DNA of 64,000 nucleotides from Zoogloea sp. 1C4 (GTDB taxonomy: Bacteria > Pseudomonadota > Gammaproteobacteria > Burkholderiales > Rhodocyclaceae), in the NCBI RefSeq assembly GCF_009469605.1, contig NZ_SSXU01000017.1, positions 1 through 64,000 of the forward strand, written 5' to 3'. Under the pieces are notes generated by a model, which saw only the letters and a program-made list of their open reading frames with translations, was not told the DNA's origin and searched no databases. Positions 1-64,000 of the stretch are shown here, in pieces (within the stretch, counting starts at the first letter, position 1; the number at the start of each line of letters is the position of its first letter). Both the position numbers and the translations under genes were made by a program.

Positions 1-75
1 TTCCTGCAGGCTCTTTGATTATGCGCAGCCGGTATGGGCGGGGCGCCGCGGATCGGGCGGCCCGCCGCCGGCGAC

Positions 76-127
76 TCAGCATAATCGCGGACTGGACATA
101 ATTGCGCTTATGTCGAGTTCAGCATAA
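76..127. repeat. Short direct and inverted repeat cluster
   Basis: The 9-mer TCAGCATAA occurs at 76-84 and again at 119-127. Between them lies a perfect 7-bp inverted repeat, GACATAA (95-101) and TTATGTC (108-114), around TTGCGC. The cluster directly abuts the IS66 fragment. It looks like a recombinase or transposase end rather than a gene promoter, but no recombinase gene is present in the window, so the role is inference. Confidence 0.4.
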
Positions 128-326
128 CCGAAAGAACTGGCTCTTCGCCGGGTCGCTGCGCGCTGGCAAACGGGCGGCGGCGATCATGAGCCTGATCCAG
201 TCCGCGCGCCTGAATGGCCACGAGCCCTTCGCCTATCTGAAGGACGTCCTCACCCGACTGCCGACTCAGCCTCAGAGCCGGATCGGGGAGCTGTTACCGC
301 ATCGGTGGAGGTCGGCGTCAGCCTGA
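102..326 (+). pseudogene. IS66-family transposase, C-terminal fragment
   Basis: An open frame of about 70 codons contains the typical C-terminal tail of IS66 transposases: a KNWLFAGS-like segment, then AAAIMSLIQSARLNG, a YLKDVL motif and a terminal ELLPHRW. Full-length IS66 transposases are about 500 residues, so over 85 percent of the protein is missing. The in-frame TTG at 102 is not a believable start, because homology begins only near base 128. There is no catalytic DDE domain and none of the accessory IS66 genes is present. It is a dead remnant. Confidence 0.85.
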
Positions 327-359
327 GGCACGGTCAAGAGGGGATCGCCGGGGGCTTAC
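102..359 (+). mobile_element. IS66-family insertion sequence remnant (right end)
   Basis: The transposase tail is followed at 345-359 by TCGCCGGGGGCTTAC, whose complement reads GTAAGCCCCCGGCGA. That resembles the GTAAGCG-type terminal inverted repeats of IS66 elements, so the right boundary is placed at 359. The left end lies outside the window or is deleted. No 8-bp target duplication can be checked. Confidence 0.7.
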
Positions 360-435
360 CCACAACCAGACTAGAACACCGGGCCGGCTTCTAGCGGCGT
401 GCGAGGGCAGGAAGGCTTTCCGCTGTTTAGCGTGA

Positions 436-595
436 CGTTGGCGGGGTCGCGCCCCCGCAGGCGCCCTACTTTCTTGCTTCGCCAAGAAAGTAGGCAAAGA
501 AGGCGACCCGGCTTCACCGGTCGGCCGTTGGCCGACTCCCCTGCGCTGCTCGAAGTGGGCGGCCGGCGCGGAACTCGCCGGCGTTGCCGGCTCAG
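436..595 (+). repeat. Long inverted repeat, copy 1, with internal hairpin
   Basis: This segment is repeated in inverted orientation at 879-1042. Long identical blocks include the stretch around GACCCGGCTTCACCGGTCG and the one around CTGCTCGAAGTGGGCGGCC. It contains a perfect 11-bp stem at 465-475 and 484-494 around the 8-nt loop GCTTCGCC. The flanking open frames give apparent small proteins that are repeat artefacts. Confidence 0.75.
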
Positions 596-599
596 TTGG

Positions 600-756
600 G
601 TAGGTCAGGTTAGCGCAGCGTAACCCGACGCCACCTTTGCCTCGGCACGCGCCATCGTTCGGTGCAGGCTCCTCGCGATGGTCCGCGGTTTCTTGATCCA
701 GACTCGTTGAGCGCCCATCGCGCAACGTCGGGTTACGCTGCGCTAACCCGACCTAC
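600..756. repeat. REPIN-like inverted pair, GTAG type A
   Basis: Two REP-like units face each other. Unit 1 has GTAG at 600-603 followed by a 9-bp stem (604-612 with 621-629, one mismatch) around GCGCAGCG. Unit 2 is the inverted copy: stem 727-735 with 744-752, perfect, ending in CTAC at 753-756. A GTAG foot 5' of an imperfect palindrome, in inverted pairs, is the hallmark of REP elements mobilised by RAYT (TnpA-REP) transposases. No RAYT gene is in the window, so mobilisation would have to be in trans. Confidence 0.6.
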
Positions 757-878
757 CCAGAGAAGAACGCCACTCGACAAAAAATCCATGCCCCAACAGA
801 AAAGGCTCGGTGCTTCCGAGAAGCCCGTCTGAACCGCCGAGCAGCGGAGAAGGGGGCGGGGCCTTCCGGCGCGGCTGT

Positions 879-1042
879 CTGAGCCGGCAACGCCGGCGAG
901 TTCCGCGCCGGCCGCCCACTTCGAGCAGCGCAGGGGAGTCGTTCGCGCAGCGGACGACCGGTGAAGCCGGGTCGCCTTTCTTGCCTACTTCTTTGGCGAA
1001 GCAAAGAAGTAGGTCGCCCGCCGGGGCGACTCCCGGCCAATT
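879..1042 (-). repeat. Long inverted repeat, copy 2, with internal hairpin
   Basis: Inverted copy of 436-595. Its hairpin stem is at 984-994 and 1003-1013, also 11 perfect base pairs around the same loop (GGCGAAGC on this strand). Two stem base pairs differ from copy 1, both by compensated double changes, so the fold is preserved although the sequence drifted. Confidence 0.75.
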
Positions 1043-1061
1043 CCTGCCAACCGAAGCCACC

Positions 1062-1134
1062 CTGTAGGTCGGACTTCAGTCCGACATCACGGCCGCACAA
1101 ACCTCGGTTTGTCGGACTGAAGTCCGACCTACAG
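1062..1134. repeat. REPIN-like inverted pair, TTCA-loop type
   Basis: Bases 1062-1086 are a perfect 25-nt inverted repeat of 1110-1134. Each half is itself a hairpin: GTAG (1064-1067), stem GTCGGAC (1068-1074), loop TTCA, stem GTCCGAC (1079-1085), and the mirror image at 1111-1132. The same architecture with a different stem sequence recurs at 61956-62041. It sits just after the stop codon of the orphan gene at 1146-1940. Confidence 0.7.
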
Positions 1135-1145
1135 CACGCAAAACC

Positions 1146-1940
1146 TCACCCCTCAAAATACGGCAACAACGCCTTCGCCGCCTCGATCCGATGATCCGCA
1201 CTCGCACCCGGATCATTCATCACCGCCATCAGAAAACTCTTCGGATCGACAAACCCGCTCCCCACCGCCAACCCGATGTGCGGCGCCGAGCCGGGCACGG
1301 CGGGTGGTTCCATCACCAGCCCAGCCACCGGGCCGATCGGGGCAGGCACCACCGGGCCGCCGGGTTCGAGCACCGTCATCGCCCGCACGAAATCCGCCGC
1401 GCCGATCGACTTGAAGCCGGCCAGAAGATCGGCCTGGCGCTCCGGGCTGGGCGCCATGTCGAGCCAGGTCTCGTCGGCGAACATGCCGCCCATGGCCGGA
1501 TCGATGAAGGCCGTCCAGCGGCCATCGCCCGCCGCCTGGGCCGGGGCGAGGGGCACCAGCCGCGCCGACGACGACGGCAGCAGGCTCACCAGCGCTGCCG
1601 GCACGTCGGCCAGGAAGCGCGCCTGCAGGCCGGCGAGGAAAGCCTCGGCCCGCTCCAGCGGCACCGGGTCGGCCAGCGAGAACCACACCCGGAAGCCCGC
1701 GCTGCCCGCCACCGACACCGCCGGCGCGGGCAGCTCCAGCTCATTCACCACGCCTTCGCACAGGGCCGCCACCGGCGCCCAACCGGCTGCCGGGGCGATG
1801 CCGATCACCATCGTCCACACCCGCGCGTCCGGGCTCACCAGATCGAGGGCGAAGCCCGCCTCGGGCAGCGGGTCGGGCAGATCCTGCCCGGGCCGGCCAA
1901 ACAGGCGCTGCAGTTCGGCAATCAGGGAATGCATGCTCAT
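1146..1940 (-). CDS. Conserved-type hypothetical protein, possibly degenerate primase-like
   Basis: A 264-residue acidic to neutral protein with no signal peptide or membrane segment; function not recognised. The middle holds a GFRVWFSLADPVP segment followed some 60 residues later by GRWTAFIDP and a DETWLDM motif. That spacing is faintly reminiscent of archaeo-eukaryotic primase-like domains, but catalytic acidic pairs are not evident, so this is only a weak guess. The C-terminal 35 residues (NDPGASADHRIEAAKALLPY) resemble the helical tail seen in some phage small proteins. The start ATG has AGGAGGAT immediately upstream on its strand, a good ribosome binding site. It lies alone beside the accessory repeat region. 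Confidence 0.6.
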   Translation of the reverse strand: MSMHSLIAELQRLFGRPGQDLPDPLPEAGFALDLVSPDARVWTMVIGIAPAAGWAPVAALCEGVVNELELPAPAVSVAGSAGFRVWFSLADPVPLERAEAFLAGLQARFLADVPAALVSLLPSSSARLVPLAPAQAAGDGRWTAFIDPAMGGMFADETWLDMAPSPERQADLLAGFKSIGAADFVRAMTVLEPGGPVVPAPIGPVAGLVMEPPAVPGSAPHIGLAVGSGFVDPKSFLMAVMNDPGASADHRIEAAKALLPYFEG

Positions 1941-2111
1941 CCTCCTTCAGGAACACATCGACGGGGCGCAATTTACAAGCGCGCCCCGGGCTTGCAAAGG
2001 CCGCCGGCCGCATTCTTTGGCCGCATGCAAGCCATGCAGACGAATCGTTTGAAGCCACCGGGCCCAGCCCCTACCATTTCTTCCATCGAATCAACGCCCC
2101 GGCGCAGCCCC

Positions 2112-3071
2112 ATGGACCCGAACACCCCATCCGCCCAGCCGATCTCCTTCACCGCCAGCGACGGCTACCTGCTGCGCGGCTTCTGCTGGCGCCACGCGGA
2201 CGGCGACGCCCGCCGGCCAGTGGTGATCATCAACCCGGCCACCTCGGTGCGCTGCCGCTATTACGCGCGCTTTGCGGCCTTCCTGCACCGCCACGGCTTT
2301 GACGTGGTGAGCTACGACTACCGGGGCATCGGCGAATCCCGTCCGGTGCGGATGCGCAACTTTGAAGCCGGCTGGATCGACTGGGGCCGGCTCGATTTTG
2401 AAGCCGCGCTGCAATACGCCTTCGCGCAGTTTCCCGGCCAGCCGGTGCAGGTGGTGGCCCACAGCGTCGGCGGCTTCCTGATCGGGCTGGCCGAATCCAG
2501 CCACCGGGTGTCGCGGGTGTTCACCATGGGCGCCCAGTACGCCTACTGGCGCGACTACGCCCCCACCCGCCGGGCCGGGCTGCTCTTCAAGTGGCACGTG
2601 GTGATGCCGGCCCTCACCGCCGTCTTCGGCTACTTTCCCGGCGGCCGGCTGGGCTGGCTGGAAGACACCCCGAAAGGCGTGGTGCGCGACTGGACCGCCC
2701 GCCATCCCCGCTTCGAGGACATCTGGCGCCGCGGCGGTGCCCGAGTGCTGCCGGACGCCGAGCGCACCGAGCTCGTCCGCCGCTTCACCGCCGTGCGCGC
2801 CGACACCCTCGCCCTCAGCGTGTCCGACGACGAGTTCGGCACCACCTCGGCCATCCAGCGCCTGCTCGGCTACTACCAGAACAGCCCGCGCACCCACCTG
2901 CACCTGCGCCCGGACGCCATCGGGCAGCAGGCCATCGGTCACTTCGCGTTCTTCCATAGCCGCTTCGAGCACGACCTGTGGAAGATCCCCCTCGAATGGC
3001 TCCGCCACGGCCGCCTGCCGCCCGCGCCCAAAGGGCAGGTAGTGGGTGAATGGGGAGTGGGTAATGGGTAA
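2112..3071 (+). CDS. Alpha/beta hydrolase (S33/COG4757-like)
   Basis: Encodes 319 residues with an alpha/beta-hydrolase fold. An oxyanion/first strand region (VVIINPATSVRCRYY) is followed by a YDYRGIGESRP motif and a nucleophile elbow VAHSVGGF in which the usual first Gly of GxSxG is Ala. A late Asp (SVSDDEFG) and a late His (IGHFAFFHSRF) could complete the triad. No signal peptide, so a cytoplasmic esterase or acylase of unknown substrate. An in-frame ATG lies upstream near 2025; 2112 was chosen because homology-like sequence starts there. The last codons (GEWGVGNG) are read out of a G-rich tandem repeat, so the C-terminus was probably rewritten by repeat insertion. Confidence 0.8.
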   Translation: MDPNTPSAQPISFTASDGYLLRGFCWRHADGDARRPVVIINPATSVRCRYYARFAAFLHRHGFDVVSYDYRGIGESRPVRMRNFEAGWIDWGRLDFEAALQYAFAQFPGQPVQVVAHSVGGFLIGLAESSHRVSRVFTMGAQYAYWRDYAPTRRAGLLFKWHVVMPALTAVFGYFPGGRLGWLEDTPKGVVRDWTARHPRFEDIWRRGGARVLPDAERTELVRRFTAVRADTLALSVSDDEFGTTSAIQRLLGYYQNSPRTHLHLRPDAIGQQAIGHFAFFHSRFEHDLWKIPLEWLRHGRLPPAPKGQVVGEWGVGNG

Positions 3072-3130
3072 TGGGTACTGGGGAGTAGGGGCCGCGCCCA
3101 CTACCTACTTCCTACTTCCCACTACCCCCC
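3044..3130. repeat. G-run tract with C-rich partner between convergent genes
   Basis: From 3044 to 3091 there are eight runs of three or four G separated by 3-5 nt (units like GGGTAAT), a strong G-quadruplex pattern on the plus strand. It includes the TAA stop (3069-3071) of the hydrolase. Bases 3096-3130 are pyrimidine-rich and partly complementary (CCCACTACC-type units), so a long imperfect hairpin is also possible. The tract ends inside the last codons of the facing LysR gene and may act as a bidirectional transcription block; that role is inference. Confidence 0.6.
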
Positions 3131-4026
3131 GCTGCCTCCTCCCGCACCCACGCCACCACCGCCGCCACCTCGGGCCGCAGCGGCGCCTCGGCGTGCAGCA
3201 GCCAGAAGGCGTGCTCCGGGTGCGGCCCCGGGCGGGGGATCGTCAGCCGCACCAGCCGGCCGTCGGCCAGCATCGGCGACACCAGGGGCAGGCGCCCCAG
3301 CGCGATGCCCTGACCGGCCACCGCCGCGTGGACCAGCTGGTCATACACGTTGAAGCGCAGCACGCCGCGGGGCTTGGCGCCCTCCCATCCGAAGCGCGCC
3401 AGCCATTCGCTCCACTGCAGCCACGGGCGGAAGGGGCCGTCGAACTCCAGCAGCACCTGCCCGGCCAGCACCTCGGGCGAATCCAGCGCGGTGAGGCCCA
3501 GCGACGGGTGCGCCACCGGCACGATGGTTTCCTTCAGCAGCAGCTCGGCGCCTTCCGGCATGGCGCCCGGCGCGCCGTAGCGGATCGCCAGGTCGATGCC
3601 CTCGGCCTTCAGGTCCACCGCCCGGCTGTTGGCCGACACCCGCACTTCGATCTCCGGGTGGCGCTGCAGGAAGTTGCCCAGCCGCGGCATCAGCCACAGC
3701 CCGGTCAGGCCCATGGTGGAGGTGATCGTCACCATGCGCCGGCCGCTGGGGCCTTTCAGCTCGCCCACCACGTCCTGCAGCTGCTGCACGGCGCTGTCGG
3801 CACTGCGGAAGAGCCGCTCACCCTCCGGCGTGAAGGCGATGGAACGGTGCCCACGCACCAGCAGCTTGATGCCCAGCGCGTCTTCCAGCGCGTGGATCTG
3901 CCGGCTCACCGCCGACTGGGTGAGGCACAGATCCTGGGCCGCGAGGGTGATGCTCATCCGCCGCCCCACCGCCACGAAGCCGCGCACGAGATCCAGCGAA
4001 GGCAGCCGAACAAGCGGTGCTGACAT
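3112..4026 (-). CDS. LysR-family transcriptional regulator (GcvA-like)
   Basis: A 304-residue LysR regulator. Residues 10-70 form the winged helix-turn-helix with LTQSAVSRQIHALEDALGIK as recognition region; the remainder is the periplasmic-binding-protein-like effector domain. The closest general type is the GcvA group. It is divergent from the MFS transporter at 4151, with a 124-base gap, the usual layout in which a LysR protein controls its neighbour and itself. The effector is unknown. Its last few residues (AAAGGSGK) are encoded by the repeat tract shared with the convergent hydrolase. Confidence 0.9.
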   Translation of the reverse strand: MSAPLVRLPSLDLVRGFVAVGRRMSITLAAQDLCLTQSAVSRQIHALEDALGIKLLVRGHRSIAFTPEGERLFRSADSAVQQLQDVVGELKGPSGRRMVTITSTMGLTGLWLMPRLGNFLQRHPEIEVRVSANSRAVDLKAEGIDLAIRYGAPGAMPEGAELLLKETIVPVAHPSLGLTALDSPEVLAGQVLLEFDGPFRPWLQWSEWLARFGWEGAKPRGVLRFNVYDQLVHAAVAGQGIALGRLPLVSPMLADGRLVRLTIPRPGPHPEHAFWLLHAEAPLRPEVAAVVAWVREEAAGGSGK

Positions 4027-4150
4027 TCCGATTCCTCATCCCAGTTGATCGAAAAACTCGTTTGAGCCGCAGGCAGCGCCCCGCTTTAATCAAGGCACGG
4101 CGCGAAGCACGCGCCATTGTGGATTCACCAACGGAATGCGAGCAAGCACC

Positions 4151-5371
4151 ATGACCGATCACTCCAAGCCCGGGCCCGCGTGGCTCGCCAACCCCTGGCT
4201 CATCGTCATCGCCGGCGGCCTCATCATGGGGATGGGCCTCGGCGTGCGGCACGCCCAGGGCATCTTCCAGCTGCCGATCATCCTCGACCAAGGCTGGTCG
4301 CGGGAGGCCTTCGGCTTCGCCATCGCGCTGCAGAACCTCATCTGGGGCATCGCCCAGCCCTTCACCGGGATGATCGCCGACCGCTTCGGGTCGCGCCGGG
4401 TGCTGGCCGGCGGGCTGCTGTGCTACGCGGCGGGCCTGCTGGCGATGTCCCAGGCCGGAAGCCCCGCCGCCTTCACCCTGTCGGCCGGGCTGGTGGTGGG
4501 CGTGGCCCTGTCGGGCACCGCCTTCGGCGTGGTGTATGGCGCCATCAGCCGCCTGATGCCGGCCGAGCGGCGCAGCTGGGCGCTGGGCGTGACCGGCGCC
4601 ATCGGCGGGCTGGGGCAGTTCGTGCTGGTGCCGGCCTCGCAAGGGCTGATCGAAGGGCTCGGCTGGGCCGGCGCGCTGGTGGCGCTGGGCATCGCCTGCG
4701 CGGTGCTGCTCCCCTGCGCCGTTCCGCTCCATGACCGACCCGCCGCCCACGCCGCCCGCCAGAGCCTCTCCGCCGCGCTGCGCGAGGCCTTCGCCCACCG
4801 GGGTTTCCTGCTGCTGGTGGCGGGCTTCTTCGCCTGCGGCTTCCAGCTCGCCTTCATCGCCTCGCACCTGCCGGCGTATCTGATCGACCGGGGCCTCACC
4901 GGCAACCACGCGGTGGCCGGGCTGGCGATCATCGCGCTGGCCAACGTGGCCGGCACCTATGTGTGCGGCTGGCTGGGCGGCATGGCCCGGCGCAAGCAGC
5001 TCCTGGCCGGCATCTACCTGCTGCGCGCCGCCGCGATGGCCGCCTTCGTGCTGCTGCCCATGAGCCCCGCCAGCCTGTATGGGTTCTGCGCGGTGATGGG
5101 CTTTATCTGGCTCGGCACCGTGCCGCTGACCAGCGGCATCGTGTCGCAAGTCTTTGGGGTGCAGTACATCACCACCCTGTTCGGCTTCGTGTTCTTCGGC
5201 CACCAGCTGGGCGCGTTCTTTGGCGTGTGGCTGGGCGGCTACGTGTTCGACGCCACCGGCTCCTACAACCTGATCTGGCTGGTCAGCATCGGGCTGGGCG
5301 TGGTCGCCGCCCTGCTCCACTGGCCCATCGACGACAGCGAGATCGTCCGCCCCGCGGTGGCCACGCCATGA
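4151..5371 (+). CDS. MFS transporter
   Basis: About 406 residues with twelve predicted membrane spans. The major-facilitator signature between spans 2 and 3 reads GMIADRFGSRRVLAGG, and the central cytoplasmic loop (around HDRPAAHAARQSL) divides two six-helix halves. The N-terminal part (MGLGVRHAQGIFQLPI) resembles monocarboxylate/oxalate-type carriers, so a small organic acid is a plausible substrate, but this is inference. ATG 4136 is an alternative start five codons upstream; neither has a strong ribosome binding site. The stop overlaps the next start (ATGA at 5368), so the transporter and the 40-residue peptide are probably translationally coupled. Likely controlled by the divergent LysR protein. 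Confidence 0.88.
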   Translation: MTDHSKPGPAWLANPWLIVIAGGLIMGMGLGVRHAQGIFQLPIILDQGWSREAFGFAIALQNLIWGIAQPFTGMIADRFGSRRVLAGGLLCYAAGLLAMSQAGSPAAFTLSAGLVVGVALSGTAFGVVYGAISRLMPAERRSWALGVTGAIGGLGQFVLVPASQGLIEGLGWAGALVALGIACAVLLPCAVPLHDRPAAHAARQSLSAALREAFAHRGFLLLVAGFFACGFQLAFIASHLPAYLIDRGLTGNHAVAGLAIIALANVAGTYVCGWLGGMARRKQLLAGIYLLRAAAMAAFVLLPMSPASLYGFCAVMGFIWLGTVPLTSGIVSQVFGVQYITTLFGFVFFGHQLGAFFGVWLGGYVFDATGSYNLIWLVSIGLGVVAALLHWPIDDSEIVRPAVATP

Positions 5372-5490
5372 AGCTGCTGCCCATCGTCACCGCGCTGCTC
5401 CTCGCCGCGGTGATCGCCCTGGCCTGGTCGGGCTGGACCAACCCGGCCCACGTGCTGAACCTCGTTGCCGGGCTGGCCTTCTGCCAGTAG
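5368..5490 (+). CDS. Small single-span membrane protein
   Basis: A 40-codon frame overlapping the MFS stop by 4 nt. The product starts MKLLPIVTALLLAAVIALAW and is hydrophobic almost throughout, with one membrane span and a short tail ending in FCQ. Translational coupling to the transporter suggests an accessory or stabilising subunit, but no family is recognised. Codon use matches the neighbours. Support is the coupling, its membrane character and the properly spaced next gene. Confidence 0.6.
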   Translation: MKLLPIVTALLLAAVIALAWSGWTNPAHVLNLVAGLAFCQ

Positions 5491-5515
5491 GCAGCGCCCA
5501 ACCGGAGGAATTGCC

Positions 5516-5734
5516 ATGAAAGCCCTGCACCCCACCCACGCCGCCGTCAGCCTGCCGGCCGCGGGCTTCCTCACCCACTGGCTCAACACCCTGCGCGCCC
5601 GCCTCCACCGCCGCCCCACCGACGACTACCCCCTCACCCCCGCGGCGCTCGCCGACATGGGGCTGAACGAATCCGACCTGATGGCGATCCGCAGCGGGTT
5701 GTTTGAGGGGGACGGGACGCGGCGGGGGCGGTGA
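5516..5734 (+). CDS. Small YjiS/DUF1127-like protein
   Basis: A 72-residue protein with a clear ribosome binding site (GGAGG at 5503-5507). The C-terminal half, LADMGLNESDLMAIRSGLFE, resembles the helix found in YjiS-like (DUF1127) small proteins, which carry a D-x-G-L-x-x-x-D pattern. The N-terminal half contains a basic stretch (RARLHRRP). It is third in the MFS operon, 25 bases after the previous stop. Function is unknown; related small proteins have been linked to RNA metabolism and phosphate stress in other bacteria, which cannot be inferred here. Confidence 0.65.
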   Translation: MKALHPTHAAVSLPAAGFLTHWLNTLRARLHRRPTDDYPLTPAALADMGLNESDLMAIRSGLFEGDGTRRGR

Positions 5735-5833
5735 AGCATCGGCATGGCGAACAGATTGACCAGCTCGGGTGGCAGGCAGCCGGAAGCGGCCTACAATTTC
5801 TCGCAACCCGCCACCCACCCGCCGAGGCTGCCC

Positions 5834-6298
5834 ATGCACATCTCCCGGCCAAACCGTGCCCGCCTTGAAGGCCTGTTCCTGCTGGTGTTCTGTATCGCCA
5901 TCCCGCTCGCCCTGCACATCACCTTCAGGGGCAGTCATTTGGACACCGGCGGCGGCGAGCACAGAACCTACTGGATCGACCCCATCGGCACCACGCTGCC
6001 CTTCGTGGGGCTGGCGGCCCTGGTCATGCGCCGCACCAGAACCCTCGCCGACCGCTCACCCCTCCCCACCTATCTGGGCGGCGCGCTGGGCTGGCTGGCG
6101 ATGATGGGGTTCTCGCTCTACCTCGCCAGCCTTCCCACCGGCCCGGACAGTTCGTCAACCATGGGCGTGGCGATCATCTTCACGCCCCTCTTCTACCTGC
6201 CCTACCTGCTCCTGCCCTACGGGCTCGACCTGCTGATCAGCTCAACCACGCGCGGCAAGGCTTCCGACAACGCGGGCGACAGGAACAGCGGAACCTGA
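5834..6298 (+). CDS. Hypothetical inner-membrane protein
   Basis: A 154-residue protein with about four hydrophobic segments: LFLLVFCIAIPLALHI, TLPFVGLAALVM, LGWLAMMGFSLYLA and a long segment near the end (IIFTPLFYLPYLLLPYGLDL), then a hydrophilic tail. An upstream in-frame ATG at 5744 would add 30 polar residues before the first span; 5834 is preferred because it places a short basic head before the first helix. No family recognised. It follows the MFS-linked small proteins but is about 100 bases away. Confidence 0.55.
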   Translation: MHISRPNRARLEGLFLLVFCIAIPLALHITFRGSHLDTGGGEHRTYWIDPIGTTLPFVGLAALVMRRTRTLADRSPLPTYLGGALGWLAMMGFSLYLASLPTGPDSSSTMGVAIIFTPLFYLPYLLLPYGLDLLISSTTRGKASDNAGDRNSGT

Positions 6299-6351
6299 AC
6301 CCGCCCCCCCCGCCAGCGCGACCGGCACAGCTGCGGGAGACACAGCCCAGG

Positions 6352-7248
6352 TCAGCTACCCCCAAACCCCACCTCCAGCCAGTCCAGCAGCGCCTTGATC
6401 CGGGCCGGCTGGTAGCGTCGGCTGGGATAGGCCACGTACAGCGGGGTGCGGTCGTAGATGGCGTCGGGGAAGAGGTCGACGAGGCGGCCGGCGTCCAGGT
6501 CGGCCTGCACGTCGATGCGGGATTTGTAGGCGATGCCGTGGCCGGCGACGGCCCATTGGCGGACGAGGGCGCCGTCGTCGGCGGCGCGGTCGCCTGTCAC
6601 CACGATCTCCCGGTGCTGGCCGTGGTGGAACAGGCGCCAGCGGTTGAAGAGCTCGCCATTGCGGTAGAAGCAGATGCAGTTGCGCCGGGCCAGCGCCTCA
6701 AAGCTTTCGGGGTGGCCGTGGCGGGCGAGGTAGTCCGGCGAGGCGACCAGCACGCGGCCGTTGTCGCACAGCTTGCGGCCGACGAGGCCGGAATCCTCGC
6801 TGAGGCCGTAGCGCAGCACCAGATCGATGGGATTGCGGTAGAGGTCGATGAGCCCGTCGGAGAGATGCATCACCAGCCGCACCTGAGGGTGGCGCTGGCG
6901 GAAGGGTTCGAGGAGCGTATCGAGCCGGTCACGGCCCAGGTCGGAAGGCGCGCCCAGGTGGATGTCGCCGGAGAGCTGCTCGCGGCCCTGGCGCAGCGCC
7001 GAGAGGCCCTCCTCCAGCGCCAGCTGGGATTGCTGGCAGTAGGCGAGGAAGGTCTCGCCGGCCTGGGTGAGCCGCAGCGAGCGGGTGGAGCGCTCGATGA
7101 GCTGGCTGTCGACCCGCTGTTCGAGCCGTTTGATGGCGGCGCTGGCAGCGGCGGGGCTCATGCCCACGGCGCGGCCGGCGGCGCTGATGTTGCCGAGTTC
7201 GGCCACGCGGATGAAGAGTTGCACGTCGGGCAGGTGGAGCATCTTCAA
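6352..7248 (-). CDS. LysR-family transcriptional regulator
   Basis: A 298-residue LysR regulator starting MKMLHLPDVQLFIRVAELGN. The DNA-binding helix-turn-helix (AAASAAIKRLEQRVDSQLIE) occupies residues 30-55 and the effector domain fills the rest; the type is that of AaeR/DmlR-like group members. It is divergent from the old yellow enzyme gene at 7345. An inverted repeat of the LysR T-N11-A form lies in the gap at 7255-7271, close to its own start, fitting joint control of the reductase operon and autorepression. Confidence 0.9.
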   Translation of the reverse strand: MKMLHLPDVQLFIRVAELGNISAAGRAVGMSPAAASAAIKRLEQRVDSQLIERSTRSLRLTQAGETFLAYCQQSQLALEEGLSALRQGREQLSGDIHLGAPSDLGRDRLDTLLEPFRQRHPQVRLVMHLSDGLIDLYRNPIDLVLRYGLSEDSGLVGRKLCDNGRVLVASPDYLARHGHPESFEALARRNCICFYRNGELFNRWRLFHHGQHREIVVTGDRAADDGALVRQWAVAGHGIAYKSRIDVQADLDAGRLVDLFPDAIYDRTPLYVAYPSRRYQPARIKALLDWLEVGFGGS

Positions 7249-7254
7249 ATCTCG

Positions 7255-7271
7255 TTTGATATTGCGTCAAA
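7255..7271. promoter_or_regulatory. Candidate LysR operator (TTTGA-N7-TCAAA)
   Basis: TTTGA at 7255-7259 and TCAAA at 7267-7271 form a dyad around TATTGCG, matching the T-N11-A rule for LysR sites. It lies 7 bases upstream of the LysR start and 74 upstream of the oxidoreductase start, in the only gap between the two divergent genes. Confidence 0.5.
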
Positions 7272-7344
7272 GGATAGACCAATTATCAAAGCAGATCGCC
7301 CGCCCTAGACTTTCGGCCATCTTCCCCAACTGAGTGTTGCCGCC

Positions 7345-8451
7345 ATGACCTCTCCGCTTTTCGAGCCGACCCGCATCGGCGACCTGCCCCTCCCCAGCCG
7401 CATCGTGATGCCGCCCCTCACCCGCGCCCGGGCGGCCCAGCCGGGCAACGTGCCCACCGCGATGAACGCCGCCTACTACGCCCAGCGGGCGAGCGCCGGG
7501 CTGATCATCGCCGAGGCCACCGACATCTCGGCGGACGCCAAGGGCTATTCCCTCACCCCGGGCGTGCACAGCGCGGCGCAGATCGCCGGCTGGAAGCTCG
7601 TCACCGACGCCGTGCATCGTCAGGGCGGGCGGATCTTCCTGCAGATCTGGCATTGCGGCCGGATGTCCCACGTGGATTTCCACGGCGGCGCGCTGCCGGT
7701 GGCACCGTCGGCGGTGGCCTTCCCGGGGCAGATCTGGAAATCCGGGGAGCATGGCGAGGGCGGCATGGTGGCGTGCCCGACGCCCCGCGCGCTGGAAACC
7801 GCCGAGATCGCCGGCATCGTGGCGGATTTCCGTCAGGCGGCCATCAACGCCATCGAGGCCGGGTTTGACGGGGTGGAAATCCACGCCGCCAACGGCTACC
7901 TGATCGACCAGTTCCTGCGCAGCACGTCCAACCAGCGCAGCGACCAGTACGGCGGCAGCCGCGAGAACCGCCTGCGCTTTCTGCTCGAAGTGACCGACGC
8001 GGTGACCGGCGCCATCGGCGCGGCCCGCACCGGCGTGCGCCTGTCGCCGCGCAACCGGGCCAATGGCATGGACTGCCCGGACAGCATCCCCACCGCCGTC
8101 GAGGCCGCTGCCCGGCTTGCCGAGCGCGGCGTGGCCTACCTGCACACCAACGAGCCCGGCGACGACAGCCCGGAAGCCACCGAGGTGCGCCAGCAGCTGC
8201 GCGCGGCCTTCCCCGGCCCGATCATCGTGGCCGGCGGCTACACCCGGGAGCGCGCCGACGCGGTGCTGGCCAGCGGCGACGTGGATCTGGTGGCCTTCGG
8301 CAAGCTCTTCATCGCCAACCCGGATCTGCCCGCCCGACTCCAGCACGGCTGGCCCCTCAACACGCCGGAGCCCGCCACCTTCTTCGGCGGCGACGCCCGC
8401 GGCTACATCGACTACCCCACCCACACCGCCACCGAGGAGCAGCCCGCATGA
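7345..8451 (+). CDS. nemA: Alkene reductase, old yellow enzyme family (NemA-like)
   Basis: A 368-residue FMN-dependent NAD(P)H ene-reductase. The barrel begins with RIVMPPLTRARA, the flavin-site segment reads WHCGRMSH, and the substrate-anchoring His-Asn pair lies in IHAANGYLIDQFL, followed by SDQYGGSRENRLRF. The late FMN phosphate region is VAFGKLFIANPDLP. Enzymes of this group reduce activated C=C bonds such as N-ethylmaleimide, and sometimes nitro esters. Its stop overlaps the next start by ATGA, so it is co-translated with the quinone-oxidoreductase-like gene; both probably detoxify reactive electrophiles under the divergent LysR protein. Confidence 0.9.
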   Translation: MTSPLFEPTRIGDLPLPSRIVMPPLTRARAAQPGNVPTAMNAAYYAQRASAGLIIAEATDISADAKGYSLTPGVHSAAQIAGWKLVTDAVHRQGGRIFLQIWHCGRMSHVDFHGGALPVAPSAVAFPGQIWKSGEHGEGGMVACPTPRALETAEIAGIVADFRQAAINAIEAGFDGVEIHAANGYLIDQFLRSTSNQRSDQYGGSRENRLRFLLEVTDAVTGAIGAARTGVRLSPRNRANGMDCPDSIPTAVEAAARLAERGVAYLHTNEPGDDSPEATEVRQQLRAAFPGPIIVAGGYTRERADAVLASGDVDLVAFGKLFIANPDLPARLQHGWPLNTPEPATFFGGDARGYIDYPTHTATEEQPA

Positions 8452-9464
8452 AAGCCGTCGGCTACCAGCAACCCGGCGCCATCGACCGCGCCGACGCCCT
8501 GATCGACATCGAGATCGCCCGCCCGGTGCCCACCGGCCGCGACCTGCTGGTGGAGGTGCAGGCGATCGCGGTGAATCCCGTCGATACCAAGGTGCGCAGG
8601 AGCGCCGCCCCGCCCGAGGGCGAATACAAGGTGCTGGGCTACGACGCGGTGGGCATCGTCCGCGAGACGGGGCCGGACGCGACCTTGTTCCGCCCCGGCG
8701 ACGCGGTGTGGTACGCCGGCGCCATCGACCGCGCCGGCAGCAATGCGGAGTTCCAGCTGGTGGATGAGCGCCTCGTCGGCCGCAAGCCGGCCAGCCTTTC
8801 CCCGGCCGACGCCGCGGCGCTGCCGCTCACCGGCATCACCGCCTGGGAGCTGCTGTTCGACCGCCTGCAGGTGCCGCTGGCCGGTGAAGGCCGGCCGGGC
8901 ACGCTGCTCATCGTCGGCGCCGCCGGCGGGGTGGGCTCGATCCTGATCCAGCTGGCCCGCCAGCGCACCGGGCTCACCGTGGTCGGCACCGCGTCGAGGC
9001 CGGAGAGCCGGGCCTGGGCGCTGGCGCTGGGCGCCCACCACGTGATCGACCACCGCCAGCCCTTTGCAGCGCAGATCGCTGCCCTCGGCGTGCCGCCGGT
9101 GGATTACGCCATCAGCCTGACCCACACCGACCAGCACTTCGCGCAGCTGGTGGACGCCCTGGCGCCCCAGGGCAAGCTGGCCCTGATCGACGACCCGGAG
9201 CCCATCGACGTGCGCCTGATGAAGCGCAAGAGCCTGAGCCTGCACTGGGAGCTGATGTTCACCCGGCCGCTGTTCCACACCGACGACATGGACGCCCAGC
9301 ACCGCCTGCTGAACGCCATCGCCGATCTGGTGGATCAGGGCGCGATCCGCAGCACGGTGCAGGCGAAGCTCGGCCCGATCTGCGCGGCCAACCTGCGCAA
9401 GGCCCACGCGCTGCTGGAGAGCGGCACGGCGGTGGGCAAGATCGTGCTGGAAGGGTTTGCGTAA
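8448..9464 (+). CDS. Zinc-type alcohol dehydrogenase-like / quinone oxidoreductase family protein
   Basis: A 338-residue medium-chain dehydrogenase/reductase. The N-terminal GroES-like domain contains VNPVDTKVR, the Rossmann NADPH site reads IVGAAGGVGSILIQLARQ, and catalytic-zinc cysteine and histidine ligands are lacking. That matches zinc-independent quinone or enone reductases (COG0604). It overlaps the ene-reductase by 4 nt, which suggests a shared role in reducing alpha,beta-unsaturated carbonyls. Cytoplasmic. Confidence 0.87.
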   Translation: MKAVGYQQPGAIDRADALIDIEIARPVPTGRDLLVEVQAIAVNPVDTKVRRSAAPPEGEYKVLGYDAVGIVRETGPDATLFRPGDAVWYAGAIDRAGSNAEFQLVDERLVGRKPASLSPADAAALPLTGITAWELLFDRLQVPLAGEGRPGTLLIVGAAGGVGSILIQLARQRTGLTVVGTASRPESRAWALALGAHHVIDHRQPFAAQIAALGVPPVDYAISLTHTDQHFAQLVDALAPQGKLALIDDPEPIDVRLMKRKSLSLHWELMFTRPLFHTDDMDAQHRLLNAIADLVDQGAIRSTVQAKLGPICAANLRKAHALLESGTAVGKIVLEGFA

Positions 9465-9510
9465 GCCGCAGCCCGGCGGGCCGGGCCAAAACCCGGCCCG
9501 CCGGCCGCGG

Positions 9511-14250
<4,740 letters not shown>

Positions 14251-14440
14251 CTGTTCACCGGACCATGAGCCACCACGCTCAGACAGCCATGTTAAGCCGA
14301 AGCCGCGCCGGTCGACTGCGTTTTGTGCGGTAGTTGACGCAATTCGGCACAACCGGCGCGGCCGGTCAGAAAGCACGTGCGGTCCTTGCGAAAGCAGCCC
14401 GGACGTTCCATGATGAAATCACCGCCCTGCAGGAGATGAC

Positions 14441-14578
14441 ATGATGATCCGCAAGATTGCACTTCTTCTCGCCCTGGCCCTGGGCTTTGCCGCTGGCGCC
14501 CAGGCGTGCGGCGAAAACGGCGCCAAGAGCGGCAAACCCGACATGAGCAAGCCGGCCACCCCGAAGCCGAGCACCTGA
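14441..14578 (+). CDS. Tiny exported peptide (45 aa)
   Basis: Starts MMIRKIALLLALALGFAAGA, a textbook signal peptide with two basic residues and a hydrophobic core, cleavable after AQA. The mature part is only about 22 residues: CGENGAKSGKPDMSKPATPK and a short end. AGGAGA at 14431-14436 is a good ribosome binding site. The Cys directly after AQA could be a lipidation site, although AQAC is not a canonical lipobox (Gln at -2). It stands alone between the hybrid kinase and the CBS gene. Function unknown; small exported peptides of this size are commonly missed. Confidence 0.6.
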   Translation: MMIRKIALLLALALGFAAGAQACGENGAKSGKPDMSKPATPKPST

Positions 14579-14665
14579 TCCCGGACACCACATAACAGTG
14601 AGGGCGCGACAGCGCCCCTCGCGATGATCGCCTCTGCCCATTCCAAGCCCATCAGGAGACAACCC

Positions 14666-15100
14666 ATGCCCCACAGAACCCTGCGTCAGGTCGTTGAAGG
14701 CCAGACCCTCGTATCCGCCCTGGCCGATACCACCGTCCGCGCCGCCGCCATCTCGATGGCCAGCAACAACGTGGGCGCGATCCTCGTGGTCGACGCCGCC
14801 GGAAAGCTCGCCGGCCTGTTCACCGAGCGCGACGTGCTCAACCGCGTCGTCGCCCGCGGCCTCGACCCGGACGCCACGCCCCTCGCGGCGGTGATGACCA
14901 CCAAGCTCCAGACCGCCAGCCCCGACAAGCCCCTCGCCCACGCCCTGCACATGATGTTCGAAGGCGGCTTCCGGCACGTGCCGGTAGTCGATGACGGCAA
15001 GCCGGTGGGCATGGTGTCGGCACGCAACGCCCTCGGCCTCGAAATCCACCAGTTCGAGCAGGAACTCGTCGAGCGCGACCACATCGCCGAGATTCTCTGA
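14666..15100 (+). CDS. CBS-domain protein
   Basis: A 144-residue cytoplasmic protein made of two CBS motifs. The first spans about residues 8-65 (VGAILVVDAAGKLAGLFTER) and the second about 75-130 (FRHVPVVDDGKPVGMVSAR). Stand-alone CBS pairs bind adenine nucleotides and act as energy sensors or signal modules. The start at 14666 is preferred because AGGAG lies at 14653-14657; an upstream ATG at 14624 lacks one. No partner gene is adjacent. Confidence 0.85.
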   Translation: MPHRTLRQVVEGQTLVSALADTTVRAAAISMASNNVGAILVVDAAGKLAGLFTERDVLNRVVARGLDPDATPLAAVMTTKLQTASPDKPLAHALHMMFEGGFRHVPVVDDGKPVGMVSARNALGLEIHQFEQELVERDHIAEIL

Positions 15101-15215
15101 TCCCCCGCAGCCGGGGGCGCGTCCCGCCCGGAGGTGCCCCCAGCCGTCAAGCCGGCGCGGAAATCAGCGCAAATCGCGCTAAAATTGCGGTTTCCCCTCT
15201 GGTCAGCCCAATCCC

Positions 15216-15827
15216 ATGTTCTCCGGAATCGTTGCCGCCACCGGCCGCATCCTGAGCGTCACGCCCCTTGAAGACGGCGTGCGCCTGGCCGTCGATGTGG
15301 GCACCCTTGATCTCGACGACGTCCAGCTCGGCGACAGCATCGCCAACAACGGCGTGTGCCTCACCGTCATCGCCCAGGACGGCAAGGTCGTCAGCTTCGA
15401 CGTCTCCCGCGAAACCCTCAACTGCACCGTCGGCCTCGACGCCCCCGGCGAGGTGAACCTCGAAAAGGCCCTGCGCCTGGCCGACCGCCTCGGCGGCCAC
15501 CTGGTCACCGGCCACGTCGATGGCATCGGCAGCGTGCGGAAGTTCGAGCCGGTCGGCGAAAGCCACGAGCTCATCATCCGCGCTCCCGAAAGCCTCGCCG
15601 GCTACATCGCCCGCAAGGGTTCGATCACCGTCGACGGCGTGAGCCTCACCGTCAACTGGGTGAAGGGCTGCGACTTCTCGATCAACCTCATCCCCCACAC
15701 CGTCCAGGTCACCACGCTCAAGCGCCTCGCCGCCGGCAGCACGGTCAACCTCGAGATCGACCTCATCGCCCGCTACGTCGAGCGCATGCAGGCCTGGCAC
15801 AACGAGCAGGAAGGAAGCCCCGCATGA
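15216..15827 (+). CDS. ribE: Riboflavin synthase alpha subunit
   Basis: A 203-residue protein with two tandem lumazine-binding barrels. The start MFSGIVAATGRI is diagnostic, as are GDSIANNGVCLTV in the first half and GSITVDGVSLTV in the second. It dismutates 6,7-dimethyl-8-ribityllumazine into riboflavin. The stop overlaps ribBX by 4 nt. A TAAAAT -10-like hexamer lies near 15179. The 116-base leader is short for an FMN riboswitch and none was recognised. Confidence 0.96.
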   Translation: MFSGIVAATGRILSVTPLEDGVRLAVDVGTLDLDDVQLGDSIANNGVCLTVIAQDGKVVSFDVSRETLNCTVGLDAPGEVNLEKALRLADRLGGHLVTGHVDGIGSVRKFEPVGESHELIIRAPESLAGYIARKGSITVDGVSLTVNWVKGCDFSINLIPHTVQVTTLKRLAAGSTVNLEIDLIARYVERMQAWHNEQEGSPA

Positions 15828-16924
15828 GCGCGCTGGCCCCGATCAACGAAATCATCGCCGACATCAAGGCCGGCCGGATGGTCATCCTCGTGGACGAGGA
15901 AGACCGCGAGAACGAAGGCGACATCGTCATTGCCGCCGAGCACATCACGCCTGAAGCCATCAACTTCATGGCCAAGCACGCCCGCGGCCTGATCTGCCTG
16001 ACCCTCACCGAAGAACGCTGCCGCCAGCTGGGCATCAACCAGATGGCCCGCGACAACCGCAGCCAGTTCTCCACCGCCTTCACGGTGTCCATCGAAGCCG
16101 CCGAAGGCGTGACCACCGGCATCTCCGCCGCCGACCGCGCCCGCACCGTGCAGGCCGCCGTGGCCCGCCACGCCCGGCCCGCCGACATCGTCCAGCCCGG
16201 CCACATCTTCCCGATCATGGCCAAGCCCGGCGGCGTGCTGATCCGCGCCGGCCACACCGAAGCCGGCTGCGACCTCGCCGGCATCGCCGGGCTCGAACCC
16301 GCATCGGTGATCTGCGAGATCATGAACGACGACGGCACCATGTCGCGCATGCCCGAACTCATCGAGTTCGCCCAGCACCACGGCCTCAAGATCGGCGCGA
16401 TCCGCGACCTCATCGAATACCGCGCCCGCACCGAGAAGCTCGTCGAGAAGGTCAGCGAGAAGACCGTCAGCACCCCCCACGGCGACTTCCGCCTGTCGGC
16501 CTTCGAAGACCGCACCTCGGGCGACGTGCACCTCGCCATGACCTACGGCGCCATCTCGCCCGAGGTCGAAACCTTGGTGCGCGTCCACGAACCCGTCTCG
16601 GTGCTCGACTTCCTCGACCCCACCAGCGGCCGCCACACCTTCCCGATCGACGCCGCGCTCAAGCGCATCGCCCAGCACGGCAACGGCGTGATCGTCCTGC
16701 TCTACCGCCCCCAGAGCGGCCAGGAACTCCTCGCCCAGCTCGCCACCGACCCCACCGCACCGCGCGCCGCCCTGAAGTGGGATCCGCGCCTGTTCGGCGT
16801 CGGCGCCCAGATCCTGCGCGAACTGCAGGTAGGCAAGATGCGTCTGATGGCCAGCCCGCGGAAGATCCCCAGCATGACCGGCTTCGGCCTCACCGTCGTC
16901 GGCCACGCGGCCCTCGACGCCTGA
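15824..16924 (+). CDS. ribBX: 3,4-dihydroxy-2-butanone-4-phosphate synthase with degenerate GTP cyclohydrolase II domain (RibBX type)
   Basis: A 366-residue protein. Residues 1-200 are a complete RibB domain: acidic loop [10 protein letters not shown], then [12 protein letters not shown]. The C-terminal half has the size of GTP cyclohydrolase II, but the zinc-binding segment of RibA (SECLTGD then RCDCG) is absent; the corresponding stretch reads [20 protein letters not shown] with no cysteine. Only RibB activity is therefore expected, and a separate ribA should exist elsewhere. Proteins with this dead second domain are known in proteobacteria. Overlaps ribE by 4 nt; ribH follows after 31 bases. 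Confidence 0.93.
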
Positions 16925-16955
16925 CCCGGCCTCCACTCCATTTTCAGGTAACACC

Positions 16956-17426
16956 ATGCCCCGTTACGACAACATCCCCGAAATCGAACCCAACCTCGAC
17001 GGCCGCGGCCTGCGGGTGGGCGTCGTCATGTGCCGCTTCAACCTCGACGTGTGCGAAGGCCTGCTGTCCTCCTGCACCGCCGAACTGCAGCGCCTCGGCG
17101 TCGCGGCCAACGACATCACCATCGCCACCGTCCCCGGCGCCCTCGAAGCCCCCCTCACCCTCCAGGTGATGGCCCGGAGCGGCCGCTTCGACGCCCTGGT
17201 GGCCCTCGGCGCGGTGATCCGCGGCGAGACCTACCACTTCGAGCTCGTCTCCAACGAACAGGGCGCCGGCATCACCCGCGTCGCCCTCGACACCGGCGTG
17301 CCCGTCGCCAACGGCATCCTCACCACCGAAGACGACGATCAGGCCCTCGCCCGGATGCAGGTCAAGGGCGCCGACTGCGCCCAGGCCGCCGTCGAGATGG
17401 CCCGACTCCTGAAGGCCCTGGCATGA
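16956..17426 (+). CDS. ribH: 6,7-dimethyl-8-ribityllumazine synthase
   Basis: A 156-residue lumazine synthase. The segment [12 protein letters not shown] and the catalytic-region [16 protein letters not shown], in which the His acts as general base, are typical, followed by [13 protein letters not shown]. It condenses the RibB product with the 5-amino-6-ribitylaminouracil substrate, directly upstream of riboflavin synthase in the pathway. It overlaps nusB by ATGA, a linkage widely conserved in proteobacteria. Confidence 0.96.
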
Positions 17427-17899
17427 GCACCGCCAACAAATCCCCCCGCCGCCGCGCCCGCGAATTCGCCCTGCAGGGCGTTTACCAGTGGCTGCTCAAC
17501 CAGTCGCCCGTCACCTCCATCGAATCCCAGCTGGCCGAAGTCGCCGGTTTCGACAAATGTGACCGCGAGCTCTTCGTCGGCCTCCTGCGCGGCACCATCA
17601 CCAACGCCCCCGAACTCCAGGTCGGCTTCGCAAACTACATCGAGCGCCCGCTCAATGAGCTGTCGCCGGTCGAGCGCGGCATCCTGCTGATGTCCACCTT
17701 CGAGCTCGCCCACCGCCCCGAAACCCCCTACCGGGTCATCATCAACGAGGCCATCGAGCTGGCCAAGGGTTTCGGCGGCACCGACGGCCACAAGTTCGTG
17801 AACGGCGTGCTCGACAAGCTCGCCGCCCGCCTGCGCGCCGACGAGGTCGAAGCCAACGCCCGCGAGCGCCAGGCTGCCCGCGGCAACAAGCCGGCCTGA
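17423..17899 (+). CDS. nusB: Transcription antitermination factor NusB
   Basis: A 158-residue all-helical protein starting with a basic RNA-binding head ([17 protein letters not shown]) and the conserved [12 protein letters not shown] and [20 protein letters not shown] motifs near the end. NusB pairs with NusE (S10) on boxA RNA in rRNA antitermination. The C-terminal 20 residues are an extra charged tail. Coupled to ribH by a 4-nt overlap. Confidence 0.95.
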
Positions 17900-17928
17900 C
17901 CCGCCAGCTGCCGGAACCATCCCGCGCG

Positions 17929-18897
17929 ATGCCGTCCGAGTTCGCCCTGATCCGCCGGCACTTCACCCGTCCCGCCCGCCACACCGATCTGGCGGTGGGC
18001 GACGACGCGGCGCTGATCCGCCCGGCCCCCGGCATGCAGCTGGCCATCTCCACCGACATGCTGGTGGCCGGCACCCATTTCTTCCCCGATACCGACCCCA
18101 CCGATCTCGGCTGGAAGACCCTCGCGGTCAACGTCTCCGACCTCGCCGCCATGGGCGCCCAGCCCCGCTGGGTGGTGCTGGCGGCCAGCCTGCCCGGCGC
18201 CGACGAAGCCTGGATCGAAGCCTTCGCGGGCGGCTTCTTCGCCTGCTGCGAAGCCTTCGACATCGACGCCATCGGCGGCGACACCACCCGCGGCCCGCTC
18301 AACCTGTGCCCGACGATCTTCGGCGAAGTGCCCACCGGCGCCGCCATCACCCGCAGCGGCGCCCGGCCCGGTGACGACCTGTGGGTGTCCGGCGCCCCGG
18401 GGCGCGCCGCCCTGGGCCTTGCTCACCTGCGCGGCGACACCCACCTCGCCGACACCTACCGCGACGACTGCCTCGCCGCCCTGCACCGGCCTCAGCCGCG
18501 GGTCGCCCTCGGCCTCGGCCTGCGCGGCATCGCCAGCGCCATGCTCGATGTGTCCGACGGCCTGCTGGGCGATCTCGACCACATCCTCGAAAGCTCCGCG
18601 GTCGGCGCGGTGATCGACGAAGCCAACCTGCCCCTCGCGCCCCTCGTGGCCGCCTGCGGCGATCCCGCCCGGGCCTTCGCCGCGTGCACCGGCGGGGGCG
18701 ACGACTACGAGCTGCTGTTCACCGCTCCGCCCACCCAGCGCGCTGCCCTGGCCGATCTTTCCGCCCGACTGGCCCTGCCCCTGCACCGCATCGGCAGCAT
18801 CACCCCGGCCACCCGCGGCCTGCACCTGCGCGACACCGGCGGTACCCTGCGCGAGCTCGCCGCCCGAGGCTACGACCACTTCGGCAACGGCGCATGA
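17929..18897 (+). CDS. thiL: Thiamine-monophosphate kinase
   Basis: A 322-residue PurM-superfamily ATP-dependent kinase that phosphorylates thiamine monophosphate to the diphosphate. It begins EFALIRRHFTRP, with the nucleotide/metal loop VGDDAALIRP, then STDMLVAGTHFF and DLGWKTLAVNVSDLAAMGA. The late substrate-site motif is GGGDDYELLFT. ThiL is normally this length. It overlaps pgpA by 4 nt and sits 29 bases after nusB. Confidence 0.95.
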   Translation: MPSEFALIRRHFTRPARHTDLAVGDDAALIRPAPGMQLAISTDMLVAGTHFFPDTDPTDLGWKTLAVNVSDLAAMGAQPRWVVLAASLPGADEAWIEAFAGGFFACCEAFDIDAIGGDTTRGPLNLCPTIFGEVPTGAAITRSGARPGDDLWVSGAPGRAALGLAHLRGDTHLADTYRDDCLAALHRPQPRVALGLGLRGIASAMLDVSDGLLGDLDHILESSAVGAVIDEANLPLAPLVAACGDPARAFAACTGGGDDYELLFTAPPTQRAALADLSARLALPLHRIGSITPATRGLHLRDTGGTLRELAARGYDHFGNGA

Positions 18898-19373
18898 AGC
18901 CCAACGTCCGCTTCCTGCTCTCCGATCCAGCCCACTTCGTCGCCCTCGGCTTCGGCTCCGGCCTGTGGCCCAAGGGCCCCGGCACCGCCGGCACGCTGGC
19001 GGGCTGGCTGCTGTTTCCCCTTGTGCGCGCGCCGCTCACCGACGGCCTGTTCGCCGGACTGCTGGTGGCCTGCATCCTGTTTGGCATCCTCGCCTGCGAA
19101 CGCACCGGCCGCGCCCTCGGCGTCGCCGACCACGGCAGCATCGTGTGGGACGAGATCGTCGCCATCTGGCTGGTCCTGTGGCTCACCCCCGAAGGCCTCG
19201 GCTGGCAGCTCACCGCCTTCGTGCTGTTCCGCTTCTTCGACATCGTCAAGCCGCAGCCCATCCGCTGGGTGGATGACCGCACCCGCGGCGGCTTCGGCGT
19301 GATGCTCGACGATCTCATCGCCGCCGGCTACACCCTGCTCGCGCTGGCCCTGCTCGTGAGGTTCCTCGGTTAA
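18894..19373 (+). CDS. pgpA: Phosphatidylglycerophosphatase A
   Basis: A 159-residue inner-membrane phosphatase with about four spans. Signatures: GFGSGLWPKGPGTAGTL, then IVWDEIVAIWL and RFFDIVKPQPIRWVDDR, carrying the conserved acidic metal-binding residues. It removes phosphate from phosphatidylglycerol-phosphate. Starts within the thiL stop and ends with a 1-nt overlap (TAATG) with pncC. Confidence 0.94.
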   Translation: MKPNVRFLLSDPAHFVALGFGSGLWPKGPGTAGTLAGWLLFPLVRAPLTDGLFAGLLVACILFGILACERTGRALGVADHGSIVWDEIVAIWLVLWLTPEGLGWQLTAFVLFRFFDIVKPQPIRWVDDRTRGGFGVMLDDLIAAGYTLLALALLVRFLG

Positions 19374-19858
19374 TGGACGCCCAGCTCGAAACCCTCTCCC
19401 GCCTTGTTGGCGACCATCTCGCCGCCCGCGGCTGGCGCCTTGCCACCGCCGAATCGTGCACCGGCGGCTGGGTCGCCGAGGTCGTCACCGCCACCGCCGG
19501 CAGCTCCGGCTGGTTCGACTGCGGCTTCATCACCTACTCCAACGACGCCAAGTGCGCGCAGCTCGGCGTCTCGCCGATGACCCTCGCCCGCCATGGCGCA
19601 GTCAGCGAGCCGACCACCGCGGCGATGGTCCGCGGCACCCTCGAACGGGCCGAGGCCGACCTCGCCCTGTCGATCTCCGGCATCGCCGGCCCGGGGGGCG
19701 GATCGGCCGACAAACCCGTCGGCACCGTGTGCTTCGGCTGGGGCCGGACCGGCGAATCCCCCCAGACCGCCACCTGCCGCTTCGACGGCGACCGGGAGGC
19801 CGTCCGCCGCCAGGCAGTGGTCTTCGCGCTCACCGAACTCATCCGCCGCTACGCCTGA
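19373..19858 (+). CDS. pncC: Nicotinamide-nucleotide amidase (CinA C-terminal family)
   Basis: A 161-residue stand-alone CinA C-terminal domain. Diagnostic are ATAESCTGGWVAE, GVSPMTLARHGAVSE and SISGIAGPGGGSADKPVGTV. It deamidates NMN to nicotinate mononucleotide in NAD recycling. The start overlaps the pgpA stop by one base. A pncC-recA order is frequent in proteobacteria; here 174 bases with a promoter separate them. Confidence 0.93.
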   Translation: MDAQLETLSRLVGDHLAARGWRLATAESCTGGWVAEVVTATAGSSGWFDCGFITYSNDAKCAQLGVSPMTLARHGAVSEPTTAAMVRGTLERAEADLALSISGIAGPGGGSADKPVGTVCFGWGRTGESPQTATCRFDGDREAVRRQAVVFALTELIRRYA

Positions 19859-19892
19859 AATCCCATCCGCATCAAGGCCTTGGCAAATCCGG

Positions 19893-19925
19893 TAGACGTT
19901 CCGCCGCAACTGTATAAAATACCAG
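19893..19925 (+). promoter_or_regulatory. recA promoter with LexA (SOS) box
   Basis: CTGTATAAAATACCAG at 19910-19925 matches the CTG-N10-CAG form of the proteobacterial LexA operator. A possible -35 (TAGACG, 19893-19898) and -10 (TAAAAT, 19915-19920) with 16-base spacing would put the -10 inside the box, so LexA binding would block RNA polymerase. It lies 108 bases before the recA start. Confidence 0.8.
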
Positions 19926-20032
19926 CCTGCGCGACTTTCTTCGCTCCGATACCTCTCGTGACGACGCGCGATCACCCGCACGCAAACTCTGTGCCATAAT
20001 CTCCAAAACCCTTTTTACAAGGATCACGACAG

Positions 20033-21067
<1,035 letters not shown>

Positions 21068-21095
21068 ACGTCTCCGGCAGGAAACACCGTCGTCC

Positions 21096-21545
21096 ATGGC
21101 CACCAGTCTGCATGAGCGGGCCCTGCGCTGCCTGGCCCAGCGGGAGCATTCCCGTGCCGAGCTCGCCCGCAAGCTGGGCACCCTCGGCAGCGAGGAAGAG
21201 GTGAGCGCCGAACTCGACCGTCTGGTCGAGCTTGGCCTCCTCTCCGACGCCCGCTTCGCCGATGCCTACGTGCGCGCCAAGGCGGCCCGCTTCGGCGCCT
21301 CCCGGCTCAAGAGCGAGCTCGCCCGGCGCGGCGTCGGCGCCGAGCAGATCGGTCTGGCCATTGCCGACAACTGTCCCGAGAGCGAATTCGAACGCGCCTG
21401 CGACATCCATCGCCGAAAGTTCGCCGCAGCACCGGCAGACGCGCGAGAATGGGCGCGCCAGGCGCGTTTTCTTCAAGGTCGCGGCTTTTCGACCGAAATC
21501 ATTCGTAGAGTCCTGAAAGAACACCCCGGCGATGAGCCTGCTTAA
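21096..21545 (+). CDS. recX: Regulatory protein RecX
   Basis: A 149-residue, mostly helical modulator of RecA filaments. Three helical repeats typical of RecX are visible: the opening [19 protein letters not shown], the central [14 protein letters not shown] and [12 protein letters not shown], and the terminal [19 protein letters not shown]. It is probably co-transcribed with recA. The last 14 bases overlap lptB. Confidence 0.93.
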
Positions 21546-22254
21546 AGTCAGCAACCTGCGCAAGAAGTACAAGGCCCGCACCGTCGTCCACGACGTCTCC
21601 TTCGACGTCGGCAGTGGCGAGGTGGTCGGCCTGCTCGGCCCCAACGGCGCCGGCAAGACGACCTGCTTCTACATGATCGTCGGCCTCGTGGTCGCCGATG
21701 GCGGCGAGATCACCCTCGACGATCAGGTGCTGACCCATCGCCCGATCCACCAGCGCGCCCGCCTCGGCCTATCCTACCTTCCCCAGGAGATGAGCGTCTT
21801 CCGCAAGCTCACCGTGGCCGAGAACATCCAGGCGGTGCTCGAGCTGCAGAATCTCACTAAGGCCGAGATGGCCGAACGCCTCGAACAGCTCCTTGGCGAG
21901 CTGGGCATCGAACACCTGCGCGACAACACCGCGATCTCCCTCTCCGGCGGCGAACGCCGGCGCTGCGAGATCGCCCGCGCCCTCGCCTCCGACCCGCGGC
22001 TGATCCTCCTCGACGAGCCCTTCGCCGGCGTCGACCCGATCGCCGTGATCGACATCCAGAAGATCATCCGCTTCCTCAAGGAAAAGGGCATCGGCGTCCT
22101 CATCACCGACCACAACGTCCGCGAAACCCTCGGCATCTGCGACCGCGCCTTCATCATCAATGCCGGGGAAGTGCTGGCCAGCGGCCGCCCGGAAGACATC
22201 GTCCGGAATGAACAGGTCCGTCAGGTTTACCTCGGCGAGCACTTCCGGCTTTAA
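21532..22254 (+). CDS. lptB: LPS export ABC transporter ATP-binding protein LptB
   Basis: A 240-residue ABC ATPase. Walker A is [10 protein letters not shown], the Q-loop follows in [13 protein letters not shown], the signature is [15 protein letters not shown] and Walker B is [13 protein letters not shown]. It powers LPS extraction with LptFG. In most proteobacteria lptC and lptA lie directly upstream; here recX does, overlapping by 14 nt, so lptCA must be elsewhere. rpoN follows after 15 bases, the conserved downstream neighbour. Confidence 0.95.
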
Positions 22255-22269
22255 GGCATCATTGTTGTC

Positions 22270-23727
22270 ATGAAGCCCAGCCTCCAGCTCAAACTCTCCC
22301 AACATCTCGCGCTCACCCCGCAGCTACAGCAGTCCATCAAGCTGCTGCAGCTATCGACCCTCGAGCTCAACCAGGAGATCGAGAAGATCCTCCTCGAGAA
22401 CCCGATGATCGAGCGGGACGAGCCGGAATCGAACCTCGGCTCCAGCCGTCTCGAAGCCCCCGGCCCGGCCGCCCCCGCCGGCAGCGAGGCCGCCCATGAG
22501 CGCGAGCAGGAGCAGGCCCGCGAATCCGACCAGCGCGAGCGCGACACCGACCGGGAGTTCGACTTCGCCGAAGGCGGCGACTGGCAGGGCTCCGGCAGCG
22601 GCTCGCGGGACGATGACGACGACAACGATTTCCAGGATCTCCAGGCCACGGTCACCACCCTGCGCGACCACCTGGACGCCCAGATCGCCCTCACCCAGCT
22701 GTCCGACCGGGATCGCGCCCTCACCCGCTTCATGATCGAGGCCCTCGACGACGACGGCTACCTCAGCCAGGCCCTCGAAGACCTCCTGCCGCTGCTGCCG
22801 CCCGAGCTCGAAGTGGATCTGGACGACCTCACGATCGCCCTGCGCCACATCCAGAGCCTCGACCCCTGCGGGATCGGCGCTGCCGACATCGGCGAATGCC
22901 TCGGCCTGCAGCTGCGCGCCCTGCCGCCCAGCCGCGAACGCGAGCTGGCGCTGGCCATCGTCGCCGAACACCTCGAACTCCTCGCCGCCCGCGACTACCT
23001 CAAGCTCAAGCGCGCACTGCGCTGCACCGACGACGAGCTGCGCGAAGCCCACGCCCTGATCCTCGACCTCAACCCCCGGCCCGGCGCCCGCTTCGCCCAG
23101 TCCGACATCCGCTATGTGGTTCCGGATGTCATCGTCCGCAAGGTCCGCAGCACCTGGGTTGTGAACCTCAACCCGGACGCGATGCCCAAGCTGCGCATCA
23201 ACCAGCTTTATGCCCAGATCCTGCGGGACAACCGCGGCGCCAGTGGCTCCCTGTCCAATCACCTTCAGGAAGCCCGCTGGCTCATCAAGAACGTTCAGCA
23301 GCGTTTCGACACCATCCAGCGTGTGTCGCAAGCGATCGTTGACCGGCAGCGTCAGTTCTTCGATTATGGCGATGTGGCGATGCGCCCTCTGACACTGCGT
23401 GAAATCGCCGAACAGTTGGAATTGCACGAGTCCACCGTCTCGCGGGTGACCACCCAGAAGTACATGGCCACACCAAGAGGCATTTTCGAGTTCAAACATT
23501 TTTTCGGCAGTCACGTCGCCACCGACACCGGTGGGGCGGCTTCCTCGACGGCGATTCGGGCGCTGATTCGCCAGCTGGTAGCCGCGGAAGACAAGAAGAA
23601 ACCCTTGTCCGACGCCAAGATTGCCGAGTTGTTGGGCCAGCAGGGTATCGTCGTGGCACGCAGGACCATCGCAAAGTATCGCGAGTCCCTCGATATCCCG
23701 CCGGTCAGTCTGCGCAAAACCATCTGA
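22270..23727 (+). CDS. rpoN: RNA polymerase sigma-54 factor
   Basis: A 485-residue RpoN. Region I is the glutamine/leucine-rich head (LALTPQLQQSIKLLQLSTLE) that contacts enhancer-binding proteins; region II is an acidic linker (about residues 50-125); the core-binding domain follows. The helix-turn-helix is near LHESTVSRVTTQKYM, and the C-terminal RpoN box reads VARRTIAKYRESL, which binds the -24 element. It serves genes activated by bEBPs. Confidence 0.97.
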   Translation: MKPSLQLKLSQHLALTPQLQQSIKLLQLSTLELNQEIEKILLENPMIERDEPESNLGSSRLEAPGPAAPAGSEAAHEREQEQARESDQRERDTDREFDFAEGGDWQGSGSGSRDDDDDNDFQDLQATVTTLRDHLDAQIALTQLSDRDRALTRFMIEALDDDGYLSQALEDLLPLLPPELEVDLDDLTIALRHIQSLDPCGIGAADIGECLGLQLRALPPSRERELALAIVAEHLELLAARDYLKLKRALRCTDDELREAHALILDLNPRPGARFAQSDIRYVVPDVIVRKVRSTWVVNLNPDAMPKLRINQLYAQILRDNRGASGSLSNHLQEARWLIKNVQQRFDTIQRVSQAIVDRQRQFFDYGDVAMRPLTLREIAEQLELHESTVSRVTTQKYMATPRGIFEFKHFFGSHVATDTGGAASSTAIRALIRQLVAAEDKKKPLSDAKIAELLGQQGIVVARRTIAKYRESLDIPPVSLRKTI

Positions 23728-23743
23728 CAGAAAGGTAAGAACC

Positions 23744-24067
23744 ATGAACCTCAACATCACGGGGCATCACGTCGAAGTTACGCCGGCCATCCGCGAATAC
23801 GTCACCTCCAAGCTCGATCGCGTGATCCGTCATTTCGACAACGTCACCAGCGTCGGCGTGATCCTCTCGGTGGAAAAGCTGCGTCAGAAGGCCGAAGTCA
23901 CCGTTCACGTGCGTGGCAAGGACATCCACGTCGAGAGCGAGGATGCCGACATGTATGCCGCCATCGACGCCCTGACCGACAAGCTCGACCGCCAGGTTCT
24001 GAAGTACAAGGACAAGGCCTCCGATCACGGCCATGACTCCCTGAAGCAGCACCTCGCCGAATCCTGA
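23744..24067 (+). CDS. hpf: Ribosome hibernation-promoting factor (HPF/RaiA family)
   Basis: A 107-residue protein with the S30AE/sigma-54-modulation fold: starts MNLNITGHHVEVTPAIREYV and carries the central segment ADMYAAIDALTDKLDRQVLKYK. It binds in the decoding channel of idle 70S ribosomes and promotes dimers. It is the short form without the long C-terminal dimerisation domain. Its position directly after rpoN is classic. Confidence 0.93.
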   Translation: MNLNITGHHVEVTPAIREYVTSKLDRVIRHFDNVTSVGVILSVEKLRQKAEVTVHVRGKDIHVESEDADMYAAIDALTDKLDRQVLKYKDKASDHGHDSLKQHLAES

Positions 24068-24111
24068 TCTTCGGCCCCAAGTAATCCCCTTCTCCCCGGG
24101 ACCGTTGTGGC

Positions 24112-24117
24112 TATAAT
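24112..24117 (+). promoter_or_regulatory. TATAAT -10 element before ptsN
   Basis: A perfect TATAAT 106 bases before the ptsN start, in the gap after hpf. No convincing -35 is seen at 16-18 bases upstream, so support is the hexamer only. It would let ptsN-hprK be transcribed apart from rpoN. Confidence 0.4.
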
Positions 24118-24222
24118 GCGCCCCAACTGACACAACGGCCCCGGCGGCACCCGCCCCCGGATTTTCCAGATTCGTTCCCGGAAACCTGTCCCGGTCCCAC
24201 CGCGTACAGGAGCGTCCCGCCC

Positions 24223-24708
24223 ATGAACCTCATCGCCAAACTTCTGCCTCCAGCCAATGTGGTCGTCGGCCTCGAGGCGAGCAGCAAGAAGCGTGCTTTC
24301 GAGCAGGCCGGCCTGCTGTTCGAGAACAATCACGGCATCGCCCGGAGCACCGTCTTCGACAGCCTGTTTGCCCGCGAGAAGCTCGGCTCGACCGGTCTCG
24401 GGCAGGGCATCGCGATCCCCCACGGACGCATCAAGGGCCTGAAGGACGCGCTGGGTGCCTTCATGCGCCTCGCCGAACCCGTTCCCTTCGACGCGCCCGA
24501 CGGCCGTCCCGTGTCGATGCTGTTCGTGCTGCTGGTGCCCGAACAGGCCAACGAACACCACCTGCAGCTCCTCTCCGAACTCGCCCAGATGTTCAGCAAT
24601 CGCAGCTTCCGCGATCAGCTCCTGGCCGCCCCGGACGCCCTCGCGGCCCACTCCCTCTTCGCCCAGTGGGGCAGCGATGCGCCAGACAACAGTAGCGCGG
24701 CTGTTTGA
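24223..24708 (+). CDS. ptsN: PTS IIA-like nitrogen-regulatory protein
   Basis: A 161-residue EIIA-Ntr. The phospho-accepting His lies in GIAIPHGRIKGLKDALGAF, within the conserved REKLGSTGLGQGIA context. It is the terminal phosphoacceptor of the PEP-PTS-Ntr chain and regulates potassium transport and other targets. The last 32 bases overlap hprK. The upstream partners NPr and EI-Ntr are not in this window. Confidence 0.94.
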   Translation: MNLIAKLLPPANVVVGLEASSKKRAFEQAGLLFENNHGIARSTVFDSLFAREKLGSTGLGQGIAIPHGRIKGLKDALGAFMRLAEPVPFDAPDGRPVSMLFVLLVPEQANEHHLQLLSELAQMFSNRSFRDQLLAAPDALAAHSLFAQWGSDAPDNSSAAV

Positions 24709-25612
24709 CGACAACCTCGACCGCCTGAGGCTGCGCCACATCTGCGGCAGCCTCGACACCCGCATCTCGGTCTCCGAAGACCGCATCTGGCCCGCCGACA
24801 TGGTCGGCCACCTCAACCTGATCCACCCCGACCGCCTGCAGATCCTCGGCTCGTCCGAGCTCGCCTGGGCTCGCCGCCAGACCCGCGACAAGGTGATCCA
24901 CCATGTCCGCGAGATCCTCTCCTACGGCCCGCCAGCCATCATCGTCGCCGACGACGAAGACATCCCCAGCCTGATCCGCACCGTCTGCGCCAACGAAGAC
25001 GTGGCCCTCTTCGCCAGCCCGCTGCCGGCGGCCAACGTCATCGACCTGCTGCGCAGCTACCTGTCGCGCAAGCTCGCCGAACGGGTCGCCCTGCACGGGG
25101 TGATGATGGACGTGCTGGGCCTGGGCGTCTTCATCACCGGGGATTCGGGCGCCGGCAAGTCCGAGCTCGCCCTGGAACTCATCTCCCGGGGCCATGGCCT
25201 GGTGGCCGACGACATCGTCGAGTTCTCCCGCATCGCTCCGACCGTCCTCGAAGGCCGTTGCCCGGCCCTGCTCCAGGACGTCATCGAAGTGCGCGGCCTC
25301 GGCATCCTCAACATCCGAACGATCTTCGGCGAGACCGCCTGCCGGCGGAAGATGAAGCTCAAGCTGGTGGTTCACCTCCAGCGCCGCCAGCCAGGCGACC
25401 AGGATCCGCTGCGCCTGTCCCTCGAAGGCGAGCAGCAGATGATCCTCGGCGTGCCGCTCCGCCGCGTCGTGCTGCCGGTGGCGGCCGGCCGCAACCTGGC
25501 TGTGCTCCTGGAAGCCGCAGTGCGCTCGACGATCCTGCTGCTGCGGGGCATCGACTCGACCCAGGAGTTCGTCGACCGCCAGCGTCGGGCGATGGAAGAC
25601 GGCGGCTTTTGA
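24677..25612 (+). CDS. hprK: HPr kinase/phosphorylase
   Basis: A 311-residue HprK. The P-loop is GDSGAGKS at residues 155-162, preceded by the conserved His 140 region (HGVMMDVLGLG); the HprK signature lies in ILNIRTIFGET. It phosphorylates a serine on HPr/NPr in proteobacteria carrying PTS-Ntr. ATG 24677 is inside ptsN and gives the normal family N-terminus MRQTTVARLFDDN. rapZ, the usual next gene, is missing here. Confidence 0.94.
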   Translation: MRQTTVARLFDDNLDRLRLRHICGSLDTRISVSEDRIWPADMVGHLNLIHPDRLQILGSSELAWARRQTRDKVIHHVREILSYGPPAIIVADDEDIPSLIRTVCANEDVALFASPLPAANVIDLLRSYLSRKLAERVALHGVMMDVLGLGVFITGDSGAGKSELALELISRGHGLVADDIVEFSRIAPTVLEGRCPALLQDVIEVRGLGILNIRTIFGETACRRKMKLKLVVHLQRRQPGDQDPLRLSLEGEQQMILGVPLRRVVLPVAAGRNLAVLLEAAVRSTILLLRGIDSTQEFVDRQRRAMEDGGF

Positions 25613-25727
25613 CCAAAAGACACGGCATCCGACCGCCCCGGCGGACCGGGCCGTCAACGGATTCACCCAAGCACCGTTAATGATGATGTTGCAGTTCCGA
25701 CAACCCGCCCATACGAGGAGTGGCCAG

Positions 25728-26027
25728 ATGAAAAAATTGATCCTGAGTGTCGCTGTTTCGATGTTTGCCGCCGGTCTGGCACCCGCCGCCTTCGCGGCCT
25801 CCACCCAGCAGAACAAGATGAAGGAATGCAACGCGTCCGCCGCCGACAAGAAGGGCGACGAGCGCAAGGCCTTCATGAAGGAATGCCTCTCCGCCAAACC
25901 CGCCGCCGCCGAAGCCAAGGGCACCCCGCAGCAGGAAAAGATGAAGGCCTGTAACAAGGAGGCCGGCGAAAAGGCCCTCAAGGGCGACGACCGTAAGAAG
26001 TTCATGAGCACCTGTCTGAAGGGCTGA
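25728..26027 (+). CDS. PsiF-family exported protein
   Basis: A 99-residue protein with a Sec signal peptide (MKKLILSVAVSMFAAGL, cut near AFA). The mature part is two PsiF repeats, each with a C-x(n)-C pair: KMKECNASAAD to MKECL and KMKACNKEAGE to MSTCLKG. GAGGAG at 25715-25720 fixes the start. PsiF proteins were named for phosphate-starvation induction; their biochemical role is unknown. A strong terminator follows, so it ends its own transcript. Confidence 0.88.
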   Translation: MKKLILSVAVSMFAAGLAPAAFAASTQQNKMKECNASAADKKGDERKAFMKECLSAKPAAAEAKGTPQQEKMKACNKEAGEKALKGDDRKKFMSTCLKG

Positions 26028-26053
26028 TCGCCCCCAGGCGCACATGAAACACC

Positions 26054-26081
26054 GAGGGCCCGTGAAGGGCCCTCTGCTTTT
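26054..26081 (+). terminator. Rho-independent terminator after psiF-like gene
   Basis: A perfect 8-bp stem GAGGGCCC/GGGCCCTC with a GTGAA loop is followed by TGCTTTT. It ends the plus-strand transcript and lies 25 bases before the stop of the convergent FHA gene. Confidence 0.85.
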
Positions 26082-26105
26082 GCTGCACGGCCGACGTTGC
26101 CCGGC

Positions 26106-26969
26106 TCAGTCGAGGGCGAACGCCACCGCGTCGGACATGTTGTCACCCACCGAGAAACCGCAGCCGATGTGGCCTTTCTCGGACAGCGCGAACTCTCCGC
26201 GCTTGATGCAGTGTTCCGCCACCCCCTCCTCCAGCAGGTAAGTGCCGTTGGTGCTGGAATCGGCCAGATAGAACATGCCGTTGCGCAGCTCGATGCGTGC
26301 GTGCTGGCGGGAAACCCGCGGGTCGGACACGACGATGTCGTTGCCGGTTTCGCGACCGAACAGCAGGGTCGGATGGGCCGCATCGATCACCCACTTCTGG
26401 CCCCGGAAACTGACCCGCAGCTGCCTGACCGACTGCATCGCTTCCTGGCGGAGCTCGGCCGGCGTGGGCGGCGGCGCGTTGCCCAGTTCAAGCGCGGGAA
26501 AGGGTGCGTTGCTGGCTGCGTCGTCGAGCTTGCCGAGCAGGCGCCGCATGGACGGCGAGAGCAGCTCGGAAAGGCTCTCGGAGACGGTGATGGTGTCGGG
26601 ATTGCAGCCATCCACCAGGCGGGCGGCCATCTTCTCGGCAGCGCCTTCTTCGTCGCCCCCTTCGGACTCCAGCACCACCCCGGCCCGCAGCACCAGCTTG
26701 ATGCCGCTCATCGGCGGCAGCGCCCGTACCCTTTCGCGCATCTCGCGGGCCGCCAGCAGGGCAGAATCTGCATCGCCGAAACGGGCAACAATCACTTCCG
26801 GACGCAGCTCCAGCCCTTCGGCCGAATAGGCCTCCGCGCAGCGGGACATGCGGTTAAGGCAACGCTCGACGGCGTAGCCAGCCTCCGCCTCACCCAGCTT
26901 GACGGACAAACGGACACGACCTGCCACATCTGCATACAGCAGGCACCGGGTGGCGGCACGCTCATTCAT
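26106..26969 (-). CDS. FHA-domain protein with degenerate class III cyclase-like N-terminus
   Basis: A 287-residue cytoplasmic protein. Residues 1-150 resemble a class III nucleotide cyclase: LYADVAGRVRLSV carries the first metal-Asp position (D14) and ARFGDADSALLAA the second (D66), but the AsnxxxArg transition-state motif is reduced to EKMAARLVD, so cyclase activity is doubtful. Residues 195-275 are a forkhead-associated domain: FGRETGNDIVVSD, RVSRQHARIE, then STNGTYL, with the phosphothreonine-binding Arg and Ser in place. It probably reads Ser/Thr phosphorylation, although no kinase is nearby. It is followed on its strand by the psiF terminator region. Confidence 0.85.
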   Translation of the reverse strand: MNERAATRCLLYADVAGRVRLSVKLGEAEAGYAVERCLNRMSRCAEAYSAEGLELRPEVIVARFGDADSALLAAREMRERVRALPPMSGIKLVLRAGVVLESEGGDEEGAAEKMAARLVDGCNPDTITVSESLSELLSPSMRRLLGKLDDAASNAPFPALELGNAPPPTPAELRQEAMQSVRQLRVSFRGQKWVIDAAHPTLLFGRETGNDIVVSDPRVSRQHARIELRNGMFYLADSSTNGTYLLEEGVAEHCIKRGEFALSEKGHIGCGFSVGDNMSDAVAFALD

Positions 26970-27065
26970 CGTGGCATGCTCCGGTGATCCCCGTCTGACA
27001 GGGGGAGACAGTCACGGTGAATCCCTCAGACGTGCGCGGGAGACTGGGTGGGCGATCCATAAGCT

Positions 27066-28004
27066 CTAACTTCTCCAGATCCCGATGGGGATCGCTGAGG
27101 CATCTTCTTGCGCGACTGGCGGAAGTTCGGGAGTATCGAACACGATGTCGCCCTGCTCCACTTCCGTGCCGCGCGTGACGTTCAGGAAATCGAACAGCTT
27201 GCCGTCCGCCAGATGGGACGGAACGACGTTCTTCATCGCGGTGGCGATGGATACGATACGACCGGGGAAGCGACTATCCCAATCGCGTAGCATAGCCTTG
27301 ATCTGCTTGCGCTGCGCGTTTTCCTGGCTGCCGCACAGGTTGCACGGGATGATCGGATATTCCATGCCCCGGGCAAACCGCTCGATGTCCTTTTCCGAGC
27401 AGTAGGCCAGCGGGCGGATCACCACGTTCTGACGGTCGTCGCTCACCAGCTTGGGCGGCATGGACTTCATCTTGCCGCCGAAGAACATGTTGAGGAACAT
27501 GGTCTCGATCATGTCGTCCCGGTGGTGACCCAGGGCGATCTTGGTGGCGCCGACTTCCTTGGCGGTACGGTAGATGATGCCGCGACGCAGACGGGAGCAC
27601 AGGGAGCAGGTGGTCTTGCCCTCGGGGATCTTGTCCTTGACGATCTTGTAGGTGTTCTCGGTGACGATCTTGTAGTCGACGCCGATGGATTCGAAGTACG
27701 CCGGCAGCACGTGGTCGGGGAAGCCGGGCTGCTTCTGGTCGAGGTTCATGGCCACGACGCGGAAGTTGATCGGCGCCCGCTCGCGCAGTTCAAGCAGCAG
27801 CGAGAGCAGCGTGAAGGAATCCTTCCCGCCGGACACGCAGACCATCACCACGTCGCCTTCCTCGATCATGCCGTAGTCGACGATGGCCTCCCCCGTCTTG
27901 CGCATCAGGAATTTCTTGAGGCGCAGGAAGGAATTGGAGAAACGGGATTCCGTTTCGGGAGAGTCGTCTGCCACCGGCGCGGGGACTGCCACTGCGTGTT
28001 CCAT
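27066..28004 (-). CDS. ttcA: tRNA 2-thiocytidine synthetase TtcA
   Basis: A 312-residue PP-loop ATPase that thiolates cytidine 32 of certain tRNAs. The PP-loop is SGGKDS at residues 58-63. Cysteines C133 and C136 (CSLC) and C221/C224 (CNLC) supply ligands for the iron-sulfur cluster and catalysis. Adjacent motifs [20 protein letters not shown] are typical. Normal length. It follows the SDR gene on the same strand after about 70 AT-rich bases. Confidence 0.95.
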
Positions 28005-28074
28005 TGTTTTCCAGATGTTCGATGATTATAAGTCGGGCGAAAAGACGATCCGAAGGTGATAAATGTTAAATACG

Positions 28075-28824
28075 TTATAAATGCGCACTGCGCCCACCAT
28101 CGACCGGAATGATCTGACCTGTGACGTAGGGCGCATCGAAGAGCAAAAAACGGACTGTCCGGGCGATATCCGACGGCGCGCCGACCCGCTGCAGCAGCGT
28201 GTGGGCCACCACGGCGTCGCGCTCGGCGGGCGGAAACTGCCCGTCCTCGGGCCACTCGATCGCGCCGGGGGCAACACCATTGACCCGGACCCGCGGCGCC
28301 AGTTCAAGGGCCAGCGCACGGGTCAGACCCAGCAGACCGGCCTTCGCGGCGCAGTAAAGCGGGTAGCCTTTCAGCGGGCGCTCGGCGTGGATATCGACGA
28401 TATTGACGATCGCCCCCTGGGCTGCCTGCAGCCAGGGATTGGCCGCCTGGGCCAGGAACAGCGGCGCCTTGAGGTTGGAGCCAATCAGGTCCAGCCACGC
28501 CACCTCGTCGATCTCGCCCATCGCGGTGGGAAAGAAGCTCGACGCGTTGTTGACCAGCGCATCCAGACGCCCATAATGGGCAACAACAGCATCGACCAGA
28601 CCGCCCAGCGCCCCGGTATCCAGCAGATCGGCCTGCACGACCAGCGCCGAATCGGGCCGCGCGGCATTGAAGGCCGCGGCGAGGGCATCGGCCTCATCCC
28701 GCGACTGGCGGCAATGGAGCACGACCCGCGCGCCTGCGGCATGCAGGTGGCGGGCGATTTCAGCGCCGACGCGCCGGGCTGCGCCGGTCACGAGGGCGAC
28801 AGGCGCAGCTGCCGGTTGATTCAT
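28075..28824 (-). CDS. Short-chain dehydrogenase, pteridine reductase type (FolM-like)
   Basis: A 249-residue SDR. The dinucleotide loop is TGAARRVGAEIA, whose Arg is characteristic of NADPH-dependent pteridine reductases. NNASSFFPTAMG supplies the conserved Asn, and the catalytic YxxxK is YCAAKAG. The end (VTGQIIPVDGG) is standard. It likely reduces dihydropterins or dihydrofolate. ATG 28824 was chosen over 28971 because the Rossmann strand begins eight residues later, as usual. It shares the gap with the divergent methyltransferase gene. Confidence 0.87.
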   Translation of the reverse strand: MNQPAAAPVALVTGAARRVGAEIARHLHAAGARVVLHCRQSRDEADALAAAFNAARPDSALVVQADLLDTGALGGLVDAVVAHYGRLDALVNNASSFFPTAMGEIDEVAWLDLIGSNLKAPLFLAQAANPWLQAAQGAIVNIVDIHAERPLKGYPLYCAAKAGLLGLTRALALELAPRVRVNGVAPGAIEWPEDGQFPPAERDAVVAHTLLQRVGAPSDIARTVRFLLFDAPYVTGQIIPVDGGRSAHL

Positions 28825-28969
28825 GACTGCCTGAAAAAGGGTTCTACGGGGAGCGATATCATACGGTGCCGCTGGCCGAAATGGCGCTGTCTTGCGACGT
28901 GCGGCATCCACGCGCCGCGGCACGGTAGCGCGGCAGGGTAAAATGCGGATTTTACACGCCAGCGCCGCC

Positions 28970-30130
28970 ATGAACCTGCCCCAGCCGTCAGCCGAAGCCC
29001 TCGAACAAAGCGCTGCCCTCGTCGCCCGCCTGCAGGCCTTGATCGCTGCCGAAGGGGGCTGGATCCCGTTCTCCAGCTACATGGCCGAAACCCTCTACGC
29101 GCCCGGGCTGGGCTATTACAGCGGCGGCTCGCGCAAGTTCGGGCCGGGCGGGGATTTCATCACCGCACCGGAGCTCACGCCCCTCTTTGGCCAGGCGCTG
29201 GCCAGCCAGCTGCAGCAGGTGATGAGCCTGTCGGCGCCCCACATCATCGAAGCCGGCGCCGGCACCGGGCTGCTCGCCGCCGATCTGCTCCTCGAACTCG
29301 AGCTCCAGGGCGCGCTGCCCGAAAGCTACGGCATCCTCGAGGTCTCGGGCGAGCTGCGCGAACGCCAGTTCGACACCCTGGCCGCCAAGGTGCCCCACCT
29401 GGCCAGCCGCGTGCATTGGCTCGACACCCTGCCGGAGCGGTTCTCCGGCGCCCTGGTGGCCAACGAGGTGCTCGACGTGATGCCGGTGCATCTGGTGGCG
29501 TGGCGCCCGGAAGGCATCTTCGAGCGCGGCGTGAGCCTCGATGGCGAGGGGCGCTTCGTGTGGGCCGACCGCCCTGTCGCCGGCCGGGTGGCCGAGGCGG
29601 CCGAGGCCCTCGCGCTACCCCTGCCCTCCGAAGGCGAATACGTCAGCGAGATCAACCTCGCCGGCCGGGCCTGGGTGGCCGAATGGGCCGCGCGCCTCGA
29701 ACAGGGCGCGATGATCCTGATCGACTACGGCTACCCCCGCGCCGAGTACTACCTGCCCAGCCGCAGCACCGGCACGCTGCTGTGCTACTACCGCCACCAC
29801 GCCCACGGCGATCCCTTCCTGTGGCCGGGGCTCAACGACATCACCGCCTTCGTGGATTTCACCGCCATCGCCGAGGCCGGCTTCGAGGCCGGGCTGGATG
29901 TGATGGGCTACGCCGACCAGGCGAACTTCCTGTTCAACTGCGGCGTGCTGGCCTGCCTCGCGCGCCGGGCGCCCGAAGACAGCGCCGACTACATCCGCGC
30001 CTCCAAGGCCGTGCAGCGCCTCACCGGCCCCCACGAGATGGGCGAGCTCTTCAAGGTGATTGCCCTGTCGCGCAACATCGGTCAGCCCCTGATCGGCTTC
30101 CTGCGCGGAGACCGCCTGCACAGCCTGTAA
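28970..30130 (+). CDS. SAM-dependent methyltransferase, MidA/NDUFAF7 family (COG1565)
   Basis: A 386-residue protein of the family whose mitochondrial member methylates an arginine of complex I. It has PFSSYMAETLYAPGLGYYS, then GGDFITAPELTPLFGQ, the SAM site IIEAGAGTGLLAADLL, and later LVANEVLDVMPVHL. A TAAAAT -10-like hexamer at 28939-28944 places the transcript start near 28950, which excludes the in-frame ATG at 28943 and supports 28970. Bacterial function unproven. A strong bidirectional terminator follows. Confidence 0.87.
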   Translation: MNLPQPSAEALEQSAALVARLQALIAAEGGWIPFSSYMAETLYAPGLGYYSGGSRKFGPGGDFITAPELTPLFGQALASQLQQVMSLSAPHIIEAGAGTGLLAADLLLELELQGALPESYGILEVSGELRERQFDTLAAKVPHLASRVHWLDTLPERFSGALVANEVLDVMPVHLVAWRPEGIFERGVSLDGEGRFVWADRPVAGRVAEAAEALALPLPSEGEYVSEINLAGRAWVAEWAARLEQGAMILIDYGYPRAEYYLPSRSTGTLLCYYRHHAHGDPFLWPGLNDITAFVDFTAIAEAGFEAGLDVMGYADQANFLFNCGVLACLARRAPEDSADYIRASKAVQRLTGPHEMGELFKVIALSRNIGQPLIGFLRGDRLHSL

Positions 30131-30142
30131 GGCGGCCCAGCC

Positions 30143-30187
30143 AAAAAAACAGCCCGCCGACGCATCACGCCGGCGGGCTGTTTTTTG
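30143..30187. terminator. Bidirectional rho-independent terminator
   Basis: AAAAAAACAGCCCGCCG at 30143-30159 pairs with CGGCGGGCTGTTTTTT at 30171-30186 around an 11-base loop. An A-run on one side and a T-run on the other let it work on both strands, between the convergent methyltransferase and the small gene at 30207. Confidence 0.92.
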
Positions 30188-30206
30188 ATCGAAACGCTGG
30201 GGCTGA

Positions 30207-30425
30207 TTATTCCTGGAAGCGATACACCGCGCTCAGGAAGGCATCCACGTCGGTCGGCACCGCGTGACGCTCGTGGCTGGTGGCCGGGATCTCCTGCAGG
30301 CCAAGCGCGAGCTCGGGCGGCAGCAGGTTGGCGTTCAGCACTTCGTCATCATAGGCCGGCCCGTCGGACATCTCGGGCTCGAGGTAGCTCCGTTCACCGC
30401 TTTCCATATCCATGAAGATCACCAT
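30207..30425 (-). CDS. Small acidic hypothetical protein
   Basis: A 72-residue acidic cytoplasmic protein beginning MVIFMDMESGERSYLEPEMS and containing LLPPELALGLQEIP. GGAGG lies six bases before the start on its strand, which excludes the longer upstream frame. It runs into the shared terminator. No family recognised. Confidence 0.65.
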   Translation of the reverse strand: MVIFMDMESGERSYLEPEMSDGPAYDDEVLNANLLPPELALGLQEIPATSHERHAVPTDVDAFLSAVYRFQE

Positions 30426-30632
30426 TTCGGCCTCCGTTCCGGGGTGAGAGACGTGTCCCCCTATTTTTCTTAACGGCTGTGGCCTCCAAAGGTTGAAGGA
30501 AATCCGGCAGACGACACCGGAAGCCCGCTTCAACGCTCCGAAATCACCGCCAGTCGCACGATTTCAGGATGGAACACAAAATGGGCGTCCGCAATGACGA
30601 AGTTCACGGCCCCGCGCGATTGGCACGACCCG

Positions 30633-31436
30633 TCACAGATCGAGCGACTTCAGCCACGCCAGGATTGGATCGGCCGCCACCCGCCAGTCGCTCTCCAGCA
30701 TCATGCCGTGGCCGAGGCCCGGCAGGATCTGCGGTTCGACGTCGTAGCGGCGGGCGGTGAGACGCACCTGGTCGGGCGGGATCAGCACGTCGTGCTCGGC
30801 GCCCAGCACCAGCATCGGCGGCAACTCGATGCGCGCCAGGGACGGCAGGTCGAACAGCGACATGTCCCAGATCGCCCGATGGGATTCGGGCTGACAGAGG
30901 TGGTAGTAGCGCAGCAGGCGCTCGAGTTCGATGGCCTCGTGGAACAGCGCGTGGCGCAGGGTTTCCACCTGGGGCTGGCCGCCGCCCATGATGCGGTTGA
31001 GGTCGCCCAGCAAGTGCGGCTTGGAGAACGCCAGCCCGAAGGCCGAGCCAAGCAGGCCCTGGGGCGGCACCGACGACATCAGCACCACCGCCGGCGCCGT
31101 GTGACGCTCCAGGTACTTCTGGACCACCATCCCGCCCATCGAGTGGCCAATGAGCACCGGCGTCGCGGGCAGCTTGCCGGCCACCTCCGCCACGTCATCC
31201 ACGTAATCCGAGATCGAGAAGCTGTCGAGGTAGGTCCGGCCGCGACTACGCCCGTGGCCCGACAGGGACACCGCATACGACGCATACCCCTGGGCGGCGA
31301 ACCACGGCAGGAACTGCTCTTCCCAGCACCACGCGGCGGTGTAGGCGCCGTGCACGAACAGGAGAGGCGTCTCGCGGACCGGGCCGGAGGGGGTGTGACA
31401 CAGCACTTCCAGATCGCCGAAGCGGGAACGGTTCAT
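30633..31436 (-). CDS. Alpha/beta hydrolase
   Basis: A 267-residue alpha/beta hydrolase. The oxyanion strand reads PLLFVHGAYTAAWCW, the nucleophile elbow is IGHSMGGMV, a late Asp lies in LGAEHDVLIP and the His in GLGHGMMLE, giving a complete triad. Cytoplasmic; similar proteins are lipases, esterases or thioesterases. It is monocistronic and divergent from the PEP-CTERM gene, 272 bases away. Confidence 0.88.
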   Translation of the reverse strand: MNRSRFGDLEVLCHTPSGPVRETPLLFVHGAYTAAWCWEEQFLPWFAAQGYASYAVSLSGHGRSRGRTYLDSFSISDYVDDVAEVAGKLPATPVLIGHSMGGMVVQKYLERHTAPAVVLMSSVPPQGLLGSAFGLAFSKPHLLGDLNRIMGGGQPQVETLRHALFHEAIELERLLRYYHLCQPESHRAIWDMSLFDLPSLARIELPPMLVLGAEHDVLIPPDQVRLTARRYDVEPQILPGLGHGMMLESDWRVAADPILAWLKSLDL

Positions 31437-31708
31437 GGACGGAATCCTGCGGTCAGGCGGAGGGGGCTGCGGGCGGGGGAAAAGGTCATCGGCTCGGGCG
31501 TTGGAAGTGTTCAGGCGGAGAACTTACCCCAGCCGGGGAGTAGAGAAAAGCAAAAGACACGCCCGAACACCGCAGCGGCACTGTCGGGTGTCTTTACACT
31601 TTGTGGCGAATTATTTCAGCACCAAACCCAAGCCATTGTTTTACATAAACAAACCATTTTGGGCGTAAATTTTGCTTGAAATTCGTGAAATTTTTCACGG
31701 AGGCAGAA

Positions 31709-32542
31709 ATGCGCAGGAAGCTGGCATGCAGTGCCGTTGGCAGTTTATTGTCCCTGGGCGCCATCGCGGCGCCGGTCATCTACAACAATGACGTGCTCAG
31801 TGGCCGGGCGGCCTTCGACAGCACGATCACCGGCGTCGGCGGCACGGTGCAGACGCTGGCGCTCTCCGGCCTGACGTCCAACGCCTCGAGCTGGACGCTG
31901 CCCGGATTGACGATCCGCGCCACCGACAACACCGACCGCTTCGTCTACGGTGACTACAACGGCTATCGCGCGGCGGGCCGGCCATACGCGGTCGGCGGCG
32001 CGACCATCGCGATCGCCCCGGCAGTGCCGGCGTCGGGCTCCGGGCTGACCTTCACCTTCGCCACGCCGGTCAACGCCTTCGGCCTCGAGATCGCCGACTG
32101 GGCCACCTGCTGCACCAGCGTGCTCCACCCGGACACCGGCGCGCCTGTCGGCTCCAACCTGTTCATTTCCTTCGACGGGGGCGCCACCCGCATCGTTGCC
32201 AACGCCATCAACGCCGATTCCAACCCCGGCAACAAGGATTACGACGGCGACGGCACCACCGATTACGCGTTCACCAACTTCGTCGCAGCCATCGACGACA
32301 GCCGCACCTTCTCCACCGTCACCTTCTATGGCGACGGGCTGGGCGAGGCGCTTTACGCCGGCGGCACCCTGCGCTGGGCGGCGGTGAGCACCGGCTCGGT
32401 GTCGTCCCCGGCCGCTGCGCCCGCGCCGTCGGCGATCGACGAACCGGCGGTCGTCGGGCTGGCCGGGATGGCCATCGGCGGCGCGCTGCTCAACCGCCGT
32501 CGCCGTCTGCGCTGGCAACACGGGCGGCCGGAAACGCGGTAA
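31709..32542 (+). CDS. PEP-CTERM-type exported protein
   Basis: A 277-residue protein with an N-terminal signal peptide (KLACSAVGSLLSLGAIAA). The C-terminus is a sorting signal: EPAVVGLAGMAIGGALL followed by an Arg cluster (NRRRRLR), which fits a PEP-CTERM variant (DEPA instead of PEPA) processed by an exosortase. An acidic repeat-like segment (DSNPGNKDYDGDGTTDY) resembles calcium-binding loops. CGGAGG at 31699-31703 fixes the start; GTGAAATTTTTCAC just upstream forms a small hairpin. The 240 bases before it are notably AT-rich. Likely a surface or matrix protein; the exosortase is not in this window. Confidence 0.8.
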   Translation: MRRKLACSAVGSLLSLGAIAAPVIYNNDVLSGRAAFDSTITGVGGTVQTLALSGLTSNASSWTLPGLTIRATDNTDRFVYGDYNGYRAAGRPYAVGGATIAIAPAVPASGSGLTFTFATPVNAFGLEIADWATCCTSVLHPDTGAPVGSNLFISFDGGATRIVANAINADSNPGNKDYDGDGTTDYAFTNFVAAIDDSRTFSTVTFYGDGLGEALYAGGTLRWAAVSTGSVSSPAAAPAPSAIDEPAVVGLAGMAIGGALLNRRRRLRWQHGRPETR

Positions 32543-32620
32543 GGTCCGGGCTCCCGCGTTGTCGGCCGGTGCCCGTTGCGCCTGCCCGACGCTTCATTTT
32601 CGACGGCAGGTAGAGGGCCG

Positions 32621-32818
32621 ATGCTCAAGTGGTTGCTGGCAATCGTGGTGCTGGCGGTGGTGTCGGGGCTGAGCTCCGGCTTGCCGCTGCGGCGCTGGCG
32701 CATCGGGCATCTGCCCGGCGATCTGCATTTCGACGCTTTCGGACGTCACATCCACATCCCGTTCACCAGCACGCTGCTGATGTCACTGGCGGTCTGGCTG
32801 CTGGTCCGCTGGCTTTGA
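32621..32818 (+). CDS. DUF2905 small membrane protein
   Basis: A 65-residue protein with two hydrophobic spans (WLLAIVVLAVVSGLSSGL and LLMSLAVWLLVRWL) around the conserved loop RRWRIGHLPGDLHFDAFGR, which identifies the DUF2905 family. Function is unknown. A purine-rich AGAGG sits upstream. Its end overlaps the stop of the convergent penicillin-binding gene by 36 bases. Confidence 0.85.
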   Translation: MLKWLLAIVVLAVVSGLSSGLPLRRWRIGHLPGDLHFDAFGRHIHIPFTSTLLMSLAVWLLVRWL

Positions 32819-34846
32819 CGGCTCGTCGTCGAGAGGCGCGCGCACCGCGAAGGTGACGCTGTCGAGGAGCTGCCCGTCGGCGGCCATCAGATCCAGCACA
32901 TGACGGCCCGCCACCGGCCGCCAGCTGGCTCGCCCGCCATTGCCGTTCGTGCTGCCATTTCCGTTGCCCACCCGCTCGCCGTTCAGACGCCACCAGGCGC
33001 CGGGCGGCAGGCGGCTGCCCTCGAAATGGATGCGAAAACCCGGATCGCCCGCCAGCGCCAACGCATCCACCAGCATGCCGTTGGCCGGCCAGGCAATCCG
33101 CGGCAGGCTGCGGGGCAGCGCCACCCGTTCCACTTCCGTGCCGCGGATGAACCACTCCCGGCGCGGGCTTTCCACCGGCGGCTCGAACACCACCAGGGTC
33201 GACACCACACCCGCCGGCGGCACCGGTCGGACGGCCGGCTGGTTGCGGTGCAGGCCGCGCAGGATCTCGTGCCAGGCGGCATTGGCCTGCGCCGGCGTGC
33301 CACGGGCACCCGCCGACCACAGGGCCACGGTGTAGCGGTCTGAAAAACCCGCCACCAGCGTCTCGCGCCCGTCGGGCACGTACTGGCGGATCACGAAGGG
33401 TTGGGGCATGCCCTCCGGGTCCAGCTCGGTGAGGATGTCGCCCACGATGAAGCCCGCCTCGGGCCGCAGCATACGCCGGGCGACCCGCTCGCCGCCGGGC
33501 GTGCTGCGCGGCGCCAGCCATAGCCCGCCATTGCCCAGGCTGCGGTAGAGGCCGGCGATGGCCAGCAGGCCGAGATCGGCCTGGCCACTGCGCCCCACAT
33601 CCAGATCAGCCACCCGGAAGCGCTCGGGCAGTTGTTCGCCCACCATCCGCAGCACCGCCTGGGAGGGTTCGGAGAGGTTCTCGCCGAGGGCCCGGCGGGC
33701 GCTCACCCACAGGCGTTCGTCGGGGTTGGTGGGCGCGTGGTTGGAGAGGGAATCGTCCAGCAGGGTTGCGGCGGTGAGCTGACGGCGCTCGATCGCGATG
33801 CCGTAGACGAAGGGCAGGAGCAGGTTGCCGCTGCTGCGCAGGATCGCCGCGTGATCCGCCTGGGCCGCATCCGGCGCGCCCACGTAGGCGAGCACGTCGG
33901 CGCTGGCGTTGTCGATGACCACCGCGGCCGCATCGGTCGGGCCGAGCCGGCGGAGGGCCGCAAGGGTCAGACGCTGGGCGTCGGCGTCGAGGGTGGTGAC
34001 GAGGCGCTCGCCGGGCTGCTGGAGGAGCTGGCGGGCGAGATGCGGTGCGAGCTCCCAGCGCGGGCCGAGGTGCTGCCGGTCGAGGGTCGCATCGGCCAGG
34101 CGCCGGGCAGGGCCGCAGGCCGACGGGCTACCGATGCGCTCGGCGAGCACGCAGGCCCGGCGCCCGACCACGTCGGCCTTGGCATTGGGGCCGCGCAGCA
34201 GCACCGCCAGGACCAGCGCCTCGGGCCGGCCGAGCTCCCCCGGCCCCTTGCCGAACAGCGCCCGGGACGCCGCATGCACGCCCTGCAGGTCGCCGCGGAA
34301 AGGCGCCAGATTAAGGTAGGCCTCGAGGATCTGCTCCTTGGTCCAGCGGTTTTCCAGCGCCTGGGCGGCGAGGGCCTGATCCCATTTCTGGCCGATGGAG
34401 CGCCGCGGTGCGCCGTCACGGCCGAGGGCGAGCTCCGGGTCGAGCAGCCCGGCGAGCTGCATCGACAGGGTGGAGGCGCCGCGTTTGCGGTCGTACCACA
34501 GGTTGTGCCAGAGCGAGCCGGCGAAGGCGCGCCAGTCGACCCCGGAGTGTTCGAAGAAGCGCTTGTCCTCGGCGGCCAGCAGGGCTTCCTTGAGGGCTGG
34601 CGACAGGTTGGCCAGGCCGACCCACTCCAGCCGCCGCACCCGCGGGTCGAGCCGCCGCTCGGACAGCGGGGTGCCGTCCCGGGCGAGCAGCACCCCCACC
34701 GACGGCGTGGCGCCGGCCTTCACTTCGGCAAAGGCCGGGATCGGCTGGGTCGCCCGGGCGGCGGTCGCCGAACCGGCAATCAGCAGGATCAGCGCAAATC
34801 GCCGGAATGGGGCCGGAAGCACGGAAAAAACCAGGTTCGAGGACAT
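32783..34846 (-). CDS. Penicillin-binding protein 1C homologue with degenerate transpeptidase
   Basis: A 687-residue PbpC-like protein with a membrane anchor near residues 17-30. The glycosyltransferase-51 domain is intact: AAEDKRFFEHSGVDW with Glu 93, RGASTLSMQLAG, and TKEQILEAYLNLAPFRG. In the transpeptidase domain the GSTLKPF active-site motif reads GNLLLPF (340-346), so both the nucleophilic Ser and its Lys are gone; the SxN motif is not seen, and the KTG region is DGRETLVAGFSDR. The C-terminal BiPBP_C domain is present. It should polymerise glycan but not cross-link it. No adjacent alpha-2-macroglobulin gene, the usual partner. cca lies directly upstream. Confidence 0.88.
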   Translation of the reverse strand: MSSNLVFSVLPAPFRRFALILLIAGSATAARATQPIPAFAEVKAGATPSVGVLLARDGTPLSERRLDPRVRRLEWVGLANLSPALKEALLAAEDKRFFEHSGVDWRAFAGSLWHNLWYDRKRGASTLSMQLAGLLDPELALGRDGAPRRSIGQKWDQALAAQALENRWTKEQILEAYLNLAPFRGDLQGVHAASRALFGKGPGELGRPEALVLAVLLRGPNAKADVVGRRACVLAERIGSPSACGPARRLADATLDRQHLGPRWELAPHLARQLLQQPGERLVTTLDADAQRLTLAALRRLGPTDAAAVVIDNASADVLAYVGAPDAAQADHAAILRSSGNLLLPFVYGIAIERRQLTAATLLDDSLSNHAPTNPDERLWVSARRALGENLSEPSQAVLRMVGEQLPERFRVADLDVGRSGQADLGLLAIAGLYRSLGNGGLWLAPRSTPGGERVARRMLRPEAGFIVGDILTELDPEGMPQPFVIRQYVPDGRETLVAGFSDRYTVALWSAGARGTPAQANAAWHEILRGLHRNQPAVRPVPPAGVVSTLVVFEPPVESPRREWFIRGTEVERVALPRSLPRIAWPANGMLVDALALAGDPGFRIHFEGSRLPPGAWWRLNGERVGNGNGSTNGNGGRASWRPVAGRHVLDLMAADGQLLDSVTFAVRAPLDDEPSKPADQQPDRQ

Positions 34847-34892
34847 GTCTGGGCGGCATTGTATGCCCCCCGTCGCCAGGGTTGCCGCGGGA

Positions 34893-36149
34893 TTACTGCC
34901 GGGCCTCCGGCGACAATCTGTCAACATTCGTTTCGTCATCCAGACCGAGCTTGCGCACCGCCGCCACCCGCGCCGCATGGACCTCCGTCGGGATCCGCGA
35001 CTTGTCGGCAAGGCCCCGGGCGATGGCGCCGGCATCGACCCCGCGCACCGCCGCGAGCGCCGCCAGCAGGCGATCGCGCTGGGGATAGGGGCGGCTGGCG
35101 AGTCCGGCGCGGCCCCGGTGGTCGCAGGCGCAGGCGTCGAGCAGCGCCGCGAAGCGCTCGGGGCGGCGCAGGCCGTCGCAGCGCTCGATGAGCTTCACCA
35201 CGGTGATGGCGCGCAGCACCATGGCCTGATGCACGATGCCGTGCTCGCGAGCGGTCATCAGCGCCAGATCGCGGCAGTCGGCGGGGCACTTGAGGCGTTC
35301 GCAGACTTCCTTGGCGAGCCGCTCGCTGATCGCCTCGTGGCCGTAGTGGTGGGGCAGCAGGTCGGGCCGGGTGAGGCCCTTGCCCAGGTCGTGGAGCAGG
35401 CAGGCGAAGCGCACCGCCAGCGGCTGCCCGGTGGCGGCGGCTTCGTCGAGCACCAGCAGCAGGTGCGCGCCGCAGTCCACTTCAGGGTGATGAGTCGCCG
35501 GCTGGGGCACGCCGAACATCCGGTCCACCTCGGGCAGCAGGCGGGCCAGGGCGCCGCAGTCGCGCAGCACCTGGATCATCCGGGATGGCCGGGCCTCCAT
35601 CAGGCCGCGGGCGATCTCCTGCCACACGCGCTCGGGCACCAGCGCATCCACCTCGCCGGCGGCGACCATGCCGCGCATCAGATCAAGGGTTTCGGACGCC
35701 ACGTGGAACTCCGCAAAGCGGGCCGCGAAGCGCGCCAGGCGCAGGATGCGCACCGGGTCTTCGGCAAAGGCCGGGCTCACGTGGCGAAAGATACCGTCGG
35801 CCAGATCGCGGCGGCCGTGGAAGGGATCGACCAGCACGCCGTCGGCGCCGCGGGCGATGGCGTTGATGGTGAGGTCGCGGCGGGCGAGGTCTTCTTCGAG
35901 CGTCACCGACGGGTCGGTGTGGAAGACGAAGCCGGCGTAGCCCGGCGCGGTCTTGCGCTCGGTGCGGGCCAGCGCGTATTCCTCGTGGGTGCGGGGGTGG
36001 AGGAAGACCGGAAAATCCTTGCCGACCGGCTTGTAGCCTTCGGCGACGAGGGTTTCAGGGGTGGCGCCGACGACCACCCAGTCCCGGTCCTTGACCGGCA
36101 GACCGAGCAGTTCGTCGCGGATGGCGCCACCGACGCAGTAGATTTCCAT
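34893..36149 (-). CDS. cca: Multifunctional CCA tRNA nucleotidyltransferase
   Basis: A 418-residue enzyme. The nucleotidyltransferase head begins MEIYCVGGAIRDELLGLPVK, with the metal Asp pair in VKDRDWVVVG and the DLARRDLTINAIA and PVRILRLARFAARF motifs. The C-terminal HD phosphohydrolase domain carries FACLLHDLGKGLT. The long class with the HD domain repairs and finishes tRNA 3' ends and has phosphatase activity. It lies 34 bases downstream of the frameshifted NDUFA9-like gene. Confidence 0.95.
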   Translation of the reverse strand: MEIYCVGGAIRDELLGLPVKDRDWVVVGATPETLVAEGYKPVGKDFPVFLHPRTHEEYALARTERKTAPGYAGFVFHTDPSVTLEEDLARRDLTINAIARGADGVLVDPFHGRRDLADGIFRHVSPAFAEDPVRILRLARFAARFAEFHVASETLDLMRGMVAAGEVDALVPERVWQEIARGLMEARPSRMIQVLRDCGALARLLPEVDRMFGVPQPATHHPEVDCGAHLLLVLDEAAATGQPLAVRFACLLHDLGKGLTRPDLLPHHYGHEAISERLAKEVCERLKCPADCRDLALMTAREHGIVHQAMVLRAITVVKLIERCDGLRRPERFAALLDACACDHRGRAGLASRPYPQRDRLLAALAAVRGVDAGAIARGLADKSRIPTEVHAARVAAVRKLGLDDETNVDRLSPEARQ

Positions 36150-36183
36150 GGATCAGACGGGGGGTTGCAGGATCGGGGCGGGC

Positions 36184-37138
36184 CTAGTCGCGCCGCAACT
36201 GCGCCGCATCGAGGCGGCCGCGCTTGTTGGCGGTGCCCAGGTAGCACGGCGCGATGGCTTCCAGCGAGGTGGGCCTCCGCCCCCAGGGCTGGGGGGCGCC
36301 GCTGGCCACGTTGTCGGCGCGCATCGAGCGCACGTTGTCGCGGCTCATCAGCGTGCCGGGCAGGCATTCGAGGACAGCCGCCTGGAGCATCGCCAGCCCT
36401 TCGGGCAGCGGGATCACCGGGCGCCGGCAGCCGGTGAGCAGCCCCACGTATTCGACCAGCTGGCGCAGGGTGTAGACCTGCGGGCCGGTGAGCTCGAAGG
36501 TCTGGCCGACGGCATCCTGGCGCTCGAGGCATTCGGCCACCACGTCGGCCACGTCGCCCACAGACCGGCTGGAAGCGGGCGCTGGCGCCGCCCAGGGGCA
36601 TCAGCGGAAAGCGCCGCACGAGGCCCGCGAAGAGATTGAGGAAGCTGTCGCCGGGCCCGAAGATCACCGACGGACGCAGGATGGTCCACGCCACATCGGG
36701 GCTGCCGGCGCGGATCGCGGCTTCTCCGGCGGCCTTGGAGCGCTGGTATTCCGACGGCCCGGCGGGATCGGCGCCGAGGGCGCTCACATGCACGATGCGC
36801 CCGACGCCGGCCGCCCGGGCAGCGGCGACCAGCTTGGTCGGCAGCTCCACGTGGGCGCGGGCGAAGGCCGGGCCCCACGGTGTGCCGGGGCTTGAGTGGA
36901 GCACGCCGACGAGGCTGACCACGGCATCGACGCCGTTCATCAGGCGGGCCAGCGCGGCGGGATCGAAGACGTCGGCTTCGACCACTTCGGTGCCAGGCAG
37001 GACGCGCAGGTGGCTGGCATTGGCGAGCCGGCGGGTTGGCACGATCAGGCTGACGCCGTCACGGGTGAGGCGCTCTGCGATCGCGGTACCGACAAAACCA
37101 CTGCCGCCAACGAGGAGGATCTTGCGGGGAAGGGGCAT
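36184..37138 (-). pseudogene. NDUFA9-like NAD(P)-binding protein, frameshifted
   Basis: Two adjoining frames together give one protein of about 318 residues of the complex I NDUFA9-like atypical SDR family. The N-terminal part (ILLVGGSGFVGTAIAERL) runs to FQPV near 36563; the rest resumes one frame over as VGDVADVVAECLERQDAVG down to 36184. Around base 36562 two bases appear missing (or one is extra): a lone T stands where a Trp/Tyr/Cys codon is expected between V and VGD. Both halves keep normal codon use, so the lesion is recent or a sequencing error. An intact gene is common beside cca in this group. Confidence 0.8.
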
Positions 37139-37216
37139 GGCCGGTCTCCGGGGTAAGAAAGGGTGGGGAATCAGCTTGTTGGAGTGCGCAGCGGGCAGCT
37201 AATTCCCTACCCGCCC

Positions 37217-39208
37217 TTATTCGTTGCTGCCGGCGCCCGGTGTAGGCTCGTCGAGGCCGGCGCCAGGGGCCGCACTGCCCAGCCCACGGGTGCTGCCGTC
37301 GCTCGCCGCGATGGTGCCGAGCCTGGCCTTGAGGGAGGGCGCACGGCCTTCAAACAGGGCGGCATAGATGACGGCGTTGGCCATCACCTTCTTCACGTAG
37401 TCGCGGGTTTCGTTGAAGGGGATGCATTCGGCGTAGATCGCACCTTCGAGGGGCTTCACGTCCTTCCACTTCTTGGCGCGGCCGGGGCCGGCGTTGTAGG
37501 CCGCCGAGGCGAGCACCGGGTGATTGTCGAGCCCTTCGAGGACCATCCGCATGTAGGTGGTGCCGAGCATCACGTTGGTGTCCGGGTCCTGCAGCCAGCC
37601 CACGTTGTAGCCGCTCATGCCGAGCTTGCCGGCGACCCACTTGCCGGTGGCGGGCATGATCTGCATCAGCCCCTGGGCGCCGACGCCGGAGCGGGCGGCG
37701 GTGACGAAGCGGCTCTCCTGGCGCATCAGGCCATACACCCAGCCCGGGTCGAGATCGCGGCTGCGGGCGTTGGGCTCGACGCGCTCCCGGTAAGGAGAGA
37801 GGTAGCGCAGGCTGTAGTCGTGCTCGTTGCGGGTCTTGTCGGCGGCGTTGATGGCCCGGTCGTAGATGCCGAGCTGCTGGGCGAGCTGGGCGGCGGAGAG
37901 GAGGAAGCGGTCGTCCCGGTTGCGCAGGGTCCAGTTCCATTCGCGCGTGCCTTCGGTGCGCAGATCCAGGCGGAACAGGGCGATGGCGCGCTGGATGCCC
38001 GGGGTCTGGCGGGTCTGCTCGAACTCGTCGGCACTGGGCGCACGGGCCTTTTTGGGCAGGGTGAAGGTGCGGCCCAGCTCTTCGTCGGCGAGGATGCTGT
38101 AGAAGTTGGGGTGGCCGGCGATGCGCTCGAACTCCTTGCGGGCGGCCTCGCGGTTGCCCTGGGCCTGGTGGGCGCGGCCGAGCCAGTAGGTCCAGTCGGG
38201 CTGGGCGCGCTGGTCGGCGGACATGGCCTCGACGGCGGTGCGGACGGCCTTCCAGTCGCCGGCGCGCAGGGCGGCACGCACGCGCCAGGCGGCCTGCTCT
38301 TCGGACATCGGGGTGTCGCCGGCGGCCTTGAACCAGGCGTTGGCGTCGGGCATCAGTTTGGCAGCGGCCTGCCAGGCGATCTGGCCGACGGCGTAGCTGC
38401 GTTCGGCGGCGGAGAAGCGCTCGTTGAGGCCCACGTAGCGCGCGTAGGCGCCCTGGGGATCGTCACGGGCGAGGCGGGCCAGGGCGATCAGGGCGAGCTC
38501 GCGCCCGGGGCGGCTGGCGGCAAAGTTGACCGGCAGGCGGTCGAGCCAGGTGGACGGGTTGGCACCGGCGCGCTCGAGATCGAGGGAAGCGGGCTGCTGG
38601 TCGAAGGGCAGCAAGCTGGCCGCGCCCTTGGCGCCGGTGGTGCGCTTGGCTTCCATCAGGCGACGCACGCGGCCCCAGATTTCGTCCGGGCTGACCAGCG
38701 CCTCCCGGGCCAGGGCCTGGAGGATCGGCACGCAGCTTTCGGGCGTATCCACCAGCGAGAACCACATCGGGCGCACTTCCGGGAGCAGGGCGGGATCGCC
38801 GCTGCTCAGGCGGGCCTGGTGGTGGTAGCACTTGATGTCCTGGTCGGGCTGTTCGAGGTTGCCGAACTCGGCCAGCAGCGGGCCGAAATCGCCCCGCTTG
38901 CCGAGGTAGCGCAGCCAGTCGGCGCGCAATTTTTCGGCGGGCCAGCTGCCCGGGTAGCGCTGCAGGAAATCGCGGATGCGGGCCGAATCCACGTCGTTGG
39001 GACGGGCCAGCATGTTGGACAGGGCCCAGAACTCGGGATAGGGATCGAGCACGTGGCCGGTGGGCGGGGCGTAGAGGTTGAGCCGGCTGCGGTCGCCGCT
39101 GCGGGCTGCGTCCCGGGCGAGCAGGATGCGCTCGTCCCCCGGATCGCCGCCGGCCGGCATGGCCATCCACAAAACTGCCGCCAGGACGGCCCACGCGCTA
39201 TTCTTCAT
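37217..39208 (-). CDS. slt: Soluble lytic murein transglycosylase (Slt70-type)
   Basis: A 663-residue periplasmic enzyme with a signal peptide (MKNSAWAVLAAVLWMAMPAG). The long helical superhelix fills residues 30-490; the lysozyme-like catalytic domain follows with GLMRQESRFVTAARSGVGAQ (catalytic Glu) and GLMQIMPATGKWVA, then AAYNAGPGRAKKW. It cleaves peptidoglycan forming 1,6-anhydromuramic ends. ATG 39208 was chosen because it starts the signal peptide. Divergent from the 5-FCL gene with only 19 bases between starts. Confidence 0.94.
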   Translation of the reverse strand: MKNSAWAVLAAVLWMAMPAGGDPGDERILLARDAARSGDRSRLNLYAPPTGHVLDPYPEFWALSNMLARPNDVDSARIRDFLQRYPGSWPAEKLRADWLRYLGKRGDFGPLLAEFGNLEQPDQDIKCYHHQARLSSGDPALLPEVRPMWFSLVDTPESCVPILQALAREALVSPDEIWGRVRRLMEAKRTTGAKGAASLLPFDQQPASLDLERAGANPSTWLDRLPVNFAASRPGRELALIALARLARDDPQGAYARYVGLNERFSAAERSYAVGQIAWQAAAKLMPDANAWFKAAGDTPMSEEQAAWRVRAALRAGDWKAVRTAVEAMSADQRAQPDWTYWLGRAHQAQGNREAARKEFERIAGHPNFYSILADEELGRTFTLPKKARAPSADEFEQTRQTPGIQRAIALFRLDLRTEGTREWNWTLRNRDDRFLLSAAQLAQQLGIYDRAINAADKTRNEHDYSLRYLSPYRERVEPNARSRDLDPGWVYGLMRQESRFVTAARSGVGAQGLMQIMPATGKWVAGKLGMSGYNVGWLQDPDTNVMLGTTYMRMVLEGLDNHPVLASAAYNAGPGRAKKWKDVKPLEGAIYAECIPFNETRDYVKKVMANAVIYAALFEGRAPSLKARLGTIAASDGSTRGLGSAAPGAGLDEPTPGAGSNE

Positions 39209-39227
39209 TGCTCTACGTCTCACCAAA

Positions 39228-39878
39228 ATGCCGTCGGAGAATAGCACAGTGACCCCGCCCCTCCCCCCTTCCGGGGGTCTTTCCGAAGCCGAAATTTCCG
39301 CGCTGCGCAAAAACCTCCGGAATGCCCGGATCGCCGCCCGTGAAACCCTGCCCGCCGCCGATCGGGTCGCGCGCACCGCGCACGTCGAATCCCATCTGGA
39401 CGCCCTGGTCGACCGCCTGCGCCCCCGGCGCCTGGCCTTCTGCTGGCCGTGGCGGGGCGAGGTGGATCTGGTGCCGTGGATGACCCGCTGGCTGGCCGCC
39501 GATCCGGCCCGTCAGGCGGCCCTGCCGGTGGTGCGCGCGGCGGGCCAGCCGATGATCTTCCTGCGCTGGCACCCCGAGGCGCCGATGGCCACAGACCACC
39601 ACGGGATTCCAGTACCGGCAGGGGACGAGCGGATCGAACCGGACCTGATCCTGGTGCCGCTCAACGTGTTCGACGGGGCGGGGTTCCGGCTGGGCTATGG
39701 CGGCGGCTATTTCGACCGCACCCTGGCGGCCCTCGACCCGGCGCCGGCCACCGCCGGGGTGGCCTTCGAGCTGGCCCGGGCCGACACCTGCTGGCCGCAG
39801 CCCCACGACCAGCCGATGGACTGGCTGGTCACCGAGGCGGGCTGGTGGGATGTCCGGGCGAAATCTAGCGGGGATTGA
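39228..39878 (+). CDS. 5-formyltetrahydrofolate cyclo-ligase
   Basis: A 216-residue YgfA-type enzyme that converts 5-formyl-THF to methenyl-THF using ATP. RKNLRNARIAARETLP near the start is the basic phosphate-binding segment, and GFRLGYGGGYFDRTLA is the signature. A GTG at 39250 is a possible alternative start. Its last 14 bases overlap the stop of convergent oxyR. In many bacteria this gene sits beside 6S RNA; no 6S RNA fits in the 19-base gap here. Confidence 0.92.
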   Translation: MPSENSTVTPPLPPSGGLSEAEISALRKNLRNARIAARETLPAADRVARTAHVESHLDALVDRLRPRRLAFCWPWRGEVDLVPWMTRWLAADPARQAALPVVRAAGQPMIFLRWHPEAPMATDHHGIPVPAGDERIEPDLILVPLNVFDGAGFRLGYGGGYFDRTLAALDPAPATAGVAFELARADTCWPQPHDQPMDWLVTEAGWWDVRAKSSGD

Positions 39879-40785
39879 TCGGGCGCACGCCGTCGAGCGG
39901 GCTGGCGAGGATCGCCTGGCGGATCACGTCGATGGCGCCGCTGCGCGGGTAGGTGACCCGCCACGCCAGCGCGATGCGGCGGAAGGGTTCCGGCGCCTCG
40001 AAGGGACGCACGGTGAGGAGCGGGTTGCCGCCGGGGATCGGCGCCGCGGCGGTGCTGGGCAGCACGGTCACGCCGGCGCCGGTGGCCACCATGTGGCGGA
40101 TGGTTTCCAGCGAGCTGCCTTCCAGCGTGCGCTGCAGGCCCTCACCGGGGCGGCACAGGGGGCAGACTTCCAGCACCTGATCGCGGAAGCAGTTGCCGGC
40201 ACCGAGCAGCAGCAGCTGCTCTTCGGCGAGGCGCTTGGCGGGGATCGCGGTGTCGTTCTCCCACGGGTGGCCGGTGGGCATCAGCACCCGGAAGGGCTCG
40301 TCGTACACCGCCTGGGTGACGATGCCGGGCTCTTCGAAGGGCAGCGCGATGACGATCACGTCGAGATCGCCGCGCTTGAGGGATTCGGCCAGCCGGGCGG
40401 TGTAGTTTTCCTGGATCAGCAGCGGCATCGACGGCGCGGCCTGATGCACGCGCGGGATGAGGTGCGGCAGCAGGTAGGGCCCGATGGTGTAGATGACGCC
40501 GAGCTTGAGGGGGCCGGAGAGCGGATCGCGGCCGGCGGTGGCGAGCTCCTTGATCTGGCCGGCTTCGAGGAGCACCTTTTCGGCCTGGGCGACGATGCGG
40601 GCGCCGATGTCGGTGATCTTCACGTCGGCGGCGCTGCGCTCGAAGAGCGTGACCGCCAGCTCGTCCTCGAGCTTCTTGATGGCCACCGAGAGCGTGGGCT
40701 GGCTTACGTTGCAGCGTTCGGCCGCGTGGCCGAAATGCCTTTCGCGGGCCAGCGCGACGAGGTAGCGAAGATCAGTCAGCGTCAT
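39865..40785 (-). CDS. oxyR: Hydrogen peroxide sensor OxyR
   Basis: A 306-residue LysR regulator starting MTLTDLRYLVALARERHFGH. The two redox cysteines fall at residues 199 and 208 in GNCFRDQVLEVC, the same numbering and spacing as in E. coli OxyR, followed by SLETIRHMVATGAGVTVLP. Peroxide forms the disulfide that activates transcription. A candidate ATAG-N7-CTAT operator lies just upstream at 40807-40821, suggesting autoregulation. No catalase or ahpC gene is adjacent; the neighbour is a DegP-type protease. Confidence 0.95.
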   Translation of the reverse strand: MTLTDLRYLVALARERHFGHAAERCNVSQPTLSVAIKKLEDELAVTLFERSAADVKITDIGARIVAQAEKVLLEAGQIKELATAGRDPLSGPLKLGVIYTIGPYLLPHLIPRVHQAAPSMPLLIQENYTARLAESLKRGDLDVIVIALPFEEPGIVTQAVYDEPFRVLMPTGHPWENDTAIPAKRLAEEQLLLLGAGNCFRDQVLEVCPLCRPGEGLQRTLEGSSLETIRHMVATGAGVTVLPSTAAAPIPGGNPLLTVRPFEAPEPFRRIALAWRVTYPRSGAIDVIRQAILASPLDGVRPINPR

Positions 40786-40806
40786 GAAGCACTCCCGGCA
40801 ATCACG

Positions 40807-40821
40807 ATAGTGATTAACTAT
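40807..40821. promoter_or_regulatory. Candidate OxyR half-operator
   Basis: ATAGTGATTAACTAT contains ATAG and CTAT separated by seven bases, exactly one half of the OxyR consensus. It lies 22 bases before the oxyR start, in the gap shared with the degP-like gene. The second half-site is not evident on either side. Confidence 0.6.
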
Positions 40822-40839
40822 ACATCGGAAGTCGGCCAT

Positions 40840-40872
40840 GGGAAGCGGGTAATGGAAAATGGGTTGGAAGGG
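40840..40872. repeat. Second G-run tract (GGGTAATGG-type)
   Basis: Four GGG runs at 40840, 40847, 40861 and 40870, with GGGTAATGG units like those at 3044-3091. It lies between oxyR and the degP-like gene. The loops are longer, so quadruplex formation is less certain than in the first tract. Confidence 0.4.
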
Positions 40873-41011
40873 ATTGCAATCACCCTGCTCCGCCCCCACC
40901 TTCGAGCATCCCGACGCCCAGCGTCACCCCCGGTTTGTAAGCGTTTGTTTGTATCGGGAACAGCACACCACGGCCAACGTCCACCGTCCCGTGAAAAAAC
41001 AGGAGCCCTGC

Positions 41012-42520
41012 ATGAAACCTGCCGTCGTCCGATCCGCCCTCGTCACCTCCGCCATCGCGCTGGCGCTCGCCGGCTGCCTGCAGGAGGGCGGCGCGATCTC
41101 CCCCTCCCACGCCGCCAACGGTGCCGCCCCGGCCACCGCGCCGGCCGTCCAGCCGGCCCAGGTGCCAGCTGGACGCCATGGCCTGCCGGATTTTTCGGCG
41201 CTGGTCGAGCAGGTCGGGCCGGCGGTGGTGAACATCAGCACCACCCAGCGCCTGACCCGCGGCAACGGTGGCGCCAGCGGCGAAGACCCCTTCGCCGGTG
41301 ATCCGTTCTACGACTTCCTGCGCCGCTTCGGCGTGCCGGTGCCGGGCATGCCGGGTGGTGGTGGCGGCCGGGCGCCGGAGCAGATCCAGCAGGGCGTCGG
41401 CTCGGGCTTCATCGTGAGTGCCGACGGCTTCGTGCTGACCAACGCCCACGTGGTCGATGGCGCCACCGAGGTTACGGTGCGCCTCACCGACAAGCGCGAG
41501 TTCAAGGCCAAGGTGGTGGGCGTGGACAAGCGCACCGACGTGGCGCTCCTCAAGATCGACGCCACCGGCCTGCCCGCCGTGCGCACCGGCGACGCCGAGC
41601 GCGCCAAGGTGGGCGAGTGGGTGGTGGCGATGGGCTCGCCCTTCGGCTTCGAGAACACCGTGACGGCCGGCATCATCAGCGCCAAGGCGCGCCGCCTGCC
41701 CGACGAGAACTACGTGCCCTTCCTGCAGACCGACGTGGCGATCAACCCGGGCAACTCCGGCGGCCCGCTGTTCAACCTGGCGGGCGAGGTCATCGGCATC
41801 AACTCGCAGATCTACTCCCGCTCCGGCGGCTTCATGGGCATCTCCTTCGCGATCCCCATCGACGTGGCCATGAAGGTGAAGGATCAGCTCCAGAAATACG
41901 GCAAGGTGTCGCGCGGCCGGCTGGGCGTGGCGATCCAGGGGCTCGACGCCGATCTCGCCCAGAACTTCGGCCTCGACAAGCCAGGCGGCGCGCTGGTCTC
42001 GAGCGTGGAGCCGAGCTCGCCGGCCGAGAAGGCCGGCCTGCAGCCCGGCGACGTGGTGCTCGGGGTGAATGGCCAGAAGGTGGATAACTCGGCCGACCTG
42101 CCGCGCATCATCGGCGAGCAGAAGCCGGGCACCGTCGTCCGCCTGTCGGTGTGGCGCGACCGCAAGGCCCGCGAGGTGAACGTCACCCTCGGCGAACAGG
42201 CCGGCGAGAAGGTTGCCGCGATGGGCTCGCCGGACAAGAAGAATCCGTCGGCCAGCGGCAAGCTGGGCGTCACCGGCCGGGCCCTGACCGCGCAGGAAGC
42301 CGCGCGCCTCGGCGTGCCCGGCGGAGTGGTGGTCGAATCGGTGAACGGCCCGTCGGCCAAGGCCGGCCTGCAGCCCGGTGATGCCATCGTCGGGGTGAAC
42401 AACCAGCCGATCACCAGCATCGACCACTTCCGCAAGCTCATCGAATCCGCCGGCAGCCGTTTTGCCCTGCTCGTCCAGCGGGGCAACAGCCGGATCTTCG
42501 TGCCGCTGCGGATGGACTGA
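41012..42520 (+). CDS. Do-family serine protease (DegP/MucD), predicted lipoprotein
   Basis: A 502-residue periplasmic quality-control protease. The signal ends in LALAG with Cys 22, a good lipobox, so it is probably lipid-anchored, unlike soluble DegP. The trypsin-like triad is His 145 (TNAHVVD), Asp 175 (KRTDVALLKI) and Ser 248 (NPGNSGGPLFN). Two PDZ domains follow (about 290-385 and 410-500). A Gly-rich LA-loop (MPGGGGGRAPEQ) is present. AGGAG precedes ATG 41012. It is monocistronic. Typical roles are degrading misfolded envelope proteins and tuning sigma-E-type responses. Confidence 0.93.
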   Translation: MKPAVVRSALVTSAIALALAGCLQEGGAISPSHAANGAAPATAPAVQPAQVPAGRHGLPDFSALVEQVGPAVVNISTTQRLTRGNGGASGEDPFAGDPFYDFLRRFGVPVPGMPGGGGGRAPEQIQQGVGSGFIVSADGFVLTNAHVVDGATEVTVRLTDKREFKAKVVGVDKRTDVALLKIDATGLPAVRTGDAERAKVGEWVVAMGSPFGFENTVTAGIISAKARRLPDENYVPFLQTDVAINPGNSGGPLFNLAGEVIGINSQIYSRSGGFMGISFAIPIDVAMKVKDQLQKYGKVSRGRLGVAIQGLDADLAQNFGLDKPGGALVSSVEPSSPAEKAGLQPGDVVLGVNGQKVDNSADLPRIIGEQKPGTVVRLSVWRDRKAREVNVTLGEQAGEKVAAMGSPDKKNPSASGKLGVTGRALTAQEAARLGVPGGVVVESVNGPSAKAGLQPGDAIVGVNNQPITSIDHFRKLIESAGSRFALLVQRGNSRIFVPLRMD

Positions 42521-42581
42521 GCGGCATCACGGGGCGGGCGGCGGGCGGACGGCACCGCCTCCGCCACGTGACAAGATTCAG

Positions 42582-42605
42582 CAGCCCGCCCCGGGAGGGC
42601 TGTTT
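42582..42605 (+). terminator. Hairpin before the TonB receptor gene
   Basis: CAGCCC/GGGCTG with a 9-base loop is followed by TTTAT. It would end degP-type transcription. The T-run overlaps a perfect TATAAT at 42605-42610, so terminator and next promoter appear fused. Confidence 0.5.
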
Positions 42606-42610
42606 ATAAT
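42605..42610 (+). promoter_or_regulatory. TATAAT -10 element before TonB receptor gene
   Basis: A perfect TATAAT 66 bases before the start at 42676. No -35 at standard spacing is seen; the region that should hold it is the terminator stem. Confidence 0.4.
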
Positions 42611-42675
42611 CCGGGCACCGTGGAATTTCCGGAATCGGGTCATCGTCCCGTCCGGATCAATAACAACAACACCCG

Positions 42676-44706
42676 ATGTCCTTGCCGCCGTCACGTCGGA
42701 TTCTGCTCGCCGCGATCGTGGCGGCCTTGCCTGCGCTGAGCGCCTTCGCCAGCCAGTCGGCCGACCGTGAAGGCGGGGAATCCCCGTTCTTCGAGGAACT
42801 GCCGACCGTCCTGTCGGCCTCGCGCCTCCCCCAGGCCCTCAACGAGGCCCCGGGGGCGGTGACCATCCTCGATCGGGATTTCATCCGCGCCACCGGCTAC
42901 CGCGACGTCGCCCGCCTGCTGCGTCTGGTGCCCGGCATGCAGATCGGCCAGGAACGCGGCCACGCCCAGTGGGTCACCTACCACGGCCTGGGCAGCGACT
43001 ACCCCACCGAAATCCAGGTATTGATCGACGGCCGCTCGGTGTATGCGCCCAGCGCCTTCGGCGGCGTCGACTGGTCGGCCCTGCCGCTCACGATCCAGGA
43101 GATCGAGCGCATCGAGGTCGTCCGGGGCACCAACTCCAACGCCTACGGCGCCAACGCCTTCCTGGGCGTGATCAACATCATCACCCGCCACAGCCATCAG
43201 GATCAGGGCGCCTCGGCCCAGACCAACCTGGGTTCCCACGGCATCGCCGACTTCCACGCCAGCTGGACGGGCAGCAGCGACGGCCACGGGCTGCGCCTGT
43301 CCGTCGCCCAGAACCGCGACCAGGGCTTCGGCAGCCTGCGGGACAGCCACGTCAGCCGCACCTTCAGCCTGCGCAGCGACTTCCGCCTGGACGCCCAGAA
43401 CGAGCTCACCCTGCGCGCCGGCTACAACCAGATGAACCGCGACCAGGGCTATCCGGATTCGGTGTTCGGCAACAACGGCGAGCGCAGCACCGGCAGCGAG
43501 GGCAGCACGGTCCACCTCGCCTGGCGGCGCGTCGTCTCGGAAGACGAGGAATGGCTGCTCAGCTTCTACCGCAACCGCGAGCGCAGCATCGACCGCTGGC
43601 TGGCCGCCGCGCCGCCGAGCTATCCGGCGGTGCCCCTCGACCGCAACCGCTCCAGCGACCGCACCAACATCGAGCTGCAGCACCGCTTCGCCCTTGGCAG
43701 CAAGGCGCGCATGGTGTGGGGCCTGGAAGGCCGCCGCGACGAAACCCGGGCACCCTTCCTGTTCGCCGGCGGGCGGCCCGAGCCAATGGACCTGTACCGG
43801 GCCTTCTCGAACCTCGACTGGCGCCTGACGCCCGAATGGCAGCTCAACCTGGGCGGGCTGCTCGAGAAGAACGGCGCCGTTGCACCGCAGTTCATCCCCC
43901 GCGCCTTCGTGAACTGGCATGCCACCGCCAGCGACACCTTCCGCGCCGGCTATGCCCGCGCCTGGCAGCAGCGCAACCTGTTCGAGCTCCACGGCGACGT
44001 GCGCGCCTACGACCCCGCCACGCCCGGCCTGCTCCTCGCCTGGCCCTACCAGGCCAACCCCAACCTGAAGGTGCCGCGGGTCGACACCGTCGAGATCGGC
44101 TACCTCGGGCGCTTTCACACCCTCGATGCGACTCTCGATGTGCGCATCTTCAGCGAGCGGATCAGCGATTTCGTGATCCGCCGCATCGTGCCCTCCGGCG
44201 GCGCGGTGCTGCCGCTGCCCAGCTCCCAGTTCGTGAATCTCTCCTCACCGGTGCTGCTGCGCGGCATCGAATACCAGCTGCGGACCAAACCCCGGGCCGG
44301 CACCGAGGTGCTGTTCAGCCACACGCTGATCGACCGTCACACCGATGACCCGGAAGTCGCCAAGCGCACCGCGCCATACACCGCCAGCCTCACCTGGCTG
44401 CAGGATTACGGCAACGGCTGGAGCAGCACCGCCAGCCTGCTGCGGATGGGGCCGCTGGCCGGCGGCTACGGCTACGTGCCGGGCTGCGACTACACCTCGC
44501 GGGCCTACACCACCGGCGACCTGCGCATCGCCCGGGCCTTCCGCCTCGACGGCCGCAGGGCCGAGGTGTCCATCAACGGCATGAACCTGGGCGGCCGCCA
44601 CCAGGAAATCACCGACCGCTCCGAGCAATGTCTGCCAGCCCACCTGGGCTCACCGGTCAATCCGGTGGCGGCGATGGGCTGGCTGTCCTTCTCGGTCGAA
44701 CTCTGA
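42676..44706 (+). CDS. TonB-dependent outer-membrane receptor
   Basis: A 676-residue receptor with a signal peptide (ILLAAIVAALPALSAFA). The plug domain spans about residues 45-165 (APGAVTILDRDFIRATGY, VLIDGRSVYAPSAFGG, then IERIEVVRGTNSNAYGANAF), and a 22-strand barrel follows, ending in a C-terminal aromatic-type strand (MGWLSFSVEL). Substrate unknown: no siderophore, cobalamin or metal genes adjoin, and no cobalamin riboswitch was recognised in the leader. It is separated from the RND operon by convergent orientation. Confidence 0.9.
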   Translation: MSLPPSRRILLAAIVAALPALSAFASQSADREGGESPFFEELPTVLSASRLPQALNEAPGAVTILDRDFIRATGYRDVARLLRLVPGMQIGQERGHAQWVTYHGLGSDYPTEIQVLIDGRSVYAPSAFGGVDWSALPLTIQEIERIEVVRGTNSNAYGANAFLGVINIITRHSHQDQGASAQTNLGSHGIADFHASWTGSSDGHGLRLSVAQNRDQGFGSLRDSHVSRTFSLRSDFRLDAQNELTLRAGYNQMNRDQGYPDSVFGNNGERSTGSEGSTVHLAWRRVVSEDEEWLLSFYRNRERSIDRWLAAAPPSYPAVPLDRNRSSDRTNIELQHRFALGSKARMVWGLEGRRDETRAPFLFAGGRPEPMDLYRAFSNLDWRLTPEWQLNLGGLLEKNGAVAPQFIPRAFVNWHATASDTFRAGYARAWQQRNLFELHGDVRAYDPATPGLLLAWPYQANPNLKVPRVDTVEIGYLGRFHTLDATLDVRIFSERISDFVIRRIVPSGGAVLPLPSSQFVNLSSPVLLRGIEYQLRTKPRAGTEVLFSHTLIDRHTDDPEVAKRTAPYTASLTWLQDYGNGWSSTASLLRMGPLAGGYGYVPGCDYTSRAYTTGDLRIARAFRLDGRRAEVSINGMNLGGRHQEITDRSEQCLPAHLGSPVNPVAAMGWLSFSVEL

Positions 44707-44718
44707 CCCCGGCGACCC

Positions 44719-45048
44719 TCAGCCTGCGCCCACCGTCTTGCGGATGAACACCGCGCGCTGGATGTCGGTCACCCACACCAGCCCGTCGCCCGTCTGGCCG
44801 GTGCTGGCCACCTGGACGATGCACTCCACCAGTTCGTCGGCGATCTCGTCGGGGGCGACGATCTCGATGCGCACCTTGTCGGTGAAATCGGTGAGCTCCT
44901 CGCGGATGTTGCTCGGCGCGTGACGCACGGTGGCGCCACAGCCCACCGCCTTGCTGATGGTCATCCCCGGAAAACCGGGAAGCCCCCGCAGCACCTCGCG
45001 CAGGCGGGGCAGCTTCTGGGGGCGGATGACGGCGCGAATCTCCTTCAT
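44719..45048 (-). CDS. Atypical PII-family protein linked to metal efflux
   Basis: A 109-residue PII-fold protein: starts MKEIRAVIRPQKLPRLREVL and ends with the PII signature TGQTGDGLVWVTDIQRAVFI. The uridylylation T-loop of GlnB/GlnK, with its Tyr 51 context, is missing; that region reads CGATVRHAPSNIREELTDFT. It therefore belongs with the divergent PII group found next to heavy-metal RND pumps rather than with nitrogen regulators. It is last in the efflux operon, 129 bases after the pump, with two hairpins between. Role unknown; metal or nucleotide sensing is inferred. Confidence 0.87.
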   Translation of the reverse strand: MKEIRAVIRPQKLPRLREVLRGLPGFPGMTISKAVGCGATVRHAPSNIREELTDFTDKVRIEIVAPDEIADELVECIVQVASTGQTGDGLVWVTDIQRAVFIRKTVGAG

Positions 45049-45095
45049 TGCATGTCCTTCTCAAAACGTCGCCGGGCAGCCCGGTCTTTTCCAGA

Positions 45096-45143
45096 CAGAA
45101 CCGTGCGGTTCTGCATTCATTCCCCCGGCCATCCGGCCGGGGG
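45096..45143. other. Two hairpins between pump and PII genes
   Basis: A 7-bp stem CAGAACC/GGTTCTG at 45096-45113 and a 9-bp stem CCCCCGGCC/GGCCGGGGG at 45122-45143 lie in the gap. Neither is followed by a T-run on the coding strand, so they are more likely transcript-stability or processing elements that lower downstream PII expression than true terminators. Confidence 0.45.
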
Positions 45144-45177
45144 CTGCGTCACACAGGGGTTTTCAATTGCCGGGGGA

Positions 45178-48100
45178 TCAAGCCTCGTAGGGGGTGTCGT
45201 CGAACCACTTGTAGAGGGTCGGCAGCACCACCAGGGTCAGCAGGGTCGAGGTGATCAGCCCGCCGATCACCACGATCGCCAGCGGCCGCTGCACCTCCGA
45301 GCCCGGCCCGGTGGCGAACAGGAAGGGCACCAGCGCCAGCAGCGCCACGGTGGCTGTCATCATCACCGGCCGGAAGCGCAGGGTCGCGCCCTTGATCACC
45401 GCCTCGGCGAGCGGCGTGCCCTCGCCCCGCAGGCTGCGGATGTAGCTCACCAGCACCACCCCGTTGAGCACCGCGATGCCCCACAGGGCGATGAAGCCCA
45501 CCGAGGCCGGCACCGACAGGTATTCGCCGGTGATCAGCAGCCCGATCACCCCGCCCACACTGGCAAACGGCAGCACCAGGATGATCAGGCTGGCAAGCCG
45601 GAGCGACCGGAACAGCAGGAACAGCAGGAAGAAGATTGCCCCCACCGTCACCGGGATGATGATGGTCAGGTGGCCCATCGCCCGCTCCAGGTTCTGGAAC
45701 TGGCCGCCCCACTCGAGGTAGTAGCCTTCCTTCAGCTCCACCTGGGCGCCGACGGTCTTCTGCAGCTCGGCCACGAAGCCGCCCAGGTCGCGGTCTTTCA
45801 CGTTGATCGCCACCACCACCCGGCGCTTGGCCAGCTCGCGGGAGATCTGCGCCGGGCCGTCGGCCACGCGGATGGTCGCCAGGTTTTCCAGCGCCACCTG
45901 CACGCCGCCCGGGGCGCTCACCAGGATGTTGCCGATCTTCTCGACCTTGTCGCGGAAGTTCTCCGGCAGGCGCACCACCGCCGCAAAGCGCCGCTCGCCC
46001 TCGTAGATCTCGGTGGCCTGCTTGCCGCCGATGGCCGCCTCGATCACGTCGTTCACGTCCGACACGTTGAGCCCGTGGCGGGCGATGGCGGCGCGGTCGA
46101 TCTCGATGGAGAGGTACTGCTGGCCGCTCACCCGCTCGACGCGGATGTCGGTGGCGCCCTGGATGCCGCCGGCCACCCGGGCGATCTCCTCAGCCTTCTT
46201 CTTGAGCAGGTCGAGGTCGTCGCCGAAGACCTTGATCGCCACGTCGGAGCGCACCCCGGTGACCATCTCGTCCACCCGGTCGGAGATCGGCTGGGCCATC
46301 ACCACCTGGGCGCCGGGCAGCACCTTGAGCTTCTCGCGCATGGCCTCGGCGATGGTGTCCTGGGTCCACCCGGCCGGCCACTCGTCGCGGGGCTTGAGGC
46401 TCACGATGGGGGTCGACTCGTTCTGGCCCTGGGGGTCGGCGGGCGATTCGCCCCGGCCGACGCCGGAGATCGCCGACTTGACGCCCGGCACCTCCATCAC
46501 CAGCTTCATGGCCTGCATTTCCATCTTGATGGACTCGTCCAGCGAGATGTTGGGCACCCGGTTGATGCCCGGCACCACCGAGCCTTCCTTCATCTCGGGG
46601 ATGAAGGCGGTGCCCAGCAGCGGGAACATCGCCAGCGTCGCCACCAGCAGCACCACACCGCCCACCACCGTCTTGCGGCTGTTGGCCACAGCCCAGTGGA
46701 GCATCGCCAGATACGGCGCCTTGAGCTTGGCGATGAGCCAGGTGTCGTGCTCGGCACCGCCCTTGAGCAGGTAGGACGACAGCACCGGCGTGAGGGTGAG
46801 CGACAGGAACAGCGACACCGCCAGCGCGATGGCGATGGTGTAGGCCAGCGGCGCGAACATCTTGCCTTCCATGCCCTGCAGGGTCATCAGCGGCAAGAAC
46901 ACCAGAATGATGATGCCCACGCCGAAGATCACCGGCGTCGCCACTTCCTTCACCGCGTCGAAGATGATCCGCACCTTGCTCTCGCCCTTGCCGGCATGGC
47001 CGAGGCGCCCGAAGGCGTTCTCCACAACCACCACCGAGCCATCCACCATCAGGCCGATGGCGATGGCGAGGCCGCCCAGGGACATCAGGTTGGCCGAGAT
47101 GTGATAGCGGTTCATCACCATGAAGGTGACGAGCGGCGTGAGCACCAGCGTCGCCACCACGATCAGGCTCGAGCGCACGTCGCCCAGGAACAGGAACAGC
47201 ACCACCACGACCAGGAAGATGCCCTCGATGAGCACCTTGCTCACCGTCCACAGGGCCGCATCCACCAGTTCGGAGCGGTCGTAGTAAGGCACGATCTTCA
47301 GCCCGTCGGGGAGCATGTTCTTGTCGTTGATCTCGGCCACCCGGGCCTTGATCCGGCTCACCACCTCCTTGGCGTTGCCGCCGCGCAGCATCATCACCAC
47401 GCCGCCCACCGATTCGGTGACGCCGTTCTTCACCACCGCGCCCTGGCGCACCTCGTGGCCGAAGGTGACCTCCGCCACGTCACGCACGTACACCGGCGTG
47501 CCGCCGACCTCCTTCAGCACGATGGCGCCGATGTCGGACAGGCTCTTCACCAGGCCCACGCCGCGGATCAGGTACTGCTCGGCGTACTGGGGCAGCACGC
47601 CGCCGCCGGAGTTGGCGTTGTTGCGCGCCACCGCCTCATAGACCTCGCGCACCGTCAGCTTGTAGTGGCGCAGCCGGTCGGGATTGACCAGCACCTGGTA
47701 CTGCCGCGCGTAGCCGCCCTGGGAGTTGATTTCCGCCACGCCGGGGATCGAGCGCAGCAGCGGGCGCACCACCCAGTCCTGAACGATGCGCCGCTCGGTG
47801 AGCTCCTTCTCGGTGAGCTCCCGGTCGCCGTCGTCGGGGTGGTCGAGGGTGTACTGGTACACCTCGCCCAGGCCGGTGGACACCGGCCCGAGCACCGGCA
47901 CCACGCCTTCCGGCATCCGCGCGCCCACTTCGAGCAGGCGCTCCATCACCAGCTGGCGGGCAAAGTAAACGTCGGTGGCGTCGGTGAAGACGAGGGTGAT
48001 CAGCGACAGCCCCGGCTTGTTCAGGGAGCGCATCTCCTCCAGCCCGGGCAGGCCGGTCATGGAGATTTCCAGCGGCACGGTGACGAAGCGCTCCACCTCC

Positions 48101-48276
48101 TCGGGCGAGCGGCCCTTGGCTTCGGTGGCGATCTGCACCTGCACGTTGGTCACATCGGGAAAGGCATCCACCGACAGCTTGCGCGCGGCGTTGAGGCCGA
48201 AGGCGAGGAGGATCACCGCCACCACCACCACCACCAGACGCTGCTGGAGGGCGGCGCGGACGAGGGACTCGATCAT
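45178..48276 (-). CDS. Heavy-metal efflux RND pump (CzcA/CusA family)
   Basis: A 1032-residue inner-membrane proton antiporter with twelve spans and two large periplasmic loops. Near residue 400 the span-4 motif reads IAIGLMVDGSVVVVENAF, which lacks the DFG start of zinc/cobalt/cadmium pumps and the VDAA of the copper/silver group; it is closest to the IAIG-type HME pumps, so the metal cannot be assigned safely. Spans near the end carry LPFASVGGVIGLL. It is coupled to the adaptor gene by a 4-nt overlap. Confidence 0.93.
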   Translation of the reverse strand: MIESLVRAALQQRLVVVVVAVILLAFGLNAARKLSVDAFPDVTNVQVQIATEAKGRSPEEVERFVTVPLEISMTGLPGLEEMRSLNKPGLSLITLVFTDATDVYFARQLVMERLLEVGARMPEGVVPVLGPVSTGLGEVYQYTLDHPDDGDRELTEKELTERRIVQDWVVRPLLRSIPGVAEINSQGGYARQYQVLVNPDRLRHYKLTVREVYEAVARNNANSGGGVLPQYAEQYLIRGVGLVKSLSDIGAIVLKEVGGTPVYVRDVAEVTFGHEVRQGAVVKNGVTESVGGVVMMLRGGNAKEVVSRIKARVAEINDKNMLPDGLKIVPYYDRSELVDAALWTVSKVLIEGIFLVVVVLFLFLGDVRSSLIVVATLVLTPLVTFMVMNRYHISANLMSLGGLAIAIGLMVDGSVVVVENAFGRLGHAGKGESKVRIIFDAVKEVATPVIFGVGIIILVFLPLMTLQGMEGKMFAPLAYTIAIALAVSLFLSLTLTPVLSSYLLKGGAEHDTWLIAKLKAPYLAMLHWAVANSRKTVVGGVVLLVATLAMFPLLGTAFIPEMKEGSVVPGINRVPNISLDESIKMEMQAMKLVMEVPGVKSAISGVGRGESPADPQGQNESTPIVSLKPRDEWPAGWTQDTIAEAMREKLKVLPGAQVVMAQPISDRVDEMVTGVRSDVAIKVFGDDLDLLKKKAEEIARVAGGIQGATDIRVERVSGQQYLSIEIDRAAIARHGLNVSDVNDVIEAAIGGKQATEIYEGERRFAAVVRLPENFRDKVEKIGNILVSAPGGVQVALENLATIRVADGPAQISRELAKRRVVVAINVKDRDLGGFVAELQKTVGAQVELKEGYYLEWGGQFQNLERAMGHLTIIIPVTVGAIFFLLFLLFRSLRLASLIILVLPFASVGGVIGLLITGEYLSVPASVGFIALWGIAVLNGVVLVSYIRSLRGEGTPLAEAVIKGATLRFRPVMMTATVALLALVPFLFATGPGSEVQRPLAIVVIGGLITSTLLTLVVLPTLYKWFDDTPYEA

Positions 48277-49496
48277 TCCAGTTCCTTCCGCTTGCGTTCG
48301 TTGTTCAGATGGAAGGCCCCGGCCACCAGGATGCGCTGATCGGGCTTGAGGCCCGACAACACCGGCCGGCGCCCGTCAGCGTCCGGCCCCAGACGCACCG
48401 GCGTGAGGCGGAAACGATTGGGGCCGACCTCGACGAACACGTTGTCGGCGTCACCCTCGCGCACCACCGACTGAGCCGGCACCACCAGGGTCTGGGCGGG
48501 GGCGGCCTGGATCAGCATGGTGGCGAGCATCGCCGGCTTGAGCTGGCGGCTGGCGTTATCCACGGCGCTGCGCACCGTGACCGTGCGGGTTTCGGGATTG
48601 ACCGTGTCGGCCACGAAGATCAGCTTGCCGGTGAGCCGTGCGCCGAGGGCCGGCACCTCGATCTCCACCGCCTGACCGGCCTTGACCAGCGCGGCCTGCT
48701 GCTCGGGCACCTCGGCGGTCACCCACACCTGCGAAAGATCCGCCACCATGAACAGCGCGTCGGAGGGCTGCACCACCTGGCCCTGGGCCACCTTGCGCTC
48801 GACCACCGTGCCGGCCATGGTCGACACCACCGGCGTCACGGAGTTGATCGCCCCGTTACCGCCAAGCCGGCTGATCGCCGCCGACGACATGCCGAGCACC
48901 CGCAGCTGGTCGGCCGCGCCGCGCAGTTCAGCCGAGGCAATCGACAGCTCGCTCTCGCGTCGCTGCAGTTCGGCCCGGCCGATCACGTCGGCGGCAAACA
49001 GCTGGCGCGCCCGCTCGACGCTGCGCGACTGCAGGTCGGCCTGGGCACGGGCCTTCAGGTAGTCCAGCTGGGCCTGGCCCAGCTCGGTGCTGTTGATCAC
49101 CGCCAGGGGGTCGCCCACCTTCACCTGCTGGCCAAGCTGGGCATCGATCTCGATCACCCGGCCGGTCACGGTGGCGCCGATGCGGCTCACCCGGCGTTCG
49201 TCAAAATCCACCTTGCCGGCCACCCGCAGGGTGTCGGAAAGGGCCGCCGAGCCCACCGGCGCCACCCGGATCTCGGCGCCGAAGTTGGCCGGGACGGCCA
49301 CCAGCAGCGGGTCGGCCGGGGCGGCGGGGTCTTCGGGCGCGCCTTCGGTGAGGGCGGATGTGGCGGGGGCAGCGGCCTTGCCGGCGTTCTTGCCGGCGGG
49401 CGAGGCTGCATCCTTGCAGCCCGCCAGCGGCAGGCCGAGCAGCGCGGCCGTCATCACGGCCAGGGCAAAGGATTGAAGGGAAGCGTGGGGTTTCAT
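48273..49496 (-). CDS. RND efflux periplasmic adaptor (CzcB/CusB family)
   Basis: A 407-residue membrane-fusion protein. The signal ends LLGLPLAGC, a clear lipobox, so it is anchored to the inner membrane. The barrel-sandwich begins at VGKVDFDERRVSRIGATVTGR, the helical hairpin includes AQLDYLKARAQADLQ, and the beta-barrel holds VAQGQVVQPSDALFMVADLS. It bridges the pump and TolC-type channel. No Met- or His-rich N-terminal metal-binding segment is seen. Overlaps the pump by 4 nt. Confidence 0.92.
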   Translation of the reverse strand: MKPHASLQSFALAVMTAALLGLPLAGCKDAASPAGKNAGKAAAPATSALTEGAPEDPAAPADPLLVAVPANFGAEIRVAPVGSAALSDTLRVAGKVDFDERRVSRIGATVTGRVIEIDAQLGQQVKVGDPLAVINSTELGQAQLDYLKARAQADLQSRSVERARQLFAADVIGRAELQRRESELSIASAELRGAADQLRVLGMSSAAISRLGGNGAINSVTPVVSTMAGTVVERKVAQGQVVQPSDALFMVADLSQVWVTAEVPEQQAALVKAGQAVEIEVPALGARLTGKLIFVADTVNPETRTVTVRSAVDNASRQLKPAMLATMLIQAAPAQTLVVPAQSVVREGDADNVFVEVGPNRFRLTPVRLGPDADGRRPVLSGLKPDQRILVAGAFHLNNERKRKELE

Positions 49497-49510
49497 GGGA
49501 ACGGTCCGGT

Positions 49511-50809
49511 TCAGGGAGCAGCGCGCAGGCGCTCGATGTCGATGACGGCCAGCTGCAGTTCGTAGCGGGCGGCGATGAGTTCGTTGCGGGCGGCACGGAA
49601 GACGCGCTGGGCATCCAGGTAATCGAGAATGCCCCGCTCGCCGAAGCGGTAGGCAGCCTCGGCCACCTTCAGGGCCGCCTCGGCTTCGCGCAGAATGCCG
49701 TTTTCCAGCGCGCTCACCTGGTTGCGGTTGATCTCGTACTGACGGTAAGCGCCCTCCAGAGCCTGGATCAGCGCCAGCTCCTGGGCGGCCAGCTCGCTTC
49801 GGCTGCGGTTGAGCAGCGCACCGGCCTCGGCCACCGGGCCCTGGCGACGATCCCAGATCGGCACCGACACCACCACGCCGAGGCGGGTGTCGCGCAGCTC
49901 GTGGTCGCGATCCTCGGCCACCTTCAGGGCCACCTCGGGCTGGCGGCGCAGGCGTTCGAGCTCCAGCTGGCGCTCGGCGCGGCGCACTTCGGCCTGGTTG
50001 CGCAGCAGCTCGGGGTTGCGGGCCAGCACTTCGGCACGCAGCTGGTCGAGGGGCGACACGCTCACCGCCCCCGACAGGGAACCGTCGAGCTGGAAGTCCG
50101 CCGGCAACCCGGGGCCGACCAGCGCCCGCAGTGCCGCCCTGGCCTGGGCCACGCGCAGGTTGGCACTCTCGGCCGACTTCTGGGCGTTGAGCAGCTCGGT
50201 GTCAGCCTTGATGAGCTCGTAGCGGGGCGATTCGCCGGTATCGACGCGCACCGCCACCTTGCTGCGGATCTGCTCGGCGAGCTGGAGATCCTCGCGGGCG
50301 GCGCGCAGCTCGGCGATGCGCCGGAGCACCTCGAAGAAGCGCTGGTCGAGGCGCGCCAGCAGGTCGTTCTCAAATCCGCGGCGCTCGGCCTGACGGGCCT
50401 CCAGCCCGTGGCCGGCAGCGGCAATGCGCGCCTCGCGCTGCCACGGGTTGTCGATGCGCTGCTGAATGGTCAGCGTCTGGGCGCTGCCGCCGGTCACCCC
50501 GGGCACCCGGGCCTGGGTTCGGCCGGCGAGGAATTCCACATCAGGGTTGGGATAGGCCGCGGCGGTGGTCACCTGGGCGCTGCCGGCTTCCACCAGCGCC
50601 TGGGCGGCAGCGAGGGACGGGTGGCCGGCCCGCGCCAGCTCACGCAGGGCAGGCAGGGAATAGACCGGGGTCGAGGCGGCTGGCGCCACCGGTGGCGCCG
50701 GCGCCCGGGCAGGCGCGGGCGCAGCCGCAGGGGCCCGGCCGGCAGGCGCCGACAGGGCCGGAACTGCCGTCGCCACAAGGGCAACGGCCAGAACGGACTT
50801 GGAGAACAT
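49511..50809 (-). CDS. Outer-membrane efflux channel (CzcC/TolC family)
   Basis: A 432-residue TolC-superfamily protein with a signal peptide (SVLAVALVATAVPALSA) followed by an Ala/Pro-rich linker. Long amphipathic helices carry repeats such as YPNPDVEFLAGRTQ and RLVNS-like barrel segments, with NRNQVSALENGILREAEAAL in the second half. It forms the outer-membrane exit duct with the adaptor and the RND pump, 14 bases upstream of the adaptor gene. Confidence 0.9.
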   Translation of the reverse strand: MFSKSVLAVALVATAVPALSAPAGRAPAAAPAPARAPAPPVAPAASTPVYSLPALRELARAGHPSLAAAQALVEAGSAQVTTAAAYPNPDVEFLAGRTQARVPGVTGGSAQTLTIQQRIDNPWQREARIAAAGHGLEARQAERRGFENDLLARLDQRFFEVLRRIAELRAAREDLQLAEQIRSKVAVRVDTGESPRYELIKADTELLNAQKSAESANLRVAQARAALRALVGPGLPADFQLDGSLSGAVSVSPLDQLRAEVLARNPELLRNQAEVRRAERQLELERLRRQPEVALKVAEDRDHELRDTRLGVVVSVPIWDRRQGPVAEAGALLNRSRSELAAQELALIQALEGAYRQYEINRNQVSALENGILREAEAALKVAEAAYRFGERGILDYLDAQRVFRAARNELIAARYELQLAVIDIERLRAAP

Positions 50810-50913
50810 TTTGATCCTTCAGCGCTTGAACAAGCCGCTGGTATCGATTCACGGAGGACGCGGAAGGGCACGGCCAGAGGCCGCCGGCTCCTTCCGGAGC
50901 AGACAGACAGAAC

Positions 50914-51228
50914 TCAGGCTCGCCTGGGCGGCGGCGACGTGGGGCGGGGAAGGAGCGAGCGGAAGGGTGGCGGAGGCGCCACCGGGCGGCTTTCGACAAG
51001 CGCAGGGGAGACCAGCGTGAAACCGCTGACGAAGGCGGGGCAGTCGAGCGGCTCATCCACCCCGGGATCCTGGGTGAAGGTGGGATTGCCCTGCTCGCTG
51101 ATCTGTTCCACCAGCTCGGACGCCGAATCGAAGGCTTCCGAAGCCGTGGCCGCACCCGCCCATGCCAGCACGAGGCCAGCCAGGGCAAAGGAAAGCAGGC
51201 GAAAGAGGACCAGATGAACAGTGTGCAT
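50914..51228 (-). CDS. Small exported protein heading the RND operon
   Basis: A 104-residue protein with a signal peptide (VLFRLLSFALAGLVLAWAGA) and a short Pro- and Arg-rich C-terminus. It occupies the place of the small periplasmic CzcI-type proteins in other czc operons, but it has a single Cys and only one His in the mature part, so metal binding is unproven. ATG 51228 begins the signal peptide. The first gene of the operon, divergent from dacA with a 116-base promoter gap. Confidence 0.65.
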   Translation of the reverse strand: MHTVHLVLFRLLSFALAGLVLAWAGAATASEAFDSASELVEQISEQGNPTFTQDPGVDEPLDCPAFVSGFTLVSPALVESRPVAPPPPFRSLLPRPTSPPPRRA

Positions 51229-51310
51229 CGCAACATTCAAGACCGGACAGTCTACCGGGAGTTCCCGCCGAAACCGAAAATTCCGCGGCAAACGTGACTA
51301 ACGGCGCGTC

Positions 51311-51316
51311 TATAAT
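51311..51316 (+). promoter_or_regulatory. TATAAT -10 element before dacA
   Basis: A perfect TATAAT 34 bases before the dacA start. It supports 51345 rather than the longer upstream frame, which would begin before the promoter. Confidence 0.5.
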
Positions 51317-51344
51317 CGCACCTTTTCCGCTTTTGCCCCTCGCC

Positions 51345-52469
51345 ATGCTGCAACGCATCATCCTGCTCCTGCTGGTCCTTCCGACCCTCGCCTTCGCCCA
51401 GTTGACACCGCCCCCGGTGGCCGCCAAGGCGTGGCTGCTGCTCGACGTGGGCTCCGGCCAGATCCTCACCACCGAGAAGCCCGACCAGCGCATCGAGCCG
51501 GCGTCGCTCACCAAGCTGATGACCGCCTACCTCACCTTTGCGGCGATCAAGAACAAGACCCTGGCCCTCGACCAGACCATCCCGGTCTCCGAGAAGGCCT
51601 GGAAGGTGCCCGGCTCCAAGATGTTCATCGAGCCCCTCAAGCCGGTGACGGTGGATGAACTGATCCACGGCATGATCATCCAGTCGGGCAACGACGCCTG
51701 CGTGGCGCTGGCCGAAGCCATCGCCGGCTCCGAAGAAGCCTTCGCCCAGCTGATGAACAAGGAAGCCGCGCGCCTGGGCATGAAGAACACCCACTTCGAA
51801 AATTCCACCGGCCTGCCGCATCCGTCGCACCTCACCACCGTGCGCGACCTGTCGATCCTGGCCGCCGCGATCATCCGCGACTTCCCCGAGTTCTACCCGA
51901 TCTACTCGATCAAGGAATACGCCTACAACAAGATCAAGCAGCCCAACCGCAACCGCCTGCTGTTCATTGATCCGACCGTCGACGGCGTCAAGACCGGCCA
52001 CACCGACAGCGCCGGCTACTGCCTGATCGCCTCGGCCAAGCGCAACGACCGCCGTCTGCTGTCGGTGGTCGTCGGCACCACCAGCGACAGCGTGCGCGCC
52101 CAGGAAAGCCAGAAGCTCCTCAACTGGGGCTACCTAGCCTACGACACCGTGAAGGTGTACGGCGCCAACCAGGCGGTCAATGAGTTCCGCGTCTGGAAGG
52201 GCAGCGAGAACACCGTCAAGGCCGGCTTCCTGAACGACTTCGTGCTGTCCCTGCCCAAGGGCGACGGCGCCAAGCTCAAGGCCAACGTGATCAGCCAGCA
52301 GCCGCTGATGGCGCCGCTGGCCAAGGGCCAGCCGGTGGGCACCCTGCAGCTGTCCCTCGACGGCAAGCCGATCGGCGACTACCCCATCGTCGCCCTCGAC
52401 GAAGTGCCCCAGGCCGGCTGGTTCGGCCGCATGTGGGACGCCATCCGCCTGTGGTTCAAGAACCTCTGA
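51345..52469 (+). CDS. dacA: D-alanyl-D-alanine carboxypeptidase (PBP5/6 type)
   Basis: A 374-residue periplasmic enzyme that removes the terminal D-Ala from peptidoglycan stems. Signal peptide MLQRIILLLLVLPTLAFA. Catalytic motifs: SLTK at 54-57, SGN at 114-116 and KTG at 216-218. The C-terminal PBP5 beta-domain is followed by an amphipathic anchor (GWFGRMWDAIRLWFKNL) that tethers it to the inner membrane. Unlike the PBP1C homologue in this window, all active-site motifs are intact. A hairpin after the stop separates it from ybeD. Confidence 0.95.
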   Translation: MLQRIILLLLVLPTLAFAQLTPPPVAAKAWLLLDVGSGQILTTEKPDQRIEPASLTKLMTAYLTFAAIKNKTLALDQTIPVSEKAWKVPGSKMFIEPLKPVTVDELIHGMIIQSGNDACVALAEAIAGSEEAFAQLMNKEAARLGMKNTHFENSTGLPHPSHLTTVRDLSILAAAIIRDFPEFYPIYSIKEYAYNKIKQPNRNRLLFIDPTVDGVKTGHTDSAGYCLIASAKRNDRRLLSVVVGTTSDSVRAQESQKLLNWGYLAYDTVKVYGANQAVNEFRVWKGSENTVKAGFLNDFVLSLPKGDGAKLKANVISQQPLMAPLAKGQPVGTLQLSLDGKPIGDYPIVALDEVPQAGWFGRMWDAIRLWFKNL

Positions 52470-52481
52470 GCCAGCGCTGAA

Positions 52482-52514
52482 CAAGGCCGGGATTCATCCC
52501 GGCCTTGAACTTTC
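52482..52514 (+). terminator. Terminator after dacA
   Basis: An 11-bp perfect stem, CAAGGCCGGGA/TCCCGGCCTTG, with a TTCA loop at 52482-52507, followed by AACTTTCC. The T-run is weak, so partial read-through into ybeD-lipB-lipA is possible. Confidence 0.65.
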
Positions 52515-52606
52515 CGCCCCTCGCACCCATCTTGAGATCATCCGGTGTCCGCGGATGCCGCTTCAACGCCCCTCACGCCTCCCTTTCACGCCTCCTTATC
52601 CAGGCC

Positions 52607-52876
52607 ATGACTGAAGAACGCCAGACCCTGCTCGAGTTTCCCTGCGAGTTCCCGATCAAGATCATGGGCGCGCGGGTCGATCACTTCGCCCAGACGGTGC
52701 TGGAGGTCGTGCTCCGCCACGCCCCCGATTTCGAGCCCGGCTCGATGCAGATGCGCCCCTCGTCCAAGGGCAACTACCTGGCGATCACCTGCACCCTCAA
52801 CGCCACCTCGCAGCTGCAGCTCGACAACCTGTACCGCGAGCTGTCGTCCCACCCGATGGTGAAGGTCGTCCTGTGA
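52607..52876 (+). CDS. ybeD: YbeD/DUF493-family protein
   Basis: An 89-residue ACT-like small protein: [20 protein letters not shown] near the start and [20 protein letters not shown] in the middle are typical of YbeD. It is conserved between dacA and lipB in proteobacteria, suggesting a link to lipoate metabolism, but its role is unproven. The ATG at 52607 begins the family N-terminus. It overlaps lipB by 4 nt (GTGA). Confidence 0.92.
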
Positions 52877-53490
52877 TCGTCCGCCGCCTCGGCCTCGCCC
52901 CCTACGAGCCCACCTGGCGGGCGATGCAGGAATTCACCGCCACCCGCGACGACGCCACCCCCGACGAGCTGTGGCTGGTGCAGCACCCGCCGGTCTACAC
53001 CCTCGGCCAGGCCGGCAAGCCCGAGCACCTGATCCACGCCACCGAGATTCCGCTCGTCAAGATCGACCGGGGCGGCCAGATCACCTACCACGGCCCCGGC
53101 CAGGTGGTCGGCTACCTGCTCCTCGACCTGCACCGCCGCCAGCTCAAGGTGCGCGAGATGGTCAATCTGCTCGAACAGGCCATCATCGACTGCATCGCCG
53201 ACTACGGCCTCGACGCCCGCCGCAAGGACGGCGCGCCGGGTGTCTACATCGACGGCGCCAAGATCGCCGCGCTGGGCCTGCGCGTGAAGAACGGCTGCTC
53301 CTACCACGGCCTGTCCCTCAACGTCGATATGGACTTGACACCATTTACCTGGATCAATCCCTGCGGCTATAGTGGGCTCAAGACCATACAACTCAAAGAC
53401 TTCGGCGTCACCGAAGCGCCCGACACCGTCGCCGAGCGGCTGCTCGGCCATCTGCGGCGGCACTTTCCCGATACCGCCCCCACTGCCTGA
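52873..53490 (+). CDS. lipB: Octanoyl-(acyl carrier protein):protein N-octanoyltransferase
   Basis: A 205-residue LipB starting with GTG inside the ybeD stop. Motifs: [35 protein letters not shown], and [20 protein letters not shown] with the catalytic Lys, then YHGLSLNV. The catalytic Cys lies in INPCGYSGL. It moves octanoate from ACP onto lipoyl domains, the step before LipA. Confidence 0.95.
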
Positions 53491-53508
53491 CCAAAGGACG
53501 CAGCCCCC

Positions 53509-54456
53509 ATGGAATCCGAGAGCCGCAAACAGCGCGGCGCCGAAAAGACCGCCCGCATCCCGATCAAGATCGTCCCGGCCGAACGCCTCAAGAAGCCGGA
53601 GTGGATCCGCATCAAGCTCGGCGCCGGTGCCGAAGTCGAGCGCTTCAACGAGATCAAGGACACCCTGCGCGAGCACAAGCTCCACACCGTGTGCGAGGAA
53701 GCCTCCTGCCCGAACATCCACGAATGCTTCGGCAAGGGCACGGCCACCTTCATGATCATGGGCGACATCTGCACCCGCCGCTGCCCCTTCTGCGACGTGG
53801 GCCACGGCCGCCCCGAGCCCCTCAACGCCAACGAGCCGGCCGATCTCGCCAAGACCATCGCCGCGATGCGCCTCAACTACGTGGTGATCACCAGCGTGGA
53901 CCGCGACGACCTGCGCGACGGCGGCGCCCAGCACTTCGTCGAGTGCATCCGCTCCACCCGCGAGGCCAGCCCCAAGACCAGCATCGAAGTGCTCGTGCCG
54001 GATTTCCGCGGCCGCATGGAGATCGCCCTCGACATCTTCGACCAGGCCCCGCCGGACGTAATGAACCACAACCTCGAGACCGTGCCGCGCCTCTACAAGC
54101 AGGCCCGCCCGGGTGCGGATTACGCCTACTCGCTGGAGCTCCTCAAGCAGTTCAAGGCCCGCCACCCCGATGTGAGCACCAAGTCCGGCCTGATGGTCGG
54201 CCTCGGCGAAACCGACGACGAGATCCTCGAAGTGATGCGCGACATGCGCGCCCACAACGTGGACATGCTCACCATCGGCCAGTACCTCCAGCCCTCCGGC
54301 GGCCACCTGCCGGTGCTGCGCTACGTCCATCCCGACACCTTCAAGATGTTCGAGACCGAAGCGCTCAAGATGGGCTTCAAGAACGCCGCCTGCGGCCCCA
54401 TGGTCCGCTCCAGCTACTGGGCCGACCAGCAGGCCCACGGTGCAGGCGTGGTGTAA
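53509..54456 (+). CDS. lipA: Lipoyl synthase
   Basis: A 315-residue radical-SAM enzyme inserting two sulfurs into protein-bound octanoate. The radical-SAM cluster is C88/C92/C95 (CTRRCPFC); the auxiliary, sacrificial cluster is C62, C67 and C73 ([12 protein letters not shown]). The C-terminal segment [12 protein letters not shown] ends with the conserved RSSY serine. Eighteen bases after lipB. A strong terminator follows. Confidence 0.96.
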
Positions 54457-54476
54457 GCCACCGCAGCCTGGCCCGC

Positions 54477-54505
54477 GAATGCCCCGCTCAGGCGGGGCAT
54501 TTTCA
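54477..54505 (+). terminator. Terminator after lipA
   Basis: AATGCCCCGC/GCGGGGCATT with a TCAG loop, followed by TTCATTTGG. It ends the ybeD-lipB-lipA transcript. Confidence 0.85.
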
Positions 54506-54582
54506 TTTGGACGGGAACTCCCGGCGCCCGCCCGGGGTCCGTCCCATTCCACAACAAAAACACCCCAACTCCAGGAGATCCC

Positions 54583-55128
54583 ATGACCCAAGCCCTTTTC
54601 GACATCCCCCTCAACAAGATCGACGGCACCCCCGCCACCCTCGCCGAGCACGCCGGCAAGGTACTGCTGGTGGTCAATGTGGCCTCCAAGTGCGGCCTCA
54701 CCAAGCAGTACGAAGGGCTCGAGGCGCTGCACGAGCGCTTTGCCGACAAGGGTTTCACCGTGCTGGGCTTCCCGGCCAACGATTTTGCCGGTCAGGAGCC
54801 GGGCACCGACGCCGAGATCGCCAGCTTCTGCACCGCCAACTTCGGCGTGCAGTTTCCGATGTACAGCAAGCTCGTCGCCACCGGGCCGGACAAGCATCCC
54901 CTGTACGCGACCCTGACCGCGGCCAAGCCCGAAACCGAAGACCGCCAGGGCATGGAGGACATGCTGCGCGGTTACAAGATCGAGCCGACCGCCGCGCCCG
55001 AGGTGGTGTGGAACTTCGAGAAGTTCCTGATCGGCCGCGACGGCACCGTCCTCCGCCGCTTCGCGCCGGATACCGCCCCCGACGCCGACAAGCTGGTGGC
55101 CGCCATCGAGACCGCCATCACCGGCTGA
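54583..55128 (+). CDS. Glutathione peroxidase family protein
   Basis: A 181-residue thioredoxin-fold peroxidase. The peroxidatic Cys 37 is in NVASKCGLT; Gln 71 (FAGQEPG) and Trp 143/Asn 144 (VVWNFEKFLI) complete the active-site set. Cysteine instead of selenocysteine, and no signal peptide, so cytoplasmic; such bacterial enzymes often use thioredoxin rather than glutathione. AGGAG precedes the start. Monocistronic. Confidence 0.93.
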   Translation: MTQALFDIPLNKIDGTPATLAEHAGKVLLVVNVASKCGLTKQYEGLEALHERFADKGFTVLGFPANDFAGQEPGTDAEIASFCTANFGVQFPMYSKLVATGPDKHPLYATLTAAKPETEDRQGMEDMLRGYKIEPTAAPEVVWNFEKFLIGRDGTVLRRFAPDTAPDADKLVAAIETAITG

Positions 55129-55270
55129 TCCTCGCCTGCCGGCGGCGCCCGTCGCCGGCCCGCCCCGGGGCATCGCCCCGGGCGCCCGAACCGTAAATCA
55201 GGGTCAAACATCGCCCCCGCCGGCCGTTAATGCCCGGACCACCGTCCGTCCATTCCGCCGGAGACCCGCG

Positions 55271-56503
55271 ATGCCGACCGTCCACGCGCCCCCCGCCGCC
55301 AGCGCCGCCACCCAGCCCAACCCGACCAATTTCGCCATCACGCTGATGGAGCACCTGGTGGTGCCCACCTTCGTGCTGGACGCCGAGCAGCGGGTGCTCA
55401 TCTGGAACCGCGCCTGCGAGCGCCTCACCGGCATCCCGGCCCACGAAGTCATCGGCACGCGCGATCACTGGCGCGCCTTCTACGACAGCCCACGGCCCTG
55501 CCTGGCCGATCTGGTGGCCGGCGATGACTGGTCGCTGATCGACAAGCTCTACACCACCCACGACGAACCCAACACCCCGGCCCACGGCGTGCACGCCGAA
55601 AACTGGTGCACCATGCCGCGCCGAGGCAGGCAGCTGTATCTGGTGGTCGATGCCGGCCCGGTGTTCGACGACGCCGGCAAGCTCATCGCGGTGGTCGAAA
55701 CCCTGCGCGACAACACCGAGAGCAAGCTCACCCAGATCAAGGTGGCCGAGCAGGCCAGCCTGCTCCAGCACCACTACGACGAGCACGAGCGCGAAGCCAA
55801 GATGGCCCGGCGCATCCTCGACCACCAGATCCGCACCGACCTCATCCGCCAGGCCGGCATCCACTACACGGTGATGCCCGCCACCAACTTCTCGGGCGAC
55901 CTGATCCTCGCCGCCCGCTCGCCCGACGGCCGGCTCCACGCGCTGCTGGCCGACGCCACCGGCCACGGCCTGGCCGCCGCGGTGAGCGTGCTGCCGGTGG
56001 TGCAGGAGTTCTACCGCCTGGTGGAGCAGAACGAGCCCCTCGCCGGCATCGTGGACGCCATCAACTTCGTGCTCGCCAACTCGCTGCCGGCGGGGCGCTT
56101 CGTGGCCGCTGCGTTCGTCAGCCTCGACGAGCAGGCGCGGGAAGGCGAAGCCTGGGTCGGCGGCATCCCCGGGGTGCAGATGATCGACGACAGCGGCCGC
56201 ATCGTGCGTCGCTTCGAATCCCGCAACCTGCCCCTGGGCGTCACCCGCGAAGCCGACGGCATCCGCGCCTTCGAGCGCTTCAGCTGGGCCGAGCCCGCCC
56301 GGCTGGTGATGCTCTCCGACGGCGTCGTCGAAGCCACCGCCCCCGACGGCGAAGCCTTCGGCGAGGCCCGCCTCGCCCACAGCCTCGGCAGCCCCCGCAG
56401 CGAAGACCTGATCGCCCGCCTGCGCGCTGCCCTCACCACCCACCTCGCCGGCACCCCGGCCCACGACGACATCTCGATCCTGGTCATCGACTGCCCGGCG
56501 TAA
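55271..56503 (+). CDS. PAS-linked SpoIIE/PP2C-type phosphatase
   Basis: A 410-residue cytoplasmic protein. Residues 15-155 are a PAS sensor (LVVPTFVLDAEQRVLIWNRA); a helical linker with HHYDEHEREAKM leads to a PPM phosphatase of the SpoIIE type (about 200-410). Metal ligands are seen in NFSGDLIL, LLADATGHGLAA, MLSDGVVEA and DDISILVI. The sequence VMPATNFSGD keeps the GD but has Asn before FSGD. It probably dephosphorylates an anti-anti-sigma-like protein; no such partner is encoded next to it. A terminator follows. Confidence 0.88.
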   Translation: MPTVHAPPAASAATQPNPTNFAITLMEHLVVPTFVLDAEQRVLIWNRACERLTGIPAHEVIGTRDHWRAFYDSPRPCLADLVAGDDWSLIDKLYTTHDEPNTPAHGVHAENWCTMPRRGRQLYLVVDAGPVFDDAGKLIAVVETLRDNTESKLTQIKVAEQASLLQHHYDEHEREAKMARRILDHQIRTDLIRQAGIHYTVMPATNFSGDLILAARSPDGRLHALLADATGHGLAAAVSVLPVVQEFYRLVEQNEPLAGIVDAINFVLANSLPAGRFVAAAFVSLDEQAREGEAWVGGIPGVQMIDDSGRIVRRFESRNLPLGVTREADGIRAFERFSWAEPARLVMLSDGVVEATAPDGEAFGEARLAHSLGSPRSEDLIARLRAALTTHLAGTPAHDDISILVIDCPA

Positions 56504-56523
56504 GCCACCGGCGGCAAAACGAC

Positions 56524-56557
56524 AAAAGGCGGCACCCGCACCCGGGGCCGCCTTTTT
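56524..56557. terminator. Terminator between convergent genes
   Basis: AAAAGGCGGC pairs with GCCGCCTTTTT around a CG-rich loop. An A-run on one side and a T-run on the other let it serve both the phosphatase gene and the convergent porin gene. Confidence 0.85.
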
Positions 56558-56578
56558 GCATTTCTGCCTGACGTGGGA

Positions 56579-57433
56579 TCAGAAGGTTCGATTGACCGAC
56601 GCGATCCAGGTGCCTGCGCCCATGTCCTTGGTGGTGCCGTTGCCGGCGACGCTGGGGTAATTCTTCCAGTAGTCGGTGCCTACCGTCGCGGTGTAGGCGA
56701 GGCCCAGCACCCAGCCGCCGTCCATGGTCTTGGTCACGCCGGCCTTGTAGTCGGAGTAGCTGAGGCCGGTGGAGTGGGTGATGGTCTGGCGGCCGGCGTG
56801 GAGCATGCCCGTCCAGCCGGGCAGGAATTCGTAGGTGGCGTTGGCCTCGATATACCACGAGCCGGAGGTGTCGCTGCCCGTCACCCCCGCGCCGGGCTTG
56901 CCGGGGAAGGCGCCGAAGCCGGCGTTGTTGTCGTTGAAGCCGAAGTAGCCCACGTCGGTCATGGCCCGCGAGTACTTCACGTTGAGCCACTTCCAGGTGC
57001 CCGAAAGGTAGAGCTCGGTGGAGTTGTAGCGCTTGCTGGCATAGCTGCCGGCGGGGGTGATCTTGTCGTAGTTGGCCCCCGGGAAGAGGAACTGCAGCAC
57101 GCCCACGTCGTAGCTGAAGTCATCCACCGCGCCCCGGTAGCCGCCGTACAGGTCCACCTCGATGTTGGCGTTGGCGTACAGGTTGCCACTGGTGTTGGAG
57201 AGCCAGGCGCCGGCGTAGAAGCCGCTCGCGTGGGCGTAGTCGACGCCGCCCTGCAGCGCCGGGTTGCCCCAGGTCTGACGGATGCCGCGGAAGACGTACT
57301 CCGACACGATGCCGACGTTGCTGGTCAGCGCCGGGGCGGGGGCCGGCGCGTCTTCGGCGAAGGCCGGCGCGGCAAGTGCCGGCAGGCCCAGCAAAAGGGC
57401 AAGGCGCAGGGCTTTCGGGGTCGTGGTTTTCAT
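56579..57433 (-). CDS. TorF-family putative porin
   Basis: A 284-residue outer-membrane beta-barrel of the TorF (Gcw_chp) type. Signal peptide RLALLLGLPALAAPAFAED. The barrel opens with LTSNVGIVSEYVFRGIRQTW and ends in a terminal Phe (WIASVNRTF), as OMPs do. GAGG stands seven bases before ATG 57433, whereas the upstream ATG at 57439 is too close to it. It is divergent from the APC permease with 176 bases between, so the two are probably co-regulated to move one solute across both membranes. Substrate unknown. Confidence 0.85.
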   Translation of the reverse strand: MKTTTPKALRLALLLGLPALAAPAFAEDAPAPAPALTSNVGIVSEYVFRGIRQTWGNPALQGGVDYAHASGFYAGAWLSNTSGNLYANANIEVDLYGGYRGAVDDFSYDVGVLQFLFPGANYDKITPAGSYASKRYNSTELYLSGTWKWLNVKYSRAMTDVGYFGFNDNNAGFGAFPGKPGAGVTGSDTSGSWYIEANATYEFLPGWTGMLHAGRQTITHSTGLSYSDYKAGVTKTMDGGWVLGLAYTATVGTDYWKNYPSVAGNGTTKDMGAGTWIASVNRTF

Positions 57434-57609
57434 GGTCATGCCTCTGTCGGTGTTGGGGTGATGCCATTCCACGCCCGCGCGCGGTGATCCTCAATTCCCC
57501 CTCCGACCTACTCCCAAAGTCGAATTGTTCAGTGCACCAACGAAGCCGAGAGTGCAGCCGTATCGCATTGATTGCGGTGTGACTTTTTCGACCTTCGAGG
57601 AGTACGCAG

Positions 57610-59298
57610 ATGAACACGACGACAGTGGATGCCGTATCAGGCGGCATCGAGAGTGGCGGCGCGACGCTCCACCGCCGGATAGGCTGGGCCGGCGCCTTCT
57701 GGGTGGCCAGCGGCGTACCGGCGCTGGTGCTTTTCTCCATCGGCTCCATCGCCGCCACGGTGGGCAAGCCGTCGTGGGCGGTGTGGATCATCTCCATCGC
57801 CTTCGGCTTCCTGCAGTCCTTCACCTACGCCGAGATCGCCGGGTTGTTCCCGCACAAGTCGGGCGGCGCGTCGGTGTATGGGGCGGTGGCCTGGGTGCGC
57901 TACAGCAAGATGCTGGCGCCGCTCTCGGTGTGGTGTAACTGGCTGGCGTGGTCGCCGGTGCTGGCGATCGGCTCGGGGCTGGCGGCGGGCTACATCCTGT
58001 CGATCCTGTTCGCGCCGGACGCCGCCATCAACACCTGGCAGATCACCCTGATGGACCTGGGCTTCATCAAGGGCGGCCTGGCGCTGCGGGTGAACGCCAC
58101 CTTCGTGGTGGGCGCCGCGGTGCTGCTGGCGGCCTTCGCGATCCAGCACCGGGGCATCCTGCAGGCGGCGCGCATGCAGATGGTGCTGGGCGTCGCCGCC
58201 CTCGCCCCGCTGATGCTGATCGGCCTGTGGCCGCTGGTTTCTGGTGACGTGCCGGGTGCCAACCTGGCGCCGCTCTACCCCCTCGCCAAGGACGCCGGCG
58301 GGGCGGTGATCGACGGCGCCTGGGACATGGCCGGCTTCACCCTCATCGCCGGCGGGCTGTTCATGGCCGCGTGGTCCACCTACGGCTTCGAGACGGCGGT
58401 GTGCTACACCCGCGAGTTCCGCAACCCGCGCACCGACACCTTCAAGGCCATCCTGTACTCGGGCCTGCTGTGCATCTTCGTGTTCACCGTGGTGCCCCTC
58501 GCCTTCCAGGGCAGCCTGGGCCTGGGCCAGCTGGTCACCCCGGCGGTGCTCGACGCCGCCGGCAACGTGGTCACCCCCGCGGTGTACGACGGTATCCTGT
58601 CGCCGGACATCTACAGCGGCATGGGCGTGGCCCAGGCCATGGCCCACATGCTGGGCGGCGGCCCGCTGGTCGAGCACGTGCTGATGGCCATGCTGGTGCT
58701 GGCCCTGGTGCTGTCGATCATGACCTCCATGGCCGGCTCGTCCCGCACCCTCTACCAGGCCTCGGTGGATGGCTGGCTGCCCAAGTACCTCTCCAACGTC
58801 AATGGCAACGGCGCCCCCACCGCCGCGATGTGGACGGATCTGGGCTTCAACCTGCTCCTGCTGCTGATGTCCGACTACGTGTTCGTGCTGGCCATCTCCA
58901 ACGTCTGCTACATCCTCTTCAACTTCCTCAACCTCAACGCCGCCTGGATCCACCGCATCGACCGCCCGCGCTGGCCGCGCCCCTACCGCGCGCCCACCTG
59001 GCTGATCGCCGTGGGTACCGTGCTGGCCTTCGTCAATCTGGCGCTGATGGGCATGGGCGCCGACATCTGGGGCGCCGGCACCCTGGCCACCGGCCTGCTG
59101 GCGGCGGCGCTGATCCTGCCGGTGTTCTTCTACCGCCACTACATCGTCGACAAGGGCCAGTTCCCGGCGGCGATGCTCGAAGACATGCACCTGGGCAGCG
59201 AATCGGGCGTCGGCACCCGCGCCGGCATCCTCCCCTGGCTCACCCTGGTCGGTGGCGCTGCGGTGATCGCCATCGCCCACGCCGTGGCCGTGATCTGA
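57610..59298 (+). CDS. APC-superfamily amino acid/amine permease
   Basis: A 562-residue inner-membrane carrier with about twelve to fourteen spans. The first helix carries the GAFWVASGVPALVLFSIGSI break typical of APC transporters; YGFETAVCYTREFRNPRTD and LSIMTSMAGSSRTLYQAS follow, the latter diagnostic of amino acid permeases. It imports an amino acid or amine; the following N-demethylase genes suggest an N-methylated one. The next gene starts 13 bases after its stop. Preceded by GAGG at 57597-57600. Confidence 0.87.
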   Translation: MNTTTVDAVSGGIESGGATLHRRIGWAGAFWVASGVPALVLFSIGSIAATVGKPSWAVWIISIAFGFLQSFTYAEIAGLFPHKSGGASVYGAVAWVRYSKMLAPLSVWCNWLAWSPVLAIGSGLAAGYILSILFAPDAAINTWQITLMDLGFIKGGLALRVNATFVVGAAVLLAAFAIQHRGILQAARMQMVLGVAALAPLMLIGLWPLVSGDVPGANLAPLYPLAKDAGGAVIDGAWDMAGFTLIAGGLFMAAWSTYGFETAVCYTREFRNPRTDTFKAILYSGLLCIFVFTVVPLAFQGSLGLGQLVTPAVLDAAGNVVTPAVYDGILSPDIYSGMGVAQAMAHMLGGGPLVEHVLMAMLVLALVLSIMTSMAGSSRTLYQASVDGWLPKYLSNVNGNGAPTAAMWTDLGFNLLLLLMSDYVFVLAISNVCYILFNFLNLNAAWIHRIDRPRWPRPYRAPTWLIAVGTVLAFVNLALMGMGADIWGAGTLATGLLAAALILPVFFYRHYIVDKGQFPAAMLEDMHLGSESGVGTRAGILPWLTLVGGAAVIAIAHAVAVI

Positions 59299-59311
59299 GG
59301 AGGCCGCCGCC

Positions 59312-59896
59312 ATGATGATCTCCGACATCAAGAGCCGCCCGATCTACCGCGACCTGGCCCCCGAACCCACCGCCAGCGGCCACCTGCTGGTGGTCGAGGG
59401 CGAGACCCTCACCCCGGCCCTGCTGGCCGCCTTCGCCAGCGCCTTCGGGCCGGTGGCGCCGCGGCTCCACATCTGGCTCGTGGGCGGCCCGCAAGACGTG
59501 GGCGCCCACCCGGGCCGACTGTGGCGGCTTGGCAGCCTGGCCGACGTGGAGGACAGCCTCTCCTGCGCCAGCCGCGGTTTCGGCATCGGCGACCGCCTGT
59601 ACGTGAGCGGCACCGAGCCCTTCCTGTGGCGCGTGGCCGAGGCCGCCGGCCATGTGGGTTTCGCCAGCGGGCAGATCCAGCTCCACCACGCCGGCAGCCT
59701 GCGCCGCCGGGTGTGGTGCACCCACTGCCACAGCATCACCGACGACGTGACCACCCACATCGCCGACTGCGCCGGCTGCGGCCGCCACCTGCTGGTGCGC
59801 GACCACTTCTCCCGCCGCCTGGGCGCCTTCATGGGCGTGATGGTGGATGCCGAGGCGCCCGGCCAGGTACCCGCCCGCGAGGAGGTCTTCGCATGA
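59312..59896 (+). CDS. dmmA: DmmA-like subunit of a dimethylamine monooxygenase/oxidative N-demethylase
   Basis: A 194-residue protein matching the DmmA-like family. The N-terminal half is a Rossmann-like domain (LLVVEGETLTPALLAAFASA); the C-terminal half carries a zinc-ribbon: CTHCHSITDDVTTHIADC and GCGRHLL, four cysteines spaced as CxxC...CxxC. In known systems this subunit works with a heme PAS-fold catalytic subunit and an FNR-type reductase, both of which follow here. Overlaps the reductase by 4 nt. Confidence 0.75.
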   Translation: MMISDIKSRPIYRDLAPEPTASGHLLVVEGETLTPALLAAFASAFGPVAPRLHIWLVGGPQDVGAHPGRLWRLGSLADVEDSLSCASRGFGIGDRLYVSGTEPFLWRVAEAAGHVGFASGQIQLHHAGSLRRRVWCTHCHSITDDVTTHIADCAGCGRHLLVRDHFSRRLGAFMGVMVDAEAPGQVPAREEVFA

Positions 59897-60843
59897 TCGG
59901 CGACACCCTCCTGCTGCGGGTGGATGCGGCCACCGCCATCGCCCCCACCCTGCGCCACCTGCGCCTGGTGGCGGCGGACGGCGGCAAGCTGCCCCCGGCC
60001 TCGGCCGGCGCCCATGTGCAGCTCAGCCTCAAGGCCGCGGCGCGCACCCACCGCAACGCCTACTCGCTGGTCAGCCGCCCCGGCGCCCGCGACGCCTACG
60101 AGATCATCGTGCGGCGCGTCGAAGCCTCCCGCGGCGGCTCGGCCTTCATACACGAGCAGCTCGCGGTGGGCGACACCGTCGAGGCCGCGTGGCCGGGCAA
60201 CCTCTTCCCCCCGGTGCGCACCGCCCGCCACCAGCTGATGGTCGCCGGCGGCATCGGCATCACGCCCTTCCTGTCATACCTGGCCGAGTTCGGCCTGAGC
60301 GGCGCGTCCCACGCGCTGCATGTGTGCTGCCGGCCGGACGAACGCGAGGTGTTCGCCCCGTGGCTACCGGAGGGCGCCAATGTGGACTTCCACTGGGACG
60401 CCGACGGCCACCGGCTCGACATCCCCGCCCTCCTCGCCGCCCAGCAGGCCGGCACCCACCTCTACGTGTGCGGCCCGGCGGCCATGAACGATGCGGTGAT
60501 CGCCGCCGCCCGCGACGCCGGCTGGCCCGACAGCCACGTGCATTGCGAGCACTTCGGCACCGCCCTCAGCGGCGGCGAGGCCTTCCGCGCCTTCCTCGCC
60601 CGCTCCGGCATCGAGGTGAGCGTGGGCGAGGACGAGAGCCTGCTCGAAGCCATCGAGCGCGCCGGCGTGGCCGCCCCCTGCCTGTGCCGCGGCGGCGCCT
60701 GCGGCGTATGCGCGACGCCGCTGCTCGAAGGCGACGCCGAACACCGCGACCACTTCCTGTCCCCCACCGAGCGCGAAAGCGGCCGCCTGATCATGCCCTG
60801 CGTATCTCGGGCGCGCTCGGGACGGCTCGTGCTGGACCTGTGA
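59893..60843 (+). CDS. PDR/VanB-type ferredoxin reductase (N-demethylase electron-transfer subunit)
   Basis: A 316-residue flavin/iron-sulfur reductase. The FMN-binding barrel holds RNAYSLVSRPG, the NAD domain MVAGGIGITPFLSYL and VCGPAAMNDAV, and the C-terminal plant-type 2Fe-2S domain shows CLCRGGACGVC followed by a later Cys near CVSRA. It passes electrons from NADH to the heme oxygenase subunit. Coupled to the dmmA-like gene by ATGA; the alpha subunit gene starts 20 bases later. Confidence 0.87.
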   Translation: MIGDTLLLRVDAATAIAPTLRHLRLVAADGGKLPPASAGAHVQLSLKAAARTHRNAYSLVSRPGARDAYEIIVRRVEASRGGSAFIHEQLAVGDTVEAAWPGNLFPPVRTARHQLMVAGGIGITPFLSYLAEFGLSGASHALHVCCRPDEREVFAPWLPEGANVDFHWDADGHRLDIPALLAAQQAGTHLYVCGPAAMNDAVIAAARDAGWPDSHVHCEHFGTALSGGEAFRAFLARSGIEVSVGEDESLLEAIERAGVAAPCLCRGGACGVCATPLLEGDAEHRDHFLSPTERESGRLIMPCVSRARSGRLVLDL

Positions 60844-60863
60844 CCCTGCCCCGGAGACCCATC

Positions 60864-61940
60864 ATGACCCTCGCCTTCAAGCCCGACGAAACCTTCCGCG
60901 GCGACTACACCTACCGCAACAGCGACGCCGCGATCCTGCGTTTCCCCTTCCCCTTCCCGGAAGACCGCTACATGTACAGCGTCAACATCGAGCCGCACAC
61001 CCGCAGCGGCCCGACCGACGTCTTCCGCCGCCCCTTCGACGTGGATGAGCACTACATCGCCGAATGTCGCGACAAGGCCATCACGCTGGAGCGCGACCCC
61101 AGCCGCTGCCAGGCCCTGCCCCACATGATGCTGGCCCAGTGGGACACCCTCGAGCTGCTGATGGAGAGCCTCGCCGCCGATTACCCGGCCCACTTCGCCC
61201 TCATCAAGGAAGGCGACGACTTCGGCAGTCGGTGGACGTGGATCAACCGCCCGCTGGGCATCGAGCAGAGCTTCATCTTCGGCAACCCCGACACCCTACC
61301 CTGCGAGCCCTTCGAGTACATCACCCGCCAGGCCCAGGGCGACTTCGCCATCTGCGACCAGCGCGACAACAACCTCTTCATGGACGCCGGGATGGTCACC
61401 TCCCAGGCCGACTGGTCGCTGGCGTTCGACGTGGGCATGAGCTTCATGGAATGGCACGGCCCGGTGCCCCTGGCCCACCAGGCCGGCGTCTTCGAGCGGG
61501 CGCTGAAGTTCCTGCTGATGCTTCGCCTGGGCCAGCCGATGCGCCGCCTCAACTGGACGATGACCATCAACCCGCGCCTCGACACCTCGCCCGAGAGCTA
61601 CCCCGAGTGGGGCCCGGACCGCGCCAGCCTCACCCCGGACAACATCGGCCGCAAGCTGCACCTGCGCGTCGAGCTGCAGACCCTGTGGCGGCTCCCCCGC
61701 AGCAACGCGATCCTGTTCCCGATCCGCTGCTACCTCGCCTCCCTCGACGAGCTGGCCCGCGTGCCCAAGTGGGGCGCCCGCCTTCACCGGGTGCTCTCCA
61801 CGCTGCCGCCAGAGCTCGTCGACTACAAGGGCCTCACCCGCTTCCTGCCCACCGCGCTGGACTGGCTCGCCGCCCACGACGACGGCCGCGAGCTGCCCAT
61901 CGGCATCGAGCCGGGCATCGCCACCCTGACACCGCGCTGA
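60864..61940 (+). CDS. Heme-dependent oxidative N-demethylase alpha subunit family (DUF3445)
   Basis: A 358-residue protein of the DUF3445 family, in which a PAS-like fold binds heme and oxidatively demethylates a secondary amine such as dimethylamine. Visible features: MYSVNIEPHTRSGPTDVFR, AQWDTLELLMESLAADYPA, FALIKEGDDFGSR, and NWTMTINPRLDTSPESY with LHLRVELQTLWRLPRSNAI. The exact heme ligand cannot be assigned by eye. GGAGA precedes ATG 60864. The following 148 bases hold a REPIN, which splits it from the dehydrogenase-like gene. Confidence 0.85.
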   Translation: MTLAFKPDETFRGDYTYRNSDAAILRFPFPFPEDRYMYSVNIEPHTRSGPTDVFRRPFDVDEHYIAECRDKAITLERDPSRCQALPHMMLAQWDTLELLMESLAADYPAHFALIKEGDDFGSRWTWINRPLGIEQSFIFGNPDTLPCEPFEYITRQAQGDFAICDQRDNNLFMDAGMVTSQADWSLAFDVGMSFMEWHGPVPLAHQAGVFERALKFLLMLRLGQPMRRLNWTMTINPRLDTSPESYPEWGPDRASLTPDNIGRKLHLRVELQTLWRLPRSNAILFPIRCYLASLDELARVPKWGARLHRVLSTLPPELVDYKGLTRFLPTALDWLAAHDDGRELPIGIEPGIATLTPR

Positions 61941-61955
61941 CCTGCCGGGGCGGCG

Positions 61956-62041
61956 GTAGGGGCGACTTCAGTCGCCCAAGGCCTCCACCCAACGGCATGT
62001 CGATGAACCAACCCACGGCGGGCGACTGAAGTCGCCCCTAC
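61956..62041. repeat. REPIN-like inverted pair, TTCA-loop type, second copy
   Basis: GTAG (61956-61959), stem GGGCGAC, loop TTCA, stem GTCGCCC to 61977; the inverted copy is at 62020-62041. Bases 61956-61977 are a perfect inverted repeat of 62020-62041. It keeps the GTAG foot and TTCA loop of the 1062-1134 element, while three stem pairs changed in a compensated way. It sits inside the putative N-demethylase operon. Confidence 0.75.
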
Positions 62042-62088
62042 AGCCCCACCCGAATTCCCTCTCAAACACTCACGCAAAGGAAACCACC

Positions 62089-63471
62089 ATGAACGCACCC
62101 ACCCAGATCACCCCCACCGGCATCGGCGCGGAATGGAGCCCCCAGTGGCTGCTCACCCCCGAGCAGCGCGCCCTGCAGGCCGACCTGATCGCCCTGTGCG
62201 AGACGACCCTGCGCCCCAACGCCATCGAGAGCGACAAGAAGTACATCTACCCGCGCAAGAACTTCGAGGCGCTGGCCTCGATGGGCCTGCTGAGCCTCAC
62301 CATCCCCAAGGAACTCGGCGGCCGCGGCGAGAGCCACGTGTGCGCCGCAATGGTGGTCGAGACCATCGCCCGCTACGGCTGCCCCTCCACCGCCATGTGC
62401 TACACCATGCACCTGGGCGCCTGCGCCGCCGCGCTCTTACGCCACCACGACAACGAACGCCTGAAGGACATCCTGCGCCGCGTGGATGAAGACGTGCTGA
62501 TCGGCACCCTGTCGTATTCCGACCCGGAGACCGGCTCCCACTTCTGGTACCCCATGTCGTCCCGCGCCGAGCGCACCGACAACGGCTGGAAGGTCTTCAA
62601 GAAGGCATCCTGGACCACCTCCGGCGGCTTTGCCGACTGGTACATCATCCAGACCACCTCGCCCGATTTCGGCGGCGACTACTCCAACCTCTCCTGCTTC
62701 CTCGTCACCAAGGACCAGATCCACGCCGACCCGGCCAACTGGGACGGCCTCGGGATGCGCGGCAACCAGTCCGGCCCGATCTCGGTGGATGGCGTCGACA
62801 TCGCCCCGGACGCGCTGGTCGGCCCCATCGGCGACGGCGCAAAATCCAACGACGAAGTGGTTGATCCCTTCTTCCTGGTGTGCTCGTCGGCCTGCTGGAA
62901 CGGCATCTGCCTCGCCGCCATGGACATCACCAAGAACCACACCACCCGCAAGGTGCACAACGACGTGGGCATGCGCGTGGCCGACTACCCGACCATCCAG
63001 GACTACGTGGGCGAGTGCCTGATCGACACCAACGCCAGCCGCAGCTACGTCTATCTCGCCGCCAAGGCGCTGGACGACCTCACCGACGGCTGCGACTGGT
63101 CGGCCCACGCGAAGATCGACCACCTGCCGCGCACCCAGATCCTCAACTGGCTGTGGCAGGTCAAGTTCTTCGCCTCCAAGAACGTCACCTACGTGGTGGA
63201 CAAGATGCTCCACGCCTGCGGCGGCACCGGCTACAAGCCCGCCCTGGGCATCGAGCGCCTGCTGCGCGACGGCAAGGCCGGCTGGGTGATGGGCCCCACC
63301 AACGAGGTGCTGCGCCAGTTCGTCGGCAAGGCCGCGCTGCTCGGCTTCGAGGTGCTGGATTACTGGAACCAGTCGGTCAACCAGCGCGTCCTCAACAACG
63401 AGCTCAAGAAGATGAGCAAGGACGAAAAAGCCGCCTTCGCCGCCAAGCTGCTGGCCGAAGCCCAGGCCTGA
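62089..63471 (+). CDS. Acyl-CoA dehydrogenase-fold protein lacking the catalytic glutamate
   Basis: A 460-residue flavoprotein of the ACAD fold, longer than the usual 380. Fold landmarks: MGLLSLTIPKELGGRGESHV, then GTLSYSDPETGSHFWYP, FKKASWTTSGGFADWYIIQT, and GIERLLRDGKAGWVMGPTNE. The usual YEGTNE with the catalytic Glu reads VMGPTNE here (Gly instead of Glu). The alternative Glu of isovaleryl/long-chain enzymes is Phe in FLVCSSACWNGICLA by eye alignment. Dehydrogenation is thus unlikely. With the flavin reductase that follows, a flavin-dependent monooxygenase or amine N-hydroxylase role fits better. Confidence 0.85.
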   Translation: MNAPTQITPTGIGAEWSPQWLLTPEQRALQADLIALCETTLRPNAIESDKKYIYPRKNFEALASMGLLSLTIPKELGGRGESHVCAAMVVETIARYGCPSTAMCYTMHLGACAAALLRHHDNERLKDILRRVDEDVLIGTLSYSDPETGSHFWYPMSSRAERTDNGWKVFKKASWTTSGGFADWYIIQTTSPDFGGDYSNLSCFLVTKDQIHADPANWDGLGMRGNQSGPISVDGVDIAPDALVGPIGDGAKSNDEVVDPFFLVCSSACWNGICLAAMDITKNHTTRKVHNDVGMRVADYPTIQDYVGECLIDTNASRSYVYLAAKALDDLTDGCDWSAHAKIDHLPRTQILNWLWQVKFFASKNVTYVVDKMLHACGGTGYKPALGIERLLRDGKAGWVMGPTNEVLRQFVGKAALLGFEVLDYWNQSVNQRVLNNELKKMSKDEKAAFAAKLLAEAQA

Positions 63472-63529
63472 CGCAACCCGGGCCGTCCGCCGGGCGGCCC
63501 GCCCCTCCGCCCCCGAAAACGGAGACATC

Positions 63530-64000
63530 ATGACCACCGCCTTCTGCCCCTCCGCGCCAGCCGAGAACCTGCTCAGCGCCCCCTTCGACGCCCGCCTGTT
63601 CCGCCGCGTGCTGGGACTCTTCCCCACCGGCGTCACCATCGTCACCACCTGGGATGCCGACGGCCGGCCGGTTGGCGCCACCGTCAGCTCCTTCAACTCG
63701 GTGTCCCTCACGCCGCCGCTGGTGCTGTTCAGCCTGGCCTGCGAGAGCGCCGCCTGCGAGGTGTTCTCGGGCGGCGGGCCGCTGGCAATCCACGTGCTCG
63801 GCCACGAGCAGGAAGCCCTCTCCAACCGCTTCGCCCGGGGCGGCGCCGAGAAATGGGCCGATCTGGTGTATGGCACAGGCGAGCTGGGCAGCCCGCTGCT
63901 GGAAGGCGCCCTCGCCACCTTCGAATGCGTGCCCTACGCCCGCTACCCCGGCGGCGACCACACCATCTTCGTATGCGAGGTGCGCGGCCTGCGCTTCCGC
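63530..64000 (+). CDS. Flavin reductase domain protein (partial, cut by window end)
   Basis: At least 157 residues of an HpaC-like flavin reductase: FRRVLGLFPTGVTIVTTWDA, GATVSSFNSVSLTPPLVLFS and IHVLGHEQEALSNRFARG. It supplies reduced FMN or FAD to a partner monooxygenase, here most simply the ACAD-fold protein 58 bases upstream. GGAG lies at 63521-63524 before the ATG. The gene runs off the window, so the C-terminus is not seen. Confidence 0.88.
   Translation, partial: MTTAFCPSAPAENLLSAPFDARLFRRVLGLFPTGVTIVTTWDADGRPVGATVSSFNSVSLTPPLVLFSLACESAACEVFSGGGPLAIHVLGHEQEALSNRFARGGAEKWADLVYGTGELGSPLLEGALATFECVPYARYPGGDHTIFVCEVRGLRFR

Follow-up and report, generated by a model that had tools for sequence, protein, structure and literature searches.

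The closest described counterpart of the locus studied here is the Tmm-Tdm-Dmm pathway of Ruegeria pomeroyi and Methylocella silvestris (available portions of PMC5520151 and PMC13390433). As far as these portions describe it, the pathway shares Tdm, DmmABC and a GmaS-type synthetase with Zoogloea, together with the conversions, predicted in our case, of trimethylamine (TMA) to its N-oxide (TMAO), dimethylamine and methylamine. Both systems also have a carrier for TMAO, which is a permease in Zoogloea and TmoXWV in R. pomeroyi. They part at the first enzyme: Tmm belongs to another family and works as a single-protein FAD/NADPH monooxygenase, whereas the Zoogloea cluster has a protein with the acyl-CoA dehydrogenase (ACAD) fold and a flavin reductase; the seven Zoogloea genes, unlike the known pathway, also include no separate dmmD.

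A second precedent is found in the group D two-component enzymes Dms1-3 with MsuE of Acinetobacter baylyi, which, in the accessible part of PMC13352529, convert dimethyl sulfide to DMSO. By that description they resemble the Zoogloea pair in the ACAD fold, the separate flavin reductase and the transfer of oxygen onto a small methylated heteroatom, and differ from it in their sulfur substrate, their role in sulfur assimilation and their one shared reductase. By analogy, this precedent supports ACAD-fold oxygenation of a small methylated heteroatom. Among the matches listed for open-licence PMC papers, preprints excluded, none describes an ACAD-type TMA monooxygenase in its available portions, and those of PMC11446756, PMC4543880 and PMC12195410 name only Tmm or no gene.

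The window, by which we mean the whole stretch of DNA analysed, comprises 64,000 nt of Zoogloea sp. 1C4 (assembly GCF_009469605.1, contig NZ_SSXU01000017.1, positions 1-64,000). When the contig is read past the end of the window, seven genes follow one another in the order TMAO permease, dmmA, dmmB, dmmC, ACAD, flavin reductase and Tdm-like (Table 1), with 13 bases between the permease gene and dmmA and overlaps of 4 bases both between dmmA and dmmB and between the flavin reductase and Tdm-like genes. The five central genes, from the DmmA-like protein to the flavin reductase, had been described as a row in an earlier note on this DNA, and the open reading frames and family matches bear this out. 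The identical seven-gene order is present in 8/8 loci, taken from eight of the 13 further genomes of the genus that carry ACAD, and this gene-order comparison confirms the earlier proposal that the N-demethylase half and the ACAD half belong together in Zoogloea. The permease and Tdm-like genes, which indicate an order with oxygenation first, lie outside the interval of that note (59312-64000). A gene for a GmaS-type (type III) glutamine synthetase is located elsewhere in the genome.

Table 1. Features of the Zoogloea sp. 1C4 locus, in window coordinates unless stated otherwise.
Feature	Position	Strand or placement	Evidence
TMAO permease (APC family)	57610..59298	+	NF053774 846.6 bits (cut-off 690); PF13520
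DmmA-like zinc-ribbon subunit of dimethylamine monooxygenase	59312..59896	+	PF22289 76.9, PF22290 51.7, NF041259 103.4 bits
DmmB-like FNR-type reductase with C-terminal 2Fe-2S domain	59893..60843	+	PF00111 51.3, PF00175 26.1 bits
DmmC-like heme subunit (HODM alpha)	60864..61940	+	PF11927 226.5 bits; PDB 5lte, E 8e-150
Inverted repeat in the dmmC-ACAD gap	61947..62050	.	31-nt arms, 90% complementary, 42-nt spacer
ACAD-fold protein lacking both catalytic Glu residues; putative oxygenase component	62089..63471	+	PF02771, PF00441 above cut-off
Flavin reductase; proposed reductase component	63530..64069 (window ends at 64000)	+	PF01613 125.5 bits
Tdm-like TMAO demethylase	contig 64066-65976, beyond the window	downstream of flavin reductase	NF053776 1073.1 bits (cut-off 1100)

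The three family matches of the DmmA-like protein are all above their cut-offs. In the DmmB-like reductase, PF00111 and PF00175 are above cut-off and the FAD-binding PF00970 is slightly below it (20.6 against 21.1 bits); no equivalog among the NCBIfam models exceeds its cut-off, and the DmmB label is taken from the position of the gene and its neighbours. The dmmC product matches PDB 5lte, a heme-dependent oxidative N-demethylase (HODM) from what we take to be Pseudomonas, along residues 1-339, a comparison that covers the heme subunit only. A DmmA-type Zn-ribbon protein, an FNR/2Fe-2S reductase and an HODM heme subunit, the make-up of DmmABC, are therefore found in one operon, and the oxidative N-demethylase core recognised in the earlier note stands. 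DmmABC of R. pomeroyi converts dimethylamine to methylamine in E. coli (available portion of PMC5520151), and the Zoogloea DmmABC is predicted to carry out the same step.

The Tdm-like protein falls below the cut-off of NF053776, its alignment begins at position 156 of the 763 of the profile and, unlike Tdm of the known pathway, it has no N-terminal DUF1989-like domain. The Zn/Fe residues of Tdm, with numbering and roles as given in the accessible part of PMC12560246, are C263, H276, C279, C343 and D346; all five are kept in the Zoogloea protein, and across the aligned Tdm sequences the first four are present in 90/90 and D346 in 81/90. We file the demethylase of this unit as Tdm-like.

The AlphaFold model of the ACAD-fold protein (pLDDT 83, pTM 0.86) has PDB 3pfd as its top match (TM 0.88 by target length and 0.71 by query length), and its NCBIfam scores, all below cut-off, are 197 bits for FadE16, 54 for DszC, 44 for HsaA and 34 for HPAH. 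By sequence and fold it is thus closer to acyl-CoA dehydrogenases (3pfd, FadE16) than to known group D monooxygenases. It has the ACAD fold but not the catalytic Glu of an acyl-CoA dehydrogenase at either the YEGT or the IVD/LCAD position, as the earlier note had observed, and this holds for 53/53 aligned family members, Zoogloea included: the YEGT-Glu site (position 402) is Gly in 50 and Ala in 3, and position 261, which we take, from HMMER alignments and the known IVD motif, to be the IVD/LCAD catalytic-Glu site, has Phe in all 53. The adjoining flavin reductase is closest to HpaC/HsaB/FerA-type reductases, with its matches to NCBIfam reductase models below cut-off. ACAD fold, separate flavin reductase and absent catalytic Glu together are the architecture of group D, and the last two of these make a dehydrogenase less plausible than a flavin monooxygenase, in agreement with the earlier prediction.

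The search for relatives of the ACAD-fold protein returned 98, which rules out that the pair is an oddity of Zoogloea only; none was matched in a plasmid collection at E 1e-60. The locus counts that follow refer to 80 of these 98, sorted into clades by their record titles. Tdm was found inside the examined flanks of 60/80 ACAD loci, at a median midpoint distance of 2.5 kb, compared to 24/80 for HODM; the ACAD gene follows Tdm more than Dmm, and the possibility that it belongs with Dmm alone is ruled out by these counts. At the level of genomes, 73 of another 78 with ACAD carry Tdm (none was seen in the remaining five), against a baseline of 32/397 among genomes drawn evenly across the phylum, the Zoogloea source included. 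A flavin reductase lies inside the examined flanks of 41/80 loci and was not found in those of the other 39, some of which are short; these include 17/17 cyanobacterial loci and 17/24 of a group made here, "other Alphaproteobacteria/Proteobacteria". The flavin-reductase profile also matched frames overlapping the ACAD gene, and matches below 170 bits were excluded from the 80-locus count. Importers of the Liv or ProXVW type occur at several ACAD loci, and creatininase-like and MOSC genes are present in the cyanobacterial cluster L108.

The genes for TMAO to methylamine are present in the Zoogloea unit, and the genome has no match to Tmm (NF058570) at E <= 1e-40. Its only PF00743 match is a partial one of 59-60 bits in a 577-aa protein, and these genome searches rule out a Tmm hidden elsewhere; the ACAD-fold protein and its reductase match other families than the FMO-like Tmm. 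Among the 79 ACAD genomes, the curated Tmm model matched in three, which carry both enzymes, and the positive control G547 was matched. Conversely, ACAD at E <= 1e-60 was found in 0/31 Tdm genomes, the Zoogloea source apart (controls G195 and G308 matched), and 29 of these 31 have a Tmm match, with one in-frame TGA flagged in each of 6 of the 29 rows. The Tmm query scores 814 bits to NF058570 (cut-off 675), and its PDB matches 6kbw, 5ipy and 2xve are named trimethylamine or flavin-containing monooxygenases. The difference between 3/79 and 29/31 has a Fisher p of 7e-21, from rows that share descent and are not independent. Two of the Tdm genomes carry neither enzyme; in both, Tdm adjoins ProV/ProW-like importer genes.

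Both partner labels, ACAD and Tmm, show strong clustering on the Tdm tree, a quick tree with long-branch warnings from which nine near-duplicate rows were excluded. The best tree has six changes of partner label, and well-supported branches require four of these. Supported branches provide four independent pairs (on average 0 same, 3.2 opposite and 0.8 undecided), for which the sign test gives a p of 0.125-0.5. The near mutual exclusion of the two enzymes in genomes suggests that ACAD takes the place of Tmm.

We propose, with a probability of about 0.73, that the operon encodes a route from TMA and TMAO to monomethylamine in which the ACAD-fold protein and the flavin reductase act as a two-component TMA monooxygenase unrelated to Tmm; the pair is probably an undescribed TMAO-forming enzyme that replaces the known one. 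The flavin reductase would use NAD(P)H to supply free reduced flavin, which the ACAD-fold protein, having no Glu at either site for alpha-proton abstraction, would bind and react with O2 to a C4a-(hydro)peroxide, and one oxygen would then be transferred from this intermediate onto the nitrogen of TMA to give TMAO. The permease may import additional TMAO. The Tdm-like protein would split TMAO into dimethylamine and formaldehyde, DmmABC would convert dimethylamine to methylamine and formaldehyde, and the GmaS-type glutamine synthetase would take up the methylamine. The gene order, families, missing Glu, Tdm association and near mutual exclusion with Tmm are observed; for each step, and for TMA oxygenation above all, substrate and chemistry are read from them.

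It is likely, on the same reading, that this ACAD-fold N-oxygenase represents a second, unrelated class of TMA monooxygenase, swapped with Tmm several times, whose hosts would be Zoogloea, Azoarcus, Caballeronia, Xanthobacter, uncultured Rhodospirillaceae, Latescibacterota, Gemmatimonadota and cyanobacteria. For X. aminoxidans, no record of growth on TMA is found among the matches listed, and the main text of PMC9387252 contains neither "methylamine" nor "trimethyl". If the proposal is true, TMA oxidation has gone unnoticed in bacteria without tmm, cyanobacteria included, as their TMA use is invisible to tmm-based surveys, some cyanobacteria may draw nitrogen from methylated amines, and the ACAD scaffold has become, within primary metabolism, an N-oxygenase for a very small amine. 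The pair can serve as a gene marker, and its two genes can be assayed directly.

A methylated amine is the likely substrate, as the earlier note also predicted. An alternative reading is a flavin monooxygenase for a methylated amine other than TMA, with TMAO, dimethylamine or formaldehyde as the end point; it could act, for instance, on another tertiary amine or by N-hydroxylation of dimethylamine or methylamine. We consider this unlikely: the Liv-type and ProXVW-type importers and the creatininase-like and MOSC genes of L108 would fit it, but ACAD occurs where Tmm, the enzyme for TMA to TMAO, is absent from genomes that keep Tdm, and it accompanies Tdm at loci where HODM was not seen, so dimethylamine is not an obvious substrate. 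Less probable still is that the ACAD-fold protein, placed here incidentally, works as an acyl-CoA dehydrogenase, whether ordinary or degenerate, or as an ETF-feeding amine dehydrogenase; its closest solved relatives are indeed ACAD dehydrogenases, but the absence of Glu from both sites in all 53 aligned members, the adjoining flavin reductase and the Tdm association across phyla argue against it.

The earlier note had the operon demethylate and then oxidise, that is, Dmm would act first and the ACAD pair on its product. The pair does directly follow dmmC in Zoogloea, but this order is now improbable, as the partner of ACAD is Tdm more often than HODM in the counts given above and Tmm is missing. 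Because Tmm, which is absent, acts before demethylation, and because ACAD accompanies Tdm more than Dmm, oxygenation of TMA to TMAO is most likely the first step, followed by Tdm and then Dmm. Five Xanthobacteraceae loci in which every gene lies within the examined sequence (L065, L066, L068, L070 and L127) place the ACAD pair first, then Tdm, and Dmm last.

The earlier note had described an N-demethylase core followed by an acyl-CoA-dehydrogenase-fold protein (here ACAD) and a flavin reductase at 59312-64000, and these five genes were recovered at their positions from open reading frames, family matches and a PDB match. Reading 20 kb beyond the window end indicates that this interval is part of a longer, seven-gene unit, with four-base overlaps at two of its gene joints. 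The unit is considered closed because type I restriction genes on the opposite strand come next.

Features of the seven-gene unit (contig positions)
Feature	Position	Strand
TMAO permease	57610-59298	+
DmmA-like protein	59312-59896	+
DmmB-like reductase	59893-60843	+
DmmC-like heme subunit (HODM)	60864-61940	+
Inverted repeat between dmmC and the ACAD gene	61947-62050	
ACAD-fold protein	62089-63471	+
Flavin reductase	63530-64069	+
TMAO demethylase (Tdm)-like protein	64066-65976 (L003:66-1976, L003 being the stretch past the window end)	+

The closest solved relatives of the ACAD protein are acyl-CoA dehydrogenases (3pfd, 26% identity by Foldseek, TM 0.88 by target length), and its predicted model (pLDDT 83.2, pTM 0.86) is sound overall; loops 146-153, 219-226 and 398-401 are modelled with low confidence. 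The position of the YEGT-motif Glu holds Gly in 50 and Ala in 3 of 53 aligned members, while the second known Glu position, which we mapped through sequence alignments and what we take to be the IVD motif, is Phe in every one. The claim that both catalytic Glu residues are missing is thereby borne out across the family as sampled (53/53).

Residues 8-635 of the Tdm-like protein match the TMAO demethylase structures 9q59 and 9q5a, and the zinc ligands and iron-site residues that the excerpts of PMC12560246 describe are kept in it. The first domain, called ubiquitous in those excerpts, is absent from it, and the protein scores 1073.1 vs a cut-off of 1100. For this protein and the Tdm of Azoarcus, Caballeronia and cyanobacterial ACAD genomes, the profile match starts at position 107-158 of 763, the N-terminal domain being absent; in the 31 Tdm of the set lacking ACAD, it always starts at 4-12. 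DmmABC of R. pomeroyi converts dimethylamine to methylamine (PMC5520151). The window's genome also encodes a type III glutamine synthetase (TIGR03105, 644.5 vs a cut-off of 469.6). This family presumably includes GmaS. Judged by their sequences, the neighbours of ACAD would complete a pathway in which the conversion of trimethylamine (TMA) to TMAO is the operon's step without a known enzyme, and ACAD and its reductase are its oxidative genes without an assigned step.

Based on family context and on the replacement of Tmm, the known TMA-oxidizing enzyme, we infer that ACAD and the flavin reductase probably form a two-component TMA monooxygenase (probability about 0.73). Reduced flavin would be supplied by a reductase resembling the HpaC/HsaB/FerA type, and with this flavin the ACAD-fold protein would activate O2 and oxygenate the nitrogen of TMA. 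The nearest precedent is found in Acinetobacter baylyi, where, according to the excerpts of PMC13352529, group D enzymes, which are two-component and have the ACAD fold, oxidize dimethyl sulfide. The pathway is already known; its first-step enzyme would be new, and no description of an ACAD-type TMA monooxygenase was found among the matches listed in searches of open-licence PMC literature or in excerpts of further papers.

ACAD occurs in 14 of 23 same-genus genomes (E <= 1e-80; the G004 copy is in two pieces) and in none of the 77 other relatives in the same search. HODM is present in 15 of the 23, including all 14 with ACAD; the remaining one, G006, is 82% complete. The gene-order comparison proposed earlier gave a uniform answer within the genus, which has 13 other ACAD genomes: the eight loci retrieved, from 8 of these, all carry the seven genes in identical order. 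The order is also kept in the Azoarcus and Parazoarcus loci. A class-wide draw found ACAD in 3 of 369 genomes, G000 (the window's own) included (E <= 1e-60). One scan of GTDB genomes, from which 80 of 98 relatives were taken, many of them MAGs, places ACAD in Zoogloea, Azoarcus, Parazoarcus, Caballeronia, Xanthobacter, Aquabacter, Rhodospirillaceae and other alphaproteobacteria, and further in Latescibacterota, Gemmatimonadota, Acidobacteria, Obscuribacterales, cyanobacteria and one Euryarchaeota MAG. The examined flanks of these 80 loci contain Tdm in 60, a flavin reductase in 41, HODM in 24 and the permease in 21; 16 of the 20 loci without Tdm have less than 5 kb of flank on at least one side, and L101, L109, L113 and L124 have more.

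Tdm is encoded by 73 of 78 further ACAD genomes vs 32 of 397 genomes drawn evenly from the phylum, a count that includes G000. Among the 31 other Tdm genomes of that draw, none matched ACAD (positive controls G195 and G308 did) and 29 matched Tmm, six of these rows with one in-frame TGA; the same search found Tmm in 3 of 49 ACAD genomes. The Tmm query was confirmed as sound, and the NCBI curated model, run on 79 ACAD genomes, returned the same three (G841, G846, G862), with its positive control G547 matched. The exclusion has a Fisher p of 7e-21, with related genomes not being independent. On a quick Tdm tree with long-branch warnings (81 rows, 9 near-duplicates omitted), both labels are strongly clustered (9 and 6 changes vs shuffled means of 25.8 and 23.8). 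The ACAD/Tmm label requires at least 6 changes by parsimony, 4 of them for the Tmm group forced by well-supported branches; four strict independent pairs on starred branches divide, on average, into 0 changing the same way, 3.2 opposite and 0.8 undecided, which alone is not significant. In the two Tdm genomes with neither Tmm nor ACAD (G522, G818), ProV/ProW-like importer genes come after Tdm, and a substrate-binding protein and a divergent LacI-type regulator were recognized by eye; their hosts apparently import TMAO and use only this compound.

Several results speak against a TMA monooxygenase: the ACAD family is nearer to dehydrogenases than to the known group D enzymes, the examined flanks of 39 of 80 loci, including all 17 cyanobacterial ones, lack a flavin reductase, three genomes have both Tmm and ACAD, and five ACAD genomes (G308, G855, G871, G876, G892) are without detected Tdm. 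They are compatible with the TMA monooxygenase because the reductase gene may lie in another part of the genome and the route may end at TMAO. The Euryarchaeota locus L101 has an ACAD homologue and a flavin reductase, and L023 (G308) has an ACAD homologue beside two related genes, with no Tdm match in either genome; these may have TMAO as end product or be mixed bins.

An 18-base sequence is found in the window (up to two mismatches) only at 61959-62038, in the gap separating dmmC from the ACAD gene, where its two copies are perfect inverted repeats of each other, possibly a REP-like element or a transcript hairpin. Downstream of the operon, L003:2047-10565 (contig 66047-74565) carries the type I restriction genes HsdR, HsdS and HsdM, accompanied by a PtuA-like ATPase that scores 256 bits (cut-off 500) along with a PtuB/HNH-like gene between hsdR and hsdS, possibly a composite defence island. 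In G011, a second DmmA-DmmB-HODM-permease set, with no ACAD, reductase or Tdm match within it, adjoins the seven-gene unit on the opposite strand (L027:1869-6487). L055, a contig assigned to a Thiobacillus MAG, has genes 80-92% identical to the window's operon and is perhaps misbinned.

Liv-type binding-protein or transporter genes adjoin ACAD in seven loci (L071, L082, L087, L093, L097, L111 and L022:3295-7788), with LivJ on the opposite strand to ACAD in the first six, and their substrate is possibly a methylated amine. In the cyanobacterium Stenomitos frigidus (L108:7952-20348), the cluster comprises an ammonium-transporter-like gene (by eye), ACAD, a TMAO-permease-like gene (600 bits, cut-off 690), creatininase-like, MOSC and Tdm-like genes, a 189-aa protein that matches no family, and two glutamine-synthetase-like genes, the first above the TIGR03105 cut-off, which suggests that methylated amines are used as nitrogen.
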